Shown: piece after piece, positions 1-64,000 of the stretch
Layout of the letters: every line of letters begins with the position of its first letter
Position numbering within the stretch: position 1 is the stretch's first letter
Source of the DNA: an uncultured Owenweeksia sp.
GTDB taxonomy: Bacteria; Bacteroidota; Bacteroidia; Flavobacteriales; Schleiferiaceae
NCBI GenBank assembly: GCA_937146805.1
Contig: CAKZRR010000021.1
Coordinates: forward strand, 1 to 64,000
Direction: 5' to 3'
Length of the DNA: 64,000 nt
Notes under the pieces: model-generated
Told to the model about the DNA's origin: nothing
The model's input: the letters and a program-made list of their open reading frames with translations, nothing else
The model's database searches: none
Program-made: the position numbers and the translations under genes

Positions 1-78
1 ACCGTGTTAAAATATCAATGTTTTTAGGGATTACAAGCCAGTAAAATTGAATCTCAGATTTTTATCGGACACTATTGA

Positions 79-999
79 TTCTTAAATGGTATTGGACCAA
101 AAAAATATCTAAATTTTGAGAAGCTTACAAAGCTTAAACACGCATATCTGTGGAATTATAGAAAAAAAGACTTTTCTGAATTCTCAAATTTTACAGACCT
201 AAGAACACTTGAAATCTATTCTGTCGCTTGCGAGAATTTCCTTGGATTATCTGAATTAAAAAAATTAGAAGAGTTAAAATTAGAAAAGTGTCCTAAATTA
301 ATATCTCTAAATGGAATTGATAAATCTAATACAAGTTTAAAATTAATATTCTTGAGAAACTGCAAAAAACTTCAGGATGCATCTTCTATAAGTCAATTAC
401 CAAATGTTACCGATTTAATGATATCTGAAGTGAACGAATTAAATTCTTTACAGTTTTTATCATCGTTAGCAAATATTCAAAATCTATATATAAGACCATT
501 AGAAGTTGGAGTCAAAAAAGATGATTACTACCCACTAATTGAAAAATTACAAAGTATTGGTAAATTGGAACAGTTAAAAAAGTGGAAACGACTAGATGAC
601 TATCTAAATGGGAAGGTTGATATAGAAAAATATCCAGAGGAAAAAACATCTGAATTACAATCAATACTTAAACATTTGTCTATAAAAGATTGGAACGAAA
701 AATATAAAGATGGTCTTGAACAATATAATCCTAAAAACTGCAAGAAAGCAGAAAAAATAATTTCAAATTTAATTAGCAAACTTGAAATAAATAAAAATTT
801 AAAAGAAGATGATAAAATTGAACTTATCAAATTAAGTATTTTAGATTTTAATAAACTTAACGATAATTTAGATGGTTGTTTTATTGAAACGGGAGAAAGA
901 GAGGAACTTTGTGATATATTTGATAATATAGCTGATTCTGTTGGTATTGACACACAAAATTATGAAGATGGAATAGCGAGCGAATGGAGAGATTGGTAA
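79..999 (+). pseudogene. Leucine-rich-repeat-like protein, 5' end missing or disrupted
   Basis: The reading frame is open from position 79, just after an in-frame TGA at 76-78, to the TAA at 997-999. Its first half carries leucine-rich repeats of the L-x-x-L-x-x-L type (for example SELKKLEELKLEKCPKL). The repeats already run through 79-351, yet no ATG, GTG or TTG occurs in frame before the TTG at 352. A start at 352 would cut into the repeat domain, so the gene looks 5'-truncated or interrupted. The C-terminal third is charged, helical and acidic, ending in EWRDW. The region is clearly more A/T-rich than what follows, suggesting acquired DNA. LRR proteins of this size are sometimes immunity or interaction proteins, but nothing here proves a function. 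A shorter CDS 352-999 is the alternative. Confidence 0.5.
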
Positions 1000-1092
1000 A
1001 AACGTATGCCAGCAAAGAACTGTGCTAAAGTCCAACTAAAAACCGCCTTAATATCTTTTTTATTTTTCTTCTGAAAGTCCTTTTAGCCGACA

Positions 1093-1509
1093 CTACTCCA
1101 TCCGCTTTTTTAGCGCAGCATTCATAGCTTTAAACTGCTCTTTGGTTTCCTTTTGTAACTTTCCTTTTAGCAAGGGCACTAATATTCCGCTAAACTTTTC
1201 AGATTGGGTAAACTGCGTAGTACCCGAAGATTTTTGTTCTAACAGAAAGCTATGTTCTCCGTCAAAAAGTCCGTTTATAAAAAGAGAACCACGCCAAGTA
1301 AACTCCTTATTATGGCGGCATTGCAAAACCACGGGCTTAAAAGTCATGCCTTGCATATCCACCTCTAAACGAGCACCTTTTTTAGGCGTCCCTTTTATCT
1401 CCTTTATAAAAGGGTTCCAAGTGGGGTACTCTTTAAAATTTAGCAGCTCTTGCCAAACCTTTTCGGGAGTGGCATTAATTTGAATAGTAGTGGTAATTTG
1501 AAATGACAT
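1093..1509 (-). CDS. SRPBCC (START-like) domain protein
   Basis: This 138-residue protein fits the small single-domain SRPBCC/polyketide-cyclase-like fold. It opens with a beta strand (ITTTIQINATPEKVWQEL) followed by the typical helix and the NFKEYPTWNPFI segment, and ends in a long C-terminal helix (EQFKAMNAALKKRM). Such proteins form a hydrophobic cavity that binds lipids or other small ligands; the ligand here is unknown. It lies directly downstream of a Crp/Fnr-family regulator on the same strand, 65 bases away. A candidate FNR-type palindrome sits in the gap, so the regulator may control it. No signal peptide is visible. The family call is fairly sure; the specific role is not known. Confidence 0.75.
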   Translation of the reverse strand: MSFQITTTIQINATPEKVWQELLNFKEYPTWNPFIKEIKGTPKKGARLEVDMQGMTFKPVVLQCRHNKEFTWRGSLFINGLFDGEHSFLLEQKSSGTTQFTQSEKFSGILVPLLKGKLQKETKEQFKAMNAALKKRME

Positions 1510-1531
1510 GGTAGAATACTTATTTGTTAAA

Positions 1532-1539
1532 GCACAAAT
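1532..1539 (-). promoter_or_regulatory. Weak -7-like element upstream of the SRPBCC gene
   Basis: Read on the minus strand this is AATATTTG, one mismatch from the Bacteroidota -7 consensus TAnnTTTG, about 23 bases before the SRPBCC start codon. If it is used, the palindrome at 1563-1580 would be centred roughly 40-45 bases upstream of the transcription start. Confidence 0.3.
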
Positions 1540-1562
1540 ATTCTAAGAAGCCCACACAATTA

Positions 1563-1580
1563 TCTTGACCTATATCAAGA
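1563..1580. promoter_or_regulatory. Candidate Crp/Fnr-type binding site
   Basis: TCTTGA and TCAAGA arms surround a six-base spacer. Read as TTGAC-N4-ATCAA, it differs by one base from the FNR consensus TTGAT-N4-ATCAA. It overlaps the end of the adjacent Crp/Fnr-family gene and lies 54-71 bases upstream of the SRPBCC start. The regulator carries the E-x-x-S-R residues that read TTGA half-sites in FNR-type proteins. Confidence 0.5.
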
Positions 1581-2153
1581 AATATTTTTTCTGCGTAAAC
1601 GGCTTAGCGTTTCCGGTGTCATACCTAATAGCGAGGCCAAAAAATGAAGAGGCACTTCATTAAAAAGTTCTTTTTTCATTTCAAAAAACTGTTGGTATCG
1701 TTCCTCGGCACTCATCGATAAAAAAGAGAAAACTCGGTTTTCGATGGTGACAAAACACTTGGCCAAAAACAACTTTTCCAGTTGTTCCCACTCGGGAATA
1801 AGCTTGCCAATTTTTTGATAATTAGCCTGTTTTATGGTCCACAACTCGCAGGCACTTAAAGCTTGTATGTTCCACTGGCTAGGCTCCCCAAACAGCAGGC
1901 TGCGTAAATCACAAACAAACTCGCCTTCGCTCGAAATCCACTGCGTAACGTCTTTATCTTCCGCGAAAGCGAAAACCCGCAAACAACCGTTTACCACAAA
2001 ACTCAAATCGCCTTTGCGTGTGCCCGTTTTACAGAAATAATCCCCCTTTTCTAAACTGGTTTTTTCAAACAGCGAAACCATCTTTTCCATCTGTTTATCC
2101 GGTACACCAAAGTAACTCTCTAAGTAATTTTCCAGCTTATCCATTTGCTCCAA
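1575..2153 (-). CDS. Crp/Fnr-family transcriptional regulator
   Basis: This 192-residue protein has an N-terminal cyclic-nucleotide-binding-like beta barrel (about residues 25-120: TSLEKGDYFCKTGTRKGDLSFVVNGCLRVF) and a C-terminal winged helix (about 150-192). The recognition helix reads TPETLSRLRRK and keeps the E-x-x-S-R pattern used by FNR for TTGA half-sites. There is no N-terminal cysteine cluster for an iron-sulfur centre, so an oxygen-sensing FNR role is not supported; the effector is unknown. It resembles the many short Bacteroidota Crp-like regulators. It is read toward the SRPBCC gene, probably as a two-gene unit, and is divergent from the dcw cluster. Confidence 0.85.
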   Translation of the reverse strand: MEQMDKLENYLESYFGVPDKQMEKMVSLFEKTSLEKGDYFCKTGTRKGDLSFVVNGCLRVFAFAEDKDVTQWISSEGEFVCDLRSLLFGEPSQWNIQALSACELWTIKQANYQKIGKLIPEWEQLEKLFLAKCFVTIENRVFSFLSMSAEERYQQFFEMKKELFNEVPLHFLASLLGMTPETLSRLRRKNIS

Positions 2154-2398
2154 TCAATGCAGCAATATACACAGTTACCCACTTTAAAATTACCTAGCAA
2201 CACTAAAATTGGGGCTTTAAAACAAGCCTAGTTAAAAGTGCTTAAAATGCAGCTTACCAACAAGAGCGTATTGGCGTTCCACTTTCTCCCACCGGTTTTT
2301 AAAAAACAAGTTTCTCTTTATTAATGGGGCTTTACAGCCGATTACTCATATATAATTTAAATCTCTATTCGCAATAGGTGGTAAAACTTATCAACAAA
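2154..2398. other. Intergenic region upstream of the dcw cluster
   Basis: Together with the MraZ operator and promoter that follow, this forms a 313-base gap between the divergent Crp-like gene and mraZ. It should contain the promoter of the Crp-like gene on the minus strand, but no clean TAnnTTTG match stands out. I see no RNA gene, repeat or small reading frame here. Confidence 0.5.
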
Positions 2399-2425
2399 GT
2401 GGAAGTTTGTGGGTAATTGTGGAGT
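2399..2425 (+). promoter_or_regulatory. Putative MraZ operator: three direct repeats
   Basis: GTGGA, GTGGG and GTGGA begin at 2399, 2409 and 2419, exactly 10 bases apart. MraZ is known to bind TGGG/A-type direct repeats with five-base spacers in front of its own operon. Placement is as expected: the repeats end about 9 bases before the mraZ -7 element, so bound MraZ would cover the promoter. Confidence 0.8.
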
Positions 2426-2433
2426 AATTCTTC

Positions 2434-2441
2434 TACTTTTG
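2434..2441 (+). promoter_or_regulatory. -7 promoter element of mraZ / dcw operon
   Basis: TACTTTTG matches TAnnTTTG exactly and lies 25 bases before the mraZ ATG, predicting a leader of about 20 bases. A well-spaced -33 element is not obvious; the MraZ repeats occupy that area. Confidence 0.65.
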
Positions 2442-2466
2442 AAACTGAAAGCGGAGAAAGTTTAAG

Positions 2467-2940
2467 ATGCTGAATTTGATAGGAGTACATGAGTGTAAGA
2501 TGGATGCCAAGGGGCGGGTAATGATACCTGCTGCCCTTAAAAAGCAGCTCTTACCTGTACTTGAGCAAGGTTTTGTGGTAAAGCGCAGTGTTTTTCAAAA
2601 ATGTTTGGAACTGTACCCCATGAGCGCCTGGAACCAAACCATGAATAAGGTAAATAAGCTCAATCGATTTGTAAAAAAGAACAACGACTTTATACGCATG
2701 TTTACCGCAGGCGTAAAGTTGGTAGAGATGGATGCCAGCGGTAGATTAAACATTCCGAAAGATTTGATGGTTTTTGCGAACCTCAAGTCCACCCTGGTAC
2801 TATCATCTGCTGTAGATAAAATTGAATTTTGGAACAAAGAGGCCTACGAGAAATCGATTAACAATCCGGAAGTGGATTTTGGGCAATTGGCGGAAGATGT
2901 AATGGGGAGCCTAAATGAAGGAGACAATGGGGTATCATGA
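2467..2940 (+). CDS. mraZ: Transcriptional regulator MraZ
   Basis: The 157-residue protein contains two tandem SpoVT/AbrB-like MraZ domains. The first starts at residue 4 (GVHECKMDAKGRVMIPAALK) and the second at about 76 (AGVKLVEMDASGRLNIPKDL); both show the D-x-x-G-R-x-x-I-P core. MraZ proteins form rings that bind direct repeats upstream of the dcw operon and repress it. Three such repeats lie just upstream, which supports autoregulation. It is the first gene of the cluster and overlaps the start of rsmH by 14 bases. Confidence 0.95.
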   Translation: MLNLIGVHECKMDAKGRVMIPAALKKQLLPVLEQGFVVKRSVFQKCLELYPMSAWNQTMNKVNKLNRFVKKNNDFIRMFTAGVKLVEMDASGRLNIPKDLMVFANLKSTLVLSSAVDKIEFWNKEAYEKSINNPEVDFGQLAEDVMGSLNEGDNGVS

Positions 2941-3823
2941 TCCGGTAATGCTCCGCGAATGTTTGGAGCATTTACAGATAAAACCGGATGGCATTTATGT
3001 TGATGTAACTTTTGGTGGCGGTGGACACAGCCGCGAAATCATAAAACAACTTACTACCGGTCACCTGTACGGTTTTGACCAAGATGGCGATGCACAGAAC
3101 AATGCGCTTGACAGCGAGAATTTCACACTCATTGCCTCTAACTTTAGACACCTAAAGAAAAACTTACGCCTACGCGGAGTTAAACAAATTGACGGTTTAC
3201 TGGGCGACTTTGGTGTTTCGTCTCATCAAATAGATGTGCCCGATAGAGGCTTTAGTGCCCGCTTTGATGGCCCCTTGGATATGCGGATGAACCAAGAAAA
3301 AGAGCTATCCGCTCATACCGTGGTAAACAGCTATAGCGAAGAGCAACTAAGTGAAATTTTAAAAAATTACGGAGAACTAAATCGTCCCAAAGTATTGGCC
3401 GCAGCGATTATAGCCGCTCGCCCCGTTGCCACCACCACCGATTTAAAAAAAGCTTTGCAAAACTTAGCGCCTCCACCCCAAAAGCAAGGGCAGTTTTGGG
3501 CCAAAATATTTCAAGCCATTCGTATTGAGGTAAACCAGGAGATTGAAGTAATACACGAATTGCTAGAACAGGCCACCGAGATTTTAAAACCCGAAGGTCG
3601 CTTGGTTTGCATGAGTTACCACTCGTTGGAAGACAGACCCGTGAAAAACTTTTTTAGATACGGAAACATTGAAGGTGAGCCCAACAAAGATTTTTACGGC
3701 AACCTGCTAAGACCCCTTGAACCCATTACGCGCAAGCCTATTACGGCTACTGCCGAAGAGATAAAGTTAAACCCCCGCGCCCGTAGTGCCAAACTTAGGG
3801 TGGCTCAAAAACTTACCGAATGA
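2927..3823 (+). CDS. rsmH: 16S rRNA (cytosine(1402)-N4)-methyltransferase
   Basis: RsmH (MraW) uses S-adenosylmethionine to methylate N4 of C1402 in 16S rRNA. The SAM site is DVTFGGGGHS, followed by the family segment GLLGDFGVSSHQID with the later RPVATTTDL and CMSYHSLEDRPVK motifs; the C-terminus NPRARSAKLRVA is typical. I prefer the ATG at 2927 (298 residues, MGYHDPVML), which aligns with the family N-terminus and has AAGGAG at 2918-2923 just before it. A start at 2915 would add four residues. It overlaps the end of mraZ and its stop overlaps the next gene (ATGA). Confidence 0.95.
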   Translation: MGYHDPVMLRECLEHLQIKPDGIYVDVTFGGGGHSREIIKQLTTGHLYGFDQDGDAQNNALDSENFTLIASNFRHLKKNLRLRGVKQIDGLLGDFGVSSHQIDVPDRGFSARFDGPLDMRMNQEKELSAHTVVNSYSEEQLSEILKNYGELNRPKVLAAAIIAARPVATTTDLKKALQNLAPPPQKQGQFWAKIFQAIRIEVNQEIEVIHELLEQATEILKPEGRLVCMSYHSLEDRPVKNFFRYGNIEGEPNKDFYGNLLRPLEPITRKPITATAEEIKLNPRARSAKLRVAQKLTE

Positions 3824-4158
3824 GCCAACCCAAAGAAAAAAGCAGCAACCCTTTAAAGGAACTTCTTAGCGGTCAGTTTTTGGTTGGACACCGCATTAGT
3901 AAAAACTGGCCTTTTATTCTGTTTTTAAGCATTTTAGGCATGGTAATGATAGCCAGCAGCCACAATGCTCAGCGCAAGGTGTACGAAATATCAAAGTTGC
4001 GCAACCAAATGAAAGAGCTCAACTCGGTACAAGTAGAAAAGCGATCGGCTTTGATGAAAGAGAGCATGGAGTACAAAGTTTTAGAGCGTACAGAAGCTTT
4101 AGGGTTGGTAAAAACCAAAACTCCGCCCATTCAAGTTAATATCCCCAACAACGAATGA
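3820..4158 (+). CDS. ftsL: FtsL-like cell division protein
   Basis: A 112-residue single-pass membrane protein: a basic cytoplasmic N-terminus, one transmembrane segment at about residues 31-47 (PFILFLSILGMVMIAS), then a periplasmic helix (KVYEISKLRNQMKELNS) able to form a coiled coil. Size, topology and position between rsmH and ftsI match the Bacteroidota FtsL-like family. FtsL with FtsB and FtsQ recruits and activates the septal synthase FtsW-FtsI. Both ends overlap neighbours by ATGA, so it is translationally coupled. Sequence alone is weakly conserved; the call rests on topology and context. Confidence 0.8.
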   Translation: MSQPKEKSSNPLKELLSGQFLVGHRISKNWPFILFLSILGMVMIASSHNAQRKVYEISKLRNQMKELNSVQVEKRSALMKESMEYKVLERTEALGLVKTKTPPIQVNIPNNE

Positions 4159-6134
4159 GCGAAAACAAATCCATACACAGCCGCATCCTTATAGCCGCCA
4201 CACCGTTTTTTGTGGCAGCACTACTAATTTTTGGAAAGCTTATTTATATCCAATATGTAGAGGGGCCTGATTTACGTGCCGAATCGCAAAGCGATATTAT
4301 TAAGGAAAAAGTAATTAAGGCCGAGCGCGGAAATATTTACAGCAGCGATGGGAAGTTACTAGCTACTACCGTGCCCGTTTTCGATTTATATATGGATCCT
4401 ATCACGGTAGAATCTGAAGTATTTAATCGCGAAGTGCCTCATTTGGCCAAAGCCCTTAGCGAGCAGTTTGACCATAAAACCGCCCCCGCCTGGGAAAGTT
4501 ACCTCCGCCAAAAGCGAAGCAGTAAAAAACGCTACGTTAAACTGGCCGAAGAGGTTTCATTTGCCGATTTACAAACCATTAAATCATTTCCAATTTTTAA
4601 CCTAGGCAGGTTTTCGGGCGGCTTAATTTACGAGCAAGAAAATTACCGCACCCGTCCTCTCGAAAAAATTGGCGCACGAACGATTGGCTATGACAACGAG
4701 CGAGGAAGAACAGGTATTGAAGGCGCTTACAGCAGTTTCCTTACGGGAATTGATGGGGCTAGACTGAAGCAAAAAGTAGCTAAAGAAAAATGGAAACCCA
4801 TAACAGGTTCTTACACCATAGAACCGCGGAATGGGCTGGATGTAATAAGTACCATTGACACCAAGGTACAAGATGTGGTGCACCACGAATTACTAAAAGC
4901 ACTGGAACGTTTTGATGCAGATCATGGCTGCGCAGTAGTGATGGATGTAAAAACAGGCGCTATTAAAGGCATTGCCAACTTAGGCCGTACCGAAGAGGGG
5001 ACCTATTTTGAAAGGCGCAACTATGCCGTTTGGGAAAGTACCGAACCAGGCTCTACTTTTAAACTGGCCTCGGTGTTGGTAGCGCTAGAAGATGGCTTGG
5101 CCGACACCAATACCTTGGTAGATACCGAAGAGGGTATTTACACCATCTACAATAAAAAGATAAAAGACAGCAACGTAAAAAATGGCAAAGGCGGCTATGG
5201 CAAGGTGAGCCTAAAGCGCGCTTTCGAAGTTTCATCTAACGTAGGTATTGTAAAACTGGTGTACGACCATTACCACCAGCGTCCTGAAGATTTTGTGGAC
5301 AGACTCTACACTTTAGGCATCAACAAACCGCTGGGCGTTTCTATAAAAGGGGAAACAGCTCCACTTATTCCGAAACCTGGCGATGCCAATTGGAGCGGTA
5401 TTACACTTCCGTGGATGGCTTTTGGCTACCAAGTAAGCCTTACCCCCTTGCAAATATTAAGTCTTTACAATGCTGTAGCCAACAACGGTATTATGGTAAA
5501 ACCACGCTTTGTAGAGGAGGTACGTGAACATGGTCGTTTGCTTAAAAAGAATGAGGTAGCGGTACTCAACCCAGCCATCTGCTCTAAGCAAACCTTACAA
5601 AAACTACAAAGCATGCTCAATGGCGTGGTACAAAACGGTACTGCCACCAACATTAAAAACCCTGTAGTAAGTATAGCGGGTAAAACAGGCACCTGCCAAC
5701 TTAATTATTGGAAAAAAGCCACCCGCGATTATCAAGCTTCTTTTGCTGGTTACTTTCCAGCCGACAACCCACAGTACTCCTGCATTGTGGTAATTAACAA
5801 ACCCAATTTACACCGCGGGTATTACGGTTCTACAGTAGCTGCTCCCGTGTTTAAAGCCATTGCCCAAAACATGTATGGAGACCTTCCTAAAAACTTAGAA
5901 GCACTTACCGAAAACAACTTTTTTGTGGAGGCACAGCAATCCAGTGGCTTGGACGATGCCGAGACCAACACCCTACCAAACCTAGTGGGCAAGGATGGAG
6001 CGGAAGCGCTAAGCTGGCTCGAAAACCAAGGTTATAAAGTTAAAGTACAGGGTATTGGAAAAGTAAAATGGCAATACCCACAGGCCGGAAGCAACTTAGG
6101 CAAAAGCGCCTTAATTGAATTAAGATTAGGATGA
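4155..6134 (+). CDS. ftsI: Septal peptidoglycan transpeptidase with PASTA domain (PBP2/3 class)
   Basis: This class B penicillin-binding protein cross-links septal peptidoglycan. It has a membrane anchor at about residues 11-33, a dimerization domain (AERGNIYSSDGKLLA at 56-70) and a transpeptidase domain with all three active-site motifs: STFK (catalytic Ser300, Lys303), SSN (360-362) and KTG (510-512). A PASTA domain follows (about 604-658: TLPNLVGKDGAEALSWLENQGYKV). PASTA on an FtsI-type enzyme is common in Bacteroidota and Firmicutes but absent from E. coli FtsI. It overlaps ftsL and murE by four bases each. Partners are expected to be FtsW and FtsQ from the same operon. Confidence 0.93.
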   Translation: MSENKSIHSRILIAATPFFVAALLIFGKLIYIQYVEGPDLRAESQSDIIKEKVIKAERGNIYSSDGKLLATTVPVFDLYMDPITVESEVFNREVPHLAKALSEQFDHKTAPAWESYLRQKRSSKKRYVKLAEEVSFADLQTIKSFPIFNLGRFSGGLIYEQENYRTRPLEKIGARTIGYDNERGRTGIEGAYSSFLTGIDGARLKQKVAKEKWKPITGSYTIEPRNGLDVISTIDTKVQDVVHHELLKALERFDADHGCAVVMDVKTGAIKGIANLGRTEEGTYFERRNYAVWESTEPGSTFKLASVLVALEDGLADTNTLVDTEEGIYTIYNKKIKDSNVKNGKGGYGKVSLKRAFEVSSNVGIVKLVYDHYHQRPEDFVDRLYTLGINKPLGVSIKGETAPLIPKPGDANWSGITLPWMAFGYQVSLTPLQILSLYNAVANNGIMVKPRFVEEVREHGRLLKKNEVAVLNPAICSKQTLQKLQSMLNGVVQNGTATNIKNPVVSIAGKTGTCQLNYWKKATRDYQASFAGYFPADNPQYSCIVVINKPNLHRGYYGSTVAAPVFKAIAQNMYGDLPKNLEALTENNFFVEAQQSSGLDDAETNTLPNLVGKDGAEALSWLENQGYKVKVQGIGKVKWQYPQAGSNLGKSALIELRLG

Positions 6135-7591
6135 AGCTACTAAAAGACATACTCTATGGAGCGCCCATTATAGACTCCAGAGGCAGCACACACGTGGCCG
6201 TACAAAATGTAATTTTCGATTCGCGAAAAGTGCAGAAGGAATCGCTTTTTGTAGCCGTTAAGGGTAGCGCGGTAGATGGGCACCTCTACATACAAACCGC
6301 CATAGACCAAGGTGCGCGCAGTATTGTTTGCGAAATTTTACCGGATCAAATTCAAGAAAACATTACCTATATCCAAGTAAAAGATGCCCACAGTACGTTG
6401 GGTGTTTTAGCTTCTAATTTTTTCGAGAACCCTTCTAGTCAATTAAAGCTCGTAGCCATTACAGGCACCAATGGCAAAACCACCGTGGCAAGCTTGTGTC
6501 ATAACCTTTTCACCTTTTTGGGTAAAAAAGCAGGTTTACTTTCTACGGTACAAATTTTAATTGGTCGTCAATCATTTCCGGCCACACATACTACGCCAGA
6601 CCCAGTTAGCCTAAACCAACACCTCCGTGCGATGGTAGAAGCTGGTTGCAAGTACTGTTTTATGGAGGCGAGCAGCCACGGCATTGAGCAAAAACGAATT
6701 GCAGGATTGGATTTTACAGGAGCGGTATTTACCAATATTTCGCATGACCACCTAGACTACCACAAAACCTTTGACGATTACATCCTAGCCAAAAAGGCGT
6801 TGTTCGATAAACTTCCCGCCAAGGCATTTGCACTGGTAAACAAAGATGAAAAACACGGCAAAACCATGTTGCTACACAGCAAAGCCAAAGAACACACTTT
6901 TGCCTTGCGCCATGATGCTGATTTTAAAGTAAAAATACTAGAGCACCAACTAAACGGCATGCTACTTAATTTGGGCAAGCACGAAGTTTGGACCAAACTA
7001 ATTGGCAAATTTAATGCGCTAAACTTAGCCGCTGTATATGGCGTAGCCTGCCTTTTAGGAGAAGATGAATTACAAGTAGTAACCGCCATCAGCAACTTAC
7101 AATCTGTTGAAGGGCGTTTTCAATATTTCCAATCGCAAAACGGAGTTACTGCTATCGTGGATTACGCCCACACTCCGGATGCTCTTAAAAATGTACTCGA
7201 AACCATTGAAAAAATACGCACAGGAGGCGAACAGCTAATTACCATTGTGGGCTGTGGCGGCAATAGAGATAAAAGCAAAAGACCTAAAATGGCGGCCATT
7301 GCTACTCAACTGAGCGATCATGTAATTCTAACCTCCGATAATCCGCGCAACGAAAATCCAGACGCCATTATTGAGGAAATGGAAGCGGGTGTAGAAATGC
7401 ATTTACGTAACAAATACCTATGTATCAGCAATCGTAAAGAGGCTATAAAAACGGCAGCTCGCCTAGCTAAAAAAGGCGACATAGTGCTTATTGCCGGCAA
7501 AGGTCACGAAAAATATCAGGAGATAATGGGCGAAAAGCACCCCTTTGATGATATGGCCGTTGCACAACAATCTTTAAATCCCACTGTATAA
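6131..7591 (+). CDS. murE: UDP-MurNAc-L-Ala-D-Glu:meso-diaminopimelate ligase
   Basis: MurE adds the third amino acid to the peptidoglycan stem peptide using ATP. The 486-residue protein has the N-terminal UDP-binding domain, the ATP loop GTNGKTT (112-118), the [10 protein letters not shown] motif and the C-terminal domain with [14 protein letters not shown]. The specificity motif is DNPR (403-406), the signature of enzymes that add meso-diaminopimelate rather than lysine. It overlaps ftsI by four bases and shares one base with the mraY start (TAATG). Confidence 0.96.
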
Positions 7592-8835
7592 TGTTGTACT
7601 ACCTTTTTACTTACCTGCAAGAAACCTTTGGGCTACCAGGAGCCGGTGTGTTTCAGTACATCACCTTTAGAGCCGCTATGGCGCTCATCTTCTCACTTAT
7701 CATTTGCCTAGTTTTTGGTAAAAACATTATCAACTATTTGCTTAAAAAACAAGTAGGTGAAACCATTAGAGACCTAGGCTTAGAAGGACAATCTGAAAAA
7801 GCAGGCACCCCCACCATGGGCGGGTTAATGATTTTATCCGGTATTCTAATTCCAGTTTTGCTATTTGCTGACCTTCAAAACATCTACATCATATTGCTGT
7901 TAATCACCACAGTTTGGATGGGCTTAGTAGGCTTTTTAGACGACTACATTAAAGTATTTAAAAAGGACAAAAAAGGTTTACCCGGAAAATTTAAAGTGCT
8001 CGGGCAGGTTGGCTTAGGCATAATTGTAGGGTCTATTTTGTATTTCAACGAAGACGTTTCGATTAAAGAGCGCGTACAAAGCGCCACGGTAATTGATATA
8101 TCCGAAACTAATGGCGTGCCTGCCCAAACTCTACCCCAATATGCAGAAGCTGAAAAATCGTTAAAAACAACCATTCCATTTTTCAAAAACAATGAGTTTG
8201 ATTATACCTACTTGGTAAGCTGGATTGGTGACAACTATAAAAAATGGGCTTGGCTGGTATTCATTCCCATGGTGATTTTCATTATTACTGCGGTATCCAA
8301 TGGCGCCAACCTCACCGATGGCATTGATGGCTTGGCCACCGGCACCTCTGCAATTATTGGCGTTACACTGGGCGTATTTGCCTATGTTTCTGGTAGTATC
8401 ATTTTTGCTGATTACCTCAACATCATGTACATCCCCAATACAGGCGAAATGGTAGTATTTATTGCTGCCTTTGTAGGCGCTTGCATTGGCTTTTTATGGT
8501 ACAACACCTACCCCGCCCAAGTGTTTATGGGCGATACAGGTAGCTTAGCCATAGGTGGCATTATCGCAGTTTTCTCCATTGCTATTCGCAAGGAACTGCT
8601 TATCCCAATCCTTTGCGGAATTTTTTTAGTGGAGAATCTTTCCGTGGTTATACAGGTAAGCTACTTTAAGTACACCAAGAAAAGATTAGGAGAAGGCAAA
8701 CGTATATTCTTGATGTCTCCTCTACACCATCACTATCAGAAAAAAGGCTATAACGAAAGTAAAATTGTTACCCGCTTTTGGATTATCGGCATCTTTTTGG
8801 CCGTACTCACCTTTGTTACTCTTAAACTTCGCTAA
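7591..8835 (+). CDS. mraY: Phospho-N-acetylmuramoyl-pentapeptide transferase
   Basis: MraY transfers phospho-MurNAc-pentapeptide to undecaprenyl phosphate, making lipid I at the inner membrane. Seen are many hydrophobic segments, the GTPTMGGL motif, FLDDYIK (about residues 114-120), [10 protein letters not shown] and [12 protein letters not shown], and the cytoplasmic [11 protein letters not shown] loop. At 414 residues it is longer than the roughly 360 of E. coli; the extra length is largely a polar insertion at about residues 150-205, which I recall as usual in Bacteroidota. Its stop is two bases before the murD start. Confidence 0.96.
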
Positions 8836-8837
8836 GC

Positions 8838-10181
8838 TTGAAAAAACCACTTAACATAGTGATTTTAGGCGCTGGCGAAAGCGGTATTGGAGCAGCTGCG
8901 CTAGCACAACATTTGGGCTATACCATTTGGGTGTCAGATGGCGGCAGCATTAAACCTAAGTACCGTGAAAAACTGCAAGCCTGGGGTATTGCCTTTGAAG
9001 AAAGCAATCATAACCTAGAGCAAATTTTGCAGGCTGATTTGGTGGTAAAAAGCCCTGGGATACCAGGTCATGTACCCGTAATGCAAGCCATTATCAACAA
9101 AGGCATTGAAGTAGTTTCTGAAATTGAATTTGCATACCGCCACTGCCCTGGAAAGATTGTGGCAATAACCGGAAGTAATGGTAAAACCACTACCAGTTTA
9201 CTTACCCATCATATTTTAAAAAATGCTGGCTTTTCGGTTACCCTTGCGGGAAATGTGGGGAATAGTTTTGCGATGGCCTTGGCTACCCAACCCACTGATT
9301 ATTACGTGCTAGAAGTTTCCAGTTTTCAGCTGGACGACATCGTATATTTTAAACCGCACATAGCCATTTTAACCAACATTACCCCCGATCATTTAGATAG
9401 ATACAACTACCAAGTAGATGAATATGCAGCCGCCAAACTGCGTATTTGCGAAAATCAAGATAGCAACGATTTTTTCATTTGGAATTGCGATGATGCACTT
9501 TCCAAAAAATACCTCAGTCAAACTAAAAACAAAGCCCAAGCCTACGCTTTAAGCATTAACACTGCACTGCAAGAAGGAGCCTGGCTAAACGATAAAGAAC
9601 AAATCACGATAAAGATTAAAACCCAAGAAGCAATGAAAATTAACGAACTAGCCCTGCAGGGCAAACACAACACCTACAACGGAATGGCCAGCGGCTTAGC
9701 CAGCAAATTATTAGGCATCCGTAAAGAAACCATCCGCGAAAGCCTAGCCGGATTTGAAAGTATTGAGCACCGCCTGGAGCCTGTACTATCTATTTATGGC
9801 ATTCAATACATAAACGATAGTAAAGCCACCAATGTAAACAGCACTTGGTATGCCTTGGATAGTATGCCTGATGACATTATTTGGATTGCAGGCGGTGTTG
9901 ATAAAGGCAACGATTACAGCGAACTTTTCGAATTAGTACAAGAGAAAGTAAAAGCCATTGTTTGCCTTGGTGTAGACAACAGCAAATTGCACAATGAGTT
10001 TGATGATAAGGTAGAAATGGTAGTAGATGCTGCTAACATGGACGAAGCCGTACGCATGGCCCACAAATTAGCCACCAAAGGCAATTCGGTTCTATTAAGC
10101 CCTGCCTGTGCCAGCTTTGATTTGTTTGAAAACTACGAAGACAGAGGTCGCCAGTTTAAACAAGCTGTTCGACAGTTGTAA
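8838..10181 (+). CDS. murD: UDP-MurNAc-L-alanine:D-glutamate ligase
   Basis: MurD adds D-glutamate to UDP-MurNAc-L-Ala with ATP in the cytoplasm. The Rossmann-like N-terminus VILGAGESGIGAAALA binds UDP; the ATP loop is GSNGKTT (112-118); EVSSFQLD, TNITPDHLDRY and the NDSKATN motif follow, with SPACASFDLF near the end. The start is TTG, two bases after the mraY stop; it gives MKKPLNIVILGAG, the right N-terminus, and no better ATG exists. Length (447) is normal. D-glutamate would come from MurI encoded at 51945-52733. Confidence 0.96.
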   Translation: MKKPLNIVILGAGESGIGAAALAQHLGYTIWVSDGGSIKPKYREKLQAWGIAFEESNHNLEQILQADLVVKSPGIPGHVPVMQAIINKGIEVVSEIEFAYRHCPGKIVAITGSNGKTTTSLLTHHILKNAGFSVTLAGNVGNSFAMALATQPTDYYVLEVSSFQLDDIVYFKPHIAILTNITPDHLDRYNYQVDEYAAAKLRICENQDSNDFFIWNCDDALSKKYLSQTKNKAQAYALSINTALQEGAWLNDKEQITIKIKTQEAMKINELALQGKHNTYNGMASGLASKLLGIRKETIRESLAGFESIEHRLEPVLSIYGIQYINDSKATNVNSTWYALDSMPDDIIWIAGGVDKGNDYSELFELVQEKVKAIVCLGVDNSKLHNEFDDKVEMVVDAANMDEAVRMAHKLATKGNSVLLSPACASFDLFENYEDRGRQFKQAVRQL

Positions 10182-10189
10182 GCAGCAAC

Positions 10190-11386
10190 ATGGGTAAGCT
10201 AAAACTAGCACATATTATAAAAGGCGATCGCGCGCTATGGGCCATTACCATTGCCTTGGCGGTGTTTAGCCTATTGCCAGTTTACAGTGCCAGCAGCACC
10301 ATTGCTTTTGCAAGCAGAGGTGGTGACACATTACCCATGCTTCTTAAACACGGTTTTCATCTAATTATTAGTCTGCTATTACTGATTGGCGCCCACCGTA
10401 TACCGTATAAGTCGTACGCACCCATTGCTTCACTCATGTACCCCATTGTTGTGGTACTTTTGCTGTACACTTTGGTAAACGGGCACAGTGTAGCTAATGC
10501 TTCTCGATGGATTCGTATCCCAGGAAGCTCGCTCACTTTTCAAACATCTGCCTTAGCCAGCGTGGTATTAATGATGTACCTATCGCGCAATTTGGCCAAG
10601 GCCAAGGCCGAAGTACTGAGCAGTCTAAAACTATCTTTTATACCCTTACTACTGCCCATATTTTTGATTTGTGGGCTTATTCTACCAGCCAATTTCAGCA
10701 CAGCCGCCCTTATATTCATTGTTGCCATATCGCTGTTGTTTATTGGAGGTTACGCCATTAAAAACTTGTTCATCATTTGCGGGAGCGGTGTGGCGGCCTT
10801 GGCTCTTTTTATAGTGGTAATTTTAGCCATCCCCAACAGTAATAGTCGTGTAAGCACTTGGAAAACTAGAATTGAAAGTTTTTACAAAGGCGATGTAAGC
10901 GAGAACTACCAAGTACACAAAGCCAAAATGGCAATTGCCGAAGGACTGGTAATTGGCAAAGGGCCCGGCAAAAGCATTCAAAAAAACTTCTTACCTCAAT
11001 CCGATTCTGATTTTATCTACGCTGTAATAGTAGAAGAATTTGGAGGCATTGGAGGATTCTTGATTCTGCTGTTTTACAGCAGTTTTTTAGTACGCGTCCT
11101 CAATATTGCTCGTAAATCTGGCAGTAAATTTGGCATGTACCTCGTATCAGGCATTGGCCTTATGATTTGTATACAAGCCTTTATAAATATGGGAGTGGCC
11201 GTAAACCTAATTCCTGTAACAGGGCAAACACTACCCTTAATAAGTGCTGGTGGTTCTAGTATTTGGATGACCTGCCTAGCCATAGGAATTATGCTAAGCG
11301 TGAGTGTAGGCCTAGCTAAAAACAAAGAAACTCAGCCTGAAGAAGAAAGTAACAACCCTGAAACCCCTAGCCATGTCCCAGCTTAA
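10190..11386 (+). CDS. ftsW: Septal peptidoglycan glycosyltransferase FtsW
   Basis: A SEDS-family polymerase with about ten membrane segments that extends glycan strands from lipid II at the septum together with FtsI. The family motifs are visible: the first helix ends PVYSASST, then GHSVANASRWIRIPG, PANFSTAALIF, and near the end the GQTLPLISAGGSS loop that marks SEDS proteins. Length 398 is typical. It could in principle be the elongation homologue RodA, but its place between murD and murG in the dcw cluster favours FtsW. The cytoplasmic tail is Glu-rich, and the gene overlaps murG by 14 bases. Confidence 0.93.
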   Translation: MGKLKLAHIIKGDRALWAITIALAVFSLLPVYSASSTIAFASRGGDTLPMLLKHGFHLIISLLLLIGAHRIPYKSYAPIASLMYPIVVVLLLYTLVNGHSVANASRWIRIPGSSLTFQTSALASVVLMMYLSRNLAKAKAEVLSSLKLSFIPLLLPIFLICGLILPANFSTAALIFIVAISLLFIGGYAIKNLFIICGSGVAALALFIVVILAIPNSNSRVSTWKTRIESFYKGDVSENYQVHKAKMAIAEGLVIGKGPGKSIQKNFLPQSDSDFIYAVIVEEFGGIGGFLILLFYSSFLVRVLNIARKSGSKFGMYLVSGIGLMICIQAFINMGVAVNLIPVTGQTLPLISAGGSSIWMTCLAIGIMLSVSVGLAKNKETQPEEESNNPETPSHVPA

Positions 11387-12470
11387 ATTTATGGTAAGCG
11401 GAGGAGGAACAGGCGGGCATATTTTCCCTGCTGTTTCTATTGCCGATGAGCTTAAAAAACGCCACCCCAATGCCGAGTTCTTATTTGTGGGAGCCAAAGA
11501 TCGCATGGAAATGGAGCGCGTACCCTTGGCTGGATACGCCATTGAAGGGCTTTGGATAAGTGGTATCCAGCGCAAGCTTACGGCTTCCAATTTATCCTTC
11601 CCGTTCAAGCTTATTTCTAGCTTGTGGAAATGCCAACGCTTGCTCAAAAAATTTAAACCAGATGCCGTAATAGGCACAGGTGGTTTTGCCAGCGGCCCGT
11701 TGCTATTTGCAGCCGCCAAAAAAGGTATTCCTTGCCTTATTCAAGAGCAAAACTCTTATCCAGGCATTACCAACAAAATATTGGCCGGCAGGGTTCAAAA
11801 AATTTGTGTGGCCTACCCAAAAATGGAACGTTTCTTCCCAAAAGATAAACTCTTACTTACGGGTAACCCTATCCGCCAAACAGTACAAAATATTAATAGC
11901 AACAAAGCCAAAGCCATTGCCGGTTTTGGGTTAAACCCCGAAAAGCGCACCTTACTTATTTTAGGAGGAAGCTTAGGTGCTCGCAAAATAAATCAGCTAG
12001 TATCTCAAAACCTAATCGAGCTTAAAAAGCTAGGTATTAATATTTTATGGCAAACAGGCAAACTCTATTTTGATGCCTTACAAGAAAAACACGCAGCGCA
12101 AATTGCAGACGATTTTCAAATGATGCCCTTTATAAAAAACATGGAAGATGCCTATGCAGCTGATGTGATTATTAGCCGTGCTGGGGCAGGAACAATAAGT
12201 GAATTAGCTGTTGCTAAAAAAGCTACACTACTAATTCCTTCGCCCAATGTAGCAGAAGACCATCAAACCAAAAATGCTATGGCTTTGGTGGCGCAATCTG
12301 CCGCATTAATCTATCGCGAAAGCGAAGAAGAAACTCTTTTTATACCTCGTTGCGAGAAATTGCTAAAGAGCAAAAACCAGCTAGAAGCCAATATTGCCAC
12401 CTTGGCACTACCGCAAGCAGCTGAACAAATTGCCAACGAAATTGACAAAATGATTGCTGATGCTAAGTAA
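11373..12470 (+). CDS. murG: Undecaprenyldiphospho-muramoylpentapeptide beta-N-acetylglucosaminyltransferase
   Basis: MurG adds GlcNAc to lipid I to make lipid II on the cytoplasmic face of the membrane. The family fingerprint GGGTGGHIFPAVSIA lies at residues 9-23; GTGGFASGPLL and QEQNSYPGITNK follow, and the donor-binding half has LLILGGSLGAR, SRAGAGTISELA and AEDHQTKNA. Length 365 is normal. It starts within the last codons of ftsW and its end overlaps murC, consistent with coupled translation. Confidence 0.96.
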   Translation: MSQLKFMVSGGGTGGHIFPAVSIADELKKRHPNAEFLFVGAKDRMEMERVPLAGYAIEGLWISGIQRKLTASNLSFPFKLISSLWKCQRLLKKFKPDAVIGTGGFASGPLLFAAAKKGIPCLIQEQNSYPGITNKILAGRVQKICVAYPKMERFFPKDKLLLTGNPIRQTVQNINSNKAKAIAGFGLNPEKRTLLILGGSLGARKINQLVSQNLIELKKLGINILWQTGKLYFDALQEKHAAQIADDFQMMPFIKNMEDAYAADVIISRAGAGTISELAVAKKATLLIPSPNVAEDHQTKNAMALVAQSAALIYRESEEETLFIPRCEKLLKSKNQLEANIATLALPQAAEQIANEIDKMIADAK

Positions 12471-13797
12471 ACCCAACGTATATTTTGTAGGTATTGGTGG
12501 CATTGGTATGAGCGCCCTTGCTCGCTATTTTAAAAGCATTGGCAAAAATGTGGCAGGCTACGATAAAACCGAAACCCCACTATGTAAAGCCTTGGTTAGC
12601 GAAGGAATAGATATCCACTACGAGCCTTCCATTAAGCAAATTCCTAAAAAATTTAAAAGCCACAATACCCTTGTGGTTTATACCCCTGCTGTACCTAATG
12701 ATATGGAGGAGTTACTCTACTTTACGGAGTACGGTTACCACCCTTTAAAAAGAGCACGTGTTTTAGGCTTAATCAGCCAAAACCACTATTGCTTAGCCGT
12801 GGCTGGTACGCACGGAAAAACAACCACATCTACCCTTTTAGCACATATTTTAAAGCAAGCCAACCGCAATGTTTGTGCTTTTCTAGGAGGCATCAGCACC
12901 AATTACAACAGCAACTTTATTGCAGGCAACCAAACTTCCGTTTTAGTAGTAGAAGCGGACGAGTACGATCGAAGCTTTTTACAATTAGATCCTCAGGCCG
13001 CGGTAATTACTTCAGTAGAATCAGATCATTTGGATATTTACGGAGAAGGAGATTCGATACAAACCGCATTTAAAGAATTTACTGGAAAGGTGGAGAAAAT
13101 TTGTGTGGTACACAGCGACACACGATTACCTGGCATGACTTACGGCATTGAGAGTGGAGCACATTTTAACGGTGACAATTTGCAAGTAATTGACCATCAG
13201 TTTCATTTTGATTTAAGTGTTAGCGATCAATACACCATAAAAGATATTACCTGTGGCTTACCTGGCAGGCATAATGTAGAAAACGCCATTGCCGCAGCTG
13301 CCTTAGCCCTCATTTATGGGCTTTCGCCCGAAGAAGTAAAAACCGGAATTGGAAGTTTTACCGGTGTAAAAAGACGCTTTGAATATCATATCAAAAATGA
13401 CGATCAAATACTAATTGACGATTACGCCCATCATCCCAGCGAAATAAAAGCATTAACCCAAGCGCTAAAAGAGCTATATCCTGGTCAAAAAGTTAGAGGC
13501 ATTTTTCAACCACACCTTTACAGTCGCACCCGTGATTTTGAAGATGAGTTTGCCGAAGCCCTAGGTCAGCTAGATGAATTGTGGCTAATGGACATTTACC
13601 CTGCAAGAGAAAAACCCATTCCAGGAGTAACTAGTAATGCTTTGCTTCAAAAAATAAACTTGGAGCACAAACAACTGGGCAGTAGTACAGAAATACTGAA
13701 TCATTGCGCACAAAACCCACAAGGTATAACTGTAACCATTGGCGCTGGAGATATTGACCAACTAGTACAACCGCTCAAGTTTAAACTCCTACAATGA
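12460..13797 (+). CDS. murC: UDP-N-acetylmuramate:L-alanine ligase
   Basis: MurC attaches the first amino acid of the stem peptide to UDP-MurNAc. The N-terminal VYFVGIGGIGMSALA nucleotide-binding loop, the ATP loop GTHGKTTT (116-123), VVEADEYDRSFL, ESDHLDIYG and DDYAHHPSEIKA mark the family. I place the start at the ATG at 12460 (MLSKPNVYF); an in-frame TTG at 12454 would add two residues. It overlaps murG by 11 bases and ends with an ATGA overlap into ftsQ. Confidence 0.96.
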   Translation: MLSKPNVYFVGIGGIGMSALARYFKSIGKNVAGYDKTETPLCKALVSEGIDIHYEPSIKQIPKKFKSHNTLVVYTPAVPNDMEELLYFTEYGYHPLKRARVLGLISQNHYCLAVAGTHGKTTTSTLLAHILKQANRNVCAFLGGISTNYNSNFIAGNQTSVLVVEADEYDRSFLQLDPQAAVITSVESDHLDIYGEGDSIQTAFKEFTGKVEKICVVHSDTRLPGMTYGIESGAHFNGDNLQVIDHQFHFDLSVSDQYTIKDITCGLPGRHNVENAIAAAALALIYGLSPEEVKTGIGSFTGVKRRFEYHIKNDDQILIDDYAHHPSEIKALTQALKELYPGQKVRGIFQPHLYSRTRDFEDEFAEALGQLDELWLMDIYPAREKPIPGVTSNALLQKINLEHKQLGSSTEILNHCAQNPQGITVTIGAGDIDQLVQPLKFKLLQ

Positions 13798-14519
13798 GAA
13801 AACTTTGGAACATAGCATTTTGGGTTTTAGGTACATTACTCATCCTTGTAACACTAAGCTTTAGCAGTACACACCTAGAGCAAAATAAAGTAAGCGGCCC
13901 CCATATTTTGGTGGATTACAGCAATGAACATTACTTTGTTGCCGAGCAAGAAATCGAAGACATCGTGCGAAAAACCTATCCCTATTTTGACAGTTTATTA
14001 GTTCGAGAAATTAACATTAACTTGTTAGAAGAAAGCATTGATAATCACCCATGTATCCGTAAAGCAGAAGTATATTCGACCATAACAGGAAGCTTAGAAA
14101 TACGGGTACAACAAAAAAAACCACATTACCGGGTAGTAAACTCAAAAGGAGGCTACTACGTAGATGAACAAGGAGACAGCATGGCGCTTTCTCCACACTT
14201 TAGTGCTACAGTTCCGTTGGTAACGGGGCTACTTACAAGCCAAAGCAGAAAAGAAGTACATGAGTTTTTAGAGCAAATGCAACAAAATTCGTTTTACAAA
14301 AACTTTTTTACTGGAATTGAAGTAAGCGATAATGGTGAGTGGATTTTATACCCAAAACTGGGTAAACACAAAGTAATATTAGGTAAACCTGAAAATATAG
14401 ATACTAAAATGGGCAAGCTAAAACGTTTTTATACCAGCGTAGTAGCATCTAGTAACATAGATAGTATTGCCTTGCTAAACCTTAAGTACCAGGGTCAAGT
14501 GGTGTGCACCAAACATTAA
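13794..14519 (+). CDS. ftsQ: Cell division protein FtsQ
   Basis: A 241-residue single-pass membrane protein. A short cytoplasmic tail is followed by a transmembrane segment at about residues 5-23 (WNIAFWVLGTLLILVTLSF) and a periplasmic region with a POTRA-like domain (INLLEESIDNHPCIRKAEVYSTITGSLEIRVQQKKP) and the beta domain (YYVDEQGDSMAL). FtsQ bridges FtsB-FtsL to the septal synthase. Bacteroidota FtsQ diverges from the proteobacterial protein, so the call combines topology, the POTRA-like segment and position between murC and ftsA. Confidence 0.9.
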   Translation: MRKLWNIAFWVLGTLLILVTLSFSSTHLEQNKVSGPHILVDYSNEHYFVAEQEIEDIVRKTYPYFDSLLVREININLLEESIDNHPCIRKAEVYSTITGSLEIRVQQKKPHYRVVNSKGGYYVDEQGDSMALSPHFSATVPLVTGLLTSQSRKEVHEFLEQMQQNSFYKNFFTGIEVSDNGEWILYPKLGKHKVILGKPENIDTKMGKLKRFYTSVVASSNIDSIALLNLKYQGQVVCTKH

Positions 14520-14526
14520 AAACAAC

Positions 14527-15918
14527 ATGAGCACAGAACAAATAGCGGTTGGATTAGACATTGGAACCACGAAAATTGTAGCCATGGTAGGCCGCAAAAA
14601 TGAGTACGGTAAGCTAGAGATTTTGGGTATGGGCAAGGCCAAATCGTTGGGTGTTCATCGTGGGGTAGTTACTAATATTACGCAAACCATTGAATCCATT
14701 CAACTGGCCGTACAAGAAGCAGAAATAGCCTCAGAACAAGATATTAACAGCGTAGTAGTGGGTATTGCTGGTCAGCACATTCGCAGTGCGCAACATAGCG
14801 ATTACTACGTCCGTGAGCATCCAGACGAGGTTATTGACGACAAAGACATTGGAGCGCTAATTGACATCGTACACAACTTGGTGATGATGCCTGGTGAAGA
14901 AATTATCCACGTTTTACCACAAGAGTTTAAAGTAGATGGCCAAGCGGAAATACACGAACCACGCGGAATGTATGGACGCAGGTTAGAAGCTAACTTCCAT
15001 TTAGTAGTGGGCCAAATAAGCTCCATTAAAAATATTGGCCGCTGTATAAAAAGTAGCGATTTACAGGTAGATGCAATTACGCTCGAACCTCTTGCTTCCT
15101 CGGATGCGGTATTGAGTCAAGAAGAAAAAGAAGCAGGCGTAGTATTGGTGGATATTGGTGGAGGAACTACCGATGTAGCCATTTTTAAAGACGGTATTAT
15201 TCGCCATACGGCTGTAATTCCTTTTGGTGGTAACGTTATTACGGAAGATATTAAAGAAGGCTGTAGCATTATTGAAAAGCAAGCCGAACTTTTAAAAATA
15301 AAATTTGGATCTGCCTGGCCAGGTGAAAACAAGGAGAACGAAATTGTAAGCATCCCTGGATTACGAGGACGTGAACCTAAAGAGATTTCCTTAAAAAATC
15401 TGAGCCGTATTATTCACGCTCGTGTAGTTGAAATTATTGAGCAAGTATATCTGGAAATTAAAAACTACGGGCATGATGAAAACAAGAAAAAGCTCATTGC
15501 TGGTATAGTGCTTACTGGTGGCGGTAGTCATCTAAAACACATTAAGCAACTTACTGAGTACGTTACTGGTATGGATTCGCGCATTGGTTACCCCAGCGAA
15601 CATTTGGCCAATGACTCAAATGAGGAATTAAGCTCCCCCATTTTTGCCACAGCCGTGGGATTGGTATTGCAAGGTTTAGCAAAAGGAGACGAAGCCCAAC
15701 GCAGAGAACAGGAATTAAAAGGATCGGAGACAGCCCAAATGCTAAGTGCCGAGCAAAAAACTGAGGCCAGCCCAACGGTAGAAGCGGGCGACCAACCTCA
15801 AGGCGAAGTTAAAACGGAAATAGAATCCGAAACTTCTACAGAAGAGAACAAAAAGCGTAAATCGGTATTTGAAAATTTTACCGAAAAATTGCGCAATTTT
15901 TTAAATGACGATATCTAA
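14527..15918 (+). CDS. ftsA: Cell division protein FtsA
   Basis: FtsA is an actin-like ATPase that tethers FtsZ to the membrane and recruits later division proteins. The N-terminal phosphate loop VGLDIGTTKIVAMVG, the SHS2 region (about residues 84-160), the second phosphate loop VLVDIGGGTTDVAIF and the adenosine motif IVLTGGGSHLKHI are all present. After the core, the C-terminus continues through an acidic, low-complexity linker and ends in an amphipathic basic/hydrophobic helix (FENFTEKLRNFLNDDI), the expected membrane-targeting sequence. Seven bases separate it from ftsQ and 17 from ftsZ. Confidence 0.95.
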   Translation: MSTEQIAVGLDIGTTKIVAMVGRKNEYGKLEILGMGKAKSLGVHRGVVTNITQTIESIQLAVQEAEIASEQDINSVVVGIAGQHIRSAQHSDYYVREHPDEVIDDKDIGALIDIVHNLVMMPGEEIIHVLPQEFKVDGQAEIHEPRGMYGRRLEANFHLVVGQISSIKNIGRCIKSSDLQVDAITLEPLASSDAVLSQEEKEAGVVLVDIGGGTTDVAIFKDGIIRHTAVIPFGGNVITEDIKEGCSIIEKQAELLKIKFGSAWPGENKENEIVSIPGLRGREPKEISLKNLSRIIHARVVEIIEQVYLEIKNYGHDENKKKLIAGIVLTGGGSHLKHIKQLTEYVTGMDSRIGYPSEHLANDSNEELSSPIFATAVGLVLQGLAKGDEAQRREQELKGSETAQMLSAEQKTEASPTVEAGDQPQGEVKTEIESETSTEENKKRKSVFENFTEKLRNFLNDDI

Positions 15919-15935
15919 TTAGTAAAAAAGCCCAT

Positions 15936-17990
15936 ATGAGCGATCCAAATAACACGGATACCATTTCGTTCGATTTACCCAAGAACCAATCCTCTGTAAT
16001 TAAAGTAATTGGCGTAGGAGGAGGCGGTAGCAATGCCGTAAATCACATGTACAACCAAGGCATTAAAGGCGTTGATTTTGTAGTGTGTAACACCGATTCG
16101 CAAGCCCTAAGCACCAGCCCTGTACCTAACAAAGTACAACTGGGCGTAACCCTTACCGAGGGTTTAGGCGCAGGCGCCAATCCGGAAGTAGGCCAACAAG
16201 CAGCCCTAGAAAGTATAGAGGATTTACAAAAACTACTGAAAACCAACACCAAAATGGTGTTCATTACCGCTGGTATGGGCGGTGGTACTGGTACAGGAGC
16301 CGCTCCGGTAATTGCCAAAACCGCTAAAGATGCCGGCATACTAACCGTTGGTATTTGTACCATTCCTTTTGCATTTGAAGGTATTAGCCGTAAAGGCCAA
16401 GCCGAGAAAGGGGTAGAAGCTCTTCGCAACAGCGTTGATTCCTTAATTGTAATCAACAACAACAAACTGCGCGAAGTGTATGGCAACTTGGGCTACAAAA
16501 CAGGCTTCGCTAAGGCCGATGAAGTTTTGGCTACCGCAGCCCGTGGTATAGCCGAAGTAATTACGCACCACTACAGCACCAACATTGACTTGCGTGATGC
16601 CAAAACAGTACTATCTGATAGCGGCACGGCCATTATGGGGTCGGCTACTGCCAGTGGCGATAACCGCGCATCCAAGAGTATTGAAAAGGCTTTGGACTCG
16701 CCTTTACTTAATGATAATCACATTCGTGGAGCCAAAAACGTTTTGCTCCTAATTGTTTCTGGTAGCGAAGAAATTACCATTGATGAGATTGGCGAAATCA
16801 ACGATCATATCCAAGTACAGGCTGGTGGTAGCGCCAACATTATTATGGGTATTGGCGAAGACAACGATTTAGGCAATGCCGTAGCTGTAACCATTGTTGC
16901 CACCGGGTTTACACCCGATCAGCAAGTACAGGCTATTGGTCAATCCCCGCAAAGGGTAATACATACGTTAGAAGATGACCAACCCATAAGCGCGCAGGTT
17001 TACAACAAACCTGTAGTGCCCGAAACAGAGAAAAACGCGGAGGATTTTATTAACCGCGAATTAGCTAAACTCGAACAGATTCAAAGCCAACCCCAGCAGG
17101 CCAATCTTTTTGAAGAAACGAATAATGTGCCCGATGAGCCAACTTCTAATACATCTCATTCCCCTACTGAAGTAACACCGACAGCAGTAGAAACAACGGA
17201 AAACTCTGAGCCAGAAAGCGAAATTAAGCGCTACGTACTAGAAGATGAAAATGAAAAGCAAGCTACGCCCTTTACCTTGGATAGCAATGCTACGGTGGGA
17301 GACATAAGTCCTGTTTCAAGCGAAAATGAGACATCAAGCAACACAACATTAGAGACAGAAGAACCCGTTTTTGAGATTTCAAGTTTTGAGCAACCTGTAG
17401 AAGCTCCGATAGAGACTGCCAAGGTATTTAGCCCAGAAGAAGAAATGGCAACGGAAGAACCTACGCCAATAGCTAGCCTTCCTGAAACGGAAATACCAGC
17501 GCCTGTTTCTGAAGCAAAAGAGGAAAAAATAATATATACGCTTGAAGACATTCAAGAGTTGGAAGAAACCTTGCGCAATGCGAAGCCAGATGGCCCCATA
17601 GCTGAGGCTAAGCCGAAGCACGTTCCAGAACCTGAAGATGCTTCCTTACGTTTTGAAATAAAATCGGAAAGTAACAACACGCCTCCAGCAACACCTAGCA
17701 GCGAGCGCAGTTTTGACCCCACCGAAATGAGCTTGAGCGACTCTAAAGCCCTTCACTTAAAGGCCTCTGAGCGCAAGCAAACTTTAAAAATGTTTAATTA
17801 CAATTTTAAAAATCAAAGTAATTCGATAGATGAAATATCTAATCAACCAGCTTATAAAAGGAATGGTGTAAAACTAAACCAAGGTGGGCCGATTAGCGAG
17901 GAGCCCTTAAGTAGGTTTACTATTGATGATAGTGAAGGCGGTGCGGATATTAAAACTAACAATACGTTTTTACACGATAACGTGGATTAA
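15936..17990 (+). CDS. ftsZ: Cell division protein FtsZ, long C-terminal linker
   Basis: The tubulin-like GTPase forms the division ring. Residues 21-330 are the conserved core: GVGGGGSNAV, GMGGGTGTGAAP (GTP loop around 115-121) and the catalytic loop NIDLRDAKTVLSD. The rest, about residues 335-684, is an unusually long acidic linker rich in E, P, S and T that ends in a conserved-looking tail (ERKQTLKMFNYNF and NQPAYKRNG), typical of Bacteroidota FtsZ. Typical FtsZ is 350-400 residues. The terminal peptide should bind FtsA and other partners. It is followed 16 bases later by a YqeY-like gene. Confidence 0.97.
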   Translation: MSDPNNTDTISFDLPKNQSSVIKVIGVGGGGSNAVNHMYNQGIKGVDFVVCNTDSQALSTSPVPNKVQLGVTLTEGLGAGANPEVGQQAALESIEDLQKLLKTNTKMVFITAGMGGGTGTGAAPVIAKTAKDAGILTVGICTIPFAFEGISRKGQAEKGVEALRNSVDSLIVINNNKLREVYGNLGYKTGFAKADEVLATAARGIAEVITHHYSTNIDLRDAKTVLSDSGTAIMGSATASGDNRASKSIEKALDSPLLNDNHIRGAKNVLLLIVSGSEEITIDEIGEINDHIQVQAGGSANIIMGIGEDNDLGNAVAVTIVATGFTPDQQVQAIGQSPQRVIHTLEDDQPISAQVYNKPVVPETEKNAEDFINRELAKLEQIQSQPQQANLFEETNNVPDEPTSNTSHSPTEVTPTAVETTENSEPESEIKRYVLEDENEKQATPFTLDSNATVGDISPVSSENETSSNTTLETEEPVFEISSFEQPVEAPIETAKVFSPEEEMATEEPTPIASLPETEIPAPVSEAKEEKIIYTLEDIQELEETLRNAKPDGPIAEAKPKHVPEPEDASLRFEIKSESNNTPPATPSSERSFDPTEMSLSDSKALHLKASERKQTLKMFNYNFKNQSNSIDEISNQPAYKRNGVKLNQGGPISEEPLSRFTIDDSEGGADIKTNNTFLHDNVD

Positions 17991-18006
17991 TAATACTTAG
18001 AAAAAC

Positions 18007-18456
18007 ATGAGCTTATCAGCCCAAATTGCCGAAGAACTAAAGGCGGCTATGCGCGCCAAAGACAAAGTAAAACTTGAAACATTACGCGCCATAAAATCGG
18101 CTATACTATTAGCCCAAACCGAAGGCGGTGCCACGACTGAGCTAAGTGAAGATGATGAAATGAAAATTTTAATCAAGCTTCAAAAGCAGCGTAAAGATTC
18201 GTTGAGCATTTATAAAGAGCAAGGCCGCGAAGATTTGGCGGCCGATGAAGAGGCTCAACTAAACGTGATAAACGCTTTTTTACCGCAGCCATTAAGCGAT
18301 GACGAGCTAAACGATTATTTGAAAGAACTTATCGTTAAGGTAGGTGCTAACGGCCCGCAAGATTTAGGTAAAGTAATGGGCTTAGCCAGCAAAGAATTAG
18401 CTGGCAGAGCCGATGGAAAGACAATCTCCGCCAAGGTTAGACAACTTTTAAATTGA
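18007..18456 (+). CDS. GatB/YqeY domain-containing protein
   Basis: The 149-residue protein matches the YqeY family over its full length: an N-terminal helix (AEELKAAMRAKDKVKLETLRAIKSA), the ILIKLQKQRKDSLSIYKEQGREDLA helix pair, FLPQPLSDDEL, and the C-terminal DLGKVMGLASKELAGRADGK. The tail resembles the tRNA-binding domain of GatB amidotransferases, but YqeY proteins stand alone and their function is unclear. It is the last gene of the dcw transcription unit and is followed by a hairpin at 18479-18516. Confidence 0.9.
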   Translation: MSLSAQIAEELKAAMRAKDKVKLETLRAIKSAILLAQTEGGATTELSEDDEMKILIKLQKQRKDSLSIYKEQGREDLAADEEAQLNVINAFLPQPLSDDELNDYLKELIVKVGANGPQDLGKVMGLASKELAGRADGKTISAKVRQLLN

Positions 18457-18478
18457 GGATCAAGTACATTTGAAGTTG

Positions 18479-18516
18479 AAAATCCCTGGTGCTTTTGCAT
18501 TGGGGATTTTTATTTT
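18479..18516 (+). terminator. Terminator after the dcw/yqeY unit
   Basis: Arms AAAATCCC (18479-18486) and GGGATTTT (18503-18510) flank a 16-base loop and are followed by a T-rich stretch. The A-rich left side may also let it act for the converging response-regulator gene. Confidence 0.65.
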
Positions 18517-19165
18517 ACACCAACCTGTTTTTTATAGCCACCTGTACTGCCTCTACCTTATTGTGTACTTGCAACTTTTGATAAATATTCTCTATATGCT
18601 TTCGTACAGTACCTGGGCTTATAAAAAGGTTTTCGGCAATTTGATTATAGGCTAAACCCGAGGCCAATTGTTCCAGAATTTCGGTCTCACGCTTGGTTAA
18701 GTTAAAGTCTATACTTTCAGGTGTTGTTTCCTCCGTTTTAAAACGGATTAAATTCAACGCCTTTCGCGCCACACTGCTAGACATGGGCGCACCACCATCC
18801 ATTACATCCAAAATAGAATCATGTATTTTTTGCGGCTTTTCATCCTTTAGCAAATAACCATTTGCTCCTGCCATTATTGACTCAAAGATGTAATTCTCCT
18901 CATCAAAAACGGTACTCATAATAACCTTAATATGCGGGTACTTCTTTTTTAGAGCTGCTGTCGTTTCAATTCCATTTAACTGCGGCATTTGGATATCCAT
19001 CAACACCAAATCTACATGAGCATCTACCTCCAAATGATCCAGCAAAGCCTTTCCATTAGGCTCCCATCCTCTAAGCTCAAAAGCCCCATCAAAGAGATTT
19101 AGCTTATCTATCAAGGTCTTGGCAATGTGATGATTATCTTCGGCAATAAGAACTTTAACAGACAT
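18515..19165 (-). CDS. NarL/FixJ-type response regulator
   Basis: A 216-residue two-domain regulator. The receiver domain (residues 1-125) has the acidic pocket AEDN, the phosphoacceptor in VLMDIQMPQL and the conserved K in LLKDEKP. The LuxR-type DNA-binding domain (about 150-215) reads LTKRETEILEQLASGLAYNQIAENLFISPGTVRKHIENIYQKL. It is 48 bases downstream of the histidine kinase on the same strand, so the two form a cognate pair. The targets and stimulus are unknown. Confidence 0.93.
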   Translation of the reverse strand: MSVKVLIAEDNHHIAKTLIDKLNLFDGAFELRGWEPNGKALLDHLEVDAHVDLVLMDIQMPQLNGIETTAALKKKYPHIKVIMSTVFDEENYIFESIMAGANGYLLKDEKPQKIHDSILDVMDGGAPMSSSVARKALNLIRFKTEETTPESIDFNLTKRETEILEQLASGLAYNQIAENLFISPGTVRKHIENIYQKLQVHNKVEAVQVAIKNRLV

Positions 19166-19213
19166 AGTTAGAATATTAGAATAGGCTAAAGTAGATACTT
19201 CCTTACCGTAATA

Positions 19214-21163
19214 CTATACGTAATTTGCCTTATTAAGGGTTTTAGTCAATTGTATTTGGGTACCCCTGCCGGGAGAGGACTGAATGCGGCAAGACCCGCC
19301 TACCTCCTCCATTCTTTGTTTCATATTGGCCAAGCCATAGCCGTGCTTACTCACCGTATCTAACTCAAAACCCACTCCATCATCCGTAATGGCTACCCGT
19401 AAATCCGCTTCCTCCTTATCTATTAGTACCGTCATTTTATTAAACTGCCCATGTTTTAGGGCGTTATTAATAGCCTCTTGACAAACCCTATAAATAGCAA
19501 TCGCCTGTAAAGGACCCAATACGATGGGCTCTTTGCATTTTAATTCGATCACGATTTTTTCGGAGTCACCATTGAGCGCCCCCGTAAACTCCCTAAGCTT
19601 GGCAGCCAGCATTTCTATTGTTACGGCTTCCTTATTCATGGCCCAAATAGTCTCTCGCAATTGCGCCATTGTATCTCGTGTATAATCACTTATTTGATCA
19701 AAACTATCCTTGCGTTTTTCATCTTTTTCAGCGAAAGCCAAATTATCTAATGACGATGATATAACCGTAAGTTGAGCTCCGATATGATCGTGCAAATCTT
19801 TAGAAATGCGCACTCTATCTTCTTGAATACTGCTTTTTATTTCAGCCTTACTAAGCTCTTCTTTTAACCGCGCTTCTTCTCTCAATTTTTCATTACGCAA
19901 GCGCTGTTGCCTATAGGTAAATACACCAGTTAGTATTAACAGTAAGGCTCCAGCCGAAAGTGTCATCAACCAATTATCACGCGATTTTACCTCCAGCTTT
20001 TGATTGGCTATTTCCACTTCATTTCTTGCCAGTAACTTTTCCTTTTTCTCCGTTTCATACTTTGTTTCCATCTCCTCCACCTGCTCCACTGATTCTATCT
20101 TGTATAAAGAGTCTTTAATCGTAGTTAATTTTTCGAAATGTTTTAAGCTGGCTTCAAAATCTCCACCGCTTTTATAATATTCTACCCAACCCGTTTCAAT
20201 CATCTCTTCACCAAAAAGATAATCAGATGAATCGGCCAAAGCACTTCCTTCTAGCAAATAGAATCTGGCATCAGTAAGGTTTCCTTCCTTAGAATAAAGC
20301 ATACCTAAATTAGCGCATATTATAACCAACTGCTCCACCTGCTGCTGCTCTTTTAAGTTTCTATAGGCCAACAGATCAAAGTACAAAGCTGAATCTGGAA
20401 TTTCCAACAACTCATAGCTAGCACCCAAATTAAGGTAGGTAACACCCAAAACTCTATCCATACCTTGTTCCTCAAAATAAGCGGTAGATTTTAGCAGCAA
20501 TGAAACAGCCGTGCGCCATTCCTTGAGTTCAAAATGTATAACTCCTAAGTTGGTGGCTGTATGGTTTATTAAATAAGGATCACCCGTATGAATGGCCAGT
20601 TTATAAGCCTTTTCATGGTATATTTTTGATTTGCCGTAATTTTTAGACTGCCTCAAAGCAAGCCCAATTTGATCGTATATTAAAATTAGGTCTGACGTAT
20701 CTTGTAACCTTTCGGCATCGTTAGCCGCCAGTATCATATACTCAACGGCTTTGGTATTATCACCTTTACTCATATAGCCATAACCAATCCGAGAGTAATA
20801 AGAGTACAACTCTTTACTAGTATCTGCGTTTTTAACCAGCTTAATACCCAGGAAATTGAGTGCCAATGCCTTATCAATATCTCCTTTATAAAAATAAGGG
20901 ATACTTAACCCGCCCAAAGCGAAGCCATAGGTAGTCGAGTCCGTTCGCCTGGCAACCTCTACACATATTTTTCCATATATAATACTAGAATCTAAATCGA
21001 GGTAGGAAAAAATATCCGATAGTTCGCTATAAACCATCACACTATCACTAGACGTAATTTCTTTTCGCAACTCGCTTTTTAGGCTGTCTATTTTTTCTTG
21101 AGATTGTCCTTTTGAGGTGCAGAAGACACCCGCTAAAAAGAGTAGCAGTAGTAATAATCGCAT
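19214..21163 (-). CDS. TPR-containing sensor histidine kinase (HisKA_3 type)
   Basis: The 649-residue protein has a signal peptide (1-19), a periplasmic array of tetratricopeptide repeats (about 40-345), a coiled coil (about 350-395), one transmembrane helix (about 398-417, WLMTLSAGALLLILTGVF) and a cytoplasmic kinase. The dimerization helix carries the phosphoacceptor in SKDLHDHIGAQL (His458). The ATPase domain shows the N box VCQEAINNALKHG, the G1 box DDGVGFEL and the GYGLANMKQRMEEVGG segment. This architecture is common in Bacteroidota, pairing with LuxR-type regulators such as the one just downstream. The hairpin at 21213-21236 separates it from the upstream gene. Confidence 0.92.
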   Translation of the reverse strand: MRLLLLLLFLAGVFCTSKGQSQEKIDSLKSELRKEITSSDSVMVYSELSDIFSYLDLDSSIIYGKICVEVARRTDSTTYGFALGGLSIPYFYKGDIDKALALNFLGIKLVKNADTSKELYSYYSRIGYGYMSKGDNTKAVEYMILAANDAERLQDTSDLILIYDQIGLALRQSKNYGKSKIYHEKAYKLAIHTGDPYLINHTATNLGVIHFELKEWRTAVSLLLKSTAYFEEQGMDRVLGVTYLNLGASYELLEIPDSALYFDLLAYRNLKEQQQVEQLVIICANLGMLYSKEGNLTDARFYLLEGSALADSSDYLFGEEMIETGWVEYYKSGGDFEASLKHFEKLTTIKDSLYKIESVEQVEEMETKYETEKKEKLLARNEVEIANQKLEVKSRDNWLMTLSAGALLLILTGVFTYRQQRLRNEKLREEARLKEELSKAEIKSSIQEDRVRISKDLHDHIGAQLTVISSSLDNLAFAEKDEKRKDSFDQISDYTRDTMAQLRETIWAMNKEAVTIEMLAAKLREFTGALNGDSEKIVIELKCKEPIVLGPLQAIAIYRVCQEAINNALKHGQFNKMTVLIDKEEADLRVAITDDGVGFELDTVSKHGYGLANMKQRMEEVGGSCRIQSSPGRGTQIQLTKTLNKANYV

Positions 21164-21212
21164 TAATTAAGGCTGTTAGTTTATCGAATGTAAACTAATG
21201 CATTAAAACAAC

Positions 21213-21236
21213 AAAACCTCCCCTAAAGGAGGTTTT
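21213..21236 (-). terminator. Terminator of the Kazal lipoprotein gene
   Basis: Nine-base arms AAAACCTCC and GGAGGTTTT flank a six-base loop; on the minus strand a T-rich run follows. It lies between the Kazal gene stop and the kinase start. Confidence 0.75.
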
Positions 21237-21252
21237 GAAATAGGTCTTTTAT

Positions 21253-22059
21253 CTAATACTTATAAGTATATAAAACGGGTGAGGCGTTGGGATCGTTATC
21301 TTGTAATAAAAACTGTTGGCTTCCTGTACCTGCCTTCCGCAATAGCGTTAAATCAAAACTTAGAGTTTGCGTAATCAAGGCTTGGCAGTAATCGCCATTA
21401 TTATGATGTTTTAACTGTAAATGTGGAATAGGTATACCGGGACCAAAATGTTGTAAAATGCCCAAATCGAAATCGTGCGTACCGCAACCGCCTCCATAGC
21501 TAAATGTAATTTCCAAACAATCTCCTAATACTTGAGCCGATTCAATGCGTACAGGATCATCCATACCTTGCACATTTACCTTAATTTGTTGTTGACAGCC
21601 CAAAGATGCCAACTCTCGATAACATAAAATTTCGGCCAAATCTCCATCGGCTACACACAGTGATTTATGAGTGGTGATAAGGCGATAGTTAAACTCTACA
21701 TTGGCGTTTTCCTTTAGTACCACTCCTGTAGGAAGTTTAACTGGCTCGAGGTATTTACCATCGCTGGTAAGCAACATTAAAGGGCAGTCCTGCGAAAAAC
21801 CATTTATACGCACCACGGTTCCCTTTACACTGTAATTACAGCCACAGGCACCTTCGGTGTATTGTGTGATTCCATGTTCATACTTGGCTATACAAGCGTT
21901 GGTATAGGTTTCACCATCGCAACCACAAACAGGGTTTATATCCATAGAGCAGATAATCTCGTGGTCAATTAAATCGGGATTTGAACAACCTTTGGGCTTA
22001 TCACTTTTACTACAAGCCGCAATGGCCACAGTAAACAAAATCATTATCAGCTTTTTCAT
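21253..22059 (-). CDS. Lipoprotein with Kazal-type protease-inhibitor domain
   Basis: A 268-residue protein with a lipoprotein signal peptide (LFTVAIAAC, lipid-modified Cys at 16). Residues about 33-72 form a Kazal-like domain: the cysteines in C-S-M-D-I-N-P-V-C-G-C-D-G-E-T-Y-T-N-A-C and the final GAC show the usual Kazal spacing. Kazal domains inhibit serine proteases; bacterial versions are scattered and mostly untested. The rest (75-268) is beta-rich with several cysteines (GDCLEITFSYGGGCGTHDF) and I do not recognise it. It should sit on an envelope membrane. It is 63 bases downstream of the SanA-like gene. Confidence 0.75.
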   Translation of the reverse strand: MKKLIMILFTVAIAACSKSDKPKGCSNPDLIDHEIICSMDINPVCGCDGETYTNACIAKYEHGITQYTEGACGCNYSVKGTVVRINGFSQDCPLMLLTSDGKYLEPVKLPTGVVLKENANVEFNYRLITTHKSLCVADGDLAEILCYRELASLGCQQQIKVNVQGMDDPVRIESAQVLGDCLEITFSYGGGCGTHDFDLGILQHFGPGIPIPHLQLKHHNNGDYCQALITQTLSFDLTLLRKAGTGSQQFLLQDNDPNASPVLYTYKY

Positions 22060-22122
22060 TTCTATACTTTTCGTTCGTCTACAGGTAAGACGTTCGGAAA
22101 AGAAAAAGGGTTGCGAGGAATT

Positions 22123-22767
22123 TTAGCCAATAGGCTCAGGGTCGCCCAAAAAATGCGGCTGGGTATTTAAAAGGTATAAATCTAGCATCATTTTAAAACG
22201 AGCCAATACTTCACGAACACGGGTTTTAAACCCAGCACGATGACTCACATCTTGAGCATTTAATCCGTAGGCTTCCACATTAAAATGCCTGGCAATGCAC
22301 ACGGCCCTTTGATTGTGGAAGTTTTGTGAAATAACTACAAATTTATTCTGTCCAAATACCTTTTGAGCTCTTACCATCGAATCCAAGGTTCTAAAACCTG
22401 CATAATCGAGCACAATCCTGTCCGCGGGTATTCCGCGTTTGGTTAGGGCATCAAACATAGCTTGGGGTTCATTGTAATTGGCCTTTCGATTGTCGCCACT
22501 TACTAAAATGTATTCCACCTTTTTCGCTTCAAACAATCGCTTGGCGGCATCCATTCTATATTCAAAATACAAGTTTTTGTGCCCGTTAGATAAATTTTTA
22601 CTGGTGCCTAACAATACGGCTACTTTGGCATTAGGAACGGACGCTACCTCATTAAAAAGGTAATCTTTTGATTGATGGTAAGCCCAGTAATAGGAAAAAA
22701 GGAGCACGCTTCCTACTACCAACAGCACTCCTAAAACTAAACGTCCACCTTTTTTTATCAAACCCAC
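22123..22767 (-). CDS. SanA/YdcF-like DUF218 membrane protein
   Basis: The 214-residue protein has an N-terminal transmembrane helix (about residues 9-29, GRLVLGVLLVVGSVLLFSYYW) and a DUF218 domain: VLLGTSKNLSNGHKN, YILVSGDNRKANYNEP, IPADRIVLDYAGFRTLDSMVRA, VVISQNFHNQRAVCIARHF. This is the pattern of E. coli SanA, linked to envelope barrier function and vancomycin exclusion at high temperature; its biochemical activity is not settled. It lies 32 bases downstream of the 312-residue exported protein, on the same strand, probably in one transcript. Confidence 0.85.
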   Translation of the reverse strand: MGLIKKGGRLVLGVLLVVGSVLLFSYYWAYHQSKDYLFNEVASVPNAKVAVLLGTSKNLSNGHKNLYFEYRMDAAKRLFEAKKVEYILVSGDNRKANYNEPQAMFDALTKRGIPADRIVLDYAGFRTLDSMVRAQKVFGQNKFVVISQNFHNQRAVCIARHFNVEAYGLNAQDVSHRAGFKTRVREVLARFKMMLDLYLLNTQPHFLGDPEPIG

Positions 22768-22799
22768 CTTTCAACTACAACGCTTAATTCGCACGAAAA

Positions 22800-23738
22800 T
22801 TAGTCTTCGGGTAAATACTCTAAAATCAACTTATCCTTTTCAGCGTAAAAGTCCTCTATATGCTTGTTGTTATCCGAAATAAAGCTACTCAATTCCTTCT
22901 GCGCCTTTTTAAATTCCTTTTCTTCTAAAAACGAATTACTCAATTCTTCGGCCAGTGGTGTAAGTACATCATCTAAGGCTTCTTGCGTTTCTTCTAAAAA
23001 CGAAAGCACCTGTTTGTATAAATTATCTTGCCCATCAAAATCAGCATAATTGGCCACCTCAGCTAGTGATAGCGTTAAATCCTTTTGCATAAATTCCAAA
23101 ATGCTGCTCAACGAATCTTGATTACCGTTGGTAGCTAGTAGAAAATCTTTAATGTGTTGCTCCACTCTAAAAAATGAGAGGGTCATGTCTCTAGAATACA
23201 ACGTTACTTCATCCAACATACGGTATTCCTCCTCCATTTCGGCATCCTTCACCAAGTTCATTTGGTGCATTTTAGCAAAGTGGTTGTCCGCCTCTTCCAT
23301 ACGATAAGAGGCATTAAGTAATTGATCTTCCGCCTTCATCACCGCATCGTAGTAAATTTTCAAATCTTCATAAGAATTGTATCTATCCGCTACCAGTTCC
23401 TGTGCCACGTTAAAATCATTCTCATACGCATCAATAAATTGGCTTAAGCCCGACATGTACTCCTTGCGTAAAATATCGTAGTCCTTGTAATTTGGCAATC
23501 TATCAATCACCTTTTTACTATCTTTTAACTGTGTAACTACCATCTCGCGGTACTTGGCCACCTTTCGGGCATCTTCATTCTTTAAGCTGGCTTTTAAATA
23601 CAACAAGTTTTTCTTATTTATTTTACGCATTTGGCCACTAAACTCGCGGTAATAAAGCGCTGGTGTTTTATAACGTTGGGCATCTGCTAGGTTGCTAAAT
23701 CCAATAAAAAATGCCAATAAAAGGGTCAATCTGTTCAT
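22800..23738 (-). CDS. Exported helical protein of unknown function
   Basis: A 312-residue protein with a signal peptide (about residues 1-20, LLLAFFIGFSNLADAQ). The mature part is almost entirely helical and charged, with several long helices able to form coiled coils (KVAKYREMVVTQLKDSKKVIDRL; FKKAQKELSSFISDNNKHIEDF). No cysteine pair, metal motif or catalytic signature stands out. It resembles uncharacterised surface or periplasmic proteins frequent in Bacteroidota, but I assign no function. A clear -7 element lies 24 bases upstream, and the SanA-like gene follows. Confidence 0.75.
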   Translation of the reverse strand: MNRLTLLLAFFIGFSNLADAQRYKTPALYYREFSGQMRKINKKNLLYLKASLKNEDARKVAKYREMVVTQLKDSKKVIDRLPNYKDYDILRKEYMSGLSQFIDAYENDFNVAQELVADRYNSYEDLKIYYDAVMKAEDQLLNASYRMEEADNHFAKMHQMNLVKDAEMEEEYRMLDEVTLYSRDMTLSFFRVEQHIKDFLLATNGNQDSLSSILEFMQKDLTLSLAEVANYADFDGQDNLYKQVLSFLEETQEALDDVLTPLAEELSNSFLEEKEFKKAQKELSSFISDNNKHIEDFYAEKDKLILEYLPED

Positions 23739-23761
23739 AGGTGCGATTTATCTGTACAGCA

Positions 23762-23769
23762 CAAATATA
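23762..23769 (-). promoter_or_regulatory. -7 promoter element of the 312-residue protein gene
   Basis: On the minus strand TATATTTG matches TAnnTTTG, with a predicted leader of about 20 bases. Confidence 0.55.
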
Positions 23770-23878
23770 ACGGCTTAAAGAGGTATAAAAAAAGTATAAT
23801 TGCTATTAGCAGAAAATGAGGCTAGTACAATTTCAAATCTCCTTATTTAAGCAGTATCCATTCGGGCGAAAGCCCCAT

Positions 23879-23911
23879 AAAAAACCCGCTAACAACAAAT
23901 GTTGCAGCGGG
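23879..23911 (-). terminator. Terminator of groESL
   Basis: On the minus strand the arms CCCGCT and AGCGGG enclose an inner CAAC/GTTG pairing and are followed by six T. It starts 29 bases after the groEL stop. Confidence 0.75.
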
Positions 23912-23939
23912 CTTTACTATTTATAATAGAAGACTGTTA

Positions 23940-25586
<1,647 letters not shown>

Positions 25587-25627
25587 TTAATTTTTTAGTG
25601 TTGTTTGAAATTTGATTTGAAAACGAA

Positions 25628-25909
25628 TTAACCGATTACGGCAAAAATGTCCGATTCACGCATAATTAGGTAATCTTTACCATTGTGCTTAATCTCAGTA
25701 CCACCGTACTTTCCGTAAAGCACTACATCACCAGTTTTAACCGTCATAGGTTCGTCTGGCTTACCATTTCCAACAGCTACAATAGTTCCTTGCTGTGGCT
25801 TTTCTTGAGCCGTATCTGGAATAATAATTCCCGAAGCAGTTTTTGTTTCGGCAGCGCTAGGTGCTACAAGCACTCTATCGGCCAATGGGCGAAGATTCAT
25901 TTCACTCAT
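25628..25909 (-). CDS. groES: Co-chaperonin GroES (10 kDa)
   Basis: A 93-residue protein covering the complete GroES fold: [42 protein letters not shown], then [14 protein letters not shown] and the C-terminal [13 protein letters not shown]. The mobile loop (residues 18-33) that contacts GroEL is intact. It is the first gene of the groESL pair. The upstream gap to the DUF4412-like gene holds a hairpin (26004-26040) that ends the upstream unit, so groES should have its own promoter; I could not place it with confidence. Confidence 0.97.
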
Positions 25910-26003
25910 TTCTATTTGATTTATTTAAGGTTAAACTCCATTTATTATGATGCGTTTGCTTAGTCAGAAAGTATGCCAAGCCAAACTAACTAGTATCCAT
26001 GAC

Positions 26004-26040
26004 AAAAAAATGCCACCGCTGCTGACAGGGTGGCATTTTT
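26004..26040 (-). terminator. Hairpin terminator between the DUF4412-like gene and groES
   Basis: TGCCACC and GGGTGGCA arms form a seven-base stem with A and T runs on both sides, so it could work in both directions; it lies 37 bases past the DUF4412-like stop. Confidence 0.75.
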
Positions 26041-26076
26041 CAATAAAAAATGGTAACGGCAAAAACGGTTTTCTGA

Positions 26077-26814
26077 CTAATTTACTTTCATAATTGTATA
26101 ACCATCGGTAGAAATACTACCCGCCTTAGATTTATTTACGGAAACAACCTGCATCTGATATTTCTCTTTATCATCCTTTCCCTCGGGCCATGAGCTTAGT
26201 TCCATCACAAAGCCTTCGGGCATGTTTTTAGGAAATGCGCCCATTTGCTGATTGATTTTTGAAAACGACTCGTAAAAATTACTGTAACTCAACTCCTTGG
26301 TTGTCCAAATTTCGGTATAGCTATCATCGTTGGCTTTAGCTGTGTATTGGTTGCAGGTATAGCCTGCTATGGTTTTTGTTTTACCCGTTTTTTGATAACT
26401 CACCTCGGTATTATTTGCTTTTTTAGTAGCAGCTTTGCCGCCAGGCATATTAATGGGTTTACTTAAGTCATACTCCATGCCCATTTTCATACCTGCCTGG
26501 TTAATCAACGTGGTTACTTTGTTATCGCTTAAACTTATAACCGATTGTGCATTGATGGGAGTACCCATAGGCGCCATCTCCATATTTAAACCGTAGTAAC
26601 CTCCATCCGGAGAGAACATTAAATCAAAATTCATGGTAGTGAGTTCACCTTTTTCATCGTGCATTTCCATCACCATTTTTACCTCTGATGAAAATGTGTA
26701 ATTGGTGTAAACGGCTAAAACTTTATCAACTAACTGAAAGTGAGCCGAAGCAGTAAACACTAGGGCAAGCGCTAGTACGGTATGCCAAATTTTAAAGGGT
26801 CCTATGTTTTTCAT
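26077..26814 (-). CDS. Exported DUF4412-like protein
   Basis: The protein has an N-terminal signal peptide or anchor (GPFKIWHTVLALALVFTASAHF) and a beta-rich domain with YTFSSEVKMVMEMHDEKGELTTMNFDLMF, then IAGYTCNQYTAKANDDSYTEIWTTKEL and a C-terminal MQVVSVNKSKAG. This pattern, with its single C in AGYTC, resembles the DUF4412 family of exported Bacteroidota proteins. I prefer the start at 26814 (MKNIGPFK, 245 residues) because it puts the hydrophobic segment near the N-terminus; the ATG at 26850 would add 12 polar residues. Function unknown. Confidence 0.7.
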   Translation of the reverse strand: MKNIGPFKIWHTVLALALVFTASAHFQLVDKVLAVYTNYTFSSEVKMVMEMHDEKGELTTMNFDLMFSPDGGYYGLNMEMAPMGTPINAQSVISLSDNKVTTLINQAGMKMGMEYDLSKPINMPGGKAATKKANNTEVSYQKTGKTKTIAGYTCNQYTAKANDDSYTEIWTTKELSYSNFYESFSKINQQMGAFPKNMPEGFVMELSSWPEGKDDKEKYQMQVVSVNKSKAGSISTDGYTIMKVN

Positions 26815-26880
26815 TTTATTGGAATTTGTTTGGGTTTTAAATGTACGCAAATTAACAGGTCGTAAGCTAAAGTAAAGCGC

Positions 26881-26916
26881 AAAAAAAATCCCCTGTAAAG
26901 TAAATTTACAGGGGAT
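26881..26916 (-). terminator. Terminator after secG
   Basis: Twelve-base arms ATCCCCTGTAAA and TTTACAGGGGAT close a short loop, followed on the minus strand by eight T. It lies 22 bases past the secG stop. Confidence 0.85.
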
Positions 26917-26937
26917 TAAAATATTGTTTACAGTAAA

Positions 26938-27312
26938 TTAATTACCCTCTTCCTCCTTAACAGGCTCAGGTAATTCCTCTGCTGGTATTTGCTGAATTTG
27001 TTGAGGCGCTGGTGCTGCCGCGGGGGCTTCAAAAGCCTCTTGTGTAATTTCCGACTGTTCTTCTTGTACACCATCTTCTGAAGCTGAACCCGTCATCACG
27101 TTCATTCCTAATACTAGTGCTAATAAAGCCGCTGATAATACCCAAGTACCTTTATCTAAAAAATCGGTAGTTTTTTTAACACCTCCAAAAATTTGAGTAC
27201 CACCGCCTCCAAAAGAAGAACTTAAACCGCCACCCTTAGGGTTTTGAATTAAAATGATAAGCACTAACAAAATGCAGCAGATAATTATAAGTGAAGGTAG
27301 AAATAGGGCCAT
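26938..27312 (-). CDS. secG: Preprotein translocase subunit SecG
   Basis: SecG is the small SecYEG channel subunit. The 124-residue protein has two membrane segments (about residues 4-22, FLPSLIIICCILLVLIIL, and 55-72, WVLSAALLALVLGMNVMT) and between them the family loop IQNPKGGGLSSSFGG with the F-G-G-V repeat. The C-terminus is an Ala/Pro/Glu-rich tail, longer than in E. coli. It follows the Glu-rich TPR gene by 15 bases and ends the miaB-to-secG gene series before a strong hairpin. Confidence 0.93.
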   Translation of the reverse strand: MALFLPSLIIICCILLVLIILIQNPKGGGLSSSFGGGGTQIFGGVKKTTDFLDKGTWVLSAALLALVLGMNVMTGSASEDGVQEEQSEITQEAFEAPAAAPAPQQIQQIPAEELPEPVKEEEGN

Positions 27313-27327
27313 GATTGCTTTTATTTA

Positions 27328-28833
27328 CTATTTGTTTAGATTTTTTATCTCTAAAATTCGGTCGGCAAAGAAACTACTTTTTTCGGGATATTTCAACTGT
27401 AGAATTTGATAAGCCTTAATCGCTTCTTTGTAATGTTTTTGCTGCACATAAACCTTTGCTAAGGTTTCTGTTACCAAAGCACCCTCTTCTCCCGAAACTA
27501 GATCCATATTTGGCACTTGCGCAGGCTTTACTTTTTCTTTTGCCTTATTTTTTATTTCCGGTAATTTTTCCACAAAGGCATCCAGCAATTCTATTTTGCT
27601 TTCAAAGCTTTTCCTTTCTTTTTCCGGGGTTTCGTTCTCAATTTTTTCAACCGATTTAGATACTTCGATCACTGGTTCCTTGTTGAGTTGTTTTAACCAT
27701 CCCGAAAAAGAGCGCGACTCATTTTCGCTTTCTTCGTTTTCCTCAACTGTTAACTCCTCGATGGGTTCCTCCTCTATTTCCGGCTCTTCTGCTTCTTCTT
27801 CACCAATCACAAAAACAGGCATATCATCGTCCACAACCACCTCTTCTACCGTTTCTGCCTTTTCATCCATCACCTCATCAATCGGTTCCTCAATCTCAAA
27901 AGCCATTACAATAGGCTCTTTATCAAGCAATGATTCCTCCTCAACAAGCACCTTGTTTTTTTCAGTGACTTCAACTACTTCAGCACTTTCCTCTTCAACA
28001 ATTACTTCCAGAGCAACCTCTTCCTTCTCTAGTATTGGCTCAGGTGTTTCAGGTTGTACAGTAACCTCCTCTATCAATTCCGTTACTTCTTCTACAGGCT
28101 CATCAGCAGTTTGTTTTTCTTCTTCCACTGTTTCAGGCACAGACACTTTTTGCTTATCACTAAGTGATGCTCCCGTTTCTTTTTTATGCTTAAAATCTTC
28201 TCTAAGTTTTCTGTTCTCATCCAGAATTGCCTTCACCTTTTCGGCTGGCGACAAACCTTCTAAATTTAGTTTTGGCTTCGCCACAGGCGGCTCATCTACT
28301 ATAGCTACAGTTATTGGCTTTTCTATCTCCGTCTCAACCTCTAGGGTTTCCCTTGGCTCTTCCAACTCAGTAACTACAACTTCTTCTTCAGACTGCTCTT
28401 CTTGCTCAATAAGCTCTTCTACTGCTAGTATTTCCTCCTCCACCGGAAGCTCTTCTTCTGGGCTCTCTACTTGTAATTCTTCTTTAGGTTCTTCCTCTAA
28501 AACAGATTCCTCAATCAATGCCTCCTCTTCCGTTTCGGTTTCAATACTGTCACTCAAGTAGCGCTCCAAACTGTCCTTCCAATTTTCTTCCTCCTCCACT
28601 TCTCTTTCAAACAAATCAAAAAGCACCTCCCTGTTGTTACTCAACATGGCTGTTTTTCCTAATTGCTGATTAAATAGATAATTACGAGAGGATTGGCTTA
28701 AACGAAGGGTATATAAAAGCTGAACCGGCTGCGAATAAGGATACTTTTCGGCCAACTCCTTAAGGTCATCCACGCTTTGTTGCGCCACCAAATGGGGCTT
28801 ATGCAAAAGCTCTATGAGTTGATTAGCTTCCAA
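27328..28833 (-). CDS. Very acidic low-complexity protein with C-terminal TPR
   Basis: The 501-residue protein starts with a helical region (residues 1-75), continues with about 300 residues dominated by E, V and P (EEPKEELQVESPEEELPVEEE-like stretches), and ends with a TPR-like helix pair (TETLAKVYVQQKHYKEAIKAYQILQLKYPEKS). There is no signal peptide or membrane segment. The start is TTG, immediately after the lptE stop. Its position between lptE and secG is conserved in related bacteria as far as I recall, suggesting a link to envelope assembly or secretion, but no function is known. The acidic centre is probably disordered. Confidence 0.75.
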   Translation of the reverse strand: MEANQLIELLHKPHLVAQQSVDDLKELAEKYPYSQPVQLLYTLRLSQSSRNYLFNQQLGKTAMLSNNREVLFDLFEREVEEEENWKDSLERYLSDSIETETEEEALIEESVLEEEPKEELQVESPEEELPVEEEILAVEELIEQEEQSEEEVVVTELEEPRETLEVETEIEKPITVAIVDEPPVAKPKLNLEGLSPAEKVKAILDENRKLREDFKHKKETGASLSDKQKVSVPETVEEEKQTADEPVEEVTELIEEVTVQPETPEPILEKEEVALEVIVEEESAEVVEVTEKNKVLVEEESLLDKEPIVMAFEIEEPIDEVMDEKAETVEEVVVDDDMPVFVIGEEEAEEPEIEEEPIEELTVEENEESENESRSFSGWLKQLNKEPVIEVSKSVEKIENETPEKERKSFESKIELLDAFVEKLPEIKNKAKEKVKPAQVPNMDLVSGEEGALVTETLAKVYVQQKHYKEAIKAYQILQLKYPEKSSFFADRILEIKNLNK

Positions 28834-29334
28834 TTACCAGCTTCCTATAGATTGATTTAAAATGTTCTCAGCCAGCTCTTCCACAATGGTGGTCATCAGT
28901 TCTTCTTTCACTTCCGAAATATCCACATTTGCATCGAAATCTGCAAAGCGATTAAAGTTTTGATCAAAACTTTTTTTCTCCTCTAGGGTATTTACATACG
29001 AAACCTTCACTGTAATAGTCAATCGGTTTTGCGCTACTTTACCAATATCACTGGCCTGTGCGCTAATTGGCTTAATACTGTAATCTACTATAGAGCCTGA
29101 AAATTGCAGGTCTCCTTTTTTGCTTACCAACTCCAAAGGCGTTTGGCGCACAAAAATATCGCGCAAAGCCTCGGTGAAATTTTGGCTTAGCTGTGGCTCA
29201 ACAATTTGCGCATAATTAGGAAAAAAATCTACCGAGATGGTCTTTGCATCACCCACATGTCCTCCTGTAAAAGAATATCCACCACCACAAGCAGCCAACA
29301 CAGCTAAGGTTACAAACGCTAAGAATTTTTTCAT
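28834..29334 (-). CDS. lptE: LptE-family LPS-assembly lipoprotein
   Basis: This 166-residue lipoprotein (signal VTLAVLAAC, acylated Cys 16) matches the Bacteroidota LptE family: GGGYSFTGG after the lipobox, then KTISVDFFPNYAQIVEPQLSQNFTEALRDIFV and LQFSGSIVDYSIKPI. LptE plugs the LptD outer-membrane barrel and helps place LPS in the outer leaflet. Its start overlaps the end of the sigma-54 activator (ATGA) and its stop abuts the next gene, so it is part of a tightly coupled unit. LptD is not in this window. Confidence 0.9.
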   Translation of the reverse strand: MKKFLAFVTLAVLAACGGGYSFTGGHVGDAKTISVDFFPNYAQIVEPQLSQNFTEALRDIFVRQTPLELVSKKGDLQFSGSIVDYSIKPISAQASDIGKVAQNRLTITVKVSYVNTLEEKKSFDQNFNRFADFDANVDISEVKEELMTTIVEELAENILNQSIGSW

Positions 29335-30596
29335 TGTAAATCGAATTGTTTTATTTTCCGATACAAGGTTCGTTCCGAAATGCCCAATTCGTCCGCAGCA
29401 TTTTTTCGCTTTCCGTTATTTCTTTCTAAGGCCTTCTTTATTAGCTCTAACTCCTTCTCTTGCAAAGATAAATTCTCCTCTTCAATCGTCTCGTGATCAG
29501 TATCGTAAGTACTGGTGTGCAACTCCGTATCGCCCTCCTTGTAAATAGGAACATAAGGCGCTACACCTGTTGAACTCGGGGCAGGTGCTTTAGCCTCGTC
29601 CTCTCCGTAAATTTTACTCAACAACTGTGAGTTATCCTTTTCAAACTCATCCGTTAGGCCATTCTTCATCAGCTCCAAGGTGAGGTTTTTAAGGTCATGC
29701 AAATCGCTTTTCATGTCAAACAAAATCTTGTACATAATTTCGCGTTCGCTCGAGAAATCAGAAGATGACGGCCCTCCTTTGGGTTGATATAAAGCCGGTA
29801 ATTCGGTTTGACCAATTTCGGGTAAATAGGCACGCAACATATTCCCATCAACTTCTCTATTTTGCTCTACCACCGACATTTGTTCGGCTAAATTTCGCAA
29901 TTGCCTAATATTTCCTGGCCAGCGATAATGTGATAACATCTCAATAGCATCGGGCCTTAGCCTAATGGGTGGCAAGTGGTATTTATCGGCAAAATCGGCC
30001 ACAAATTTTCTGAAAATTAAGTGTACATCTTCCTGTCTTTCTCGCAATGGCGGAATTTTTATTTCCACCGTATTAAGTCTATAATACAAGTCCTCTCTAA
30101 ACTTATTGCGCTTAATAGCCTCCAATAAATTCACATTGGTGGCGGCCACTATTCGCACATCGGTTTTTAAGGTTTTTGATGATCCCACTTTAATAAACTC
30201 GCCCGTTTCTAACACACGTAACAAACGTACCTGCGTGCTTAAAGGCAATTCGCCTACCTCATCTAAAAATATAGTACCCCCGTTGGCCTCTTCAAAATAA
30301 CCTTTGCGAGCTGCGGTAGCTCCTGTAAACGAACCTTTCTCATGCCCAAACAGCTCACTATCAATAGTTCCTTCTGGTATTGCACCACAATTTACCGCTA
30401 TATAAGGGTTGTGCTTACGATGCGATTGATGGTGGATAATCCGCGGAATAGCTTCCTTACCCACACCACTTTCGCCACTTACCAGCACAGAAATATCGGT
30501 AGAAGCTACTTGCACCGCTTTATTTAAAGCATGCTCTAAAACCACCGAACGGCCAATAATACCAAAACGCTGTTTTATTTCCTGCAAGTTGCTCAT
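29331..30596 (-). CDS. Sigma-54-dependent AAA+ transcriptional activator without receiver domain
   Basis: The 421-residue protein begins directly with an AAA+ domain: Walker A GESGVGKE (41-48), the sigma-54 contact loop GSFTGA (88-93, the usual form is GAFTGA), Walker B GGTIFLDEVGEL, and RLLRVLETGEF. It ends with a Fis-type helix-turn-helix (RKNAADELGISERTLYRKIKQF). There is no N-terminal sensor or receiver domain, so control must come from another protein or from its own expression. It overlaps the preceding small gene and lptE by four bases. Such activators between miaB and lptE are common in Flavobacteriia; their targets are mostly unknown. Confidence 0.92.
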   Translation of the reverse strand: MSNLQEIKQRFGIIGRSVVLEHALNKAVQVASTDISVLVSGESGVGKEAIPRIIHHQSHRKHNPYIAVNCGAIPEGTIDSELFGHEKGSFTGATAARKGYFEEANGGTIFLDEVGELPLSTQVRLLRVLETGEFIKVGSSKTLKTDVRIVAATNVNLLEAIKRNKFREDLYYRLNTVEIKIPPLRERQEDVHLIFRKFVADFADKYHLPPIRLRPDAIEMLSHYRWPGNIRQLRNLAEQMSVVEQNREVDGNMLRAYLPEIGQTELPALYQPKGGPSSSDFSSEREIMYKILFDMKSDLHDLKNLTLELMKNGLTDEFEKDNSQLLSKIYGEDEAKAPAPSSTGVAPYVPIYKEGDTELHTSTYDTDHETIEEENLSLQEKELELIKKALERNNGKRKNAADELGISERTLYRKIKQFDLQ

Positions 30597-30997
30597 TCTA
30601 CTGTTATACGGGTTAAAATGTTTTTGTCCTGATAAATTTTATTGCCCGTAGTAGTATTTATTACAAATGGTTTAAAGGCCTTTAAAGTAAGATAGCTAGC
30701 GGTAGGCAATGGTTGTGGTACTTTTAAAAAATCACGTCTTCCGCTACCAATTCCTTCCCAAAGCAATTGGTTAGCTGCATCGTAAATCTTAATTTCAAAA
30801 CCCGACTGCAAATTTTCGATGCAAGTGGTTCTACTGCTATCTTCAATACAAATGGTAAGGAGGCCTTCCGTTTTTATACTTTGATTTACCACCTTAAAGC
30901 GCAGGTTATTATCCACCCATTTTTCGCCTACCTTTTGTTGTGCCCAAGCTCCTGCACTGGCCATAATCAATAAAGCAACTGTAATTTTTTTAAACAT
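30593..30997 (-). CDS. Small exported protein of unknown function
   Basis: A 134-residue protein with a clear signal peptide (ITVALLIMASAGAWAQ, cleavage near residue 20). The mature part looks beta-rich, with a cysteine pair in CIEDSSRTTCIENL that could form a disulfide, and the short segments LRFKVVNQSI and YLTLKAFKPFVIN. I do not recognise the family. It lies five bases after miaB and overlaps the sigma-54 activator by four, so it is almost certainly translated in that operon. Confidence 0.7.
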   Translation of the reverse strand: MFKKITVALLIMASAGAWAQQKVGEKWVDNNLRFKVVNQSIKTEGLLTICIEDSSRTTCIENLQSGFEIKIYDAANQLLWEGIGSGRRDFLKVPQPLPTASYLTLKAFKPFVINTTTGNKIYQDKNILTRITVE

Positions 30998-31002
30998 TTC
31001 TG

Positions 31003-32445
31003 TTAATTTTCTTTAATTCCTAATAATGTTCCTCCGGTACAATCGGTAATTTTTACGTTTACAAAATCACCTGGTTTTTCATCTCCTTTCGGGAAAACAA
31101 CCACCGTATTATAGGTGTTTCGTCCGTACCAATCGTTTTCCGATTTTTTAGACGAACCCTCAATTAAAACCTCCTGCACATCGCCTACCATCTGCTTATG
31201 ACGTACCAGCGAATGCGCTCGTTGTTTATCAATAATTTCTTGTAATCGCCTCTTTTTTACCTCCAACGGAATATCGTCTTCCATTTTACGAGCCGCATAC
31301 GTGTTCGGCCTTTCGGAATAGTAAAACATGTAACCAAAATCATAGTTTACAGCATCCATCAAGCTAAGGGTTTCGGCATGGTCTTCTTCCGTTTCGGTAG
31401 GGAAGCCCGTAATCATATCATGCGAAATGCCGCAATTGGGAATAATCTTTCTAATACGATCTATCAATGCTAAATATTCCTCGCGATTATGCCCACGGTT
31501 CATTAACTTAAGCACTCGGCTGCTGCCCGATTGAACCGGTAAGTGAATGTATTTACAAATGTTATCGTACTTGGCTATAGCATGCAAAACGTCATCATGC
31601 ATGTCCTGTGGGTTGCTGGTGCTAAAACGAATACGCACCTTTGGAGCTGCCTCAGCCGCCATTTCTAGCAATTGCGCAAATCCCACGGAAGTGGCTTTGG
31701 CGGCATCACTCGCTTTTTCAAAATCCTTTTTTAAACCACCACCGTACCACAGGTAGCTATCTACGTTCTGCCCCAATAAGGTGATCTCCTTGTAACCTTG
31801 GGCTTCTAAGTCTTTAACCTCTTCTAAAATTGTTTGGGGGTTTCTACTTCTTTCCCGGCCCCGGGTAAAAGGCACCACGCAAAAGGTGCACATATTATCA
31901 CAACCTCTCGTAATCGAAACAAAAGCGTTAATACCGTTGGTACCCAGGCGTACAGGGCTTACATCAGCATAGGTTTCCTCTTTAGAGAGGATTACATTAA
32001 CGGCTTTTCGGCCAGCATCTAGCTCTTGCACCAAATTGGGTAGATCGCGGTAGGCATCTGGCCCCACCACCATATCAACCAACTTTTCTTCGTCAAGTAG
32101 CTTGTCTTTTAAACGCTCGGCCATGCAACCTAAAACACCAATTTTTAACGCAGGCTGCGCCTTTTTAAGTTTATTAAAATTGGTTAAACGTTTGCGCACG
32201 GTTTGCTCTGCTTTATCGCGAATGGAGCACGTATTCAATAAGATAAGATCCGCTTCTTCTACATCTTTGGTGGTTCCATAACCCTCTTTTGTAAGTATGG
32301 AAGCTACAATTTCGCTGTCCGAAAAATTCATTTGGCAGCCGTAACTTTCTATATATAGTTTCTTTGCCGAAAGCCCGTCCTCACGAAGCAAAGCTTCCCC
32401 TTGACGTGTTTCTTCCAACATTTGTTTTGTTTCTGAATTGTGCAT
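31003..32445 (-). CDS. miaB: tRNA-2-methylthio-N6-dimethylallyladenosine synthase
   Basis: MiaB is a radical SAM methylthiotransferase that modifies A37 of tRNAs reading codons that start with U. Three domains are visible: the N-terminal UPF0004 domain with cluster cysteines Cys37, Cys73 and Cys107; the radical SAM core with [10 protein letters not shown] (Cys182, 186, 189), GQNVDSY and [12 protein letters not shown]; and the C-terminal TRAM domain. Length 480 is normal. It is the first gene of a minus-strand series that continues through lptE and secG and has a TAnnTTTG promoter. Confidence 0.97.
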
Positions 32446-32469
32446 GGTATCGCTTTAGCAAATGCCGCG

Positions 32470-32477
32470 CAAAATTA
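32470..32477 (-). promoter_or_regulatory. -7 promoter element of the miaB operon
   Basis: On the minus strand TAATTTTG matches TAnnTTTG, about 24 bases before the miaB ATG. Confidence 0.6.
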
Positions 32478-32530
32478 CAAATTGAAAGCACATTGCGCCA
32501 GATTGGCAGAAAGTAAAATTTTACGATTTT

Positions 32531-33220
32531 TTAAAGTGCATCCATCTGAACCATCCAAGTAACTGTTTTCATCGCATCGTGCCAATGTTCTGAAGATGCT
32601 GCATTGGTTTTAACATTGTAATACTCTTCTAAATTAAATAATCTCTTTTTAGCAATTTCACTTCCATTTAAAGTCAAGTATTCCAGCCTTCCAATTAATT
32701 GAGACTCTTCTTCATAATCACTTGTCCCCCTAAACTTTTCTAAGTCTTTTAACGATTTGGAAACAAACCTTTTAGACAAACTATCCTGAATAAAACAAGG
32801 CACTAACCCATGCCATACTACATTATCCTTCTCATAAAATATGCGTTTACGAAAAGCCATGGTTTCCCACTCCCAATTATTATTACTAGGCATTGTTTTC
32901 ATTTCAAATATTATTAACGAGTCACCTTCTGACACCACCTTACAGTAATCTAAAGCGTAATACCGAGCGTACCAATCACCTGTTCTGCAATCAAATACTG
33001 AAAACTCCGAGATAAACAAATCTTCATGTGTAACCCCTGGATTGACCCAGCCACAAACCGCCAATGAAATTCCATTATTGAAAGAATGCACCAATTTTGG
33101 AGCATCTCCATTTTTCGAGCCTATTCCTCGTTGGCAAAGGCAACTATCCGTTTGCCCTATCAGTGGCAAAAAACCAATAATGCAAAAACCAAAAACTATT
33201 TTCTTTAAGAAACTATTCAT
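32531..33220 (-). CDS. Exported protein of unknown function
   Basis: A 229-residue protein with a signal peptide (KKIVFGFCIIGFLPLIGQ, cleaved near residue 22). Early in the mature part are two close cysteines (DSCLCQRGIG), and a third and fourth in FDCRTGDW and DYCKVV. The second half is charged and helical (DSLSKRFVSKSLKDLEKFRG). I recognise no family or catalytic motif. It stands alone between miaB and the MBL-fold gene on the same strand, with about 50-85 bases on each side. Its base composition is somewhat more A/T-rich than its neighbours. Confidence 0.65.
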   Translation of the reverse strand: MNSFLKKIVFGFCIIGFLPLIGQTDSCLCQRGIGSKNGDAPKLVHSFNNGISLAVCGWVNPGVTHEDLFISEFSVFDCRTGDWYARYYALDYCKVVSEGDSLIIFEMKTMPSNNNWEWETMAFRKRIFYEKDNVVWHGLVPCFIQDSLSKRFVSKSLKDLEKFRGTSDYEEESQLIGRLEYLTLNGSEIAKKRLFNLEEYYNVKTNAASSEHWHDAMKTVTWMVQMDAL

Positions 33221-33271
33221 AACTCCATTCTTATAAACTGGTACTAATTTAAACCTTTAAAAGGTATGTGG

Positions 33272-34396
33272 TTACTTCATACCTTCCCACCAAAAGGTTT
33301 CTTCTTCCTCATCAAAGCGCACTACCTCGCCTAACTGTGGCATGGCAATATTTACATTTTTGGCTTTTGCCTCTTGCGTAAAACGCTGTACAGGATCTTG
33401 CCAGGTATGCATGGCCAAAGTAAACGCCCCCCAATGAATAGGGATGGCCGTTTTGGCCTTTACATCTATTGCGGCTTGTATGCTTTCTTCGGGATACATG
33501 TGTATTTCATGCCAATTTTCGTTGTACTGGCCGCATTCCAAAAAAGCCCAATCAAAAGGCCCTAGTTTTTGGCCAATGGTTTTAAAGTGCGCATCGTAAC
33601 CGCCATCGCCACTCCAAAATACGCGGTGCTTTGGGCTGGTAAAAGTCCATCCTCCCCACAGCGATTTAGCTCTATCGCTCAAACCACGTCCAGAAAAATG
33701 CCTTGAGGGCACAAAGGTCATGGTTACCTCACCCAGCTGCGTATTTTGCCACCAATCAAATTCCGTAATGTCTTTATCTGCAATTTCCCAACGCAACAAA
33801 TGGCGCTTTACGCCTAAAGGCACATAGTAATGCCCCACCTTACCTCTTAGTTTCTTAAAGCTATCGTAATCTAAATGATCGTAGTGATCGTGGGTAATTA
33901 ATACCGCATCAATAAACGGAAGTTGTTCAACAAGCCTCAAGGTACTATCGGTATATCGCTTAGTACGCATAGGCCCTACAGGCGAAGCATCGCCTCCAAA
34001 CATAGGGTCAATTAACAAATTTTTACCCGCCATTTTCATCAACCCTACACTATGACCAAACCAAATAAACTGAAAAGCCGCTGTATCTTTCTGCCAGGCC
34101 TCTCCGTTAAAAGTCTCCATAGCTAGATTCTCTTTAGGGTCTCTGGCCGCTCTACCGCTAAGCATTTGCTTTATCAAACCAGGCATTTCACTCAAACTTA
34201 CATCCATATTGGTTTCACTTTGGTTGATGAATTTACTCCCATCCCACTGTTTTGAGCTTTTAAAACTTTCCTTTTCGGTACTGCTTAGGCTACCGCCAAA
34301 TTGAGGGTTTATATATAAATAGGCCACCACGCCAATCACAAAAATCGCCACTATAGCTATTATCATTTTTACTGCTCTTAAAAGTTTTCTTTTCAT
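33272..34396 (-). CDS. MBL-fold metal-dependent hydrolase (NAPE-PLD / UlaG-like)
   Basis: A 374-residue protein with an N-terminal membrane anchor (about residues 9-29, VKMIIAIVAIFVIGVVAYLYI) and a metallo-beta-lactamase fold. The metal motif is THDHYDHLDYDSF; further ligands are in PSRHFSGRG, WSGDGGYDAHF, LECGQYN and IPIHWGAFTLAMH. The pattern resembles NAPE-hydrolysing phospholipase D and UlaG relatives, acting on phospholipids or sugar lactones; the substrate here is unknown. It overlaps the glutathione peroxidase gene by four bases (ATGA), so the two are co-translated, and a TetR-type operator lies upstream of the pair. Confidence 0.85.
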   Translation of the reverse strand: MKRKLLRAVKMIIAIVAIFVIGVVAYLYINPQFGGSLSSTEKESFKSSKQWDGSKFINQSETNMDVSLSEMPGLIKQMLSGRAARDPKENLAMETFNGEAWQKDTAAFQFIWFGHSVGLMKMAGKNLLIDPMFGGDASPVGPMRTKRYTDSTLRLVEQLPFIDAVLITHDHYDHLDYDSFKKLRGKVGHYYVPLGVKRHLLRWEIADKDITEFDWWQNTQLGEVTMTFVPSRHFSGRGLSDRAKSLWGGWTFTSPKHRVFWSGDGGYDAHFKTIGQKLGPFDWAFLECGQYNENWHEIHMYPEESIQAAIDVKAKTAIPIHWGAFTLAMHTWQDPVQRFTQEAKAKNVNIAMPQLGEVVRFDEEEETFWWEGMK

Positions 34397-34887
34397 TTTT
34401 TGTATTCTTCGCTTACCAAAAACTTCATAATATCTTTCTCCATCCTCTCGGGCTTGGTAGTTGGTGCATAGCGTTTATAAACTTTACCATTTGGCTGAAT
34501 TAAAAACTTGGCAAAATTCCATTTAATACCACGGCCCAAAATGGAGCCTTTTTGCTGCTTTAAATACTTGAATACCGGATGGGTATCCAAGCCATTTACT
34601 TCCACCTTCTGCGTAAGCTGAAAAGTAACCCCATGGTTTATTTTACAAATACTTTCCATATGATCATTACTCAAAGGCTCTTGTTCTCCAAATTGATTAC
34701 ACGGAAAACCGAGCACCACTAGACCTTTGTCCTTATAGCGCTGATACAGCTTTTCTAAACCTTCAAACTGAGGTGTTAAACCACACTGCGTAGCTGTATT
34801 TACTATCAACACCGTTTTTCCTTTAAAATCGGAAAACGATATAGTTTCACCACTTGGCATATTCGCCTCTAAATCATAAAAACCCAT
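34393..34887 (-). CDS. Glutathione peroxidase-family protein (thiol peroxidase)
   Basis: The 164-residue protein has the GPx fold with a peroxidatic cysteine, Cys35, in NTATQCGLTPQF (no selenocysteine), a second conserved site LGFPCNQFGEQEP, and the W-N-F-A-K-F motif that completes the Cys-Gln-Trp-Asn tetrad. It lacks a signal peptide, so it should act in the cytoplasm, reducing peroxides, usually with thioredoxin as reductant. It starts a two-gene unit with the MBL hydrolase. A palindrome matching the one before the tetR gene lies 63-76 bases upstream. Confidence 0.93.
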   Translation of the reverse strand: MGFYDLEANMPSGETISFSDFKGKTVLIVNTATQCGLTPQFEGLEKLYQRYKDKGLVVLGFPCNQFGEQEPLSNDHMESICKINHGVTFQLTQKVEVNGLDTHPVFKYLKQQKGSILGRGIKWNFAKFLIQPNGKVYKRYAPTTKPERMEKDIMKFLVSEEYKK

Positions 34888-34949
34888 TGATTGACTTATT
34901 TATTTGGCTTTAGTATTTGAGGATCAATCATTATCCTTCTCTAAATATT

Positions 34950-34963
34950 AGTGATTAATTACT
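34950..34963. promoter_or_regulatory. Candidate TetR-family operator upstream of the peroxidase gene
   Basis: AGTGATTAATTACT is a near-perfect palindrome that closely matches the site at 35515-35528 in front of the tetR gene. Confidence 0.55.
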
Positions 34964-34986
34964 TACCGTTTTAATAGGTATCTTTT

Positions 34987-35508
34987 TTAGTGTTTGTACT
35001 TTTCTTTCATCGCCAACAATACAGCTTCCTTATCCCTTGGCTCATGCAACAAAATAGCAGTAGCGGCTCCATCCAACAGCATTAAAAGCAACTCGCTTTC
35101 AGCCTCTGGGTTGTCGTACCCTAATTTTTCAAAAGCATTTTTAGCTGCTAATTTTACAGGTTCCATTTTCTCCGTGTTGTATTGTTGTATTTGCCACTTC
35201 ATGGCATAAATAAGCCGCCACATCCTATAGTCTCTGGGATTAATAACAAAAGGCAACTCCAAAATTTTGTAGATAACCTCTTTCGGATCGTTGGTCATCA
35301 CTACATCTGCCAGTATAACTTTTGTTCTTTCGGTCACCATTTCAAAAATGGCGGCCAGCAAACCCTCCTTATTTTTAAAGTGTCTAAAAATCAATCCCTC
35401 AGACACACCTGCCGCTTTAGCTACCTTATTGGTAGAAGTTGCAGCAAAACCCTGCTCCGCAAAAAGCGTTAAAGCCGCACTCAAAATATTCTCTTGCTTT
35501 TCTGTCAT
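34987..35508 (-). CDS. TetR/AcrR-family transcriptional regulator
   Basis: A 173-residue regulator with the N-terminal TetR helix-turn-helix (ILSAALTLFAEQGFAATSTNKVAKAAGVSEGLIFRHFKNKEGLL at residues 8-51) and a helical ligand-binding domain with two conserved-looking segments (RMWRLIYAMKWQ and ESELLLMLLDGAATAILLH). The ligand is unknown. A palindrome overlaps its predicted transcription start and a similar one precedes the downstream peroxidase-hydrolase unit, so autorepression and local control are likely. A 99-base gap separates it from the peroxidase gene. Confidence 0.93.
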   Translation of the reverse strand: MTEKQENILSAALTLFAEQGFAATSTNKVAKAAGVSEGLIFRHFKNKEGLLAAIFEMVTERTKVILADVVMTNDPKEVIYKILELPFVINPRDYRMWRLIYAMKWQIQQYNTEKMEPVKLAAKNAFEKLGYDNPEAESELLLMLLDGAATAILLHEPRDKEAVLLAMKEKYKH

Positions 35509-35514
35509 TTTTAT

Positions 35515-35528
35515 AGTGAGTAATCACT
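35515..35528. promoter_or_regulatory. Candidate TetR-family operator at the tetR promoter
   Basis: AGTGA-N4-TCACT lies between the tetR -7 element and start codon, spanning the likely transcription start. Confidence 0.6.
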
Positions 35529-35530
35529 TG

Positions 35531-35538
35531 CAAATGTA
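35531..35538 (-). promoter_or_regulatory. -7 promoter element of the tetR gene
   Basis: TACATTTG on the minus strand matches TAnnTTTG; the operator begins two bases downstream. Farther upstream an unpaired AGTGATTATT half-site lies near 35568. Confidence 0.6.
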
Positions 35539-35747
35539 AGTCATCATATCAAACACCAAAATAGCCCAGTGATTATTTTTTTTACACAATTAAAAAATAA
35601 TTGTTTCCCCACTGTTACCTAACCAGTTAAAGGCAAATTTGCCGCAAACAAAAAAAGGTATATATAATAAGGAGTGTTTGATTTTTGGAAACTCAAAAAA
35701 CATTTGATTTACTTTGCCGCCCAAAACTCCTTTTAAAATCAGTTTAT

Positions 35748-38252
35748 ATGCCCAAGAATCTTGTTATTGTTGAGTCACCTGCCAAGGCAAAAACCATCGA
35801 AAAATATTTAGGGAAGGACTATCAAGTTGAATCAAGTTACGGCCACATTCGTGACTTGGTAAAAAAAGATATGGGTATTGACTTGGCCAACAACTATGAG
35901 CCCAAGTATGCTATTTCGGATGACAAGAAGGAAGTGGTTCGAAAATTAAAAAGCTTAAGCAAAAAAGTAGATACGGTTTGGTTGGCATCGGATGAGGATC
36001 GTGAAGGAGAAGCTATTGCTTGGCACTTGGCCGAAGCACTAGGTTTAGATACGCAAAATACGCACCGTATTGTGTTTCATGAAATTACCAAAGGCGCCAT
36101 TACCAAAGCCATTGAAAACCCACGAAAAATAAATCAAAACCTAGTAAATGCACAGCAAGCCAGGCGTATTTTAGATCGCTTGGTAGGGTATGAGCTTTCG
36201 CCTGTTTTATGGAAAAAAGTAAAAGCAGGCTTATCTGCTGGTAGAGTACAGTCTGTTGCGGTAAGACTTATTGTTGAGCGCGAAGAGAAAATCACCAATT
36301 TCACACCAGTAGCCCAGTTTAAGGTAGTAGCTCAATTTAAAAACAAAGATGGTAAAAGCTTTAAAGCAGAATTAAATCACAACTTTAAAACTGAAAAAGA
36401 AGCCTACCAATTTTTAGAAGATTGCAAAAAACACGACTTCACGGTTAATAGTGTAGAAACAAAGCCAGCAAAAAAATCTCCAGCCGCTCCTTTTACTACC
36501 TCTACGCTGCAACAAGAAGCTGCTCGAAAATTATATTTTAGTGTTGGCCAAACTATGCAGGTTGCTCAACGCTTATATGAATCGGGGCAAATCACCTATA
36601 TGAGAACTGATTCGGTGAATTTATCTAATGAAGCTAGTAATGCAGCCGAAGCAGAAATCACCAAGGCCTACGGGGCCGATTTTGCCCAACGAAGAAATTA
36701 CACCACTAAAAGTAAAGGAGCACAAGAAGCGCACGAAGCCATTCGTCCAACCAACATGGGGCAGTCGCAATTTGTAGGCGATGCACAACAAGCCCGTTTA
36801 TACGACTTAATTTGGAAACGCACCTTGGCTTCTCAAATGAGCGATGCCCAATTGGAGCGCACCGTTTTAAAAATATCAACTCCTGATAAAACGTATGACT
36901 TTGTAACCCGTGGTGAGGTAATCACCTTTGAAGGATTTTTAAAAGTGTATCTGGAAGGAACGGATGATGAAGATACCGAGGAACAGGAAGGGATGCTGCC
37001 CAATATTAAAAAAGGGGAGAATTTAAATCATCATTTAATTAGAGCTACCCAACGCTTCACCAAAGGTCCTGCTCGATTTACAGAAGCCAGCTTGGTTAAA
37101 AAATTAGAAGAACTTGGCATTGGTCGTCCTTCTACTTATGCTCCTACTATTAGCACCATTCAAAGAAGAGAGTATGTAGAGAAATCGGATTTAGAAGGTA
37201 TTGTACGCAATTACCAACAGCTTAGTTTAACTAGTGATGAGCTAAAAACCGAAACTTTAAGCGAAAGGACTGGTGCCGATAAAGGAAAACTAATACCTAC
37301 GGATATTGGCACAGTAGTAAACAACTTTTTGGTACAACATTTTGACACCGTTTTAGATTTCAACTTCACCGCTAAGGTAGAAGAGCAATTTGATGAGATT
37401 GCAGAGGGGCATGAAAAATGGTGGGAAATGATTGACTCCTTCTATTCTGATTTTCATCCTAACCTTAAAAAGGTAGAGGAAACTTCAGAAAGAGCATCAG
37501 GCGAACGCCTATTAGGAGTACACCCCGAAAGCGGTAAAAACATTTATGCCCGTATTGGACGATACGGCTCAATGGTTCAAATTGGAGAAGCGGATGATGA
37601 AGAAAAACCTCGATTTGCTAGCCTTCAAAAAACACAAAGCATTAGTAGTATTACGCTGGAAGAAGCACTTACCCTTTTTGAGCTTCCGCGTACGGTGGGT
37701 ACTTTTAGAGATTTAGATGTGGAAGTAAACATCGGTAGATTTGGCCCTTACGTAAAATACGATGGTAAATTTATTTCGCTTGCCAAAGGTGAGGACCCGA
37801 TGGAGGTTGGCTTAGACCGAGCTACTGATTTGATAAAAGCCAAAGAAGAAGCAGATGCTCCGATTGCGCATTACGAAGAGTTACCCGTTCAAAAGGGCGT
37901 TGGTAGATTTGGTCCCTTTTTAAAATGGAACAACATCTTTATTAATGTAAACAAGAAATACGACTTTGATAATTTAAGTCACGAGAATATTGTTGAACTG
38001 ATAGAAGACAAAAAGAAAAAAGAACGTGAGAAGGTTCTTCACAACTGGGAAGAGCAAGGTATAAGAGTGGAAAAAGCACGCTGGGGCAGATCTAATGTTA
38101 TTCAGGGTAAAATAAAAGTAGAATTACCAAAAACCATTGACGCAACTAAGTTAACTTTAGAAGACGCGGAAAAGATTATTGCTAAAGCAAAACCTAAAAG
38201 TAAAGCAAAGGCAAAAACTAAGGCCAAGCCCAAAGCTAAAGCCAAGAAATAA
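35748..38252 (+). CDS. topA: DNA topoisomerase I
   Basis: TopA relaxes negative supercoils through a 5'-phosphotyrosyl intermediate. The Toprim domain begins LVIVESPAKAKTIEKYLG and has the metal residues in SDEDREGEAIAWH; the active-site tyrosine lies in ITYMRTDSVNLS, and the GIGRPSTYAPTISTI motif follows. The C-terminal part has topo-C repeats (GRFGPYVKYDGKF, GRFGPFLKWNN) instead of cysteine zinc fingers, and a Lys/Ala-rich tail. I place the start at 35748 (MPKNLVIVE); a longer frame from a TTG at 35685 adds 21 unlikely residues. It is followed three bases later by the arginase-fold gene. Confidence 0.96.
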   Translation: MPKNLVIVESPAKAKTIEKYLGKDYQVESSYGHIRDLVKKDMGIDLANNYEPKYAISDDKKEVVRKLKSLSKKVDTVWLASDEDREGEAIAWHLAEALGLDTQNTHRIVFHEITKGAITKAIENPRKINQNLVNAQQARRILDRLVGYELSPVLWKKVKAGLSAGRVQSVAVRLIVEREEKITNFTPVAQFKVVAQFKNKDGKSFKAELNHNFKTEKEAYQFLEDCKKHDFTVNSVETKPAKKSPAAPFTTSTLQQEAARKLYFSVGQTMQVAQRLYESGQITYMRTDSVNLSNEASNAAEAEITKAYGADFAQRRNYTTKSKGAQEAHEAIRPTNMGQSQFVGDAQQARLYDLIWKRTLASQMSDAQLERTVLKISTPDKTYDFVTRGEVITFEGFLKVYLEGTDDEDTEEQEGMLPNIKKGENLNHHLIRATQRFTKGPARFTEASLVKKLEELGIGRPSTYAPTISTIQRREYVEKSDLEGIVRNYQQLSLTSDELKTETLSERTGADKGKLIPTDIGTVVNNFLVQHFDTVLDFNFTAKVEEQFDEIAEGHEKWWEMIDSFYSDFHPNLKKVEETSERASGERLLGVHPESGKNIYARIGRYGSMVQIGEADDEEKPRFASLQKTQSISSITLEEALTLFELPRTVGTFRDLDVEVNIGRFGPYVKYDGKFISLAKGEDPMEVGLDRATDLIKAKEEADAPIAHYEELPVQKGVGRFGPFLKWNNIFINVNKKYDFDNLSHENIVELIEDKKKKEREKVLHNWEEQGIRVEKARWGRSNVIQGKIKVELPKTIDATKLTLEDAEKIIAKAKPKSKAKAKTKAKPKAKAKK

Positions 38253-38255
38253 GCC

Positions 38256-39437
38256 ATGAGTCTTTCGGATTTTTTAGCACCCGTAAGGGATAGTATTATC
38301 TCCTTTAATAATAAGGAGTGGCACTCACAAACGATAGCTGGGCAATTAGCCATTCACAAAGAACTGGAAGGTGTACCTGATTTAACAGATATAAAGGTTG
38401 CACTTATTGGGATTGTAGAAGACCGCGGGGCTTTAAACAATACAGGTTGCAAATCTGCTCCTGATGAAATTCGACATTATCTATACCCTCTTTATACCGG
38501 GAAATGGAAAAACAAAATAGCCGATCTCGGAAACATATACCCGGGAGAAACTTTAGATGATAGCCATGCTGCCCTAAAATCCATTTGCACTGAATTGCTT
38601 AAAAAAGGGATTACCCCCATAATTTTAGGCGGCAGCCAAGATATGACCTATGCCAACTACCGAGCTTACGACTCTATGGAGCAATCGGTAAATTTGGTGA
38701 GTATTGATGCGCGATTTAATTTAGGAGAACACAACCAAAGCCTTAACTCCTCTAATTATTTAAGTCATGTCATTCTCAAAAAACCCCATTTACTTTATAA
38801 TTTCAGCCAAATCGGGTATCAAACTTATTTTACAAATCAGCACGAAATTGAATTAATGGACAGAATGTACTTTGATGTACATCGATTAGGTCATTTCCGC
38901 AACAATATTCAAGAAACGGAACCTATTCTTAGAGATGCCGATTTAGTAAGCTTCAACCTTTCTGCTATTCGACACCCCGATGCACCGGGGAATGCGAACT
39001 CATCTCCCAATGGATTTACTGGCGAAGAGGCTTGTGCCTTAAGCCGCTATGCCGGTATCAGTGATAAAGTAAGCTCCTTTGGTATTTATGAATGTAACCC
39101 CTCTAAAGACTTTAATGGACAAACCGCTCACCTAGTGGCACAAATGGTTTGGTACTTTATTGAAGGCTTTAATGCGCGCAAAGGAGATTACCCAATTGCC
39201 AGTAAAAAGGATTATAAGCGATTCACCGTTTTAATGGAAGAAGGCGATCATGAACTAATTTTTTATAAAAGTCACCTAAGCGATAGATGGTGGATAGAAG
39301 TCCCCATTACAGAGATTGGAACTTTTGCTAAAAGAACGAGACACAAGTTAATACCTTGTTCAATAAGCGATTACAAAAAAGCTTGCCAAAATGAAACTCC
39401 CACACGTTGGTGGAGTGCCATGAAAAAAAACATGTAG
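38256..39437 (+). CDS. Arginase/formimidoylglutamase-fold protein lacking most metal ligands
   Basis: The 393-residue protein follows the ureohydrolase fold (GIVEDRGALNNTGCKSAPDEIRHYL; IILGGSQDMTYANYRAY; LVSIDARFNLGEHNQ; DADLVSFNLSAIRHPDAPG). The positions that bind the two Mn ions in arginase are mostly changed: the GGDHS site reads GGSQD, DAHxD reads DARFN, and SxDxD reads SFNLS. By my alignment only one of six ligands, Asp151, remains. A canonical hydrolase activity is therefore doubtful. It lies between topA and the type IX secretion operon. Related Bacteroidota genes are often annotated formimidoylglutamase. The C-terminal 70 residues extend beyond the usual fold. Confidence 0.8.
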   Translation: MSLSDFLAPVRDSIISFNNKEWHSQTIAGQLAIHKELEGVPDLTDIKVALIGIVEDRGALNNTGCKSAPDEIRHYLYPLYTGKWKNKIADLGNIYPGETLDDSHAALKSICTELLKKGITPIILGGSQDMTYANYRAYDSMEQSVNLVSIDARFNLGEHNQSLNSSNYLSHVILKKPHLLYNFSQIGYQTYFTNQHEIELMDRMYFDVHRLGHFRNNIQETEPILRDADLVSFNLSAIRHPDAPGNANSSPNGFTGEEACALSRYAGISDKVSSFGIYECNPSKDFNGQTAHLVAQMVWYFIEGFNARKGDYPIASKKDYKRFTVLMEEGDHELIFYKSHLSDRWWIEVPITEIGTFAKRTRHKLIPCSISDYKKACQNETPTRWWSAMKKNM

Positions 39438-39514
39438 CAGTTTTCCATTTCGATTAAATGCTGATATTTTTCGGCAAAATTTTAAATAACTTAACATTTA
39501 TTTGTTCAAAATTT

Positions 39515-39522
39515 TATCTTTG
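39515..39522 (+). promoter_or_regulatory. -7 promoter element of the porP-gldKLMN unit
   Basis: TATCTTTG matches TAnnTTTG and lies 48 bases before the porP-like start, in an A/T-rich gap. Confidence 0.6.
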
Positions 39523-39569
39523 GTGGTTCCAAAGCACACATTTAAAAGTAAAAAATAGACTCTCTTTAT

Positions 39570-40520
39570 ATGAAGAAAATCTACGTGGCATTTTTCAGTA
39601 TTCTAACCTATGCTGGTTTTGCGCAACAAGACATACAGTTTACGCAGTATATGTTCAATAAAATATACTATAACCCCGGAGTAACCGGTAGTGGTAGTGC
39701 CATTTGCGTAAATGCATTTCACCGTAGCCAATGGGTAGGCTTTGAAGGAGCTCCCACCAGTCAATCGGTAAATATTAATGCACCCATCAATAAGCTGCAC
39801 GGTGGCTTGGCCTTACGAATTGCGAACGATCAAATTGGTTTTTTCCAAAACATAAATTTCGGACTTAACTATGGTTATCAGTTTAAGAATATAATGGGTG
39901 GAACTTTAGGCTTAGGTATTGGAGTAGATGTTTATAACTCTGCAATTAAAGATGCTATTTGGATTACTCCTTCATCTCTTGGCGGAGGCACGGATACTGG
40001 TATTCCTCAGGATAAAAAATCAGGAACTTCGGTAGATGTTTCCTTTGGAGCCTATTTTGAAAATAGCGACTGGTGGGCTGGAATATCTAGCACGCATTTA
40101 GCGGAAACGAGTAGCAGTATTCAATCAGCAGCAGGCGGAGATGCTAATTATGCGGGAAAAAGACACCTCTATGCAATGGGAGGGTATAATTACGACCTTA
40201 CAGCCTCTAACATTACCCTGCAACCAAGTCTTTTAATCAAGTCAGACCTCGTTAGCTCACCAGTAGTTGACGTTAACATAATGGCACTCTACAATAAAAA
40301 ACTTTGGGCAGGCGTTACATACAGGCTTACTGAAGCTGTAGGTATTAACGTAGGGTATCAAATTATGAAATCTTTAAAAGCTGGATATGCATATGACGTT
40401 CCTTTAACAGAAGTATCACAACAAGGTGGAGGAAGTCATGAGATATTTTTGAACTATTGTTTCAAAATAGAAATACCAGTTAAACCACATGGTTACCACA
40501 AAACCATAAGATTTTTGTAA
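39570..40520 (+). CDS. PorP/SprF-family type IX secretion outer-membrane protein
   Basis: A 316-residue protein with a signal peptide (YVAFFSILTYAGFAQ) followed by the family start QQDIQFTQYMFNKIYYNPGVTGS and the motif FHRSQWVGFEGAPTSQSVNINAPI. The rest alternates beta strands of an outer-membrane barrel and ends in an aromatic-rich strand. PorP/SprF proteins help anchor or secrete T9SS cargo, often with a partner carrying a type B C-terminal signal. Several paralogues usually exist per genome, so the exact partner is open. It precedes gldK by 63 bases in what looks like the same unit. Confidence 0.9.
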   Translation: MKKIYVAFFSILTYAGFAQQDIQFTQYMFNKIYYNPGVTGSGSAICVNAFHRSQWVGFEGAPTSQSVNINAPINKLHGGLALRIANDQIGFFQNINFGLNYGYQFKNIMGGTLGLGIGVDVYNSAIKDAIWITPSSLGGGTDTGIPQDKKSGTSVDVSFGAYFENSDWWAGISSTHLAETSSSIQSAAGGDANYAGKRHLYAMGGYNYDLTASNITLQPSLLIKSDLVSSPVVDVNIMALYNKKLWAGVTYRLTEAVGINVGYQIMKSLKAGYAYDVPLTEVSQQGGGSHEIFLNYCFKIEIPVKPHGYHKTIRFL

Positions 40521-40583
40521 TATAGCAGCCTTGTTTTATTTGAAACTATTTGAAAATCAACCTCAAAATTAACACTCGAGAAC

Positions 40584-42005
40584 ATGAAAAAACTCATTAT
40601 CATGATGTTCGGTGCTTCTATTTTAGCAGCATCGTGCAGTAGCAATGACCAAGGAGAGTTGGTCGGTGTTCAGGATCGAACGACTTGGTACCCCTCAGAG
40701 CCTTATGGAATGGTAAATATTCCACAAGGATCTTTTAATATGGGAAACTCAGATCAAGACGTTCCGAACAGTCTTACAACACCCACAAAAACCGTATCGG
40801 TAGGTTCTTTTTGGATCGATCAAACGGAAATTACTAATAACGAGTACCGCCAATTTGTAAATTGGGTACGTGACTCTATTCTTCGTTACCGTTTAGGTGA
40901 AGATGGACTAGTGGAAGGTTATGAGTTAATTGACGCATCTGAAATGGATGACCCAAGCTTCTTTGATGAATACAAGCAGCTTAACTATCCTGACTCACTG
41001 CAAAGCAGAATTGACTGGGAGCCCTACTTAGAGTGGAACACAGATCGCTATCCTAGCCAAGAGTATACCGATATCATGCAAAGCATGTATTTACCACCCG
41101 AAGAAATGTTCTTAGGAAGACGTATGGTAGATTCACGTCAGCTTGTGTACACCTATTATATCCTTAATAAGCAAAAAGCTTCGCGTAAATCAAACCGTGT
41201 AAACTACGATTATAAGGATGCTGATGATGATGGCGAGTTTTTCTCGTACCGTGATTACATCAAGGATAATAAAGAGAAATCACATCGTGCTTCTTTCTTC
41301 GAAAGTGGATCAATTCACGTTTACCCAGATACCCTTGCCTGGGTGCATGATTTCACATACAGTTATAATGATCCAATGCACGATAAATACTTTTGGCACC
41401 CGGCTTATGACGAGTATCCAGTAGTAGGTGTAAATTGGAACCAAGCTGTTGCTTTCTGTAACTGGAGAACGAAATACCGTAATGATTATCTAAAAAGTGA
41501 TGGGCAGGCTCCGGAGCAAGAATTTAGACTTCCTACAGAAGCCGAATGGGAATACTCATCAAGAGGTGGCCAAAACGGAACTACTTACCCTTGGGGTGGA
41601 CCATACACACTTAATAGCGCTGGTTGTTACTTAGGTAACTTTAAGCCTAGACGTGGTAATTTAAGTGCCGATGGCGGAATGTACACTGTAGCTGCCACAG
41701 CTTATGCACCAAATGGCTATAACTTATACAACATGGCGGGTAATGTATCCGAGTGGACGAATACTGCCTATGAAGCTGCTTCGTATTATTACATTAGCGA
41801 CATCAGTCCGAATTTTGAGTACAACTCATTAGATGGTGATGAAGAAACCCTTAAGCGTAAGGTTGTAAGAGGTGGTAGCTGGAAAGATGTTGCCTACTAT
41901 CTTCAAAACAGTACTCGTGATTATGAATACCAAGATACTGCCAAATGTTATGTTGGCTTTAGAACGGTACAAAGTTTCATGGGACGAGACTTAAAAGACT
42001 TTTAA
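40584..42005 (+). CDS. gldK: Gliding motility / type IX secretion lipoprotein GldK
   Basis: A 473-residue lipoprotein (signal LIIMMFGASILAASC, Cys at 18) with an FGE-sulfatase-like fold: MVNIPQGSFNMGNSDQD, SVGSFWIDQTEITNNEYRQFVNWVRDS, YPVVGVNWNQAVAFCNWR, FRLPTEAEWEYSSRGG, NGYNLYNMAGNVSEW and KVVRGGSWKD. GldK (PorK in Porphyromonas) forms a periplasmic ring under the outer membrane with GldN. It could be confused with GldJ, which has the same fold, but the gldL-gldM-gldN genes directly after it identify it as GldK. Confidence 0.93.
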   Translation: MKKLIIMMFGASILAASCSSNDQGELVGVQDRTTWYPSEPYGMVNIPQGSFNMGNSDQDVPNSLTTPTKTVSVGSFWIDQTEITNNEYRQFVNWVRDSILRYRLGEDGLVEGYELIDASEMDDPSFFDEYKQLNYPDSLQSRIDWEPYLEWNTDRYPSQEYTDIMQSMYLPPEEMFLGRRMVDSRQLVYTYYILNKQKASRKSNRVNYDYKDADDDGEFFSYRDYIKDNKEKSHRASFFESGSIHVYPDTLAWVHDFTYSYNDPMHDKYFWHPAYDEYPVVGVNWNQAVAFCNWRTKYRNDYLKSDGQAPEQEFRLPTEAEWEYSSRGGQNGTTYPWGGPYTLNSAGCYLGNFKPRRGNLSADGGMYTVAATAYAPNGYNLYNMAGNVSEWTNTAYEAASYYYISDISPNFEYNSLDGDEETLKRKVVRGGSWKDVAYYLQNSTRDYEYQDTAKCYVGFRTVQSFMGRDLKDF

Positions 42006-42060
42006 TTCAATTGCAAACTCAACAAATACTCACTAACACTTAATTTTAAAACAAACAATT

Positions 42061-42729
42061 ATGGCACTAATAGATGTAAACGGAAAAGGCTTTAAAAACT
42101 TTATGGCCAAACTTTATGGATGGGGAGCAGCAGTAGTAATACTTGGTGCGATGTTTAAAATCCTTCACTACCCTGGAGCAGATATCATGCTGGTAGTTGG
42201 TCTTACAACAGAGGCCGTTATTTTCTTCTTTTCAGCTTTTGAAAAACCACATGCCGAATTAGATTGGACATTGGTGTATCCTGAGCTAGCAGGAATGGAA
42301 GATCCTGATATGGATGAATTTTCAAAAAGCAGCAACTTGTCTCCAACACAAGAGCTAGACAATATGCTTGAAGATGCTAAGATTGATGCTGAGCTTATCG
42401 AAAGCCTAGGTAGTGGTCTTAGAAACTTTGGAGATGCCGCTAGTAAATTAAATGATACGGTTGATGCCGCTTCTGCTACCAAAGAATATGGTGAGCAAAT
42501 TTCTTTAGCCTCTAAGAACATGGAATCTTTGAACGCCTTATACGCTGTACAGTTAGAAAGCTCTGCTAACCACATGGAAGCTCAAAACAATCTTATTTCT
42601 AAGCTTAGTAACACCATCAACGATTCTGAGAAATTGGGTGATGAAGTTTCTACCTTGGTAAATAACATGGGCAAATTGAATAATGTTTATGGCGGTATGT
42701 TATCAGCTATGAACCTTAAGCAAGGCTAA
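42061..42729 (+). CDS. gldL: Type IX secretion / gliding motor protein GldL
   Basis: The 222-residue protein has two inner-membrane helices near the N-terminus (about residues 17-33, LYGWGAAVVILGAMFKI, and 37-56, PGADIMLVVGLTTEAVIFFF) with the typical LHYPGA between them, then a cytoplasmic helical region with repeated heptads (EQISLASKNMESLNALYAVQLESSANHMEAQ). GldL and GldM form the proton-driven motor that powers type IX secretion and gliding. It lies 55 bases after gldK and 64 before gldM. Confidence 0.95.
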   Translation: MALIDVNGKGFKNFMAKLYGWGAAVVILGAMFKILHYPGADIMLVVGLTTEAVIFFFSAFEKPHAELDWTLVYPELAGMEDPDMDEFSKSSNLSPTQELDNMLEDAKIDAELIESLGSGLRNFGDAASKLNDTVDAASATKEYGEQISLASKNMESLNALYAVQLESSANHMEAQNNLISKLSNTINDSEKLGDEVSTLVNNMGKLNNVYGGMLSAMNLKQG

Positions 42730-42793
42730 ATAGGGTATTAGAACCCTCTCTTTATTTAATAAAACACTAACGTAACAAAAAAGCACCGAGCAA

Positions 42794-44335
42794 ATGGCCA
42801 GTGGAAAACAGACCCCAAGGCAAAAGATGATTAACATGATGTACCTCGTGTTAACTGCTCTTTTGGCTCTAAACATCTCTAAGGACATTTTAGATGCCTT
42901 AACTAAGCTAAATACTAGTCTTAGTCATACCGTAGAAACCGTAGATAAAAAGAATGCAGAAGTATATGCAGCTTTTGAACGTGCGGTGGGCGAAAACGCT
43001 GAAAAGGCGGGTCCTTGGAGGGACAAAGCAGTAGATGTACAAAAAAAATCAAATGCTTTGTTTACGCACATTGAGTCGCTAAAAAACAAGTTAATTGAGG
43101 TGAGTGGTGGCATCGATGAAGAAACAGGTCATCCAAAATCCTTGGACGCACGTGAGCCACCAGCTAACTATCTTTTGAATCAAAAAAATGCCTCTAAACT
43201 AAAGGCTGAAATTGATGCCTATCGTGACGCGATTCTGAAATATACCGAAGACCCAAGCATGATTGCTAATATCAACGATTTATTTGATACGGGTAAGCAA
43301 GTAGTAGGAGAAGATAAAATAGAAACCGACTGGGAGCATGCTAATTTTGATCATTTCCCATTGGCAGCTATTCTACCTTTCCTCACTGATATTCAGGCGA
43401 AAGTTCGTAATTCAGAATCAGATTTAATAAGCCAATTAGCTTTAAAAATTAATGCTAAGGATATTAAAGTTACAGGCGTACGCCCAGTAGTGCAAGCTAC
43501 CTCTACCTACATTACTCAAGGGTCTGAGTATGTGGCCGATGTTTATTTGGCTGCTTTTGATGACACCCAGGAACCTGAAATTTCTGTGAATGGAACCCCA
43601 TTGGATGCGGATCAAATCAAAAATGGTGTGGGTAAAGTTCGCTTTAAGGCAAACAAATTAGGCGAACAAAAATGGGCTGGTGTAATAACACTGAAGCAAA
43701 TGGGACAAGAGGACAAGACGTTCGATGTAACGGGTTCTTATACCGTTGCGCCTCCCACAGTAGTAATTTCACCAACCAAGATGAACGTACTATACCGTGG
43801 TGTTGATAATCCATTGGAAATTGGCGTACCCGGTGTTGACCCCTCTAAAATCAGAGTGAATGGCCCAGGTGTTAAACAAATTTCTGCTGGTAATTATATG
43901 GCCAACGTTACCAATGTGAAAGGTAAAACAGTAAAAATCAGTGTTTCTGTTGAGCAAACTAATGAGGAGACGGGCAAAAAAACCATGAAAAATTATGGCG
44001 ACAAAGAATTCCGTATAAAAGGGGTTCCACCAGCTCAAGGTACTATCTACAAAAAGACAACTGGTATCTTCTCAAAAGGAGCCGTTAAAAAAGCTCCAGT
44101 AGAAGCCATTTTGCGTGATTTCCCTTTTGATTTAACGCTACGTGTAGTTTCTTTTGAAATTGCCATTCCTGGTTTCCCACCCGAAACGATAAAAGGTAAC
44201 ACTCTATCAAGCGATGCCAAACTTAGGATTGATAAACTAAAACCAGGCTCACCTATTACCTTCCGTAAAATTATAGCCAAAGGGCCCAAAGGCCTTAGGG
44301 TAGATGCCAGTAACATTTCTATTGACGTTAACTAA
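42794..44335 (+). CDS. gldM: Type IX secretion / gliding motor protein GldM
   Basis: A 513-residue protein with a single N-terminal membrane helix (MINMMYLVLTALLALNISKDIL at about residues 11-32) that passes through the GldL ring, followed by a large periplasmic region of stacked domains (helical 60-220, then beta domains from about 225). The C-terminal domains (VAPPTVVISPTKMNVLYRGVDNPLEIGVPGVDP) contact the GldK-GldN ring. Length and N-terminus are typical of the family. It ends 19 bases before gldN. Confidence 0.95.
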   Translation: MASGKQTPRQKMINMMYLVLTALLALNISKDILDALTKLNTSLSHTVETVDKKNAEVYAAFERAVGENAEKAGPWRDKAVDVQKKSNALFTHIESLKNKLIEVSGGIDEETGHPKSLDAREPPANYLLNQKNASKLKAEIDAYRDAILKYTEDPSMIANINDLFDTGKQVVGEDKIETDWEHANFDHFPLAAILPFLTDIQAKVRNSESDLISQLALKINAKDIKVTGVRPVVQATSTYITQGSEYVADVYLAAFDDTQEPEISVNGTPLDADQIKNGVGKVRFKANKLGEQKWAGVITLKQMGQEDKTFDVTGSYTVAPPTVVISPTKMNVLYRGVDNPLEIGVPGVDPSKIRVNGPGVKQISAGNYMANVTNVKGKTVKISVSVEQTNEETGKKTMKNYGDKEFRIKGVPPAQGTIYKKTTGIFSKGAVKKAPVEAILRDFPFDLTLRVVSFEIAIPGFPPETIKGNTLSSDAKLRIDKLKPGSPITFRKIIAKGPKGLRVDASNISIDVN

Positions 44336-44354
44336 AAATTTACTCAAGACAGTT

Positions 44355-45188
44355 ATGAAAAAAATTGCATTTGGAATATTTATGTTGTCTGCCTTACTGA
44401 TTGGATCAGTAAGTCACGGACAATTAACCCCAGAAGATGATGGAATCATTGTGGATCAAGACAAGCACTACCATCACAATCAAGTGTTTCCTTACCCTTA
44501 CCTAAGGGAAGCAGATATGATGTGGAGTACGCGCCATTGGGAACGTATTGATCTTCGTCAAAAAGTAAATCATCACTTATATTACCCAGTACAGCCTATT
44601 CCAGATAGAAAAAGTTTGTACGATGTATTAGTGGATGGTATATTAACAGAGGGTACTATTGTAGAAGTTTTTGGAGACTACCGCTTTGAGATTCCTTTGA
44701 CACCGGAACAGGTTCAGGGATATACAGCTTCTATTGATACTACCTTTGATCCAGACGACAGAAGTATTATACTTCTAATTGATACCATTAAGGTAACTGC
44801 CAAGGATGTTATTTCTTATGAAGTAAAATCGGATTGGTTTTTTGACAAGCAACGTGGTGAAATGAAAAACCGTATTATCGGTCTTTCTCCTCGTGTAAAA
44901 CACCCCAAAACGGGTGATGAGTATAACTTATTTTGGGTTTGGTTCCCAGATGCTCGTTATGCTTTAGCCACACACGTTGCTTTCAATAATCAAAATAATT
45001 CCTCAAGGTTAACCTTTGACCAAGTATTTCACTTGCGTCAGTTTAACTCTACTATTTATAAAGAGGACAACGTATATGATCGCCAAATTTCTGAATACAA
45101 ACAGAATGCTCCTTTAGAGCAATTACTTGAAGCAGAACAAATCAAGGAAGGCTTACGCAACTTTGAGCACGATCTTTGGGAATACTAG
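44355..45188 (+). CDS. gldN: Type IX secretion / gliding protein GldN
   Basis: GldN (PorN) is the periplasmic partner of GldK. The 277-residue product from the ATG at 44355 has a signal peptide (IAFGIFMLSALLIGSVSHG) and the family segments READMMWSTRHWERIDLRQKVNHHLYYP, RKSLYDVLVDGIL, EVKSDWFFDKQRGEMKNRIIGLSP and FWVWFPDARYALA. A longer frame from 44304 overlaps gldM and hides the signal peptide, so I reject it. A strong hairpin follows at 45207, closing the gldKLMN unit. Confidence 0.95.
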   Translation: MKKIAFGIFMLSALLIGSVSHGQLTPEDDGIIVDQDKHYHHNQVFPYPYLREADMMWSTRHWERIDLRQKVNHHLYYPVQPIPDRKSLYDVLVDGILTEGTIVEVFGDYRFEIPLTPEQVQGYTASIDTTFDPDDRSIILLIDTIKVTAKDVISYEVKSDWFFDKQRGEMKNRIIGLSPRVKHPKTGDEYNLFWVWFPDARYALATHVAFNNQNNSSRLTFDQVFHLRQFNSTIYKEDNVYDRQISEYKQNAPLEQLLEAEQIKEGLRNFEHDLWEY

Positions 45189-45206
45189 TACATTCCCACT
45201 AAAACT

Positions 45207-45239
45207 AAAACCCTCCTTAGCAATTTGGAGGGTTTTTTT
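45207..45239 (+). terminator. Terminator of the gldKLMN unit
   Basis: AAAACCCTCC and GGAGGGTTTT arms flank a ten-base loop and are followed by a T run; it ends 13 bases before the next start codon. Confidence 0.85.
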
Positions 45240-45251
45240 ATTTTCATACCC

Positions 45252-46262
45252 ATGTCAAAAATTCTCATAATCGGTAGAGGTCTAGCTGGAGCCACCTTAT
45301 CGCTCCAAATGCTCAACCAAAACATTGAGCATCATATTATTGATGACCCCAATGCCTCGGCCTCTTCAAAGATAGCGGCCGGCCTTATTAACCCAATTGT
45401 GCTCAAGCGACTTAAATTGGTCCACGAAGCCGAACTATTTCTATCCAGCGCCATTAAATTCTACGAAAATAATAGCAGCCTACACCAGTATCTAGGCACA
45501 CTTCCTCTTAAACATGTTATGGCCAGCACTGGTGAACAGAATGACTGGGAAGTAAAAAGAGGCCTTCTCCCTTATAGCCATATTTTAGGTGAACAAGCAG
45601 TTAATACCTTAGCTCACCTCACTGCTCCCTTAGGACTAGGCGTGCTACCCAAAATCCACCGTTTAAACACAGAGGCATACCTAGATTATCACAAAGCAAT
45701 TTACACCGTCTCTGAACCCATTTTAAACCAAAATATTCGTCACGATACACTTACCACACTCAAAACACAATACTCCAAAATTATTATTTGCAACGGGCAC
45801 TTAGCATCATCACTCTATCCTCAATTCCAGTCCATGCTAAGTCCCACCAGAGGAGAGCTTTTGACTATACACACAAAAGATTTACCCGAAGACACAATCT
45901 ACCATGCTTCGATTTTTATTCTGCCTTTAGGTAATCAGCTATTTAAAATAGGCGCTACCTACCATTGGGATCACCTTAACGACAGACCAACCGATGATGC
46001 TAAAAACCAGCTAATTAAAAAACTAGAGAAAATATTCACAGGCAGCTACAAAATAACAAATCACCAGGCCGGTGTAAGACCCACGGTAAAAGATAGAAAG
46101 CCCATACTAGGCAAAATTGAACAGGGCGTTTATTCCTTTAATGGACTTGGCTCACGCGGAGCCTTGATGGCTCCTCTCCTAGCTGAGCAACTATTGCAGT
46201 TTATCCTAAATAACAACCCCCTAAATCCCCTTTACGATATTAAACGTTTTACTAACGATTAG
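45252..46262 (+). CDS. FAD-dependent oxidoreductase (DAO family)
   Basis: The product from ATG 45252 (336 residues) begins with a dinucleotide-binding fold, KILIIGRGLAGATLSLQML, then AAGLINPIVLKR and a substrate-domain, and near the C-terminus GVRPTVKDRKPILGKIEQGVYSFNGLGSRGALMAPLLAEQLL, a pattern of D-amino-acid-oxidase-like enzymes such as glycine oxidase or MnmC-type oxidases. The substrate is unknown. An earlier in-frame start at 45225 falls within the terminator hairpin, so I reject it. Its 3' end overlaps the convergent DUF983 gene by 11 bases. Confidence 0.85.
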   Translation: MSKILIIGRGLAGATLSLQMLNQNIEHHIIDDPNASASSKIAAGLINPIVLKRLKLVHEAELFLSSAIKFYENNSSLHQYLGTLPLKHVMASTGEQNDWEVKRGLLPYSHILGEQAVNTLAHLTAPLGLGVLPKIHRLNTEAYLDYHKAIYTVSEPILNQNIRHDTLTTLKTQYSKIIICNGHLASSLYPQFQSMLSPTRGELLTIHTKDLPEDTIYHASIFILPLGNQLFKIGATYHWDHLNDRPTDDAKNQLIKKLEKIFTGSYKITNHQAGVRPTVKDRKPILGKIEQGVYSFNGLGSRGALMAPLLAEQLLQFILNNNPLNPLYDIKRFTND

Positions 46263-46647
46263 GCCCCCGTTTATCTGGATTGTACTTTATGAAAAAATTC
46301 ATCCAAGTAACCCTTGAAATACGAAATACAAAAGGTGAGGCAATTATCAATACAATGGCCAAGACCATCATTATTTCAGCCAAGCTAGGTTCAAAAAAAT
46401 AAGTATGTACTAAATAGGTAGCCACAAAAATAGCAATGGTTAAACCGTAACTCACATACATAGAACCATAAAAAAAACCCGGTTCAAAAACGAATTTCAA
46501 ACCACAGTTACTGCAATAGGTATGTGTTTTAAAAAGTGTGGAGAGGATATACGGGTTTTTTTGAGGGAAAATATCCCCTTCCGCGCAACGCGGACACTTT
46601 GAACTAAAAATACTGTACAGTTTTGAACCTTTTGGGAGCAATTTCAT
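46252..46647 (-). CDS. DUF983 membrane protein
   Basis: A 131-residue protein with two zinc-finger-like cysteine pairs near the N-terminus (SSKCPRCAEGDIFP and THTYCSNCGLKF), the conserved EPGFFYGSMYVSYGL, and two hydrophobic segments (about residues 59-80 and 90-108). This is the DUF983 family, found in many bacteria, function unknown. It is divergent from the ABC-F gene, with back-to-back promoter elements between them, and converges on the FAD oxidoreductase. Confidence 0.88.
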   Translation of the reverse strand: MKLLPKGSKLYSIFSSKCPRCAEGDIFPQKNPYILSTLFKTHTYCSNCGLKFVFEPGFFYGSMYVSYGLTIAIFVATYLVHTYFFEPSLAEIMMVLAIVLIIASPFVFRISRVTWMNFFIKYNPDKRGPNR

Positions 46648-46658
46648 AGCAATGGATT

Positions 46659-46666
46659 TACATTTG
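46659..46666 (+). promoter_or_regulatory. -7 promoter element of the ABC-F gene
   Basis: TACATTTG matches TAnnTTTG and ends seven bases before the ABC-F ATG, predicting a transcript with almost no leader. Confidence 0.55.
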
Positions 46667-46674
46667 CAAAATTA
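46667..46674 (-). promoter_or_regulatory. -7 promoter element of the DUF983 gene
   Basis: TAATTTTG on the minus strand matches TAnnTTTG. It directly abuts the plus-strand element of the ABC-F gene and reaches the first base of its start codon. Confidence 0.5.
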
Positions 46675-48629
46675 TGTTAGGAATCAACAACTTTAGCCTT
46701 CAATATAACGATAGGCAGCTATTTAGAAACATTTCATTCTTGGTAAATCCTACCGAAAAAATAGGTTTAGTAGGAAGTAATGGTGCTGGGAAATCAACTT
46801 TACTCAAAGCCATCATTGGCGAAGTTAGGGTAGATCAAGGAAACGTGAGTATACCCAAGGCTTTTAAAATTGGTTATTTACCCCAAGAGTTACCATTGTA
46901 TGACGGCCGCACCGTTTGGGAAGAAGCGGAATCCGCATTTAGCGAGATAAAAGTAATTGAAACTCGACTAGAGGAGATAAACGTACAGCTTACCACCCGC
47001 GAGGACTATGAAAGTGATAGCTACAGTGCCTTAATTGAGGAACTGAATGAACTCACCGAACGGTTTAGTATGGTAGGTGGATATACCTATCATGCCGATC
47101 TTGAAAAAATTCTACAAGGACTTGGCTTTAAGCGTGGTGACTTTGACAGACAGACTACGGAGTTTAGTGGCGGCTGGCGTATGCGTATTGAATTAGCCAA
47201 ATTACTTCTCTCACATAATGATGTGATGCTGCTTGATGAGCCAACCAATCACTTGGATATCAATTCTATTATTTGGTTGGAGGACTTTTTAAAGAACTAC
47301 GAAGGCGCCATTATGATGGTATCGCATGACCGTTTGTTTCTAGACAATATTACCAACCGCACCATTGAAATTGTACATGGCAGCACTTACGATTATCCGG
47401 TAGCCTATACTCGATTTACAGAGTTACGAGCTGAACGAATCAGCCTTCAGATACAGGAACAAAAAAATCAGACCAAAGAAATTAAGCACACCGAACAGCT
47501 TATTGAAAAATTTAGGTACAAGGCATCAAAAGCCTCCTTCGCACAAAACCTTATCAAAAAACTAGATAAGATGGAGCGCATTGAAGTGGACACAGAGGAC
47601 AGCTCTAAAATTAATTTTCGATTTCCGCCTGCCCCCCGCTCAGGAAAAGTGGTGGTTCGTACCGAAAAACTCGAAAAAAGCTACGGTGAAAAAACAATTT
47701 TTAGAAATGTAGATTTAGCCGTTAACCGCTTAGAAAAAGTGGCTTTTGTGGGGCAAAATGGTCAGGGCAAATCAACATTAGTAAAAATTATTGCGGAAAA
47801 CTTACAGCATCAAGGTTTACTTGAACCCGGCCATAATGTGGAAATAGGGTACTATGCCCAAGAACAAGCTAAAACTTTAGATGGCAACAAAACCTTACTT
47901 CAAACCATTGAAGATGAAGCTCCAGAGGACTTACGCAAAAGAGCGCGTGACTTTTTAGGATCTTTCCTTTTTACAGGAGAAGATGTAGATAAGAAGGTTA
48001 AGGTGCTATCTGGAGGAGAAAAAGGCAGGCTTGCTTTGTGTAAGCTATTGCTAAGACCTTATAACCTATTGGTGATGGATGAACCCACCAATCACCTAGA
48101 CATGAAAAGTAAAGATCGTCTTAAGCTTGCCTTGCAAAATTACGATGGCACTTTAGTAGTAGTTTCACATGATAGATACTTTTTACAAGGCCTAACCGAC
48201 AAAATATTTGAGTTTAAAGATGGGGTAGTAAAAGAATTTATTGGCGACATTGATGAATACCTCGAAGCCCGTAAACTGGACGATTTTAGACAACTAGAAA
48301 AAGAAACCGAGCAAGAAAAGCAAAAGGCAAAAGCCAACAATAAGGGCGTAAGTTACGAGGAGCGAAAGCAATTAGACAAAGACATTAGAAAAGCTGAAAA
48401 CCAAGTGCGTAAGTTAGAAGAGCAAGTAGAAACACTAGAAAAGGAGGTAAGTGAATTAGACGCAGCACTTACGGATCCAGAAAAGTATAAAGAGCTGACC
48501 AAAGACCCAGACTATTACGCCAAATACGAAGCCAAAAAAGCAAAACTGCAAGAAAACATGCAAAGTTGGGAAGATTGGCAAGAAAAATTAGAAACGGCTA
48601 CTGCGCAAAAGCAAACCATAGAAGGATAA
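46674..48629 (+). CDS. ABC-F family ATPase (Uup-like)
   Basis: A 651-residue protein with two ABC ATPase domains and no membrane segment. Domain 1 has Walker A GSNGAGKST and signature FSGGWRMRIELAKLLL with LLDEPTNHLD; domain 2 has GQNGQGKST, LSGGEKGRLALCKLLL and VMDEPTNHLD. The linker between them is the usual charged P-site tRNA-interaction motif region (about residues 245-330), and a C-terminal coiled coil (about 560-650) resembles Uup. ABC-F proteins act on the ribosome in translation; some give antibiotic protection, but nothing here shows resistance. Confidence 0.92.
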   Translation: MLGINNFSLQYNDRQLFRNISFLVNPTEKIGLVGSNGAGKSTLLKAIIGEVRVDQGNVSIPKAFKIGYLPQELPLYDGRTVWEEAESAFSEIKVIETRLEEINVQLTTREDYESDSYSALIEELNELTERFSMVGGYTYHADLEKILQGLGFKRGDFDRQTTEFSGGWRMRIELAKLLLSHNDVMLLDEPTNHLDINSIIWLEDFLKNYEGAIMMVSHDRLFLDNITNRTIEIVHGSTYDYPVAYTRFTELRAERISLQIQEQKNQTKEIKHTEQLIEKFRYKASKASFAQNLIKKLDKMERIEVDTEDSSKINFRFPPAPRSGKVVVRTEKLEKSYGEKTIFRNVDLAVNRLEKVAFVGQNGQGKSTLVKIIAENLQHQGLLEPGHNVEIGYYAQEQAKTLDGNKTLLQTIEDEAPEDLRKRARDFLGSFLFTGEDVDKKVKVLSGGEKGRLALCKLLLRPYNLLVMDEPTNHLDMKSKDRLKLALQNYDGTLVVVSHDRYFLQGLTDKIFEFKDGVVKEFIGDIDEYLEARKLDDFRQLEKETEQEKQKAKANNKGVSYEERKQLDKDIRKAENQVRKLEEQVETLEKEVSELDAALTDPEKYKELTKDPDYYAKYEAKKAKLQENMQSWEDWQEKLETATAQKQTIEG

Positions 48630-48670
48630 AAAAATCTGCTTCAAGCTATATACTAAACTTGAAGCAGATT
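48628..48670 (-). terminator. Terminator of the tRNA-Arg / metG unit
   Basis: Perfect 13-base arms (AATCTGCTTCAAG and its complement) with a 12-base loop; on the minus strand a run of T follows. It lies directly after the second tRNA. Confidence 0.85.
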
Positions 48671-48671
48671 G

Positions 48672-48743
48672 TAGCCCCGCTAGGAATCGAACCTAGATCC
48701 TGGGTACCGGAAACCCACATACTATCCATTGTACTACGGAGCC
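48672..48743 (-). tRNA. tRNA-Arg (anticodon CCG)
   Basis: A 72-base cloverleaf on the minus strand: acceptor GGCTCCG pairing with CGGGGCT, D arm, anticodon stem TGGGT/ACCCA with loop TTCCGGT, and a T arm containing GGTTCGATTCC. The anticodon CCG reads CGG arginine codons. CCA is not encoded. Confidence 0.93.
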
Positions 48744-48790
48744 AAATTGAATTGTTTTATCCCAAAATCATCATTAAACCAACTAGTTAG

Positions 48791-48862
48791 TAGCCCCGGG
48801 CAGGATCGAACTGCCATCTAAAGTTTAGGAAACTTCTATTCTATCCATTGAACTACGGGGCT
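48791..48862 (-). tRNA. tRNA-Arg (anticodon CCT)
   Basis: A 72-base cloverleaf: acceptor AGCCCCG/CGGGGCT, anticodon stem GAAGT/ACTTT with loop TTCCTAA, and T arm AGTTCGATCCT. The anticodon CCT reads AGG. It lies ten bases after the metG stop on the same strand. CCA is not encoded. Confidence 0.92.
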
Positions 48863-48872
48863 CTTCGCTTTT

Positions 48873-50921
48873 TTAACGAATTACCGATCCGTTATCCACC
48901 TGGCTTCCTGGTTGTGCAAAAGTAAGCTCCCCCGCGCTATTTTCAGCCATCAAAATCATTCCTTTAGACTCTACTCCTCTAATTTTTCGAGGAGCCAAAT
49001 TAGCTAAAACCGAAACTTGCTTACCAATAATTTCCTCAGGTTTAAAGTGCATGGCAATTCCCGAAACAATCGTTCGTACCTCCATTCCTAAATCTACCGT
49101 TAATTGCAATAATTTATCTGCCTTTTTTACCTTTTCAGCCGTTAAAATGGTACCAATTCTAATATCCATTTTACTAAAATCATCAAACGTTACCTCTTCC
49201 TTAACAGGCTCAATAACTGCATCCTTTTCAACAACTTCTACCTCATTAGGCTTTGAATTTTTTAGTTTTTGCAATTGCAACTCCACCGCTTCATCTTCCA
49301 CTTTTTCAAACAACAAATCTCCTTTTTCTATTTCCGCCTTCGCGGGAAGTAATTCGCGACTAACACAAGCATCCCAATCCAACAAAGGAAGCCTTAAAAA
49401 GCTCCTCAATTTGGCAGCGGTAAAAGGCAAAAAGGGATCTCCCAATTGCGATAATTGTCCACAAACTTGGGCCGCTACATACATAATGGTAGCCGTACGT
49501 TCCCCATCGGTTTTTATCTTTTTCCAAGGCTCTTCATCCGCCAAGTACTTATTACCCATCCGGGCCAAATTAATATAACTAGCCAAGGCTTCTCTAAATC
49601 TAAACTTACCCAATGAAGCCGCAATTTTAGCTGGGGTCCCCTCAATTTCTTTCAACAGCTCCTCATCAACGGGCTCTAAGCTATTTGGAGTAGGCAGTAC
49701 ACCTTCATAATATTTGTTCATCAACACCAATACCCTATTTACAAAGTTGCCGTAAATACCTACCAGCTCACTATTGGTACGTGTTTGGAAATCCTTCCAA
49801 GTAAAATCGTTGTCCTTAGTTTCAGGTGCTGCCGCACATAAAGTATAACGTAGTGCATCTTGATTCCCTTTAAAATCGGCCAAATATTCATGCAACCATA
49901 CCGCCCAATTGCGGCTCGTAGAAATCTTTTGTCCCTCTAAATTCAAAAACTCATTGGCGGGTACTTGAGTGGGTAAAATAAATTCCCCATGCTCCATCAA
50001 CATAGCTGGAAAAATAATACAGTGAAAAACGATATTATCCTTCCCAATAAAATGAACCAACTCCGTTTCATCATCCTTCCAATACTTTTCCCAGTCAGCC
50101 CCCATCAACTCCTTTGTTGCTGATATATAACCAATTGGCGCATCAAACCATACGTAAAGCACCTTCCCATCTGCTCCTTCAATAGGTACTTTTATACCCC
50201 AGTCCAAATCTCTGGTCATCGATCGAGCTTGAAGTCCATCGGCTGCATCCAGCCAGCTCATGCATTGGCCAAACACATTTGGCTTCCAATCCTTATGCTC
50301 TAGTAAAAAATCTTTAATCTTCCCCGAAAGATGATCCAAAGGCAAAAACCAATGTTTTGTTTTACGCAACTCTGGCGCAGCTCCACTCAACTTTGAGCGC
50401 GGGTTAATCAACTCTGTAGGGCTTAAAGAGCTTCCACAATTCTCACATTGATCTCCGTATGCATTCTCATTTCCACATTTTGGGCAAGTACCTTCAATGT
50501 ATCTATCGGCCAAAAACTGCTGTGCCTCCGCATCATAGTACTGTTCTGTTTCCTTTTCTTCAAAACAACCCTTATTGTACAACTTCAAAAAAAACTCAGA
50601 GGCCGTATCGTGGTGTACTTTTTTGGAAGTACGAGAATACACGTCAAAACTAATTCCGAAATCGGTAAAAGCCTGCTGCATAATACCGTGGTACTTGTCC
50701 ACAATTTGCTGCGGGCTTACCCCTTCAGCTTTGGCCTTCATAATTATAGCCGCACCGTGTTCATCGCTACCACAAATAAACTTTACATCCTTTCCGCTTT
50801 GGCGCAAATAGCGCACGTAAATATCTGCTGGCAAGTAGCAACCAGCCAAGTGGCCAATATGCACCGGGCCATTAGCATAAGGTAAAGCTGCGGTAACTGT
50901 ATATCTTTTAGGATTTGACAT
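48873..50921 (-). CDS. metG: Methionyl-tRNA synthetase with C-terminal tRNA-binding domain
   Basis: MetRS charges tRNA-Met. The HIGH motif is at residues 21-24 ([11 protein letters not shown]), the zinc knuckle is [20 protein letters not shown], and the KMSKS loop reads KISTSRNW, a form I recall as usual in Bacteroidota. The catalytic-core segments [14 protein letters not shown] and [16 protein letters not shown] are present. A C-terminal EMAP/Trbp111-like domain (about residues 575-682, [32 protein letters not shown]) aids tRNA binding and dimerization. Two tRNA-Arg genes follow closely on the same strand. Confidence 0.97.
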
Positions 50922-50946
50922 TCCTGATTTGCGTTTTTAAGGTGTG

Positions 50947-50954
50947 CAAAAGTA
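50947..50954 (-). promoter_or_regulatory. -7 promoter element of metG
   Basis: TACTTTTG on the minus strand matches TAnnTTTG, 26 bases before the metG ATG. Confidence 0.65.
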
Positions 50955-51074
50955 CAGAAAGCCAGCCGTACTTTGGGTTAGAATTAACACAGGTTAAAAA
51001 TACCTTTTCCCTAATCAAGTGGCTTAGGTTTAAGCACTATTAACTTTCTTTGTCCTCTGAAAAAAGAGGGTAGT

Positions 51075-51833
51075 ATGAAGTTGTTTTCACAGGTAATGGG
51101 CGATGGACCCGCGCTAGTTATTATGCACGGTGTATTTGGCATGAGCGATAATTGGCAAAGCTTAGGCCGAATGTGGTCTAAACATTACCAAGTGCATTTA
51201 CTAGATATGCGAAATCATGGTCGTAGCCCGCATAGCGATCAATTTTCGTATGAAATAATGAGTGATGACTTATTGGAGTACATGGACGATCACCAGTTAT
51301 TACAAGCCACCATTTTAGGACATAGTATGGGGGGTAAGGTAGCCATGTTGTTTTCGGTACTAAACCCAACTCGCGTTGCCAAGCTTATTGTAGCCGATAT
51401 TGCACCAAAAGCTTACGCCCCGCATCATCATCAAATTTTAAGCGCCCTTAAAAACCTGCCTTTAGCACAGTTAAAATCGCGAAGCGAAGCGCTGCAACAA
51501 TTTGAAATAAAGGATGAGGGCACCAAACAATTTTTACTCAAAAGCCTCTATTGGCCAGAAAAAGGTGTATTGGATTGGCGATTCAACCTTGCGGTAATTA
51601 GCAACGAAATTGAAAAAGTTGGTGAGGCACTGCCTCCTCAAGCTATCTTTAACCAAGCCACACTTTTTATTAGAGGCGGTGCTTCCAATTATATTTTGGA
51701 TGAAGATTTAGACTTGATTGAAGATCATTTTCCGCAAGCCGAACTAGATACTATTCCGCAGGTGGGTCATTGGCTACATGCCGAAAATCCAAAGGAATTT
51801 TACGCAAAAGTGAACGCGTTTTTAGAACACTAA
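51075..51833 (+). CDS. Alpha/beta-fold hydrolase (YbfF-like esterase)
   Basis: A 252-residue single-domain hydrolase without signal peptide. The nucleophile elbow is GHSMGG (Ser84), the oxyanion region is HGVFGMSDNWQSLG, followed by the DMRNHGRSPHSDQFSY segment that is typical of the YbfF/acyl-ester subfamily; the catalytic His is in GHWLHAENP. The substrate is probably an acyl ester but is not known. It stands alone between metG and murI and is convergent with murI across a 111-base gap without a clear terminator. Confidence 0.87.
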   Translation: MKLFSQVMGDGPALVIMHGVFGMSDNWQSLGRMWSKHYQVHLLDMRNHGRSPHSDQFSYEIMSDDLLEYMDDHQLLQATILGHSMGGKVAMLFSVLNPTRVAKLIVADIAPKAYAPHHHQILSALKNLPLAQLKSRSEALQQFEIKDEGTKQFLLKSLYWPEKGVLDWRFNLAVISNEIEKVGEALPPQAIFNQATLFIRGGASNYILDEDLDLIEDHFPQAELDTIPQVGHWLHAENPKEFYAKVNAFLEH

Positions 51834-51944
51834 TTTTTTTAGCTACATCCAATAGCTAATCCCTTGTTTAGGATTTAACTAAACTATTCCGAATTCTCTT
51901 CCCTAACTGCACTTCGCGAAAAGCGTAATAAGGAATGATTACCA

Positions 51945-52733
51945 CTACAACATTTTCTCTTCCAAGCTAATATCTTCACCAAAAAACATTTTGGCCACCC
52001 GATTAAAATTATCGGTAAACTCCGAAACATAGAAGCTATAGTTAGGCATTAAGGATGCTTCTAAAAGCTGGGTTTGCGCCAATCTATACTTTAAATAATG
52101 TGCCACCAACTCTGGTGAGTCAACCACTTCTGCCCTACCATTGTAAAAAGTCTCTATTTCTTTTTGAAGCAAAGGAAAGTGGGTACAACCTAAAATTAAT
52201 GTGGTTACATCACTAAATTTTTTAGAACCCAAATACGTTTCAATGGCACCTTGGCTCACTTTAGTATTGGTAAAACCTTCTTCAACCACACCTACTAAAA
52301 GTGGTGTAGCCGCTGCTACCACCTGTAGTTTTGCATTTAGCTTTCTTAATTTCTTACGGTAAATACCCGATTTGGTGGTCGCTCTTGTAGCTATAATGCC
52401 TACCTTATTATTAATCTTACTACCAACATGCGCCACCACAGGATCTACCACATTTATGATGGGTACATCTGGATACTTTTGAGTTAAAAAGGTATAGGCC
52501 AAAGCCGATGCCGTATTACAAGCTATTACAATAGCCTTGCAATCTTGTGCCAATAAAAAATCTGTAATTCTATCCGAATATCCCCTAATGGTATCTTCGG
52601 ATTTATCCCCGTAAGGAGAGTGGCGCGTATCCCCAAAATAGACAAACGACTCATTAGGCAAAACACGTTTAATAGCAGCTGCCACGGTTAATCCGCCTAC
52701 GCCCGAATCAAAAATACCAATTGGTTTGTTCAC
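51945..52733 (-). CDS. murI: Glutamate racemase
   Basis: MurI makes D-glutamate for MurD. The family motifs are intact: GIFDSGVGGLTVAAAIK at the start, YFGDTRHSPYGDKS, the first catalytic cysteine in IACNTASA, and the second in LILGCTHFPLL. Length 262 is normal. It is the last gene of the minus-strand envelope cluster, separated from the skp-like gene upstream by a strong hairpin, so it may have its own promoter. Confidence 0.96.
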   Translation of the reverse strand: MNKPIGIFDSGVGGLTVAAAIKRVLPNESFVYFGDTRHSPYGDKSEDTIRGYSDRITDFLLAQDCKAIVIACNTASALAYTFLTQKYPDVPIINVVDPVVAHVGSKINNKVGIIATRATTKSGIYRKKLRKLNAKLQVVAAATPLLVGVVEEGFTNTKVSQGAIETYLGSKKFSDVTTLILGCTHFPLLQKEIETFYNGRAEVVDSPELVAHYLKYRLAQTQLLEASLMPNYSFYVSEFTDNFNRVAKMFFGEDISLEEKML

Positions 52734-52746
52734 TGTTTTGTCAAAT

Positions 52747-52778
52747 AAAAAATCCCGATAAGGAAGCCTTATCGGGAT
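52747..52778 (-). terminator. Terminator of the skp-like pair
   Basis: Twelve-base perfect arms ATCCCGATAAGG and CCTTATCGGGAT close a three-base loop; on the minus strand a T-rich run follows. It lies between the skp-like stop and murI. Confidence 0.88.
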
Positions 52779-52800
52779 GCTAAAATATTGTAAAAAAGGC

Positions 52801-53319
52801 TTATTCCGTGATGCCTAATTTTTTCTTCACTTTTTCAAGAATGTCATCACCATTTTCTTGGTAAATAACTACGGCTTTCGATTGTGAGCTATCCAAAATA
52901 TAGCTGTATTTACCTTCATCCGCTACTTCTTTTACCGCATTAGTCGCCTTTTCAATAATTGGTGTAAGTAATTCTACCTGCTTATTTTGAAGCTCTTCTT
53001 GCGCTTTCATTCCGTACTCCTGAATACGTGCTTGTAACTCTTGAATTTCACGGGTACGAGTTTCACGACTTAAGTTAGTCATCATGGCATCATCCCTTCT
53101 AAACTGTTGAATCTTCAACTCCAACTCAGCTTCCATATCCGTCATATCTTTTTCTAACTGACGACCATAGGTTTCAATTTGCTCCTGCGCCAACTTTGTT
53201 TCGGGCATCATTTGCAATAATTTTTCAGCATCAATATGTCCGATTTTTTGTTGTCCGTAGCCAGCAAAACTCAAGGTCATTCCTAGAGCTAAGGCCAATA
53301 TACTTAGGTGCTTCTTCAT
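52801..53319 (-). CDS. OmpH/Skp-family periplasmic chaperone (second copy)
   Basis: A 172-residue protein with a signal peptide (LSILALALGMTLSFAGYG) and a Skp-like body: IGHIDAEKLLQMMPE, a long charged coiled coil (about residues 40-115) and a terminal beta strand (YILDSSQSKAVVIYQENGDDILEKVKKKLG). Skp binds unfolded outer-membrane proteins in the periplasm and delivers them to BamA. It is the second of two tandem copies, 27 bases after the first, and a hairpin follows. Confidence 0.9.
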   Translation of the reverse strand: MKKHLSILALALGMTLSFAGYGQQKIGHIDAEKLLQMMPETKLAQEQIETYGRQLEKDMTDMEAELELKIQQFRRDDAMMTNLSRETRTREIQELQARIQEYGMKAQEELQNKQVELLTPIIEKATNAVKEVADEGKYSYILDSSQSKAVVIYQENGDDILEKVKKKLGITE

Positions 53320-53346
53320 CTTAATTTTGGGTTTGTTTTAAATTTA

Positions 53347-53853
53347 TTAGTATCCAATTTTTTCGAGAACTTCCTCGCTAATATCACTTTTACCACTGTT
53401 GTACAGGGTTATTAAATCGCTGCTTTTATCAAATACTACGTCTAGCTTTTTTCTTCGCGCCACATCTTGTACCGCATTATAAATTTGATCTTGTATAGGA
53501 CGTATTAATTGTTGCCTTTTTTTAAAAACTTCCCCTTCAGGTCCAAAATAAGTACGTTGCAATTCGCGAGCCGCTTTTTTCTTTTCCTCAATTTCTGTTT
53601 CCTTTTCGGCTAACATTTCCTCCGTTAACAAAACTTTTTCAGCTTCTAAGGCCTTCTCCATTTTATCAATCTCTGTCCAAAGCGCTTCCACCTCAGCTTG
53701 CCATTTTTCAGATAGCTGATTTAACTGTGTTTGCGCCTGACCATAGGCTGGAATACGAGAAAGAATCATTTCACTATCTACGATTCCAAATCGCTGTGCA
53801 CTAGCTTGTAAACCAAGCACTAACATCAAAACAACTGCTAGAAAATTTCTCAT
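53347..53853 (-). CDS. OmpH/Skp-family periplasmic chaperone (first copy)
   Basis: From the ATG at 53853 the product has 168 residues with a signal peptide (MRNFLAVVLMLVLGLQASAQ) and a Skp-like body: RFGIVDSEMILSRIPAYGQAQ, then a long, strongly charged coiled coil (about residues 45-120) and a final strand (LDVVFDKSSDLITLYN). A longer frame reaches upstream into bamA but would bury the signal peptide, so I reject it. It sits 22 bases after bamA. Two diverged skp genes behind bamA are a common Bacteroidota arrangement. Confidence 0.9.
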   Translation of the reverse strand: MRNFLAVVLMLVLGLQASAQRFGIVDSEMILSRIPAYGQAQTQLNQLSEKWQAEVEALWTEIDKMEKALEAEKVLLTEEMLAEKETEIEEKKKAARELQRTYFGPEGEVFKKRQQLIRPIQDQIYNAVQDVARRKKLDVVFDKSSDLITLYNSGKSDISEEVLEKIGY

Positions 53854-53875
53854 AAGGCGGGCGAAATTACTCAAA

Positions 53876-56371
53876 TTAAAATTGCTGTCCAATAATGAAA
53901 TGGGTGTTCCATTTGCTAGGTGTGCTGAACCCAGGTCTAGGATCAAACCCATATCCAAAATCTATTCCTAAAATACCAAACATGGGCATAAAAATACGTA
54001 CGCCCATACCTGCCGATCGTTTTAACTCAAAGGGTTGGTAATTGTCAAAATCCGTAAACGTATTACCCCCTTCTAAAAAGGCCAGTGTAAAAATTTGCGC
54101 ATTGGGGTTTTCGGTAATTAGGTAGCGTAGCTCTAAGGTAAACTTGTTATAAATGGATCCACCAATATCAGATACCGAGTTTGAAGGTCGCAATGAGCTA
54201 TTAGGATAACCGCGCATTCCTATAATCTCTCTTCCGTCCAATACAAAGTTTTGCAAACCATCTCCTCCCAATTCAAATCTCTCAAAAGGCGGTAATCCTA
54301 AATTTTTATTATAAGCTCCTAAAAAGCCAAACTCACCAGATGTTTTTAGCACTAATTTATCGACTATTTCGGTAAACCAGCTACTGTTTACTTTCCATTT
54401 GTAATACTCCAAAAATTCGTATTTCTCTTGAGGCGTTTCCTCTTCAAAGTTACGATCACTAAAAATAGAATAGGGTAAAGTGAGCTCTCCTGAAATATTA
54501 AACAGGCTTCCATTTCGGGGATATATAGGAGAAACTGTATTGTTTCTACCAAAGGTAACCTTATAGGCAAAGTTATTTACAAAGCCTTCCTTAAAATTGA
54601 TATCAGCTAACGGATAGTTTGTCATTTTATAGCGTTGTACATCCACCGCTTGGTATAGCGTAAAATAGTCATCCGGCCAGCGTAAGCGTTTCCCTAATCC
54701 AACGGTAAATCCCGTAATTTTTAAGATCTCGGCTGCTGGGTCATCTTTATCCCTACCGTTCCGATTTTGTACGTTATGATAAAACGATAATGTTAACGAA
54801 TTGGGTTTTTTTCCTCCCAACCAAGGCTCAGTAAATGAAATGCTGTACGACTGGTAAAAACGCCCTGTACTTTGCGCACGTAAATTTACCGTTTGCCCAT
54901 CACCGGCAGGTAAAGGTCTCCAAGCTCCTTCTTTAAACATGTTGTTTACCGAAAAGTTATTGAAATTTAAACCCAAAGTTCCTACCAAATTATTGGCTCC
55001 CCAACCACCTTGTAATTCCAACTGGCTGGTTGATCTTTCCACCACGGAATATTCAATATCTACCGTACCCGTTTCTGCATTCGGCATAGGATTTACATTA
55101 AGCTCGGTGGGTTCAAAAAAGCCAAGTTGCTGCAGTTCACGCATACTACGCTGTATATCACTTCTTCTAAATAATTCGCCTGGCTTGGTGCGTAATTCAC
55201 GCATCACCACATGATCGTTGGTACGGTCATTACCCACTACTGTTACATTTTTAATGGTAGCCTGGCGGCCCTCTCTAATTCGCATTTCCAAATCAATAGA
55301 ATCGTTTTCTACCAATACCTCTACTGGGTTTAAATCAAAAAACAAATAACCATTATCTAAATACACCGAGCTTACATCGCCACCCGTTGGGTCTGCAAAA
55401 AGTCGTTCTTGCAAATAATCGGCATCGTAAACATCTCCTTTATTTATTCGTAAAACGCTGTTTAACTTTTCAGTGGAATACTTGGTATTACCAAGCCATG
55501 TTATGTTTCTAAAATAATATTTACGGCCTTCCTCAATGTATAAATCTACATTTATCCGATCAGGACTTACAGCATATACGGTATCTCTAACAATACGGGC
55601 ATCGCGATAACCCAAGGCATTGTACTTGGAAATTATACTGCGCTGGTCATTCTTGAACTCTTGCTTATCTAATTTCGAACTTCTAAAAAGATTAACAAAG
55701 CTGGTATTCTTTGTTTTCTTCATGGTTCGGTTCAGCTTGCTAATTTTAATGTTCTCTACCCCAAAATAATTAATGTCTTCAATTTTAACCTTTGGGCCTC
55801 TATTCACATTAATTTCCATAATCACCGAATTACTTTTGGAGGTATCTGGAAAAGTAACAATATCAACCGTTGTGTTTAAATAGCCTTTTAGCACAAAAAA
55901 GTTCCGCGCTCTATTTCGGGTCAATACAATTAAGTTCTCGGTAACAATTACGCCACTGCTTAAGTCTAGCTCTTCACGCAAATCCGCTTGCTTCGATTTT
56001 TGCAAACCACGAATACCGTATTTACTCAGCTTAGGTAACTCGGTAAGTCTTATCTCTAAAAACACGAGGTCGCCTTTAATTTCGGTGATAAAAATTCCGA
56101 TATCATCAAAGAGTTTTTGGCGCCATAAGTTTTTAATAGCCTTAGTAGTTTTATCACCTGGGAAAGTAATTTTATCACCAATTTGGAGACCCGCAATAAG
56201 TGTTATCACACGTTGGTCTAAATTGGAAGACCCGGTAACCTTTACACCTCCAATTTCATACTCACCCGCCCCTACTTGTAGCTCGGTTAAACTTTGTGTG
56301 GTAGCTACTTGAGCTGGCAGATAGGCGCTGCAAAAAAGGGCTATTACTAAGGCCCATAAAAACTTACTCAT
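53876..56371 (-). CDS. bamA: Outer-membrane protein assembly factor BamA
   Basis: BamA is the core of the machinery that folds beta barrels into the outer membrane. The 831-residue protein has a signal peptide, five POTRA-like periplasmic repeats (about residues 35-455; examples GVKVTGSSNLDQRVI and IKNVTVVGNDRTNDHVVMREL) and a C-terminal 16-strand barrel with the RGF-like loop region (MRGYPNSSLRPSN) and a terminal strand ending NTHFIIGQQF. Length matches the Bacteroidota family. It starts five bases after the uppS stop and is followed by two skp-like genes. Confidence 0.95.
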   Translation of the reverse strand: MSKFLWALVIALFCSAYLPAQVATTQSLTELQVGAGEYEIGGVKVTGSSNLDQRVITLIAGLQIGDKITFPGDKTTKAIKNLWRQKLFDDIGIFITEIKGDLVFLEIRLTELPKLSKYGIRGLQKSKQADLREELDLSSGVIVTENLIVLTRNRARNFFVLKGYLNTTVDIVTFPDTSKSNSVIMEINVNRGPKVKIEDINYFGVENIKISKLNRTMKKTKNTSFVNLFRSSKLDKQEFKNDQRSIISKYNALGYRDARIVRDTVYAVSPDRINVDLYIEEGRKYYFRNITWLGNTKYSTEKLNSVLRINKGDVYDADYLQERLFADPTGGDVSSVYLDNGYLFFDLNPVEVLVENDSIDLEMRIREGRQATIKNVTVVGNDRTNDHVVMRELRTKPGELFRRSDIQRSMRELQQLGFFEPTELNVNPMPNAETGTVDIEYSVVERSTSQLELQGGWGANNLVGTLGLNFNNFSVNNMFKEGAWRPLPAGDGQTVNLRAQSTGRFYQSYSISFTEPWLGGKKPNSLTLSFYHNVQNRNGRDKDDPAAEILKITGFTVGLGKRLRWPDDYFTLYQAVDVQRYKMTNYPLADINFKEGFVNNFAYKVTFGRNNTVSPIYPRNGSLFNISGELTLPYSIFSDRNFEEETPQEKYEFLEYYKWKVNSSWFTEIVDKLVLKTSGEFGFLGAYNKNLGLPPFERFELGGDGLQNFVLDGREIIGMRGYPNSSLRPSNSVSDIGGSIYNKFTLELRYLITENPNAQIFTLAFLEGGNTFTDFDNYQPFELKRSAGMGVRIFMPMFGILGIDFGYGFDPRPGFSTPSKWNTHFIIGQQF

Positions 56372-56376
56372 GCAAG

Positions 56377-57120
56377 TTAAGAGTTAATTTGTTCACTGGT
56401 TTTACCAAATCTTCTTTCGCGTTGTTGAAACTCCAACAGCACCTTGTGTAACTCGTTTTCATTAAACTCGGGCCACAAAACTGGGCAAAAAACCAACTCG
56501 GCATAAGCAATTTGCCACAGTAAAAAATTACTAATTCTATACTCACCACTGGTGCGAATTAATAAATCTACCGCAGGCATACCGGCCGTAAAAAGGTTAT
56601 TACTAAATATATTTTGATCAATTTGATTTACTGCTAACTTACCATCAGCCACTTGTTGGGCAATAGCTTTGGTAGCGGTAATTATTTCATCCTGAGAACC
56701 ATAACTTAATGCTAGGGTTAAGGTCATTCTATCGTGATGTTTTGTTTGCTCCATCACCTCGGTTAGTTCCTTAAGGCATTTTTTGGGTAAGGCCTGTAAA
56801 TTACCAATAGCACTTAATCTTATGTTGTTTTTTGCTAATGTTTTCAGTTCCTTTTTTAGACTCGATACTAGTAAGGTCATTAAAGTATCTACCTCCTTTT
56901 TAGGACGATTCCAATTCTCGCTTGAAAAAGCATATACCGTTAAATAAGGGATGCCTATGCTGGCACACTCGGTAGCTGTTTTGCGCAGGGCGCTCACTCC
57001 ATTTTCGTGACCTATAGCTCGTAAAAAACCTTTCCCTTTTGCCCAACGCCCATTACCATCCATAATAATGGCCATGTGCTCAGGTAATTGTTTTATATCT
57101 AGCCTGTCTTTTACGCTCAT
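56377..57120 (-). CDS. uppS: Di-trans,poly-cis-undecaprenyl-diphosphate synthase
   Basis: UppS makes undecaprenyl diphosphate, the lipid carrier for peptidoglycan and other glycans. The active site MDGNGRWAKGKGFLRAIGH (catalytic Asp21) and YLTVYAFSSENWNRPKKEV, plus the C-terminal DLLIRTSGEYRISNFLLWQ, identify the cis-prenyltransferase family. I place the start at 57120 (MSVKDRLDIKQLPEHM), which makes an ATGA overlap with the porG-like gene; a frame from 57141 is less likely. It joins lipid-carrier synthesis to bamA in one unit. Confidence 0.95.
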   Translation of the reverse strand: MSVKDRLDIKQLPEHMAIIMDGNGRWAKGKGFLRAIGHENGVSALRKTATECASIGIPYLTVYAFSSENWNRPKKEVDTLMTLLVSSLKKELKTLAKNNIRLSAIGNLQALPKKCLKELTEVMEQTKHHDRMTLTLALSYGSQDEIITATKAIAQQVADGKLAVNQIDQNIFSNNLFTAGMPAVDLLIRTSGEYRISNFLLWQIAYAELVFCPVLWPEFNENELHKVLLEFQQRERRFGKTSEQINS

Positions 57121-57938
57121 CGTCTTATAAAGCTGCTGCATTTTTCGTAAAGTTCGCCAAACTTAAATTGCAAGGTAACACCCGTAAAAACATACCAATC
57201 ATCGTTGTTTGGGTTTCCTCTATAAGCATCTACTTTAGGCGTTTGCGTTAAGCTTCTATCGCTTAAGGCAGCCGCCACATCGCCATGGGCATTTTCAATA
57301 GCAAAAGGATCTCCATATTGACCACTCACATCATCCAAATAATCTGTATAAGTGCGTCTAAAAGTACTTTCAATACCAATGGTAGTTACATTACCAATAG
57401 CCCATTTATATCCTAAACCAAAGGCAAAAAAGCTAGAACCCATAGCATAGGGGCTAGCGCTTGTACCACTGCTCCCCTGCCCTTCGGTACCTAATGGTTG
57501 CAGCTCGTGCAATTCACCATCAAACTCGGCTTTTGGGTTAAACTTAAAAATACCAAAACCGCCTAACAGGTAGGGCGTTTGATTTTTTTTAGTACCCGGC
57601 TCGTACTCCAAAAAGTTAAACTCCAGCATTAAGGCTCCTTCCAATATATCTGATTGAAACTGCAGGTTTCGGTTCAGCCTAAAATCTTCTTGTGCCTCGC
57701 TGTCATCTGCGGCAAGCGTGCCATAATTAACCTGTACCCTTAAGGCCCAATGGCGATTAAAATTATATTTCACCAAACCACCCACGGCATAGCCCTGAGG
57801 CAGGTGCAAACTATGGTTACCTACATCACCCACAAAGTGTGATCCTCCTCCGAACGCGCCAATCTCTAAATATTGACTAAATGCCGGAAGGGAAAAAACT
57901 AGGGTTAAAAATTTGAAAATGAATACTTTACTCCTCAT
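57117..57938 (-). CDS. porG: PorG-like / DUF6089 outer-membrane protein
   Basis: A 273-residue protein with a signal peptide (FIFKFLTLVFSLPAFSQ) and an outer-membrane barrel of about eight strands: YLEIGAFGGGSHFVGDVG, GGLVKYNFNRHWALRVQVNYG, EGALMLEFNFLEYEPG, TPYLLGGFGIFKFNPKAEF, and a last strand WYVFTGVTLQFKFGELYEKC. This agrees with the DUF6089 family that includes T9SS protein PorG, which is proposed to link the GldK-GldN ring to the outer membrane. Its position before uppS and bamA is the usual Bacteroidota order. The name is by family and context. Confidence 0.8.
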   Translation of the reverse strand: MRSKVFIFKFLTLVFSLPAFSQYLEIGAFGGGSHFVGDVGNHSLHLPQGYAVGGLVKYNFNRHWALRVQVNYGTLAADDSEAQEDFRLNRNLQFQSDILEGALMLEFNFLEYEPGTKKNQTPYLLGGFGIFKFNPKAEFDGELHELQPLGTEGQGSSGTSASPYAMGSSFFAFGLGYKWAIGNVTTIGIESTFRRTYTDYLDDVSGQYGDPFAIENAHGDVAAALSDRSLTQTPKVDAYRGNPNNDDWYVFTGVTLQFKFGELYEKCSSFIRR

Positions 57939-57954
57939 TTAACGAAAATGCGCG

Positions 57955-57962
57955 CAAATATA
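57955..57962 (-). promoter_or_regulatory. -7 promoter element of the porG-uppS-bamA unit
   Basis: TATATTTG on the minus strand matches TAnnTTTG and lies 17 bases before the porG-like ATG. Confidence 0.6.
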
Positions 57963-57995
57963 GTTAATTAGAAAAAGGGTATAACGTAAAATTTG

Positions 57996-58874
57996 TTAAT
58001 TACGTTTATCAATTCCCCAAAGGAGTTTATTTCTTAGGGTATCAGTAAAGCTTTGAATCTCGGTTTTTAGCATTTTAATTTTAAACGCCTCTCTTTTTAT
58101 ACGCACCTCCATCCCATTTTTTACGGTATAAATTCTAGAATCTAAAGACACTAAAAACTGCTCTTCCCGTCCTTCTACCACCAATTTTATTTCCATATCA
58201 TTAGGAATAACAAACGGCCTAACGTTTAAATTATGAGGTGCAATGGGGGTAATAACAAAACTTTCCGAACCCGGCATAATAATAGGACCACCGCAGCTAA
58301 GCGAATAACCTGTACTACCGGTAGGTGTAGCTATAATCAATCCATCCGCCCAATACGAATTTAAAAAAGCATCATTTATCCATGTATGAATTGTTACCAT
58401 AGAGGTGGTGTCCTTTCGGCTTACCGACACCTCATTAAATGCAAAATTGAGATCCATATCTACTCCATCAATATTTACATGAAGTAAGTGTCTTTCGTCA
58501 ATTGAATAGTTACCTAAGGTAAGCGCTTCTATGGCCGTGGAAATTTCCTCTTTACTTACGTTGGATAGAAAACCCAGGCGACCCGTATTTATTCCTAAAA
58601 TTGGGATATCCGAATTTTGAACATAGGTAACGGCATCCAAAATGGTTCCATCGCCACCTACGGTAATCATTAAATCCGGCTTTAAAGTCAAAAGATCTTG
58701 GTGCGAAGCAAAGCTGCCAAAATCAAAATTGAATTGGCAATGTTGTTTTATAAAACTATAAAGCTCTTCAAAAACAAATATCTCTGCTCCAATTTGGGTA
58801 AGCTCATTATGAAGGTTCTCAATAAAGGGCTTGGTTTCCGCGTTAATATTTTTCCCAAAAACAACTATTCTCAT
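57996..58874 (-). CDS. nadK: NAD kinase
   Basis: NadK phosphorylates NAD to NADP. The 292-residue protein has the nucleotide motif VGGDGTILDAV with the following GINTGRLGFLSN, NEVSVSR, the second motif GLIIATPTGSTGYSLSCGGPI and the C-terminal PHNLNVRPFVIPND. All are diagnostic for the family. It lies three bases after the CBS gene and 57 bases before the porG-like gene on the same strand. Confidence 0.96.
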   Translation of the reverse strand: MRIVVFGKNINAETKPFIENLHNELTQIGAEIFVFEELYSFIKQHCQFNFDFGSFASHQDLLTLKPDLMITVGGDGTILDAVTYVQNSDIPILGINTGRLGFLSNVSKEEISTAIEALTLGNYSIDERHLLHVNIDGVDMDLNFAFNEVSVSRKDTTSMVTIHTWINDAFLNSYWADGLIIATPTGSTGYSLSCGGPIIMPGSESFVITPIAPHNLNVRPFVIPNDMEIKLVVEGREEQFLVSLDSRIYTVKNGMEVRIKREAFKIKMLKTEIQSFTDTLRNKLLWGIDKRN

Positions 58875-58877
58875 AGC

Positions 58878-59546
58878 CTACATATTTAGGTATTTCATAA
58901 AGGCATCATACCTATCACCTAGGTTATCGCCAAAAACACTTTGATGAAAAACCTCTACAATCTCATAATTATAGCGTTCAAAAGACTTTACAATTCTGCT
59001 TAAATCCGTTTGATTAATTTTAAGCACCACTCGTATTTTCTCCAAGTCGTTTTCATCTTCATTTAAGTGTACACCTATAATTTTACCATCATTCGATTCC
59101 ACAATTTGTGACACCTGCGATAACTGATAGTCTCTTGAATCTACTCGTAATACCAAAATACCGCCCGGCTCTGAAAAGCTTAAAATACCGCCTAAATCTT
59201 GCAGCAATTCGGCAGTAGAAATATAACCTTTATAGGCTCCATTATCATCCACAATAGGCAACAAACTCAAGTTGGCCTCTCCTATCATTTTTACCGCATT
59301 GTAAACGTGATCATTTTGATTGATGGCGTGCTTTTTTACTAAATGATAGCACTTTGAAATAGATTCCTCATCGTTGGGCACCTCCAATAAATCCTCGTCA
59401 TTTACCAAACCTAAATACAGATTATCGTGTACTACCACCGGAAAATGTTCAAATTTACACTCGTGCATTGCCTCTATAGCTACCGCAAGCGTATCGCCTT
59501 CGCGAAGAGGTTTTATATCGTTAAGTAAATGTTTTGTCACGTTCAT
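58878..59546 (-). CDS. CBS-domain protein (AcuB-like)
   Basis: A 222-residue cytoplasmic protein with two CBS motifs at about residues 8-60 ([31 protein letters not shown]) and 74-130 ([36 protein letters not shown]), followed by an ACT-like domain (about 140-215: [34 protein letters not shown]). CBS pairs bind adenosine nucleotides and act as regulatory switches. The pairing with nadK, three bases downstream, suggests adenylate sensing, but the target is unknown. It is divergent from pdxJ with back-to-back promoters. Confidence 0.85.
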
Positions 59547-59553
59547 TACCCAG

Positions 59554-59561
59554 CAAAACTA
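59554..59561 (-). promoter_or_regulatory. -7 promoter element of the CBS-nadK unit
   Basis: TAGTTTTG on the minus strand matches TAnnTTTG and ends only seven bases before the CBS ATG, which predicts an almost leaderless transcript. Confidence 0.55.
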
Positions 59562-59568
59562 AGGTTTT

Positions 59569-59576
59569 TATCTTTG
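59569..59576 (+). promoter_or_regulatory. -7 promoter element of pdxJ
   Basis: TATCTTTG matches TAnnTTTG and ends six bases before the pdxJ ATG. With the element at 59554-59561 it fills the 36-base divergent gap. Confidence 0.6.
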
Positions 59577-59582
59577 CAGCCT

Positions 59583-60299
59583 ATGTGTAAATTAAGTGTA
59601 AACATCAACAAAATTGCCACCCTACGAAATGCTAGAGGAGGCAATATCCCCAACCTATTGCAAGTAGCTAAACATTGCGAAGAATTTGGTGCTCAAGGAA
59701 TTACCATTCACCCAAGGCCAGACGAACGCCATATACGATATCAAGATGCCTATGATTTGAAGAGTGTGGTAAGTACCGAATTCAACATAGAAGGTTACCC
59801 CTCTGCGGCATTTATTGAAATGGTGCTAAAGATTAAGCCCGAGCAAGTTACACTGGTGCCCGATGGGCCTGATGTATTGACTTCCAACGCAGGTTGGGAC
59901 ACGGTAAAACATGCCCGTTTTTTAAAGGACACCATTTCGCTATTTAAAAAGGAGGGCATACGAACCAGTCTTTTTATGGAATGTAACAACGACTTGATAA
60001 AAGCAGCAGCTAACACTGGCACCGATAGAATTGAATTGTACACCGAGGATTATGCTACCATGTACAAAAGTAATCCCGCCAAGGCTATTGCACCTTATAA
60101 AGCCGCTGCGCAGCTAGCCGAAAAAGAAGGGGTGGGACTAAACGCTGGTCATGATTTAAACCTTGAAAACTTGCGTTATTTTTCGCAACAAATACCTACT
60201 TTGCTAGAAGTAAGTATTGGGCATGCGCTTATAGCAGATGCGCTGTATTTTGGACTAGAAAACACCATTCAGCAGTATTTACGCCAATTAGAAAGCTAA
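59583..60299 (+). CDS. pdxJ: Pyridoxine 5'-phosphate synthase
   Basis: PdxJ joins 1-deoxy-D-xylulose 5-phosphate and 3-amino-2-oxopropyl phosphate to make pyridoxine 5'-phosphate (vitamin B6). The 238-residue product reads [52 protein letters not shown], then [14 protein letters not shown], and [15 protein letters not shown], all family marks. The start is the ATG at 59583 (MCKLSVNIN); the longer frame from 59529 runs through the promoter and the CBS gene, so I reject it. Confidence 0.96.
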
Positions 60300-60302
60300 A
60301 CC

Positions 60303-61199
60303 ATGAAAGCACCTCAGGCACTTAAAAAAGGCGACACGATTGCTCTGGTTTCCACGGCTCGTAAAATTTCTAAACCCGAGTTAAACTTTGCTATCAACCT
60401 CTTAAACAACTGGGGTTTAAAGGTTGTATTTGGTGAACATCTTTTTGAGCAACATCACCAATTTGCAGGAACGGATGAACAGCGATTACTTAGCTTTCAG
60501 GAGTGCATTAACAACCCCGAAATAAAGGCAATACTTTGCGTTAGAGGCGGTTATGGCACTGTTAGAATTATAGACCAAATCAACTTTTTACCCTTGGTGC
60601 AAAATCCCAAATGGATTATTGGCTACAGCGATATAACGGTACTGCACAATAAGCTCAATAATTTTGGTTTGGAATCGCTTCACGCCACTATGCCCATTAA
60701 CTTTGAAACCAATACACAATTGGCATTGGATAGCCTCCGGCAAACTCTATTTGGCGAGCCCCTAAGTTACCAAGTAGAAAATCATGAACTCAATCAAAAA
60801 GGCACGGCACATGGACCGGTAGTGGGAGGAAATCTTTCTGTTTTGTACAGTCAACTGGGCTCTGAAACACGCATTAATACAAAAGGTTGCATTTTGTTTT
60901 TAGAGGATCTTGATGAGTATTTATATCATATAGATAGGATGATGCAAAACATGGCTCGAAACGGCTACTTTGATGAGCCCGCGGCTGTGATTATTGGTGG
61001 ATTTACTGACATGAACGACAACAACATTCCTTTTGGCAAAACAGCCCTTCAAATACTTTTTGAATACATCGGCAACAGAGATTATCCAGTTTGTTTTGAT
61101 TTTCCTGCTGGTCACCTAAATGATAATCGCGCCCTTATTTTTGGACGAAAAGCCCATTTACAAGTAGGTCAAACCGTTAGCCTAACTTTTGATGTCTAA
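60303..61199 (+). CDS. LD-carboxypeptidase (peptidase family S66)
   Basis: A 298-residue cytoplasmic enzyme of the LdcA type, which removes the terminal D-alanine from murein tetrapeptides during peptidoglycan recycling. Visible are the start ALKKGDTIALVSTARKI, LCVRGGYGTVRIID, the catalytic serine in IIGYSDITVLHN, GGNLSVLYSQLGS, the glutamate in LEDLDEYLYHIDRMM, and the histidine in FPAGHLNDNRAL; the Ser-Glu-His triad is intact. It starts three bases after pdxJ and overlaps the YraN-like gene by eight. Confidence 0.9.
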   Translation: MKAPQALKKGDTIALVSTARKISKPELNFAINLLNNWGLKVVFGEHLFEQHHQFAGTDEQRLLSFQECINNPEIKAILCVRGGYGTVRIIDQINFLPLVQNPKWIIGYSDITVLHNKLNNFGLESLHATMPINFETNTQLALDSLRQTLFGEPLSYQVENHELNQKGTAHGPVVGGNLSVLYSQLGSETRINTKGCILFLEDLDEYLYHIDRMMQNMARNGYFDEPAAVIIGGFTDMNDNNIPFGKTALQILFEYIGNRDYPVCFDFPAGHLNDNRALIFGRKAHLQVGQTVSLTFDV

Positions 61200-61545
61200 A
61201 CCACACGAAACCGGAAAAAAAGGAGAAGAAGAAGCCTTGGTTTTTTTTACAAAATTGGGCTATAAATTGGTTGCCAAAAATTGGCGCTTTGCTAAAGCAG
61301 AGGTAGATTTAATTGTAGAAAATGAAGACTGGATAGTATTTGTAGAAGTTAAAACCCGTACCAACGATTCACATGGCAGCCCTGAGTCCTTTGTGAGCAG
61401 GGCGCAGCAAAAACATTTAATTAGAGCCGCCAATCATTTTGCTGATACACATCCCTCCGAAAAACAATACCGCTTTGATGTAATTAGCATACTGCTCGAA
61501 CCCCAATTTCAGCTAAAACACATACCCGAAGCCTTTTATCCCTAA
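61192..61545 (+). CDS. YraN family (UPF0102) endonuclease-like protein
   Basis: A 117-residue protein from the ATG at 61192: GKKGEEEALVFFTKLGYKLVAKNWRFAKAEVDLIVENEDWIVFVEVKTR. This is the UPF0102/YraN family, with the restriction-endonuclease-like core E-x-D-L and E-V-K-T-R. Family members are thought to resemble Holliday-junction resolvases, but activity is not established. An in-frame TTG at 61189 adds one residue. It overlaps the LD-carboxypeptidase gene by eight bases. Confidence 0.92.
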   Translation: MSKPHETGKKGEEEALVFFTKLGYKLVAKNWRFAKAEVDLIVENEDWIVFVEVKTRTNDSHGSPESFVSRAQQKHLIRAANHFADTHPSEKQYRFDVISILLEPQFQLKHIPEAFYP

Positions 61546-61561
61546 AGGCATACATTTAATG

Positions 61562-61569
61562 TACCTTTG
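61562..61569 (+). promoter_or_regulatory. -7 promoter element of the pseudouridine synthase gene
   Basis: TACCTTTG matches TAnnTTTG and lies 16 bases before the preferred ATG at 61585. Confidence 0.6.
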
Positions 61570-61584
61570 CAAAAATTTTCTCCC

Positions 61585-62436
61585 ATGCAACGTGGTAAAA
61601 ACACAGGCGGCTCTCGCTCCAATTCTAAAGGAAAAACGCAGCGCCCCGATTCCAAAGATTTTAGTCCAAAAAGAACCCCAAAACCTCGATTTAAAAAGGA
61701 GCCTACCGCTCCTAAAATGAGTGCTGACGGCTTAATTCGACTCAATAAATATATTTCAAACGCGGGTATTTCTTCACGAAGAGAAGCAGACAATCTTATT
61801 AAAGCCGGGCTTGTACAGGTAAACGATAAGGTGGTAACTGAAATGGGCTACAAAGTAAAACCCGGAGACAGTGTGCGGTTTAATAACGAAGAACTGCGTG
61901 CCGAGAAAAAAGTATACTTGGTTTTAAACAAGCCAAAAGGCTTTATCACCACCATGGACGACCCCAAGGCACGTAAAACCGTAATGGAATTGATTAGTAA
62001 CGCTGGCCCCGAACGCTTGTACCCCGTAGGCAGGCTGGATAGAAAAACAACCGGAGTATTGCTATTCACTAATGATGGCGAAATGGCCACCAAGTTAATG
62101 CACCCATCCAGCGGAGCGCGTAAAATTTACCAAGTTAGCCTTGATAAGCGTTTAACTGCGGCTGATTTTAGCAAAATTAAAGCAGGCTTAACCTTAGAAG
62201 ATGGCCCCATTACGGTGGATGATATAGCTTATGTGGACGATAAATCAAAAAGCAATATTGGCCTCACAATTCATAGTGGCAGAAACCGAATTGTAAGACG
62301 AATTTTTGAGAGCTTAGATTACGAGGTTACTAAACTAGATCGTGTGTTTTTTGCTGGGTTAACCAAGAAAAATTTAGAACGCGGCCGTTGGCGAAAACTA
62401 GGCGAAAAAGAGGTTAATTTCCTTAAAATGATGTAA
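61585..62436 (+). CDS. RluB/RsuA-family pseudouridine synthase
   Basis: A 283-residue enzyme that makes pseudouridine in rRNA. It has a basic, low-complexity N-terminal extension (residues 1-45, rich in K, R, S), an S4 RNA-binding domain (about 48-95, IRLNKYISNAGISSRREADNLIKAGLVQVN) and the catalytic domain with KPKGFITTMDD and GRLDRKTTGVLLFTNDG, holding the active-site Asp. The C-terminal IHSGRNRIVRRIFESLDYEVTKLDRV follows the family. RluB-like is most probable; the exact rRNA target is not clear. I prefer the ATG at 61585 because an earlier TTG lies in the promoter. Confidence 0.9.
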   Translation: MQRGKNTGGSRSNSKGKTQRPDSKDFSPKRTPKPRFKKEPTAPKMSADGLIRLNKYISNAGISSRREADNLIKAGLVQVNDKVVTEMGYKVKPGDSVRFNNEELRAEKKVYLVLNKPKGFITTMDDPKARKTVMELISNAGPERLYPVGRLDRKTTGVLLFTNDGEMATKLMHPSSGARKIYQVSLDKRLTAADFSKIKAGLTLEDGPITVDDIAYVDDKSKSNIGLTIHSGRNRIVRRIFESLDYEVTKLDRVFFAGLTKKNLERGRWRKLGEKEVNFLKMM

Positions 62437-62449
62437 TTAAAAATATTAG

Positions 62450-62457
62450 TACTTTTG
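62450..62457 (+). promoter_or_regulatory. -7 promoter element of the 79-residue protein gene
   Basis: TACTTTTG matches TAnnTTTG, 39 bases before the ATG. Confidence 0.55.
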
Positions 62458-62496
62458 TAATACACACATTAATAAAATTCAATTAAAATTAATCAA

Positions 62497-62736
62497 ATGG
62501 CAAAAGCAAAAGTTACCCCAGGTGTTTTGATTGGTGCGCTACGCGAGAATCAAAACAACAACAAATCACTTAAGTCCTTATTTTCGAGTCAGTTTTTAGG
62601 GAAAATGTCGATGGAAGAACTAGAAGGTTTAAATCTTAGTATTTCGAAAGAAATAGGTAAACGATCTCAAAAAGTAATTCAAGAAAAGATCGATTTTTTG
62701 CAAAAACACGGCTATAAAATTAATGCCCCAAAATAG
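62497..62736 (+). CDS. Small basic protein of unknown function (79 residues)
   Basis: A short, lysine-rich, helical cytoplasmic protein (GVLIGALRENQNNNKSLKSLFSSQFLGKMSMEELEGLNLSISKEIGKRSQKVIQEKIDFLQKHGYKI) with no signal peptide or membrane segment. It has its own -7 element and is followed by a clear hairpin terminator, so it looks like a real single-gene unit. I do not recognise the family. Confidence 0.7.
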   Translation: MAKAKVTPGVLIGALRENQNNNKSLKSLFSSQFLGKMSMEELEGLNLSISKEIGKRSQKVIQEKIDFLQKHGYKINAPK

Positions 62737-62760
62737 GTTTTTACACCCTTAACAACTTCG

Positions 62761-62790
62761 GCCTCTTCCTTTGGAAGGGGCTTTTTTTTT
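62761..62790 (+). terminator. Terminator of the 79-residue protein gene
   Basis: GCCTCTTCC and GGAAGGGGC arms (one G-T pair) close a three-base loop, followed by nine T. Confidence 0.9.
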
Positions 62791-62818
62791 GGAAAACATA
62801 AACTTAACTTTCGCTCCT

Positions 62819-62840
62819 CGCGTTTAAACTAGGTAACGCG
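62819..62840. repeat. Short inverted repeat upstream of the AsmA-like gene
   Basis: CGCGTT and AACGCG arms are separated by ten bases, 12 bases before the AsmA-like start; it could be an operator or a leader hairpin. Confidence 0.35.
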
Positions 62841-62851
62841 TTAAAAAAGCA

Positions 62852-64000
62852 ATGCTCAAAAAACTCTTTAAACTCACACTGTGGATATTCGGGACGCTGG
62901 CTCTGCTATTTACGCTATTTACCGTGGTGGTATTTTGGAAAGAAGAGGAGATAAAAATAAAAGTAGTTGACCAAATTAATGAGCAGCTAGATGGCGAGAT
63001 TGATGTTCAAAATTTTGGTGTTTCACTTCAAAAATTCCCCAAAGCCGCTCTGCTTTTTGAAGAGGTTTATAGTGCCGGAAAAAATAGCAAAGAAGGAGAC
63101 ACTCTATTATACGCACAGGAACTATTTATTGAGTTTGATGTCTGGAATATCTTTCAGGACGAATTAGAAATAAAAAGTCTCAGTATTCACAATGGAGTCA
63201 TCCAAATTCTACGTCCTAAAAATGGAACACCTAACTACCTTATTTGGAAAGAAAAAAGTAGTAATGAAGAAAGTGCTTGGCACCTTGAAAAGCTTTCGCT
63301 CAAAAATGTTGATTTATACCAATGGGAAGAGCGTGTAAATCAGCATTTAAACTCTACCATTCACGAAGGAGAAATTTCAATTGACTATAAAGATGAACAC
63401 TTTGATATTACAGCGCAGCTAAATAGCTGGGTAAAAAACCTCACCGTTAACAATCAAAAATATTTAACAAATCAACCCTTAGAACTAACCGGAAATTTAA
63501 ATGGAAACACAAGTCATTTTGTATTACAAAATGGCAAAGCCACTAGCCATGGAATTGGGCTTTCATTTAGTTTTTCGCAAAACAAAAATCAGTTTAAACT
63601 TAATGCTCAACAAAAAGGAGCTGACTTAGCAGCTTGGCAGCATTTTGCAGAAAGCCAATTAATGCACAAACCTTATAATTTTAAGGTTGAAGGAAGTGGA
63701 AGTTTTGCGATAAATTATCAGTATCATCCTGATTTAGGACATCAAATAGAAGCCAAGGCAAGTAGTCAAAAGTCGGGCTTTAATGCTTTTGAAAAAGGAC
63801 ACTTAAGCGATCTAGCTTTTGAAGCCCACTATACCCTTAAGCATGGTTTGGATGAATTACATATTAAATCTTTGAACGGACAGGCCAGAACCGGCAAAGT
63901 ACAAGCCAGTGGATATATCAAAAACTTAAAGCGGCCACAAGTTTCGCTTCAACTAAGAAGCGAATTAGACTTGGCCGAACTACTGCTTTTTGTGCCTTTA
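62852..64000 (+). CDS. AsmA-like membrane-anchored protein, cut off by the window end
   Basis: The frame is open from the ATG at 62852 to the last base, giving the first 383 residues. It starts with one membrane segment (LWIFGTLALLFTLFTVVVFW at about residues 10-29) and then IKVVDQINEQLDGEIDVQNFGVSLQKFPKAALLFEEVY, the AsmA N-terminal pattern, with long beta-rich repeats (IKSLSIHNGVIQILRPKNGTPNYLIW). AsmA-family proteins are large inner-membrane-anchored bridges linked to outer-membrane lipid homeostasis. The full length, likely over 700 residues, is not visible. Its place after a terminator implies its own promoter; TAACTTTC before it is a weak match. Confidence 0.8.
   Translation, partial: MLKKLFKLTLWIFGTLALLFTLFTVVVFWKEEEIKIKVVDQINEQLDGEIDVQNFGVSLQKFPKAALLFEEVYSAGKNSKEGDTLLYAQELFIEFDVWNIFQDELEIKSLSIHNGVIQILRPKNGTPNYLIWKEKSSNEESAWHLEKLSLKNVDLYQWEERVNQHLNSTIHEGEISIDYKDEHFDITAQLNSWVKNLTVNNQKYLTNQPLELTGNLNGNTSHFVLQNGKATSHGIGLSFSFSQNKNQFKLNAQQKGADLAAWQHFAESQLMHKPYNFKVEGSGSFAINYQYHPDLGHQIEAKASSQKSGFNAFEKGHLSDLAFEAHYTLKHGLDELHIKSLNGQARTGKVQASGYIKNLKRPQVSLQLRSELDLAELLLFVPL

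Follow-up and report, generated by a model that had tools for sequence, protein, structure and literature searches.

The 64,000-nucleotide stretch of DNA analysed here as a whole (the window) encodes, directly behind topA, a protein with the ureohydrolase fold and without the two-metal centre. By sequence comparison, this protein appears to belong to a class-wide family of pseudo-ureohydrolases carrying a domain that was unmatched here in Pfam or the PDB. We regard it as an even call that the family consists of non-catalytic cytosolic adaptors made with TopA, the type IX secretion (T9SS) operon next to it being separately promoted and mainly a chromosomal neighbour. The computed basis comprises the fold, the loss of ligands, the range of the family, the spacing of the genes, the enrichment of a promoter-like element and the presence of the gene as sole PF00491 member in small genomes. 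The features concerned are the following.

35748..38252, + strand, topA, DNA topoisomerase I (start codon by inspection)
38256..39437, + strand, pseudo-ureohydrolase gene (393 aa; ATG 3 nt past the topA stop codon)
38319..39182, + strand, arginase-fold domain, residues 22-309 (structural alignment range of the AlphaFold model)
38628..38642, + strand, degenerate motif 1, GGSQD, residues 125-129 (ligand H to Q)
38706..38720, + strand, degenerate motif 2, DARFN, residues 151-155 (D151 kept, H to R, D to N)
38949..38963, + strand, degenerate motif 3, SFNLS, residues 232-236 (D to N, D to S)
39183..39434, + strand, C-terminal domain, residues 310-393 (near-invariant F336, W345, W346, C368 and Y373; one copy in the window genome)
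39515..39522, + strand, TATCTTTG, match to the -7 element TAnnTTTG in the gap before porP
39570..40520, + strand, porP/sprF family gene
40584..42005, + strand, gldK
42061..42729, + strand, gldL
42794..44335, + strand, gldM
44355..45188, + strand, gldN (start by inspection)

When the sequence was re-read, the open reading frame and the motifs GGSQD, DARFN, SFNLS and HPDAPG (residues 240-245) were found where the original prediction had placed them, as were the neighbours, topA on one side and then porP, gldK, gldL, gldM and gldN on the other. The mechanically called gldN frame (44304-45188) shares 32 nt with gldM; gldN probably starts at 44355 (MKKIAFG...).

The window protein scored 87.8 bits against PF00491 (Pfam gathering cut-off 22), which places it in that family. 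The curated family closest by score was HutG (TIGR01227), with 97.7 bits against an equivalog cut-off of 229.15, and all 27 members of alignment A1 matched TIGR01227 at E <= 0.001, more than matched any other family. The AlphaFold model computed with alignment A1 (pLDDT 90.4, pTM 0.92) has the three-layer fold of known PF00491 members. Its best structural match was Trypanosoma cruzi formiminoglutamase (4myn; Z 37.7, rmsd 1.9, 278 residues); Bacillus subtilis formimidoylglutamase (3m1r) matched with Z 35.3, and metformin hydrolase chains (MfmAB/MefH) ranked high in Foldseek. At the six ligand positions (128, 151, 153, 155, 234 and 236), whose roles in the site we take to be those in arginase, only D151 is intact, and the six-ligand di-metal centre of the catalytic ureohydrolases is thus absent. 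The prediction of a folded protein that had lost five of six metal ligands was therefore correct on the Pfam score, the model with its structural matches and the ligand count. The protein probably has no enzymatic activity. A signal peptide was not seen by eye, and a cytosolic location is presumed.

The same positions were compared in an alignment of 185 distinct members, of which 179 had letters in all six ligand columns. Three ligands were kept in 141 members, four in 23 and two or fewer in 15; none of the 179 kept five or six. The usual pattern is Q-D-x-D-D-[S/G/N], and the pattern of the window, QDRNNS, was found in one of 149 sequences. The loss of five ligands thus appears to be a species-level extreme in a family whose ligands are already reduced, the norm being a loss of three. 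The ligands specific to site B, as we assign them from arginase, were mostly lost (H present in 6/185, D in 5/185), and D151, D155 and D234, which we take to be the first metal site (site A) of arginase, were intact together in 159 of 179 members. Copies from the same genus (L006-L008) have all three aspartates, and two of the five losses in the window are therefore recent.

Since the trio is kept so widely, species other than that of the window might still have a site with one metal. An enzyme of altered chemistry, with one metal, at site A (Q/H, D, D, D), and a recent secondary loss in the window copy, would account for the 159 members with the trio among mostly lost site-B ligands and for the three full trios within the genus. 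T. cruzi formiminoglutamase also has structures with and without N114H, according to the entry titles, and N114 presumably stands where histidine is usual. We nevertheless consider such an enzyme unlikely. The trio was broken in 22 of 180 tree rows, the window being one of the cases, and at least 15 changes between intact and broken were needed on the FastTree tree, which was made without the ligand columns, had weak support at 56 of 177 inner branches and was flagged for a meeting of long branches. Four f5 members have N, S, S and N at positions 128, 151, 155 and 234, and position 279, which we take to be the guanidinium-binding glutamate of arginase, varies. In the window itself two of the three trio residues are Asn. 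The f5 members (L174-L177) are diverged proteins of 356-358 aa encoded near exopolysaccharide-like genes (named by inspection), with L174 and L175 beside topA.

Conservation was highest away from the metal site. The near-fixed positions included R73, Y77, D90, Q189, R210, E222, P223, R226, W299, G304, F336, W345, W346, C368 and Y373, with conservation of 1.00 for R73, Q189 and W299 and 0.99 for E222 and R226 in the fold, and of 0.99 for F336 and C368, 1.00 for W345 and 0.98 for Y373 in the C-terminal domain; the metal site gave lower values (D151 0.95, D155 0.88, D234 0.94). Nine of these 15 positions (Y77, Q189, R226, W299, G304, F336, W346, C368 and Y373) occur in none of the three paralogues in the same genome. 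At the 45 positions most fixed in the family, the window copy departs only at D234 and retains the other 44. Compared with the three same-genus copies, pN was 0.18-0.20 against a saturated pS of 0.76-0.83, and the window gene is under strong amino-acid constraint. A decaying gene without function could explain the two further ligand losses that the three relatives do not share; the open frame, this constraint and the 44 retained positions make decay hardly credible.

The C-terminal domain (last 84 residues), modelled alone, gave four strands and two helices with a pLDDT of 80.9, and it is present in a single copy in the window genome. Against the PDB the model returned no fold match at E <= 0.001, an absence that proves nothing for so small a model. 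Pfam searches with the domain of 30 members gave no consistent match, the sole one below 0.01 being SH3b_P2 (0.0011) in one member. Mean majority identity was 0.54 for residues 306-393, compared with 0.65 for residues 121-160 and 0.69 for residues 251-305; a set of residues within the domain, rather than the domain as a whole, is fixed. In four of five f18 genomes the profile match starts only at profile position 182-207, and the C-terminal half is therefore the part still recognisable there.

Matches to the window protein were found in 232 of 296 genomes of the order, where one (G012, 2.6e-11) is doubtful and possibly another ureohydrolase. The family profile matched 306 of 326 genomes of the class Bacteroidia at E <= 0.001, a level at which a match may be another ureohydrolase; among the matches listed the doubtful case, weak and of full length, is G704 (2.9e-21), and the f18 matches are weak yet cover the C-terminal half. 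In the phylum sample, which includes the genomes of the order and the class, 185 of 392 genomes matched. Among the matches listed from outside the class, none covers the profile beyond position 325 of 390, and they thus lack the greater part of the C-terminal domain. One member (L020, genome G226) is a single copy with its frame split by one TAA, either a draft-assembly error or a real break.

The metformin hydrolases among the best fold matches, with a MefH-beta subunit described as lacking four of six ligands, raise the reading that the family protein is the inactive subunit of a heteromeric ureohydrolase. A possible partner could be found in the window genome, which has four PF00491 proteins in all; the other three (L001, L002 and L004) have metal motifs that looked intact on inspection, and their best curated matches were agmatinase, arginase and hutG, all below cut-off. 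Another PF00491 match was also carried by 19 of 36 small genomes with the family gene. In a PF00491 search of 41 mostly small genomes, however, the only match lay at the coordinates of the family gene in at least 12, so that no active partner of this fold family was found there; five more had a single match of fitting length, probably the family gene, and in G020 a divergent family member was missed by PF00491. Beside the gene, no second open reading frame matching the family profile was seen in 195 loci, although a remote ureohydrolase could escape the profile. These genomes with no other PF00491 match refute the heteromer as a general mechanism, and we hold it to be very improbable in any form. 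Since an inactive subunit needs an active partner, and small genomes with no other PF00491 match exist, a binding protein is the favoured reading.

A role in histidine degradation was also considered from the neighbours and rejected. Among 23 clustered loci a hutI-like gene adjoined the family gene in L071 only; in L102 one lay roughly 5 kb upstream, and the members at both loci have degenerate ligands. In L071 (8992-11530) hutI follows the family member on the same strand (427.9 bits), and L071 is the locus for which hutI was confirmed by profile. This adjacency may reflect an origin from a histidine-degradation operon.

The position of the gene was examined in loci from relatives of the window. 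All 20 loci (17-18 kb) taken from genomes of the order with a match, covering nine families, had topA, the family gene and gldK in this order, with porP before gldK in part of them; porP was not found between the family gene and gldK in the loci of f3, f4 and f15, and gldK matched weakly (24%) in L042, the f15 locus. The distance from the gene to gldL was 2.2-4.0 kb in 73 of 94 class genomes and 22 of 27 families, the 94 being genomes with both places among the matches listed, which favours high scorers. The predicted fixed place beside gldKLMN is thus conserved in the order and through much of the class sample.

The two flanks differ in spacing. Between topA and the gene the median gap was 9 nt, with less than 30 nt in 85 of 137 loci, overlaps of 4 nt included, versus a median of 128 nt between the gene and porP or gldK, with less than 30 nt in one of 108 loci; all of these loci are relatives and not independent. 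In the second gap TAnnTTTG, which we take to be the consensus of the Bacteroidota -7 element, was present in 45 of 107 loci, against a mean of 14.6 and a maximum of 24 in 100 shuffles. The same element with TTG 17-23 nt upstream was present in 8 of 107 (mean 1.7 and maximum 5 after shuffling). Upstream of topA, within 150 nt, TAnnTTTG was present in 48 of 80 (shuffled 12.0) and the fuller pattern with TTG in 13 of 80 (shuffled 1.8). In the window the gap before porP has no -33 element at the expected spacing from the -7 match at 39515. It is likely, from these distances, that topA and the family gene form one transcription unit, and the results suggest that the family gene and porP/gldK are in separate ones. 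As judged by spacing, co-synthesis with TopA is the firmest clue to the role of the protein.

Among 110 distinct loci with enough flank, 53 had both neighbours, 17 had topA only, three had gld-type genes only and 36 had neither; the figure of 17 was obtained after L042 was set aside for its weak gldK match (18 with it), and 28 of the 36 had been fetched because they looked unlinked. The three loci with gld-type genes and without topA are all from f18. In five of the loci with topA only (L070, L074, L100, L125 and L104) a profile check downstream of the family gene found no gld gene, and the remaining ones were judged by BLAST with the genes of the window. In seven named loci the gene downstream of topA and the family gene converges with them and belongs to one cluster; in L104 it was identified as ruvC.

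Further neighbours were recorded by inspection. An NtrC-like regulator, an lptE-like gene and miaB lie on the minus strand of the window at 29331-32445, and the same trio is upstream of topA and the family gene in L189 (f95), L191 (f90) and L204 (f20); the neighbourhood therefore reaches beyond the order. In f21 the family gene is next to or near an nqrF-like gene (L165, L166, L179, L194, L195 and L196), and in f21 and f22 it is next to or near a murQ-like gene (L167, L168, L179, L195, L196 and L197).

These data bear on the prediction that the protein has a structural or regulatory role linked to secretion or gliding. In its strongest form the protein would be a dedicated cytosolic component or regulator of T9SS or gliding that might, for example, bind to GldL at its cytosolic portion and tune the motor or the way it is assembled. 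The conserved distance to gldL speaks for such a component, and so does the fact that 8 of the 20 loci with the topA, family gene, gldK order come from genomes of 1.3-1.9 Mb. Across 326 class genomes, 304 carried both the gene and GldL, five carried neither, two had the gene alone and 15 had GldL alone (odds ratio 51, p 1e-5, the kinship of the genomes being ignored), and 317 of 319 GldL matches passed the cut-off of the GldL family. A core T9SS component would be present wherever the core motor is, but the gene was absent from the 15 GldL-only genomes among 319 with GldL, including all those sampled from f23 (four) and f25 (four). Within the order GldL occurred without the gene in six genomes (G008, G021 and G030 of f8, G009 of f9, G011 of f11 and G039 of f14). 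In G011 (L182) porP directly follows topA, and in G009 (L184) gldK does; the family gene is absent there, and it is also absent from the genome-wide profile matches of both genomes. G011 and G009 are natural lineages lacking the family gene. Given these genomes and their gene order, the gene is not obligatory for the secretion system.

A second linkage was seen in f18 and f108, where in four out of 13 genomes (G679, G353, G436 and G440) the gene adjoins murF and lies no more than 5 kb from gldJ. In L181 the best gldJ match (411 bits) is below the cut-off of 458 and is followed by a porP-family gene and porU. This placement keeps the idea of secretion alive; against it, the gldJ linkage is absent in 9 of the 13 genomes, and the gene converges with murF. 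A role of the family protein in secretion or gliding is accordingly possible, and the conserved place on which the prediction was founded has held up. The inferred functional link was weakened by the finding that the tight partner is topA, by the separate transcription units suggested by the gaps and the promoter-like element, by the 17 loci linked to topA without a gld gene found beside and by the absence of the gene from GldL genomes. We consider a dedicated T9SS component doubtful. A variant in which an adaptor made with TopA connects the state of chromosome supercoiling or replication to T9SS-gliding assembly, by means of the C-terminal domain unmatched in Pfam, seems to us quite improbable.

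In the adaptor reading, to which we gave the even call, the second metal site would have been lost early in the family and the small C-terminal domain gained. The protein would serve as a cytosolic binding or scaffold protein, with conserved residues in both the fold and the C-terminal domain holding a partner and the old metal pocket being dispensable. It would be made together with TopA by co-transcription, and the adjoining secretion operon would have its own promoter and be mainly a chromosomal neighbour. Against this adaptor count the departure of the gene from topA in several families, with neither neighbour in 36 of 110 loci, the retention of D151, D155 and D234 in most members, the association with GldL and the moderate mean conservation of the C-terminal domain.

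Inactive ureohydrolases are known as single cases. In this family one is kept by most sampled bacteria of a class, with an extra domain of its own, and in some streamlined genomes it is the sole protein with the arginase fold. Similarity-based annotation would be apt to name the family formimidoylglutamase and so credit species with a step of histidine degradation. One species paper (PMC11278836) reports formimidoylglutamase as the only step present of its pathway, and the gene concerned may be the family gene. In the open literature, subscription papers and preprints aside, searches with T9SS, gliding and genus terms found no paper describing the gene. The gene adjoins a well-studied motility locus; with usually one family member per genome, its role is directly testable in a laboratory strain.

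Three known systems and the paralogues of the window genome were compared with the family. The inactive subunit of metformin hydrolase, MefH-beta, has the ureohydrolase fold and is reported to have lost four of its six metal ligands (PMC11399263). MefH-beta, or MfmB, functions as part of a complex that contains an active paralogue, whereas the family gene occurs in genomes with no other PF00491 protein. The PDB entries 4rhi-4rhq, which we take to be the Trypanosoma brucei arginase-like protein, were weak sequence matches to the window protein (E 0.04-0.12) and were not among the best 50 structural matches to its model. That protein, a eukaryotic case likened here by description, is reported to be inactive, with key residues absent (PMC10820115). 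The three paralogues in the window genome share the fold family PF00491 with the window protein but differ in their intact-looking metal motifs. In sequence score and fold the family appears most similar to formimidoylglutamase HutG (TIGR01227; 3m1r, 4mxr), the curated family that scored highest and one of the nearest in fold; the window protein differs from HutG in scoring far below the cut-off of 229, in having lost the di-metal site and in carrying the extra C-terminal domain.
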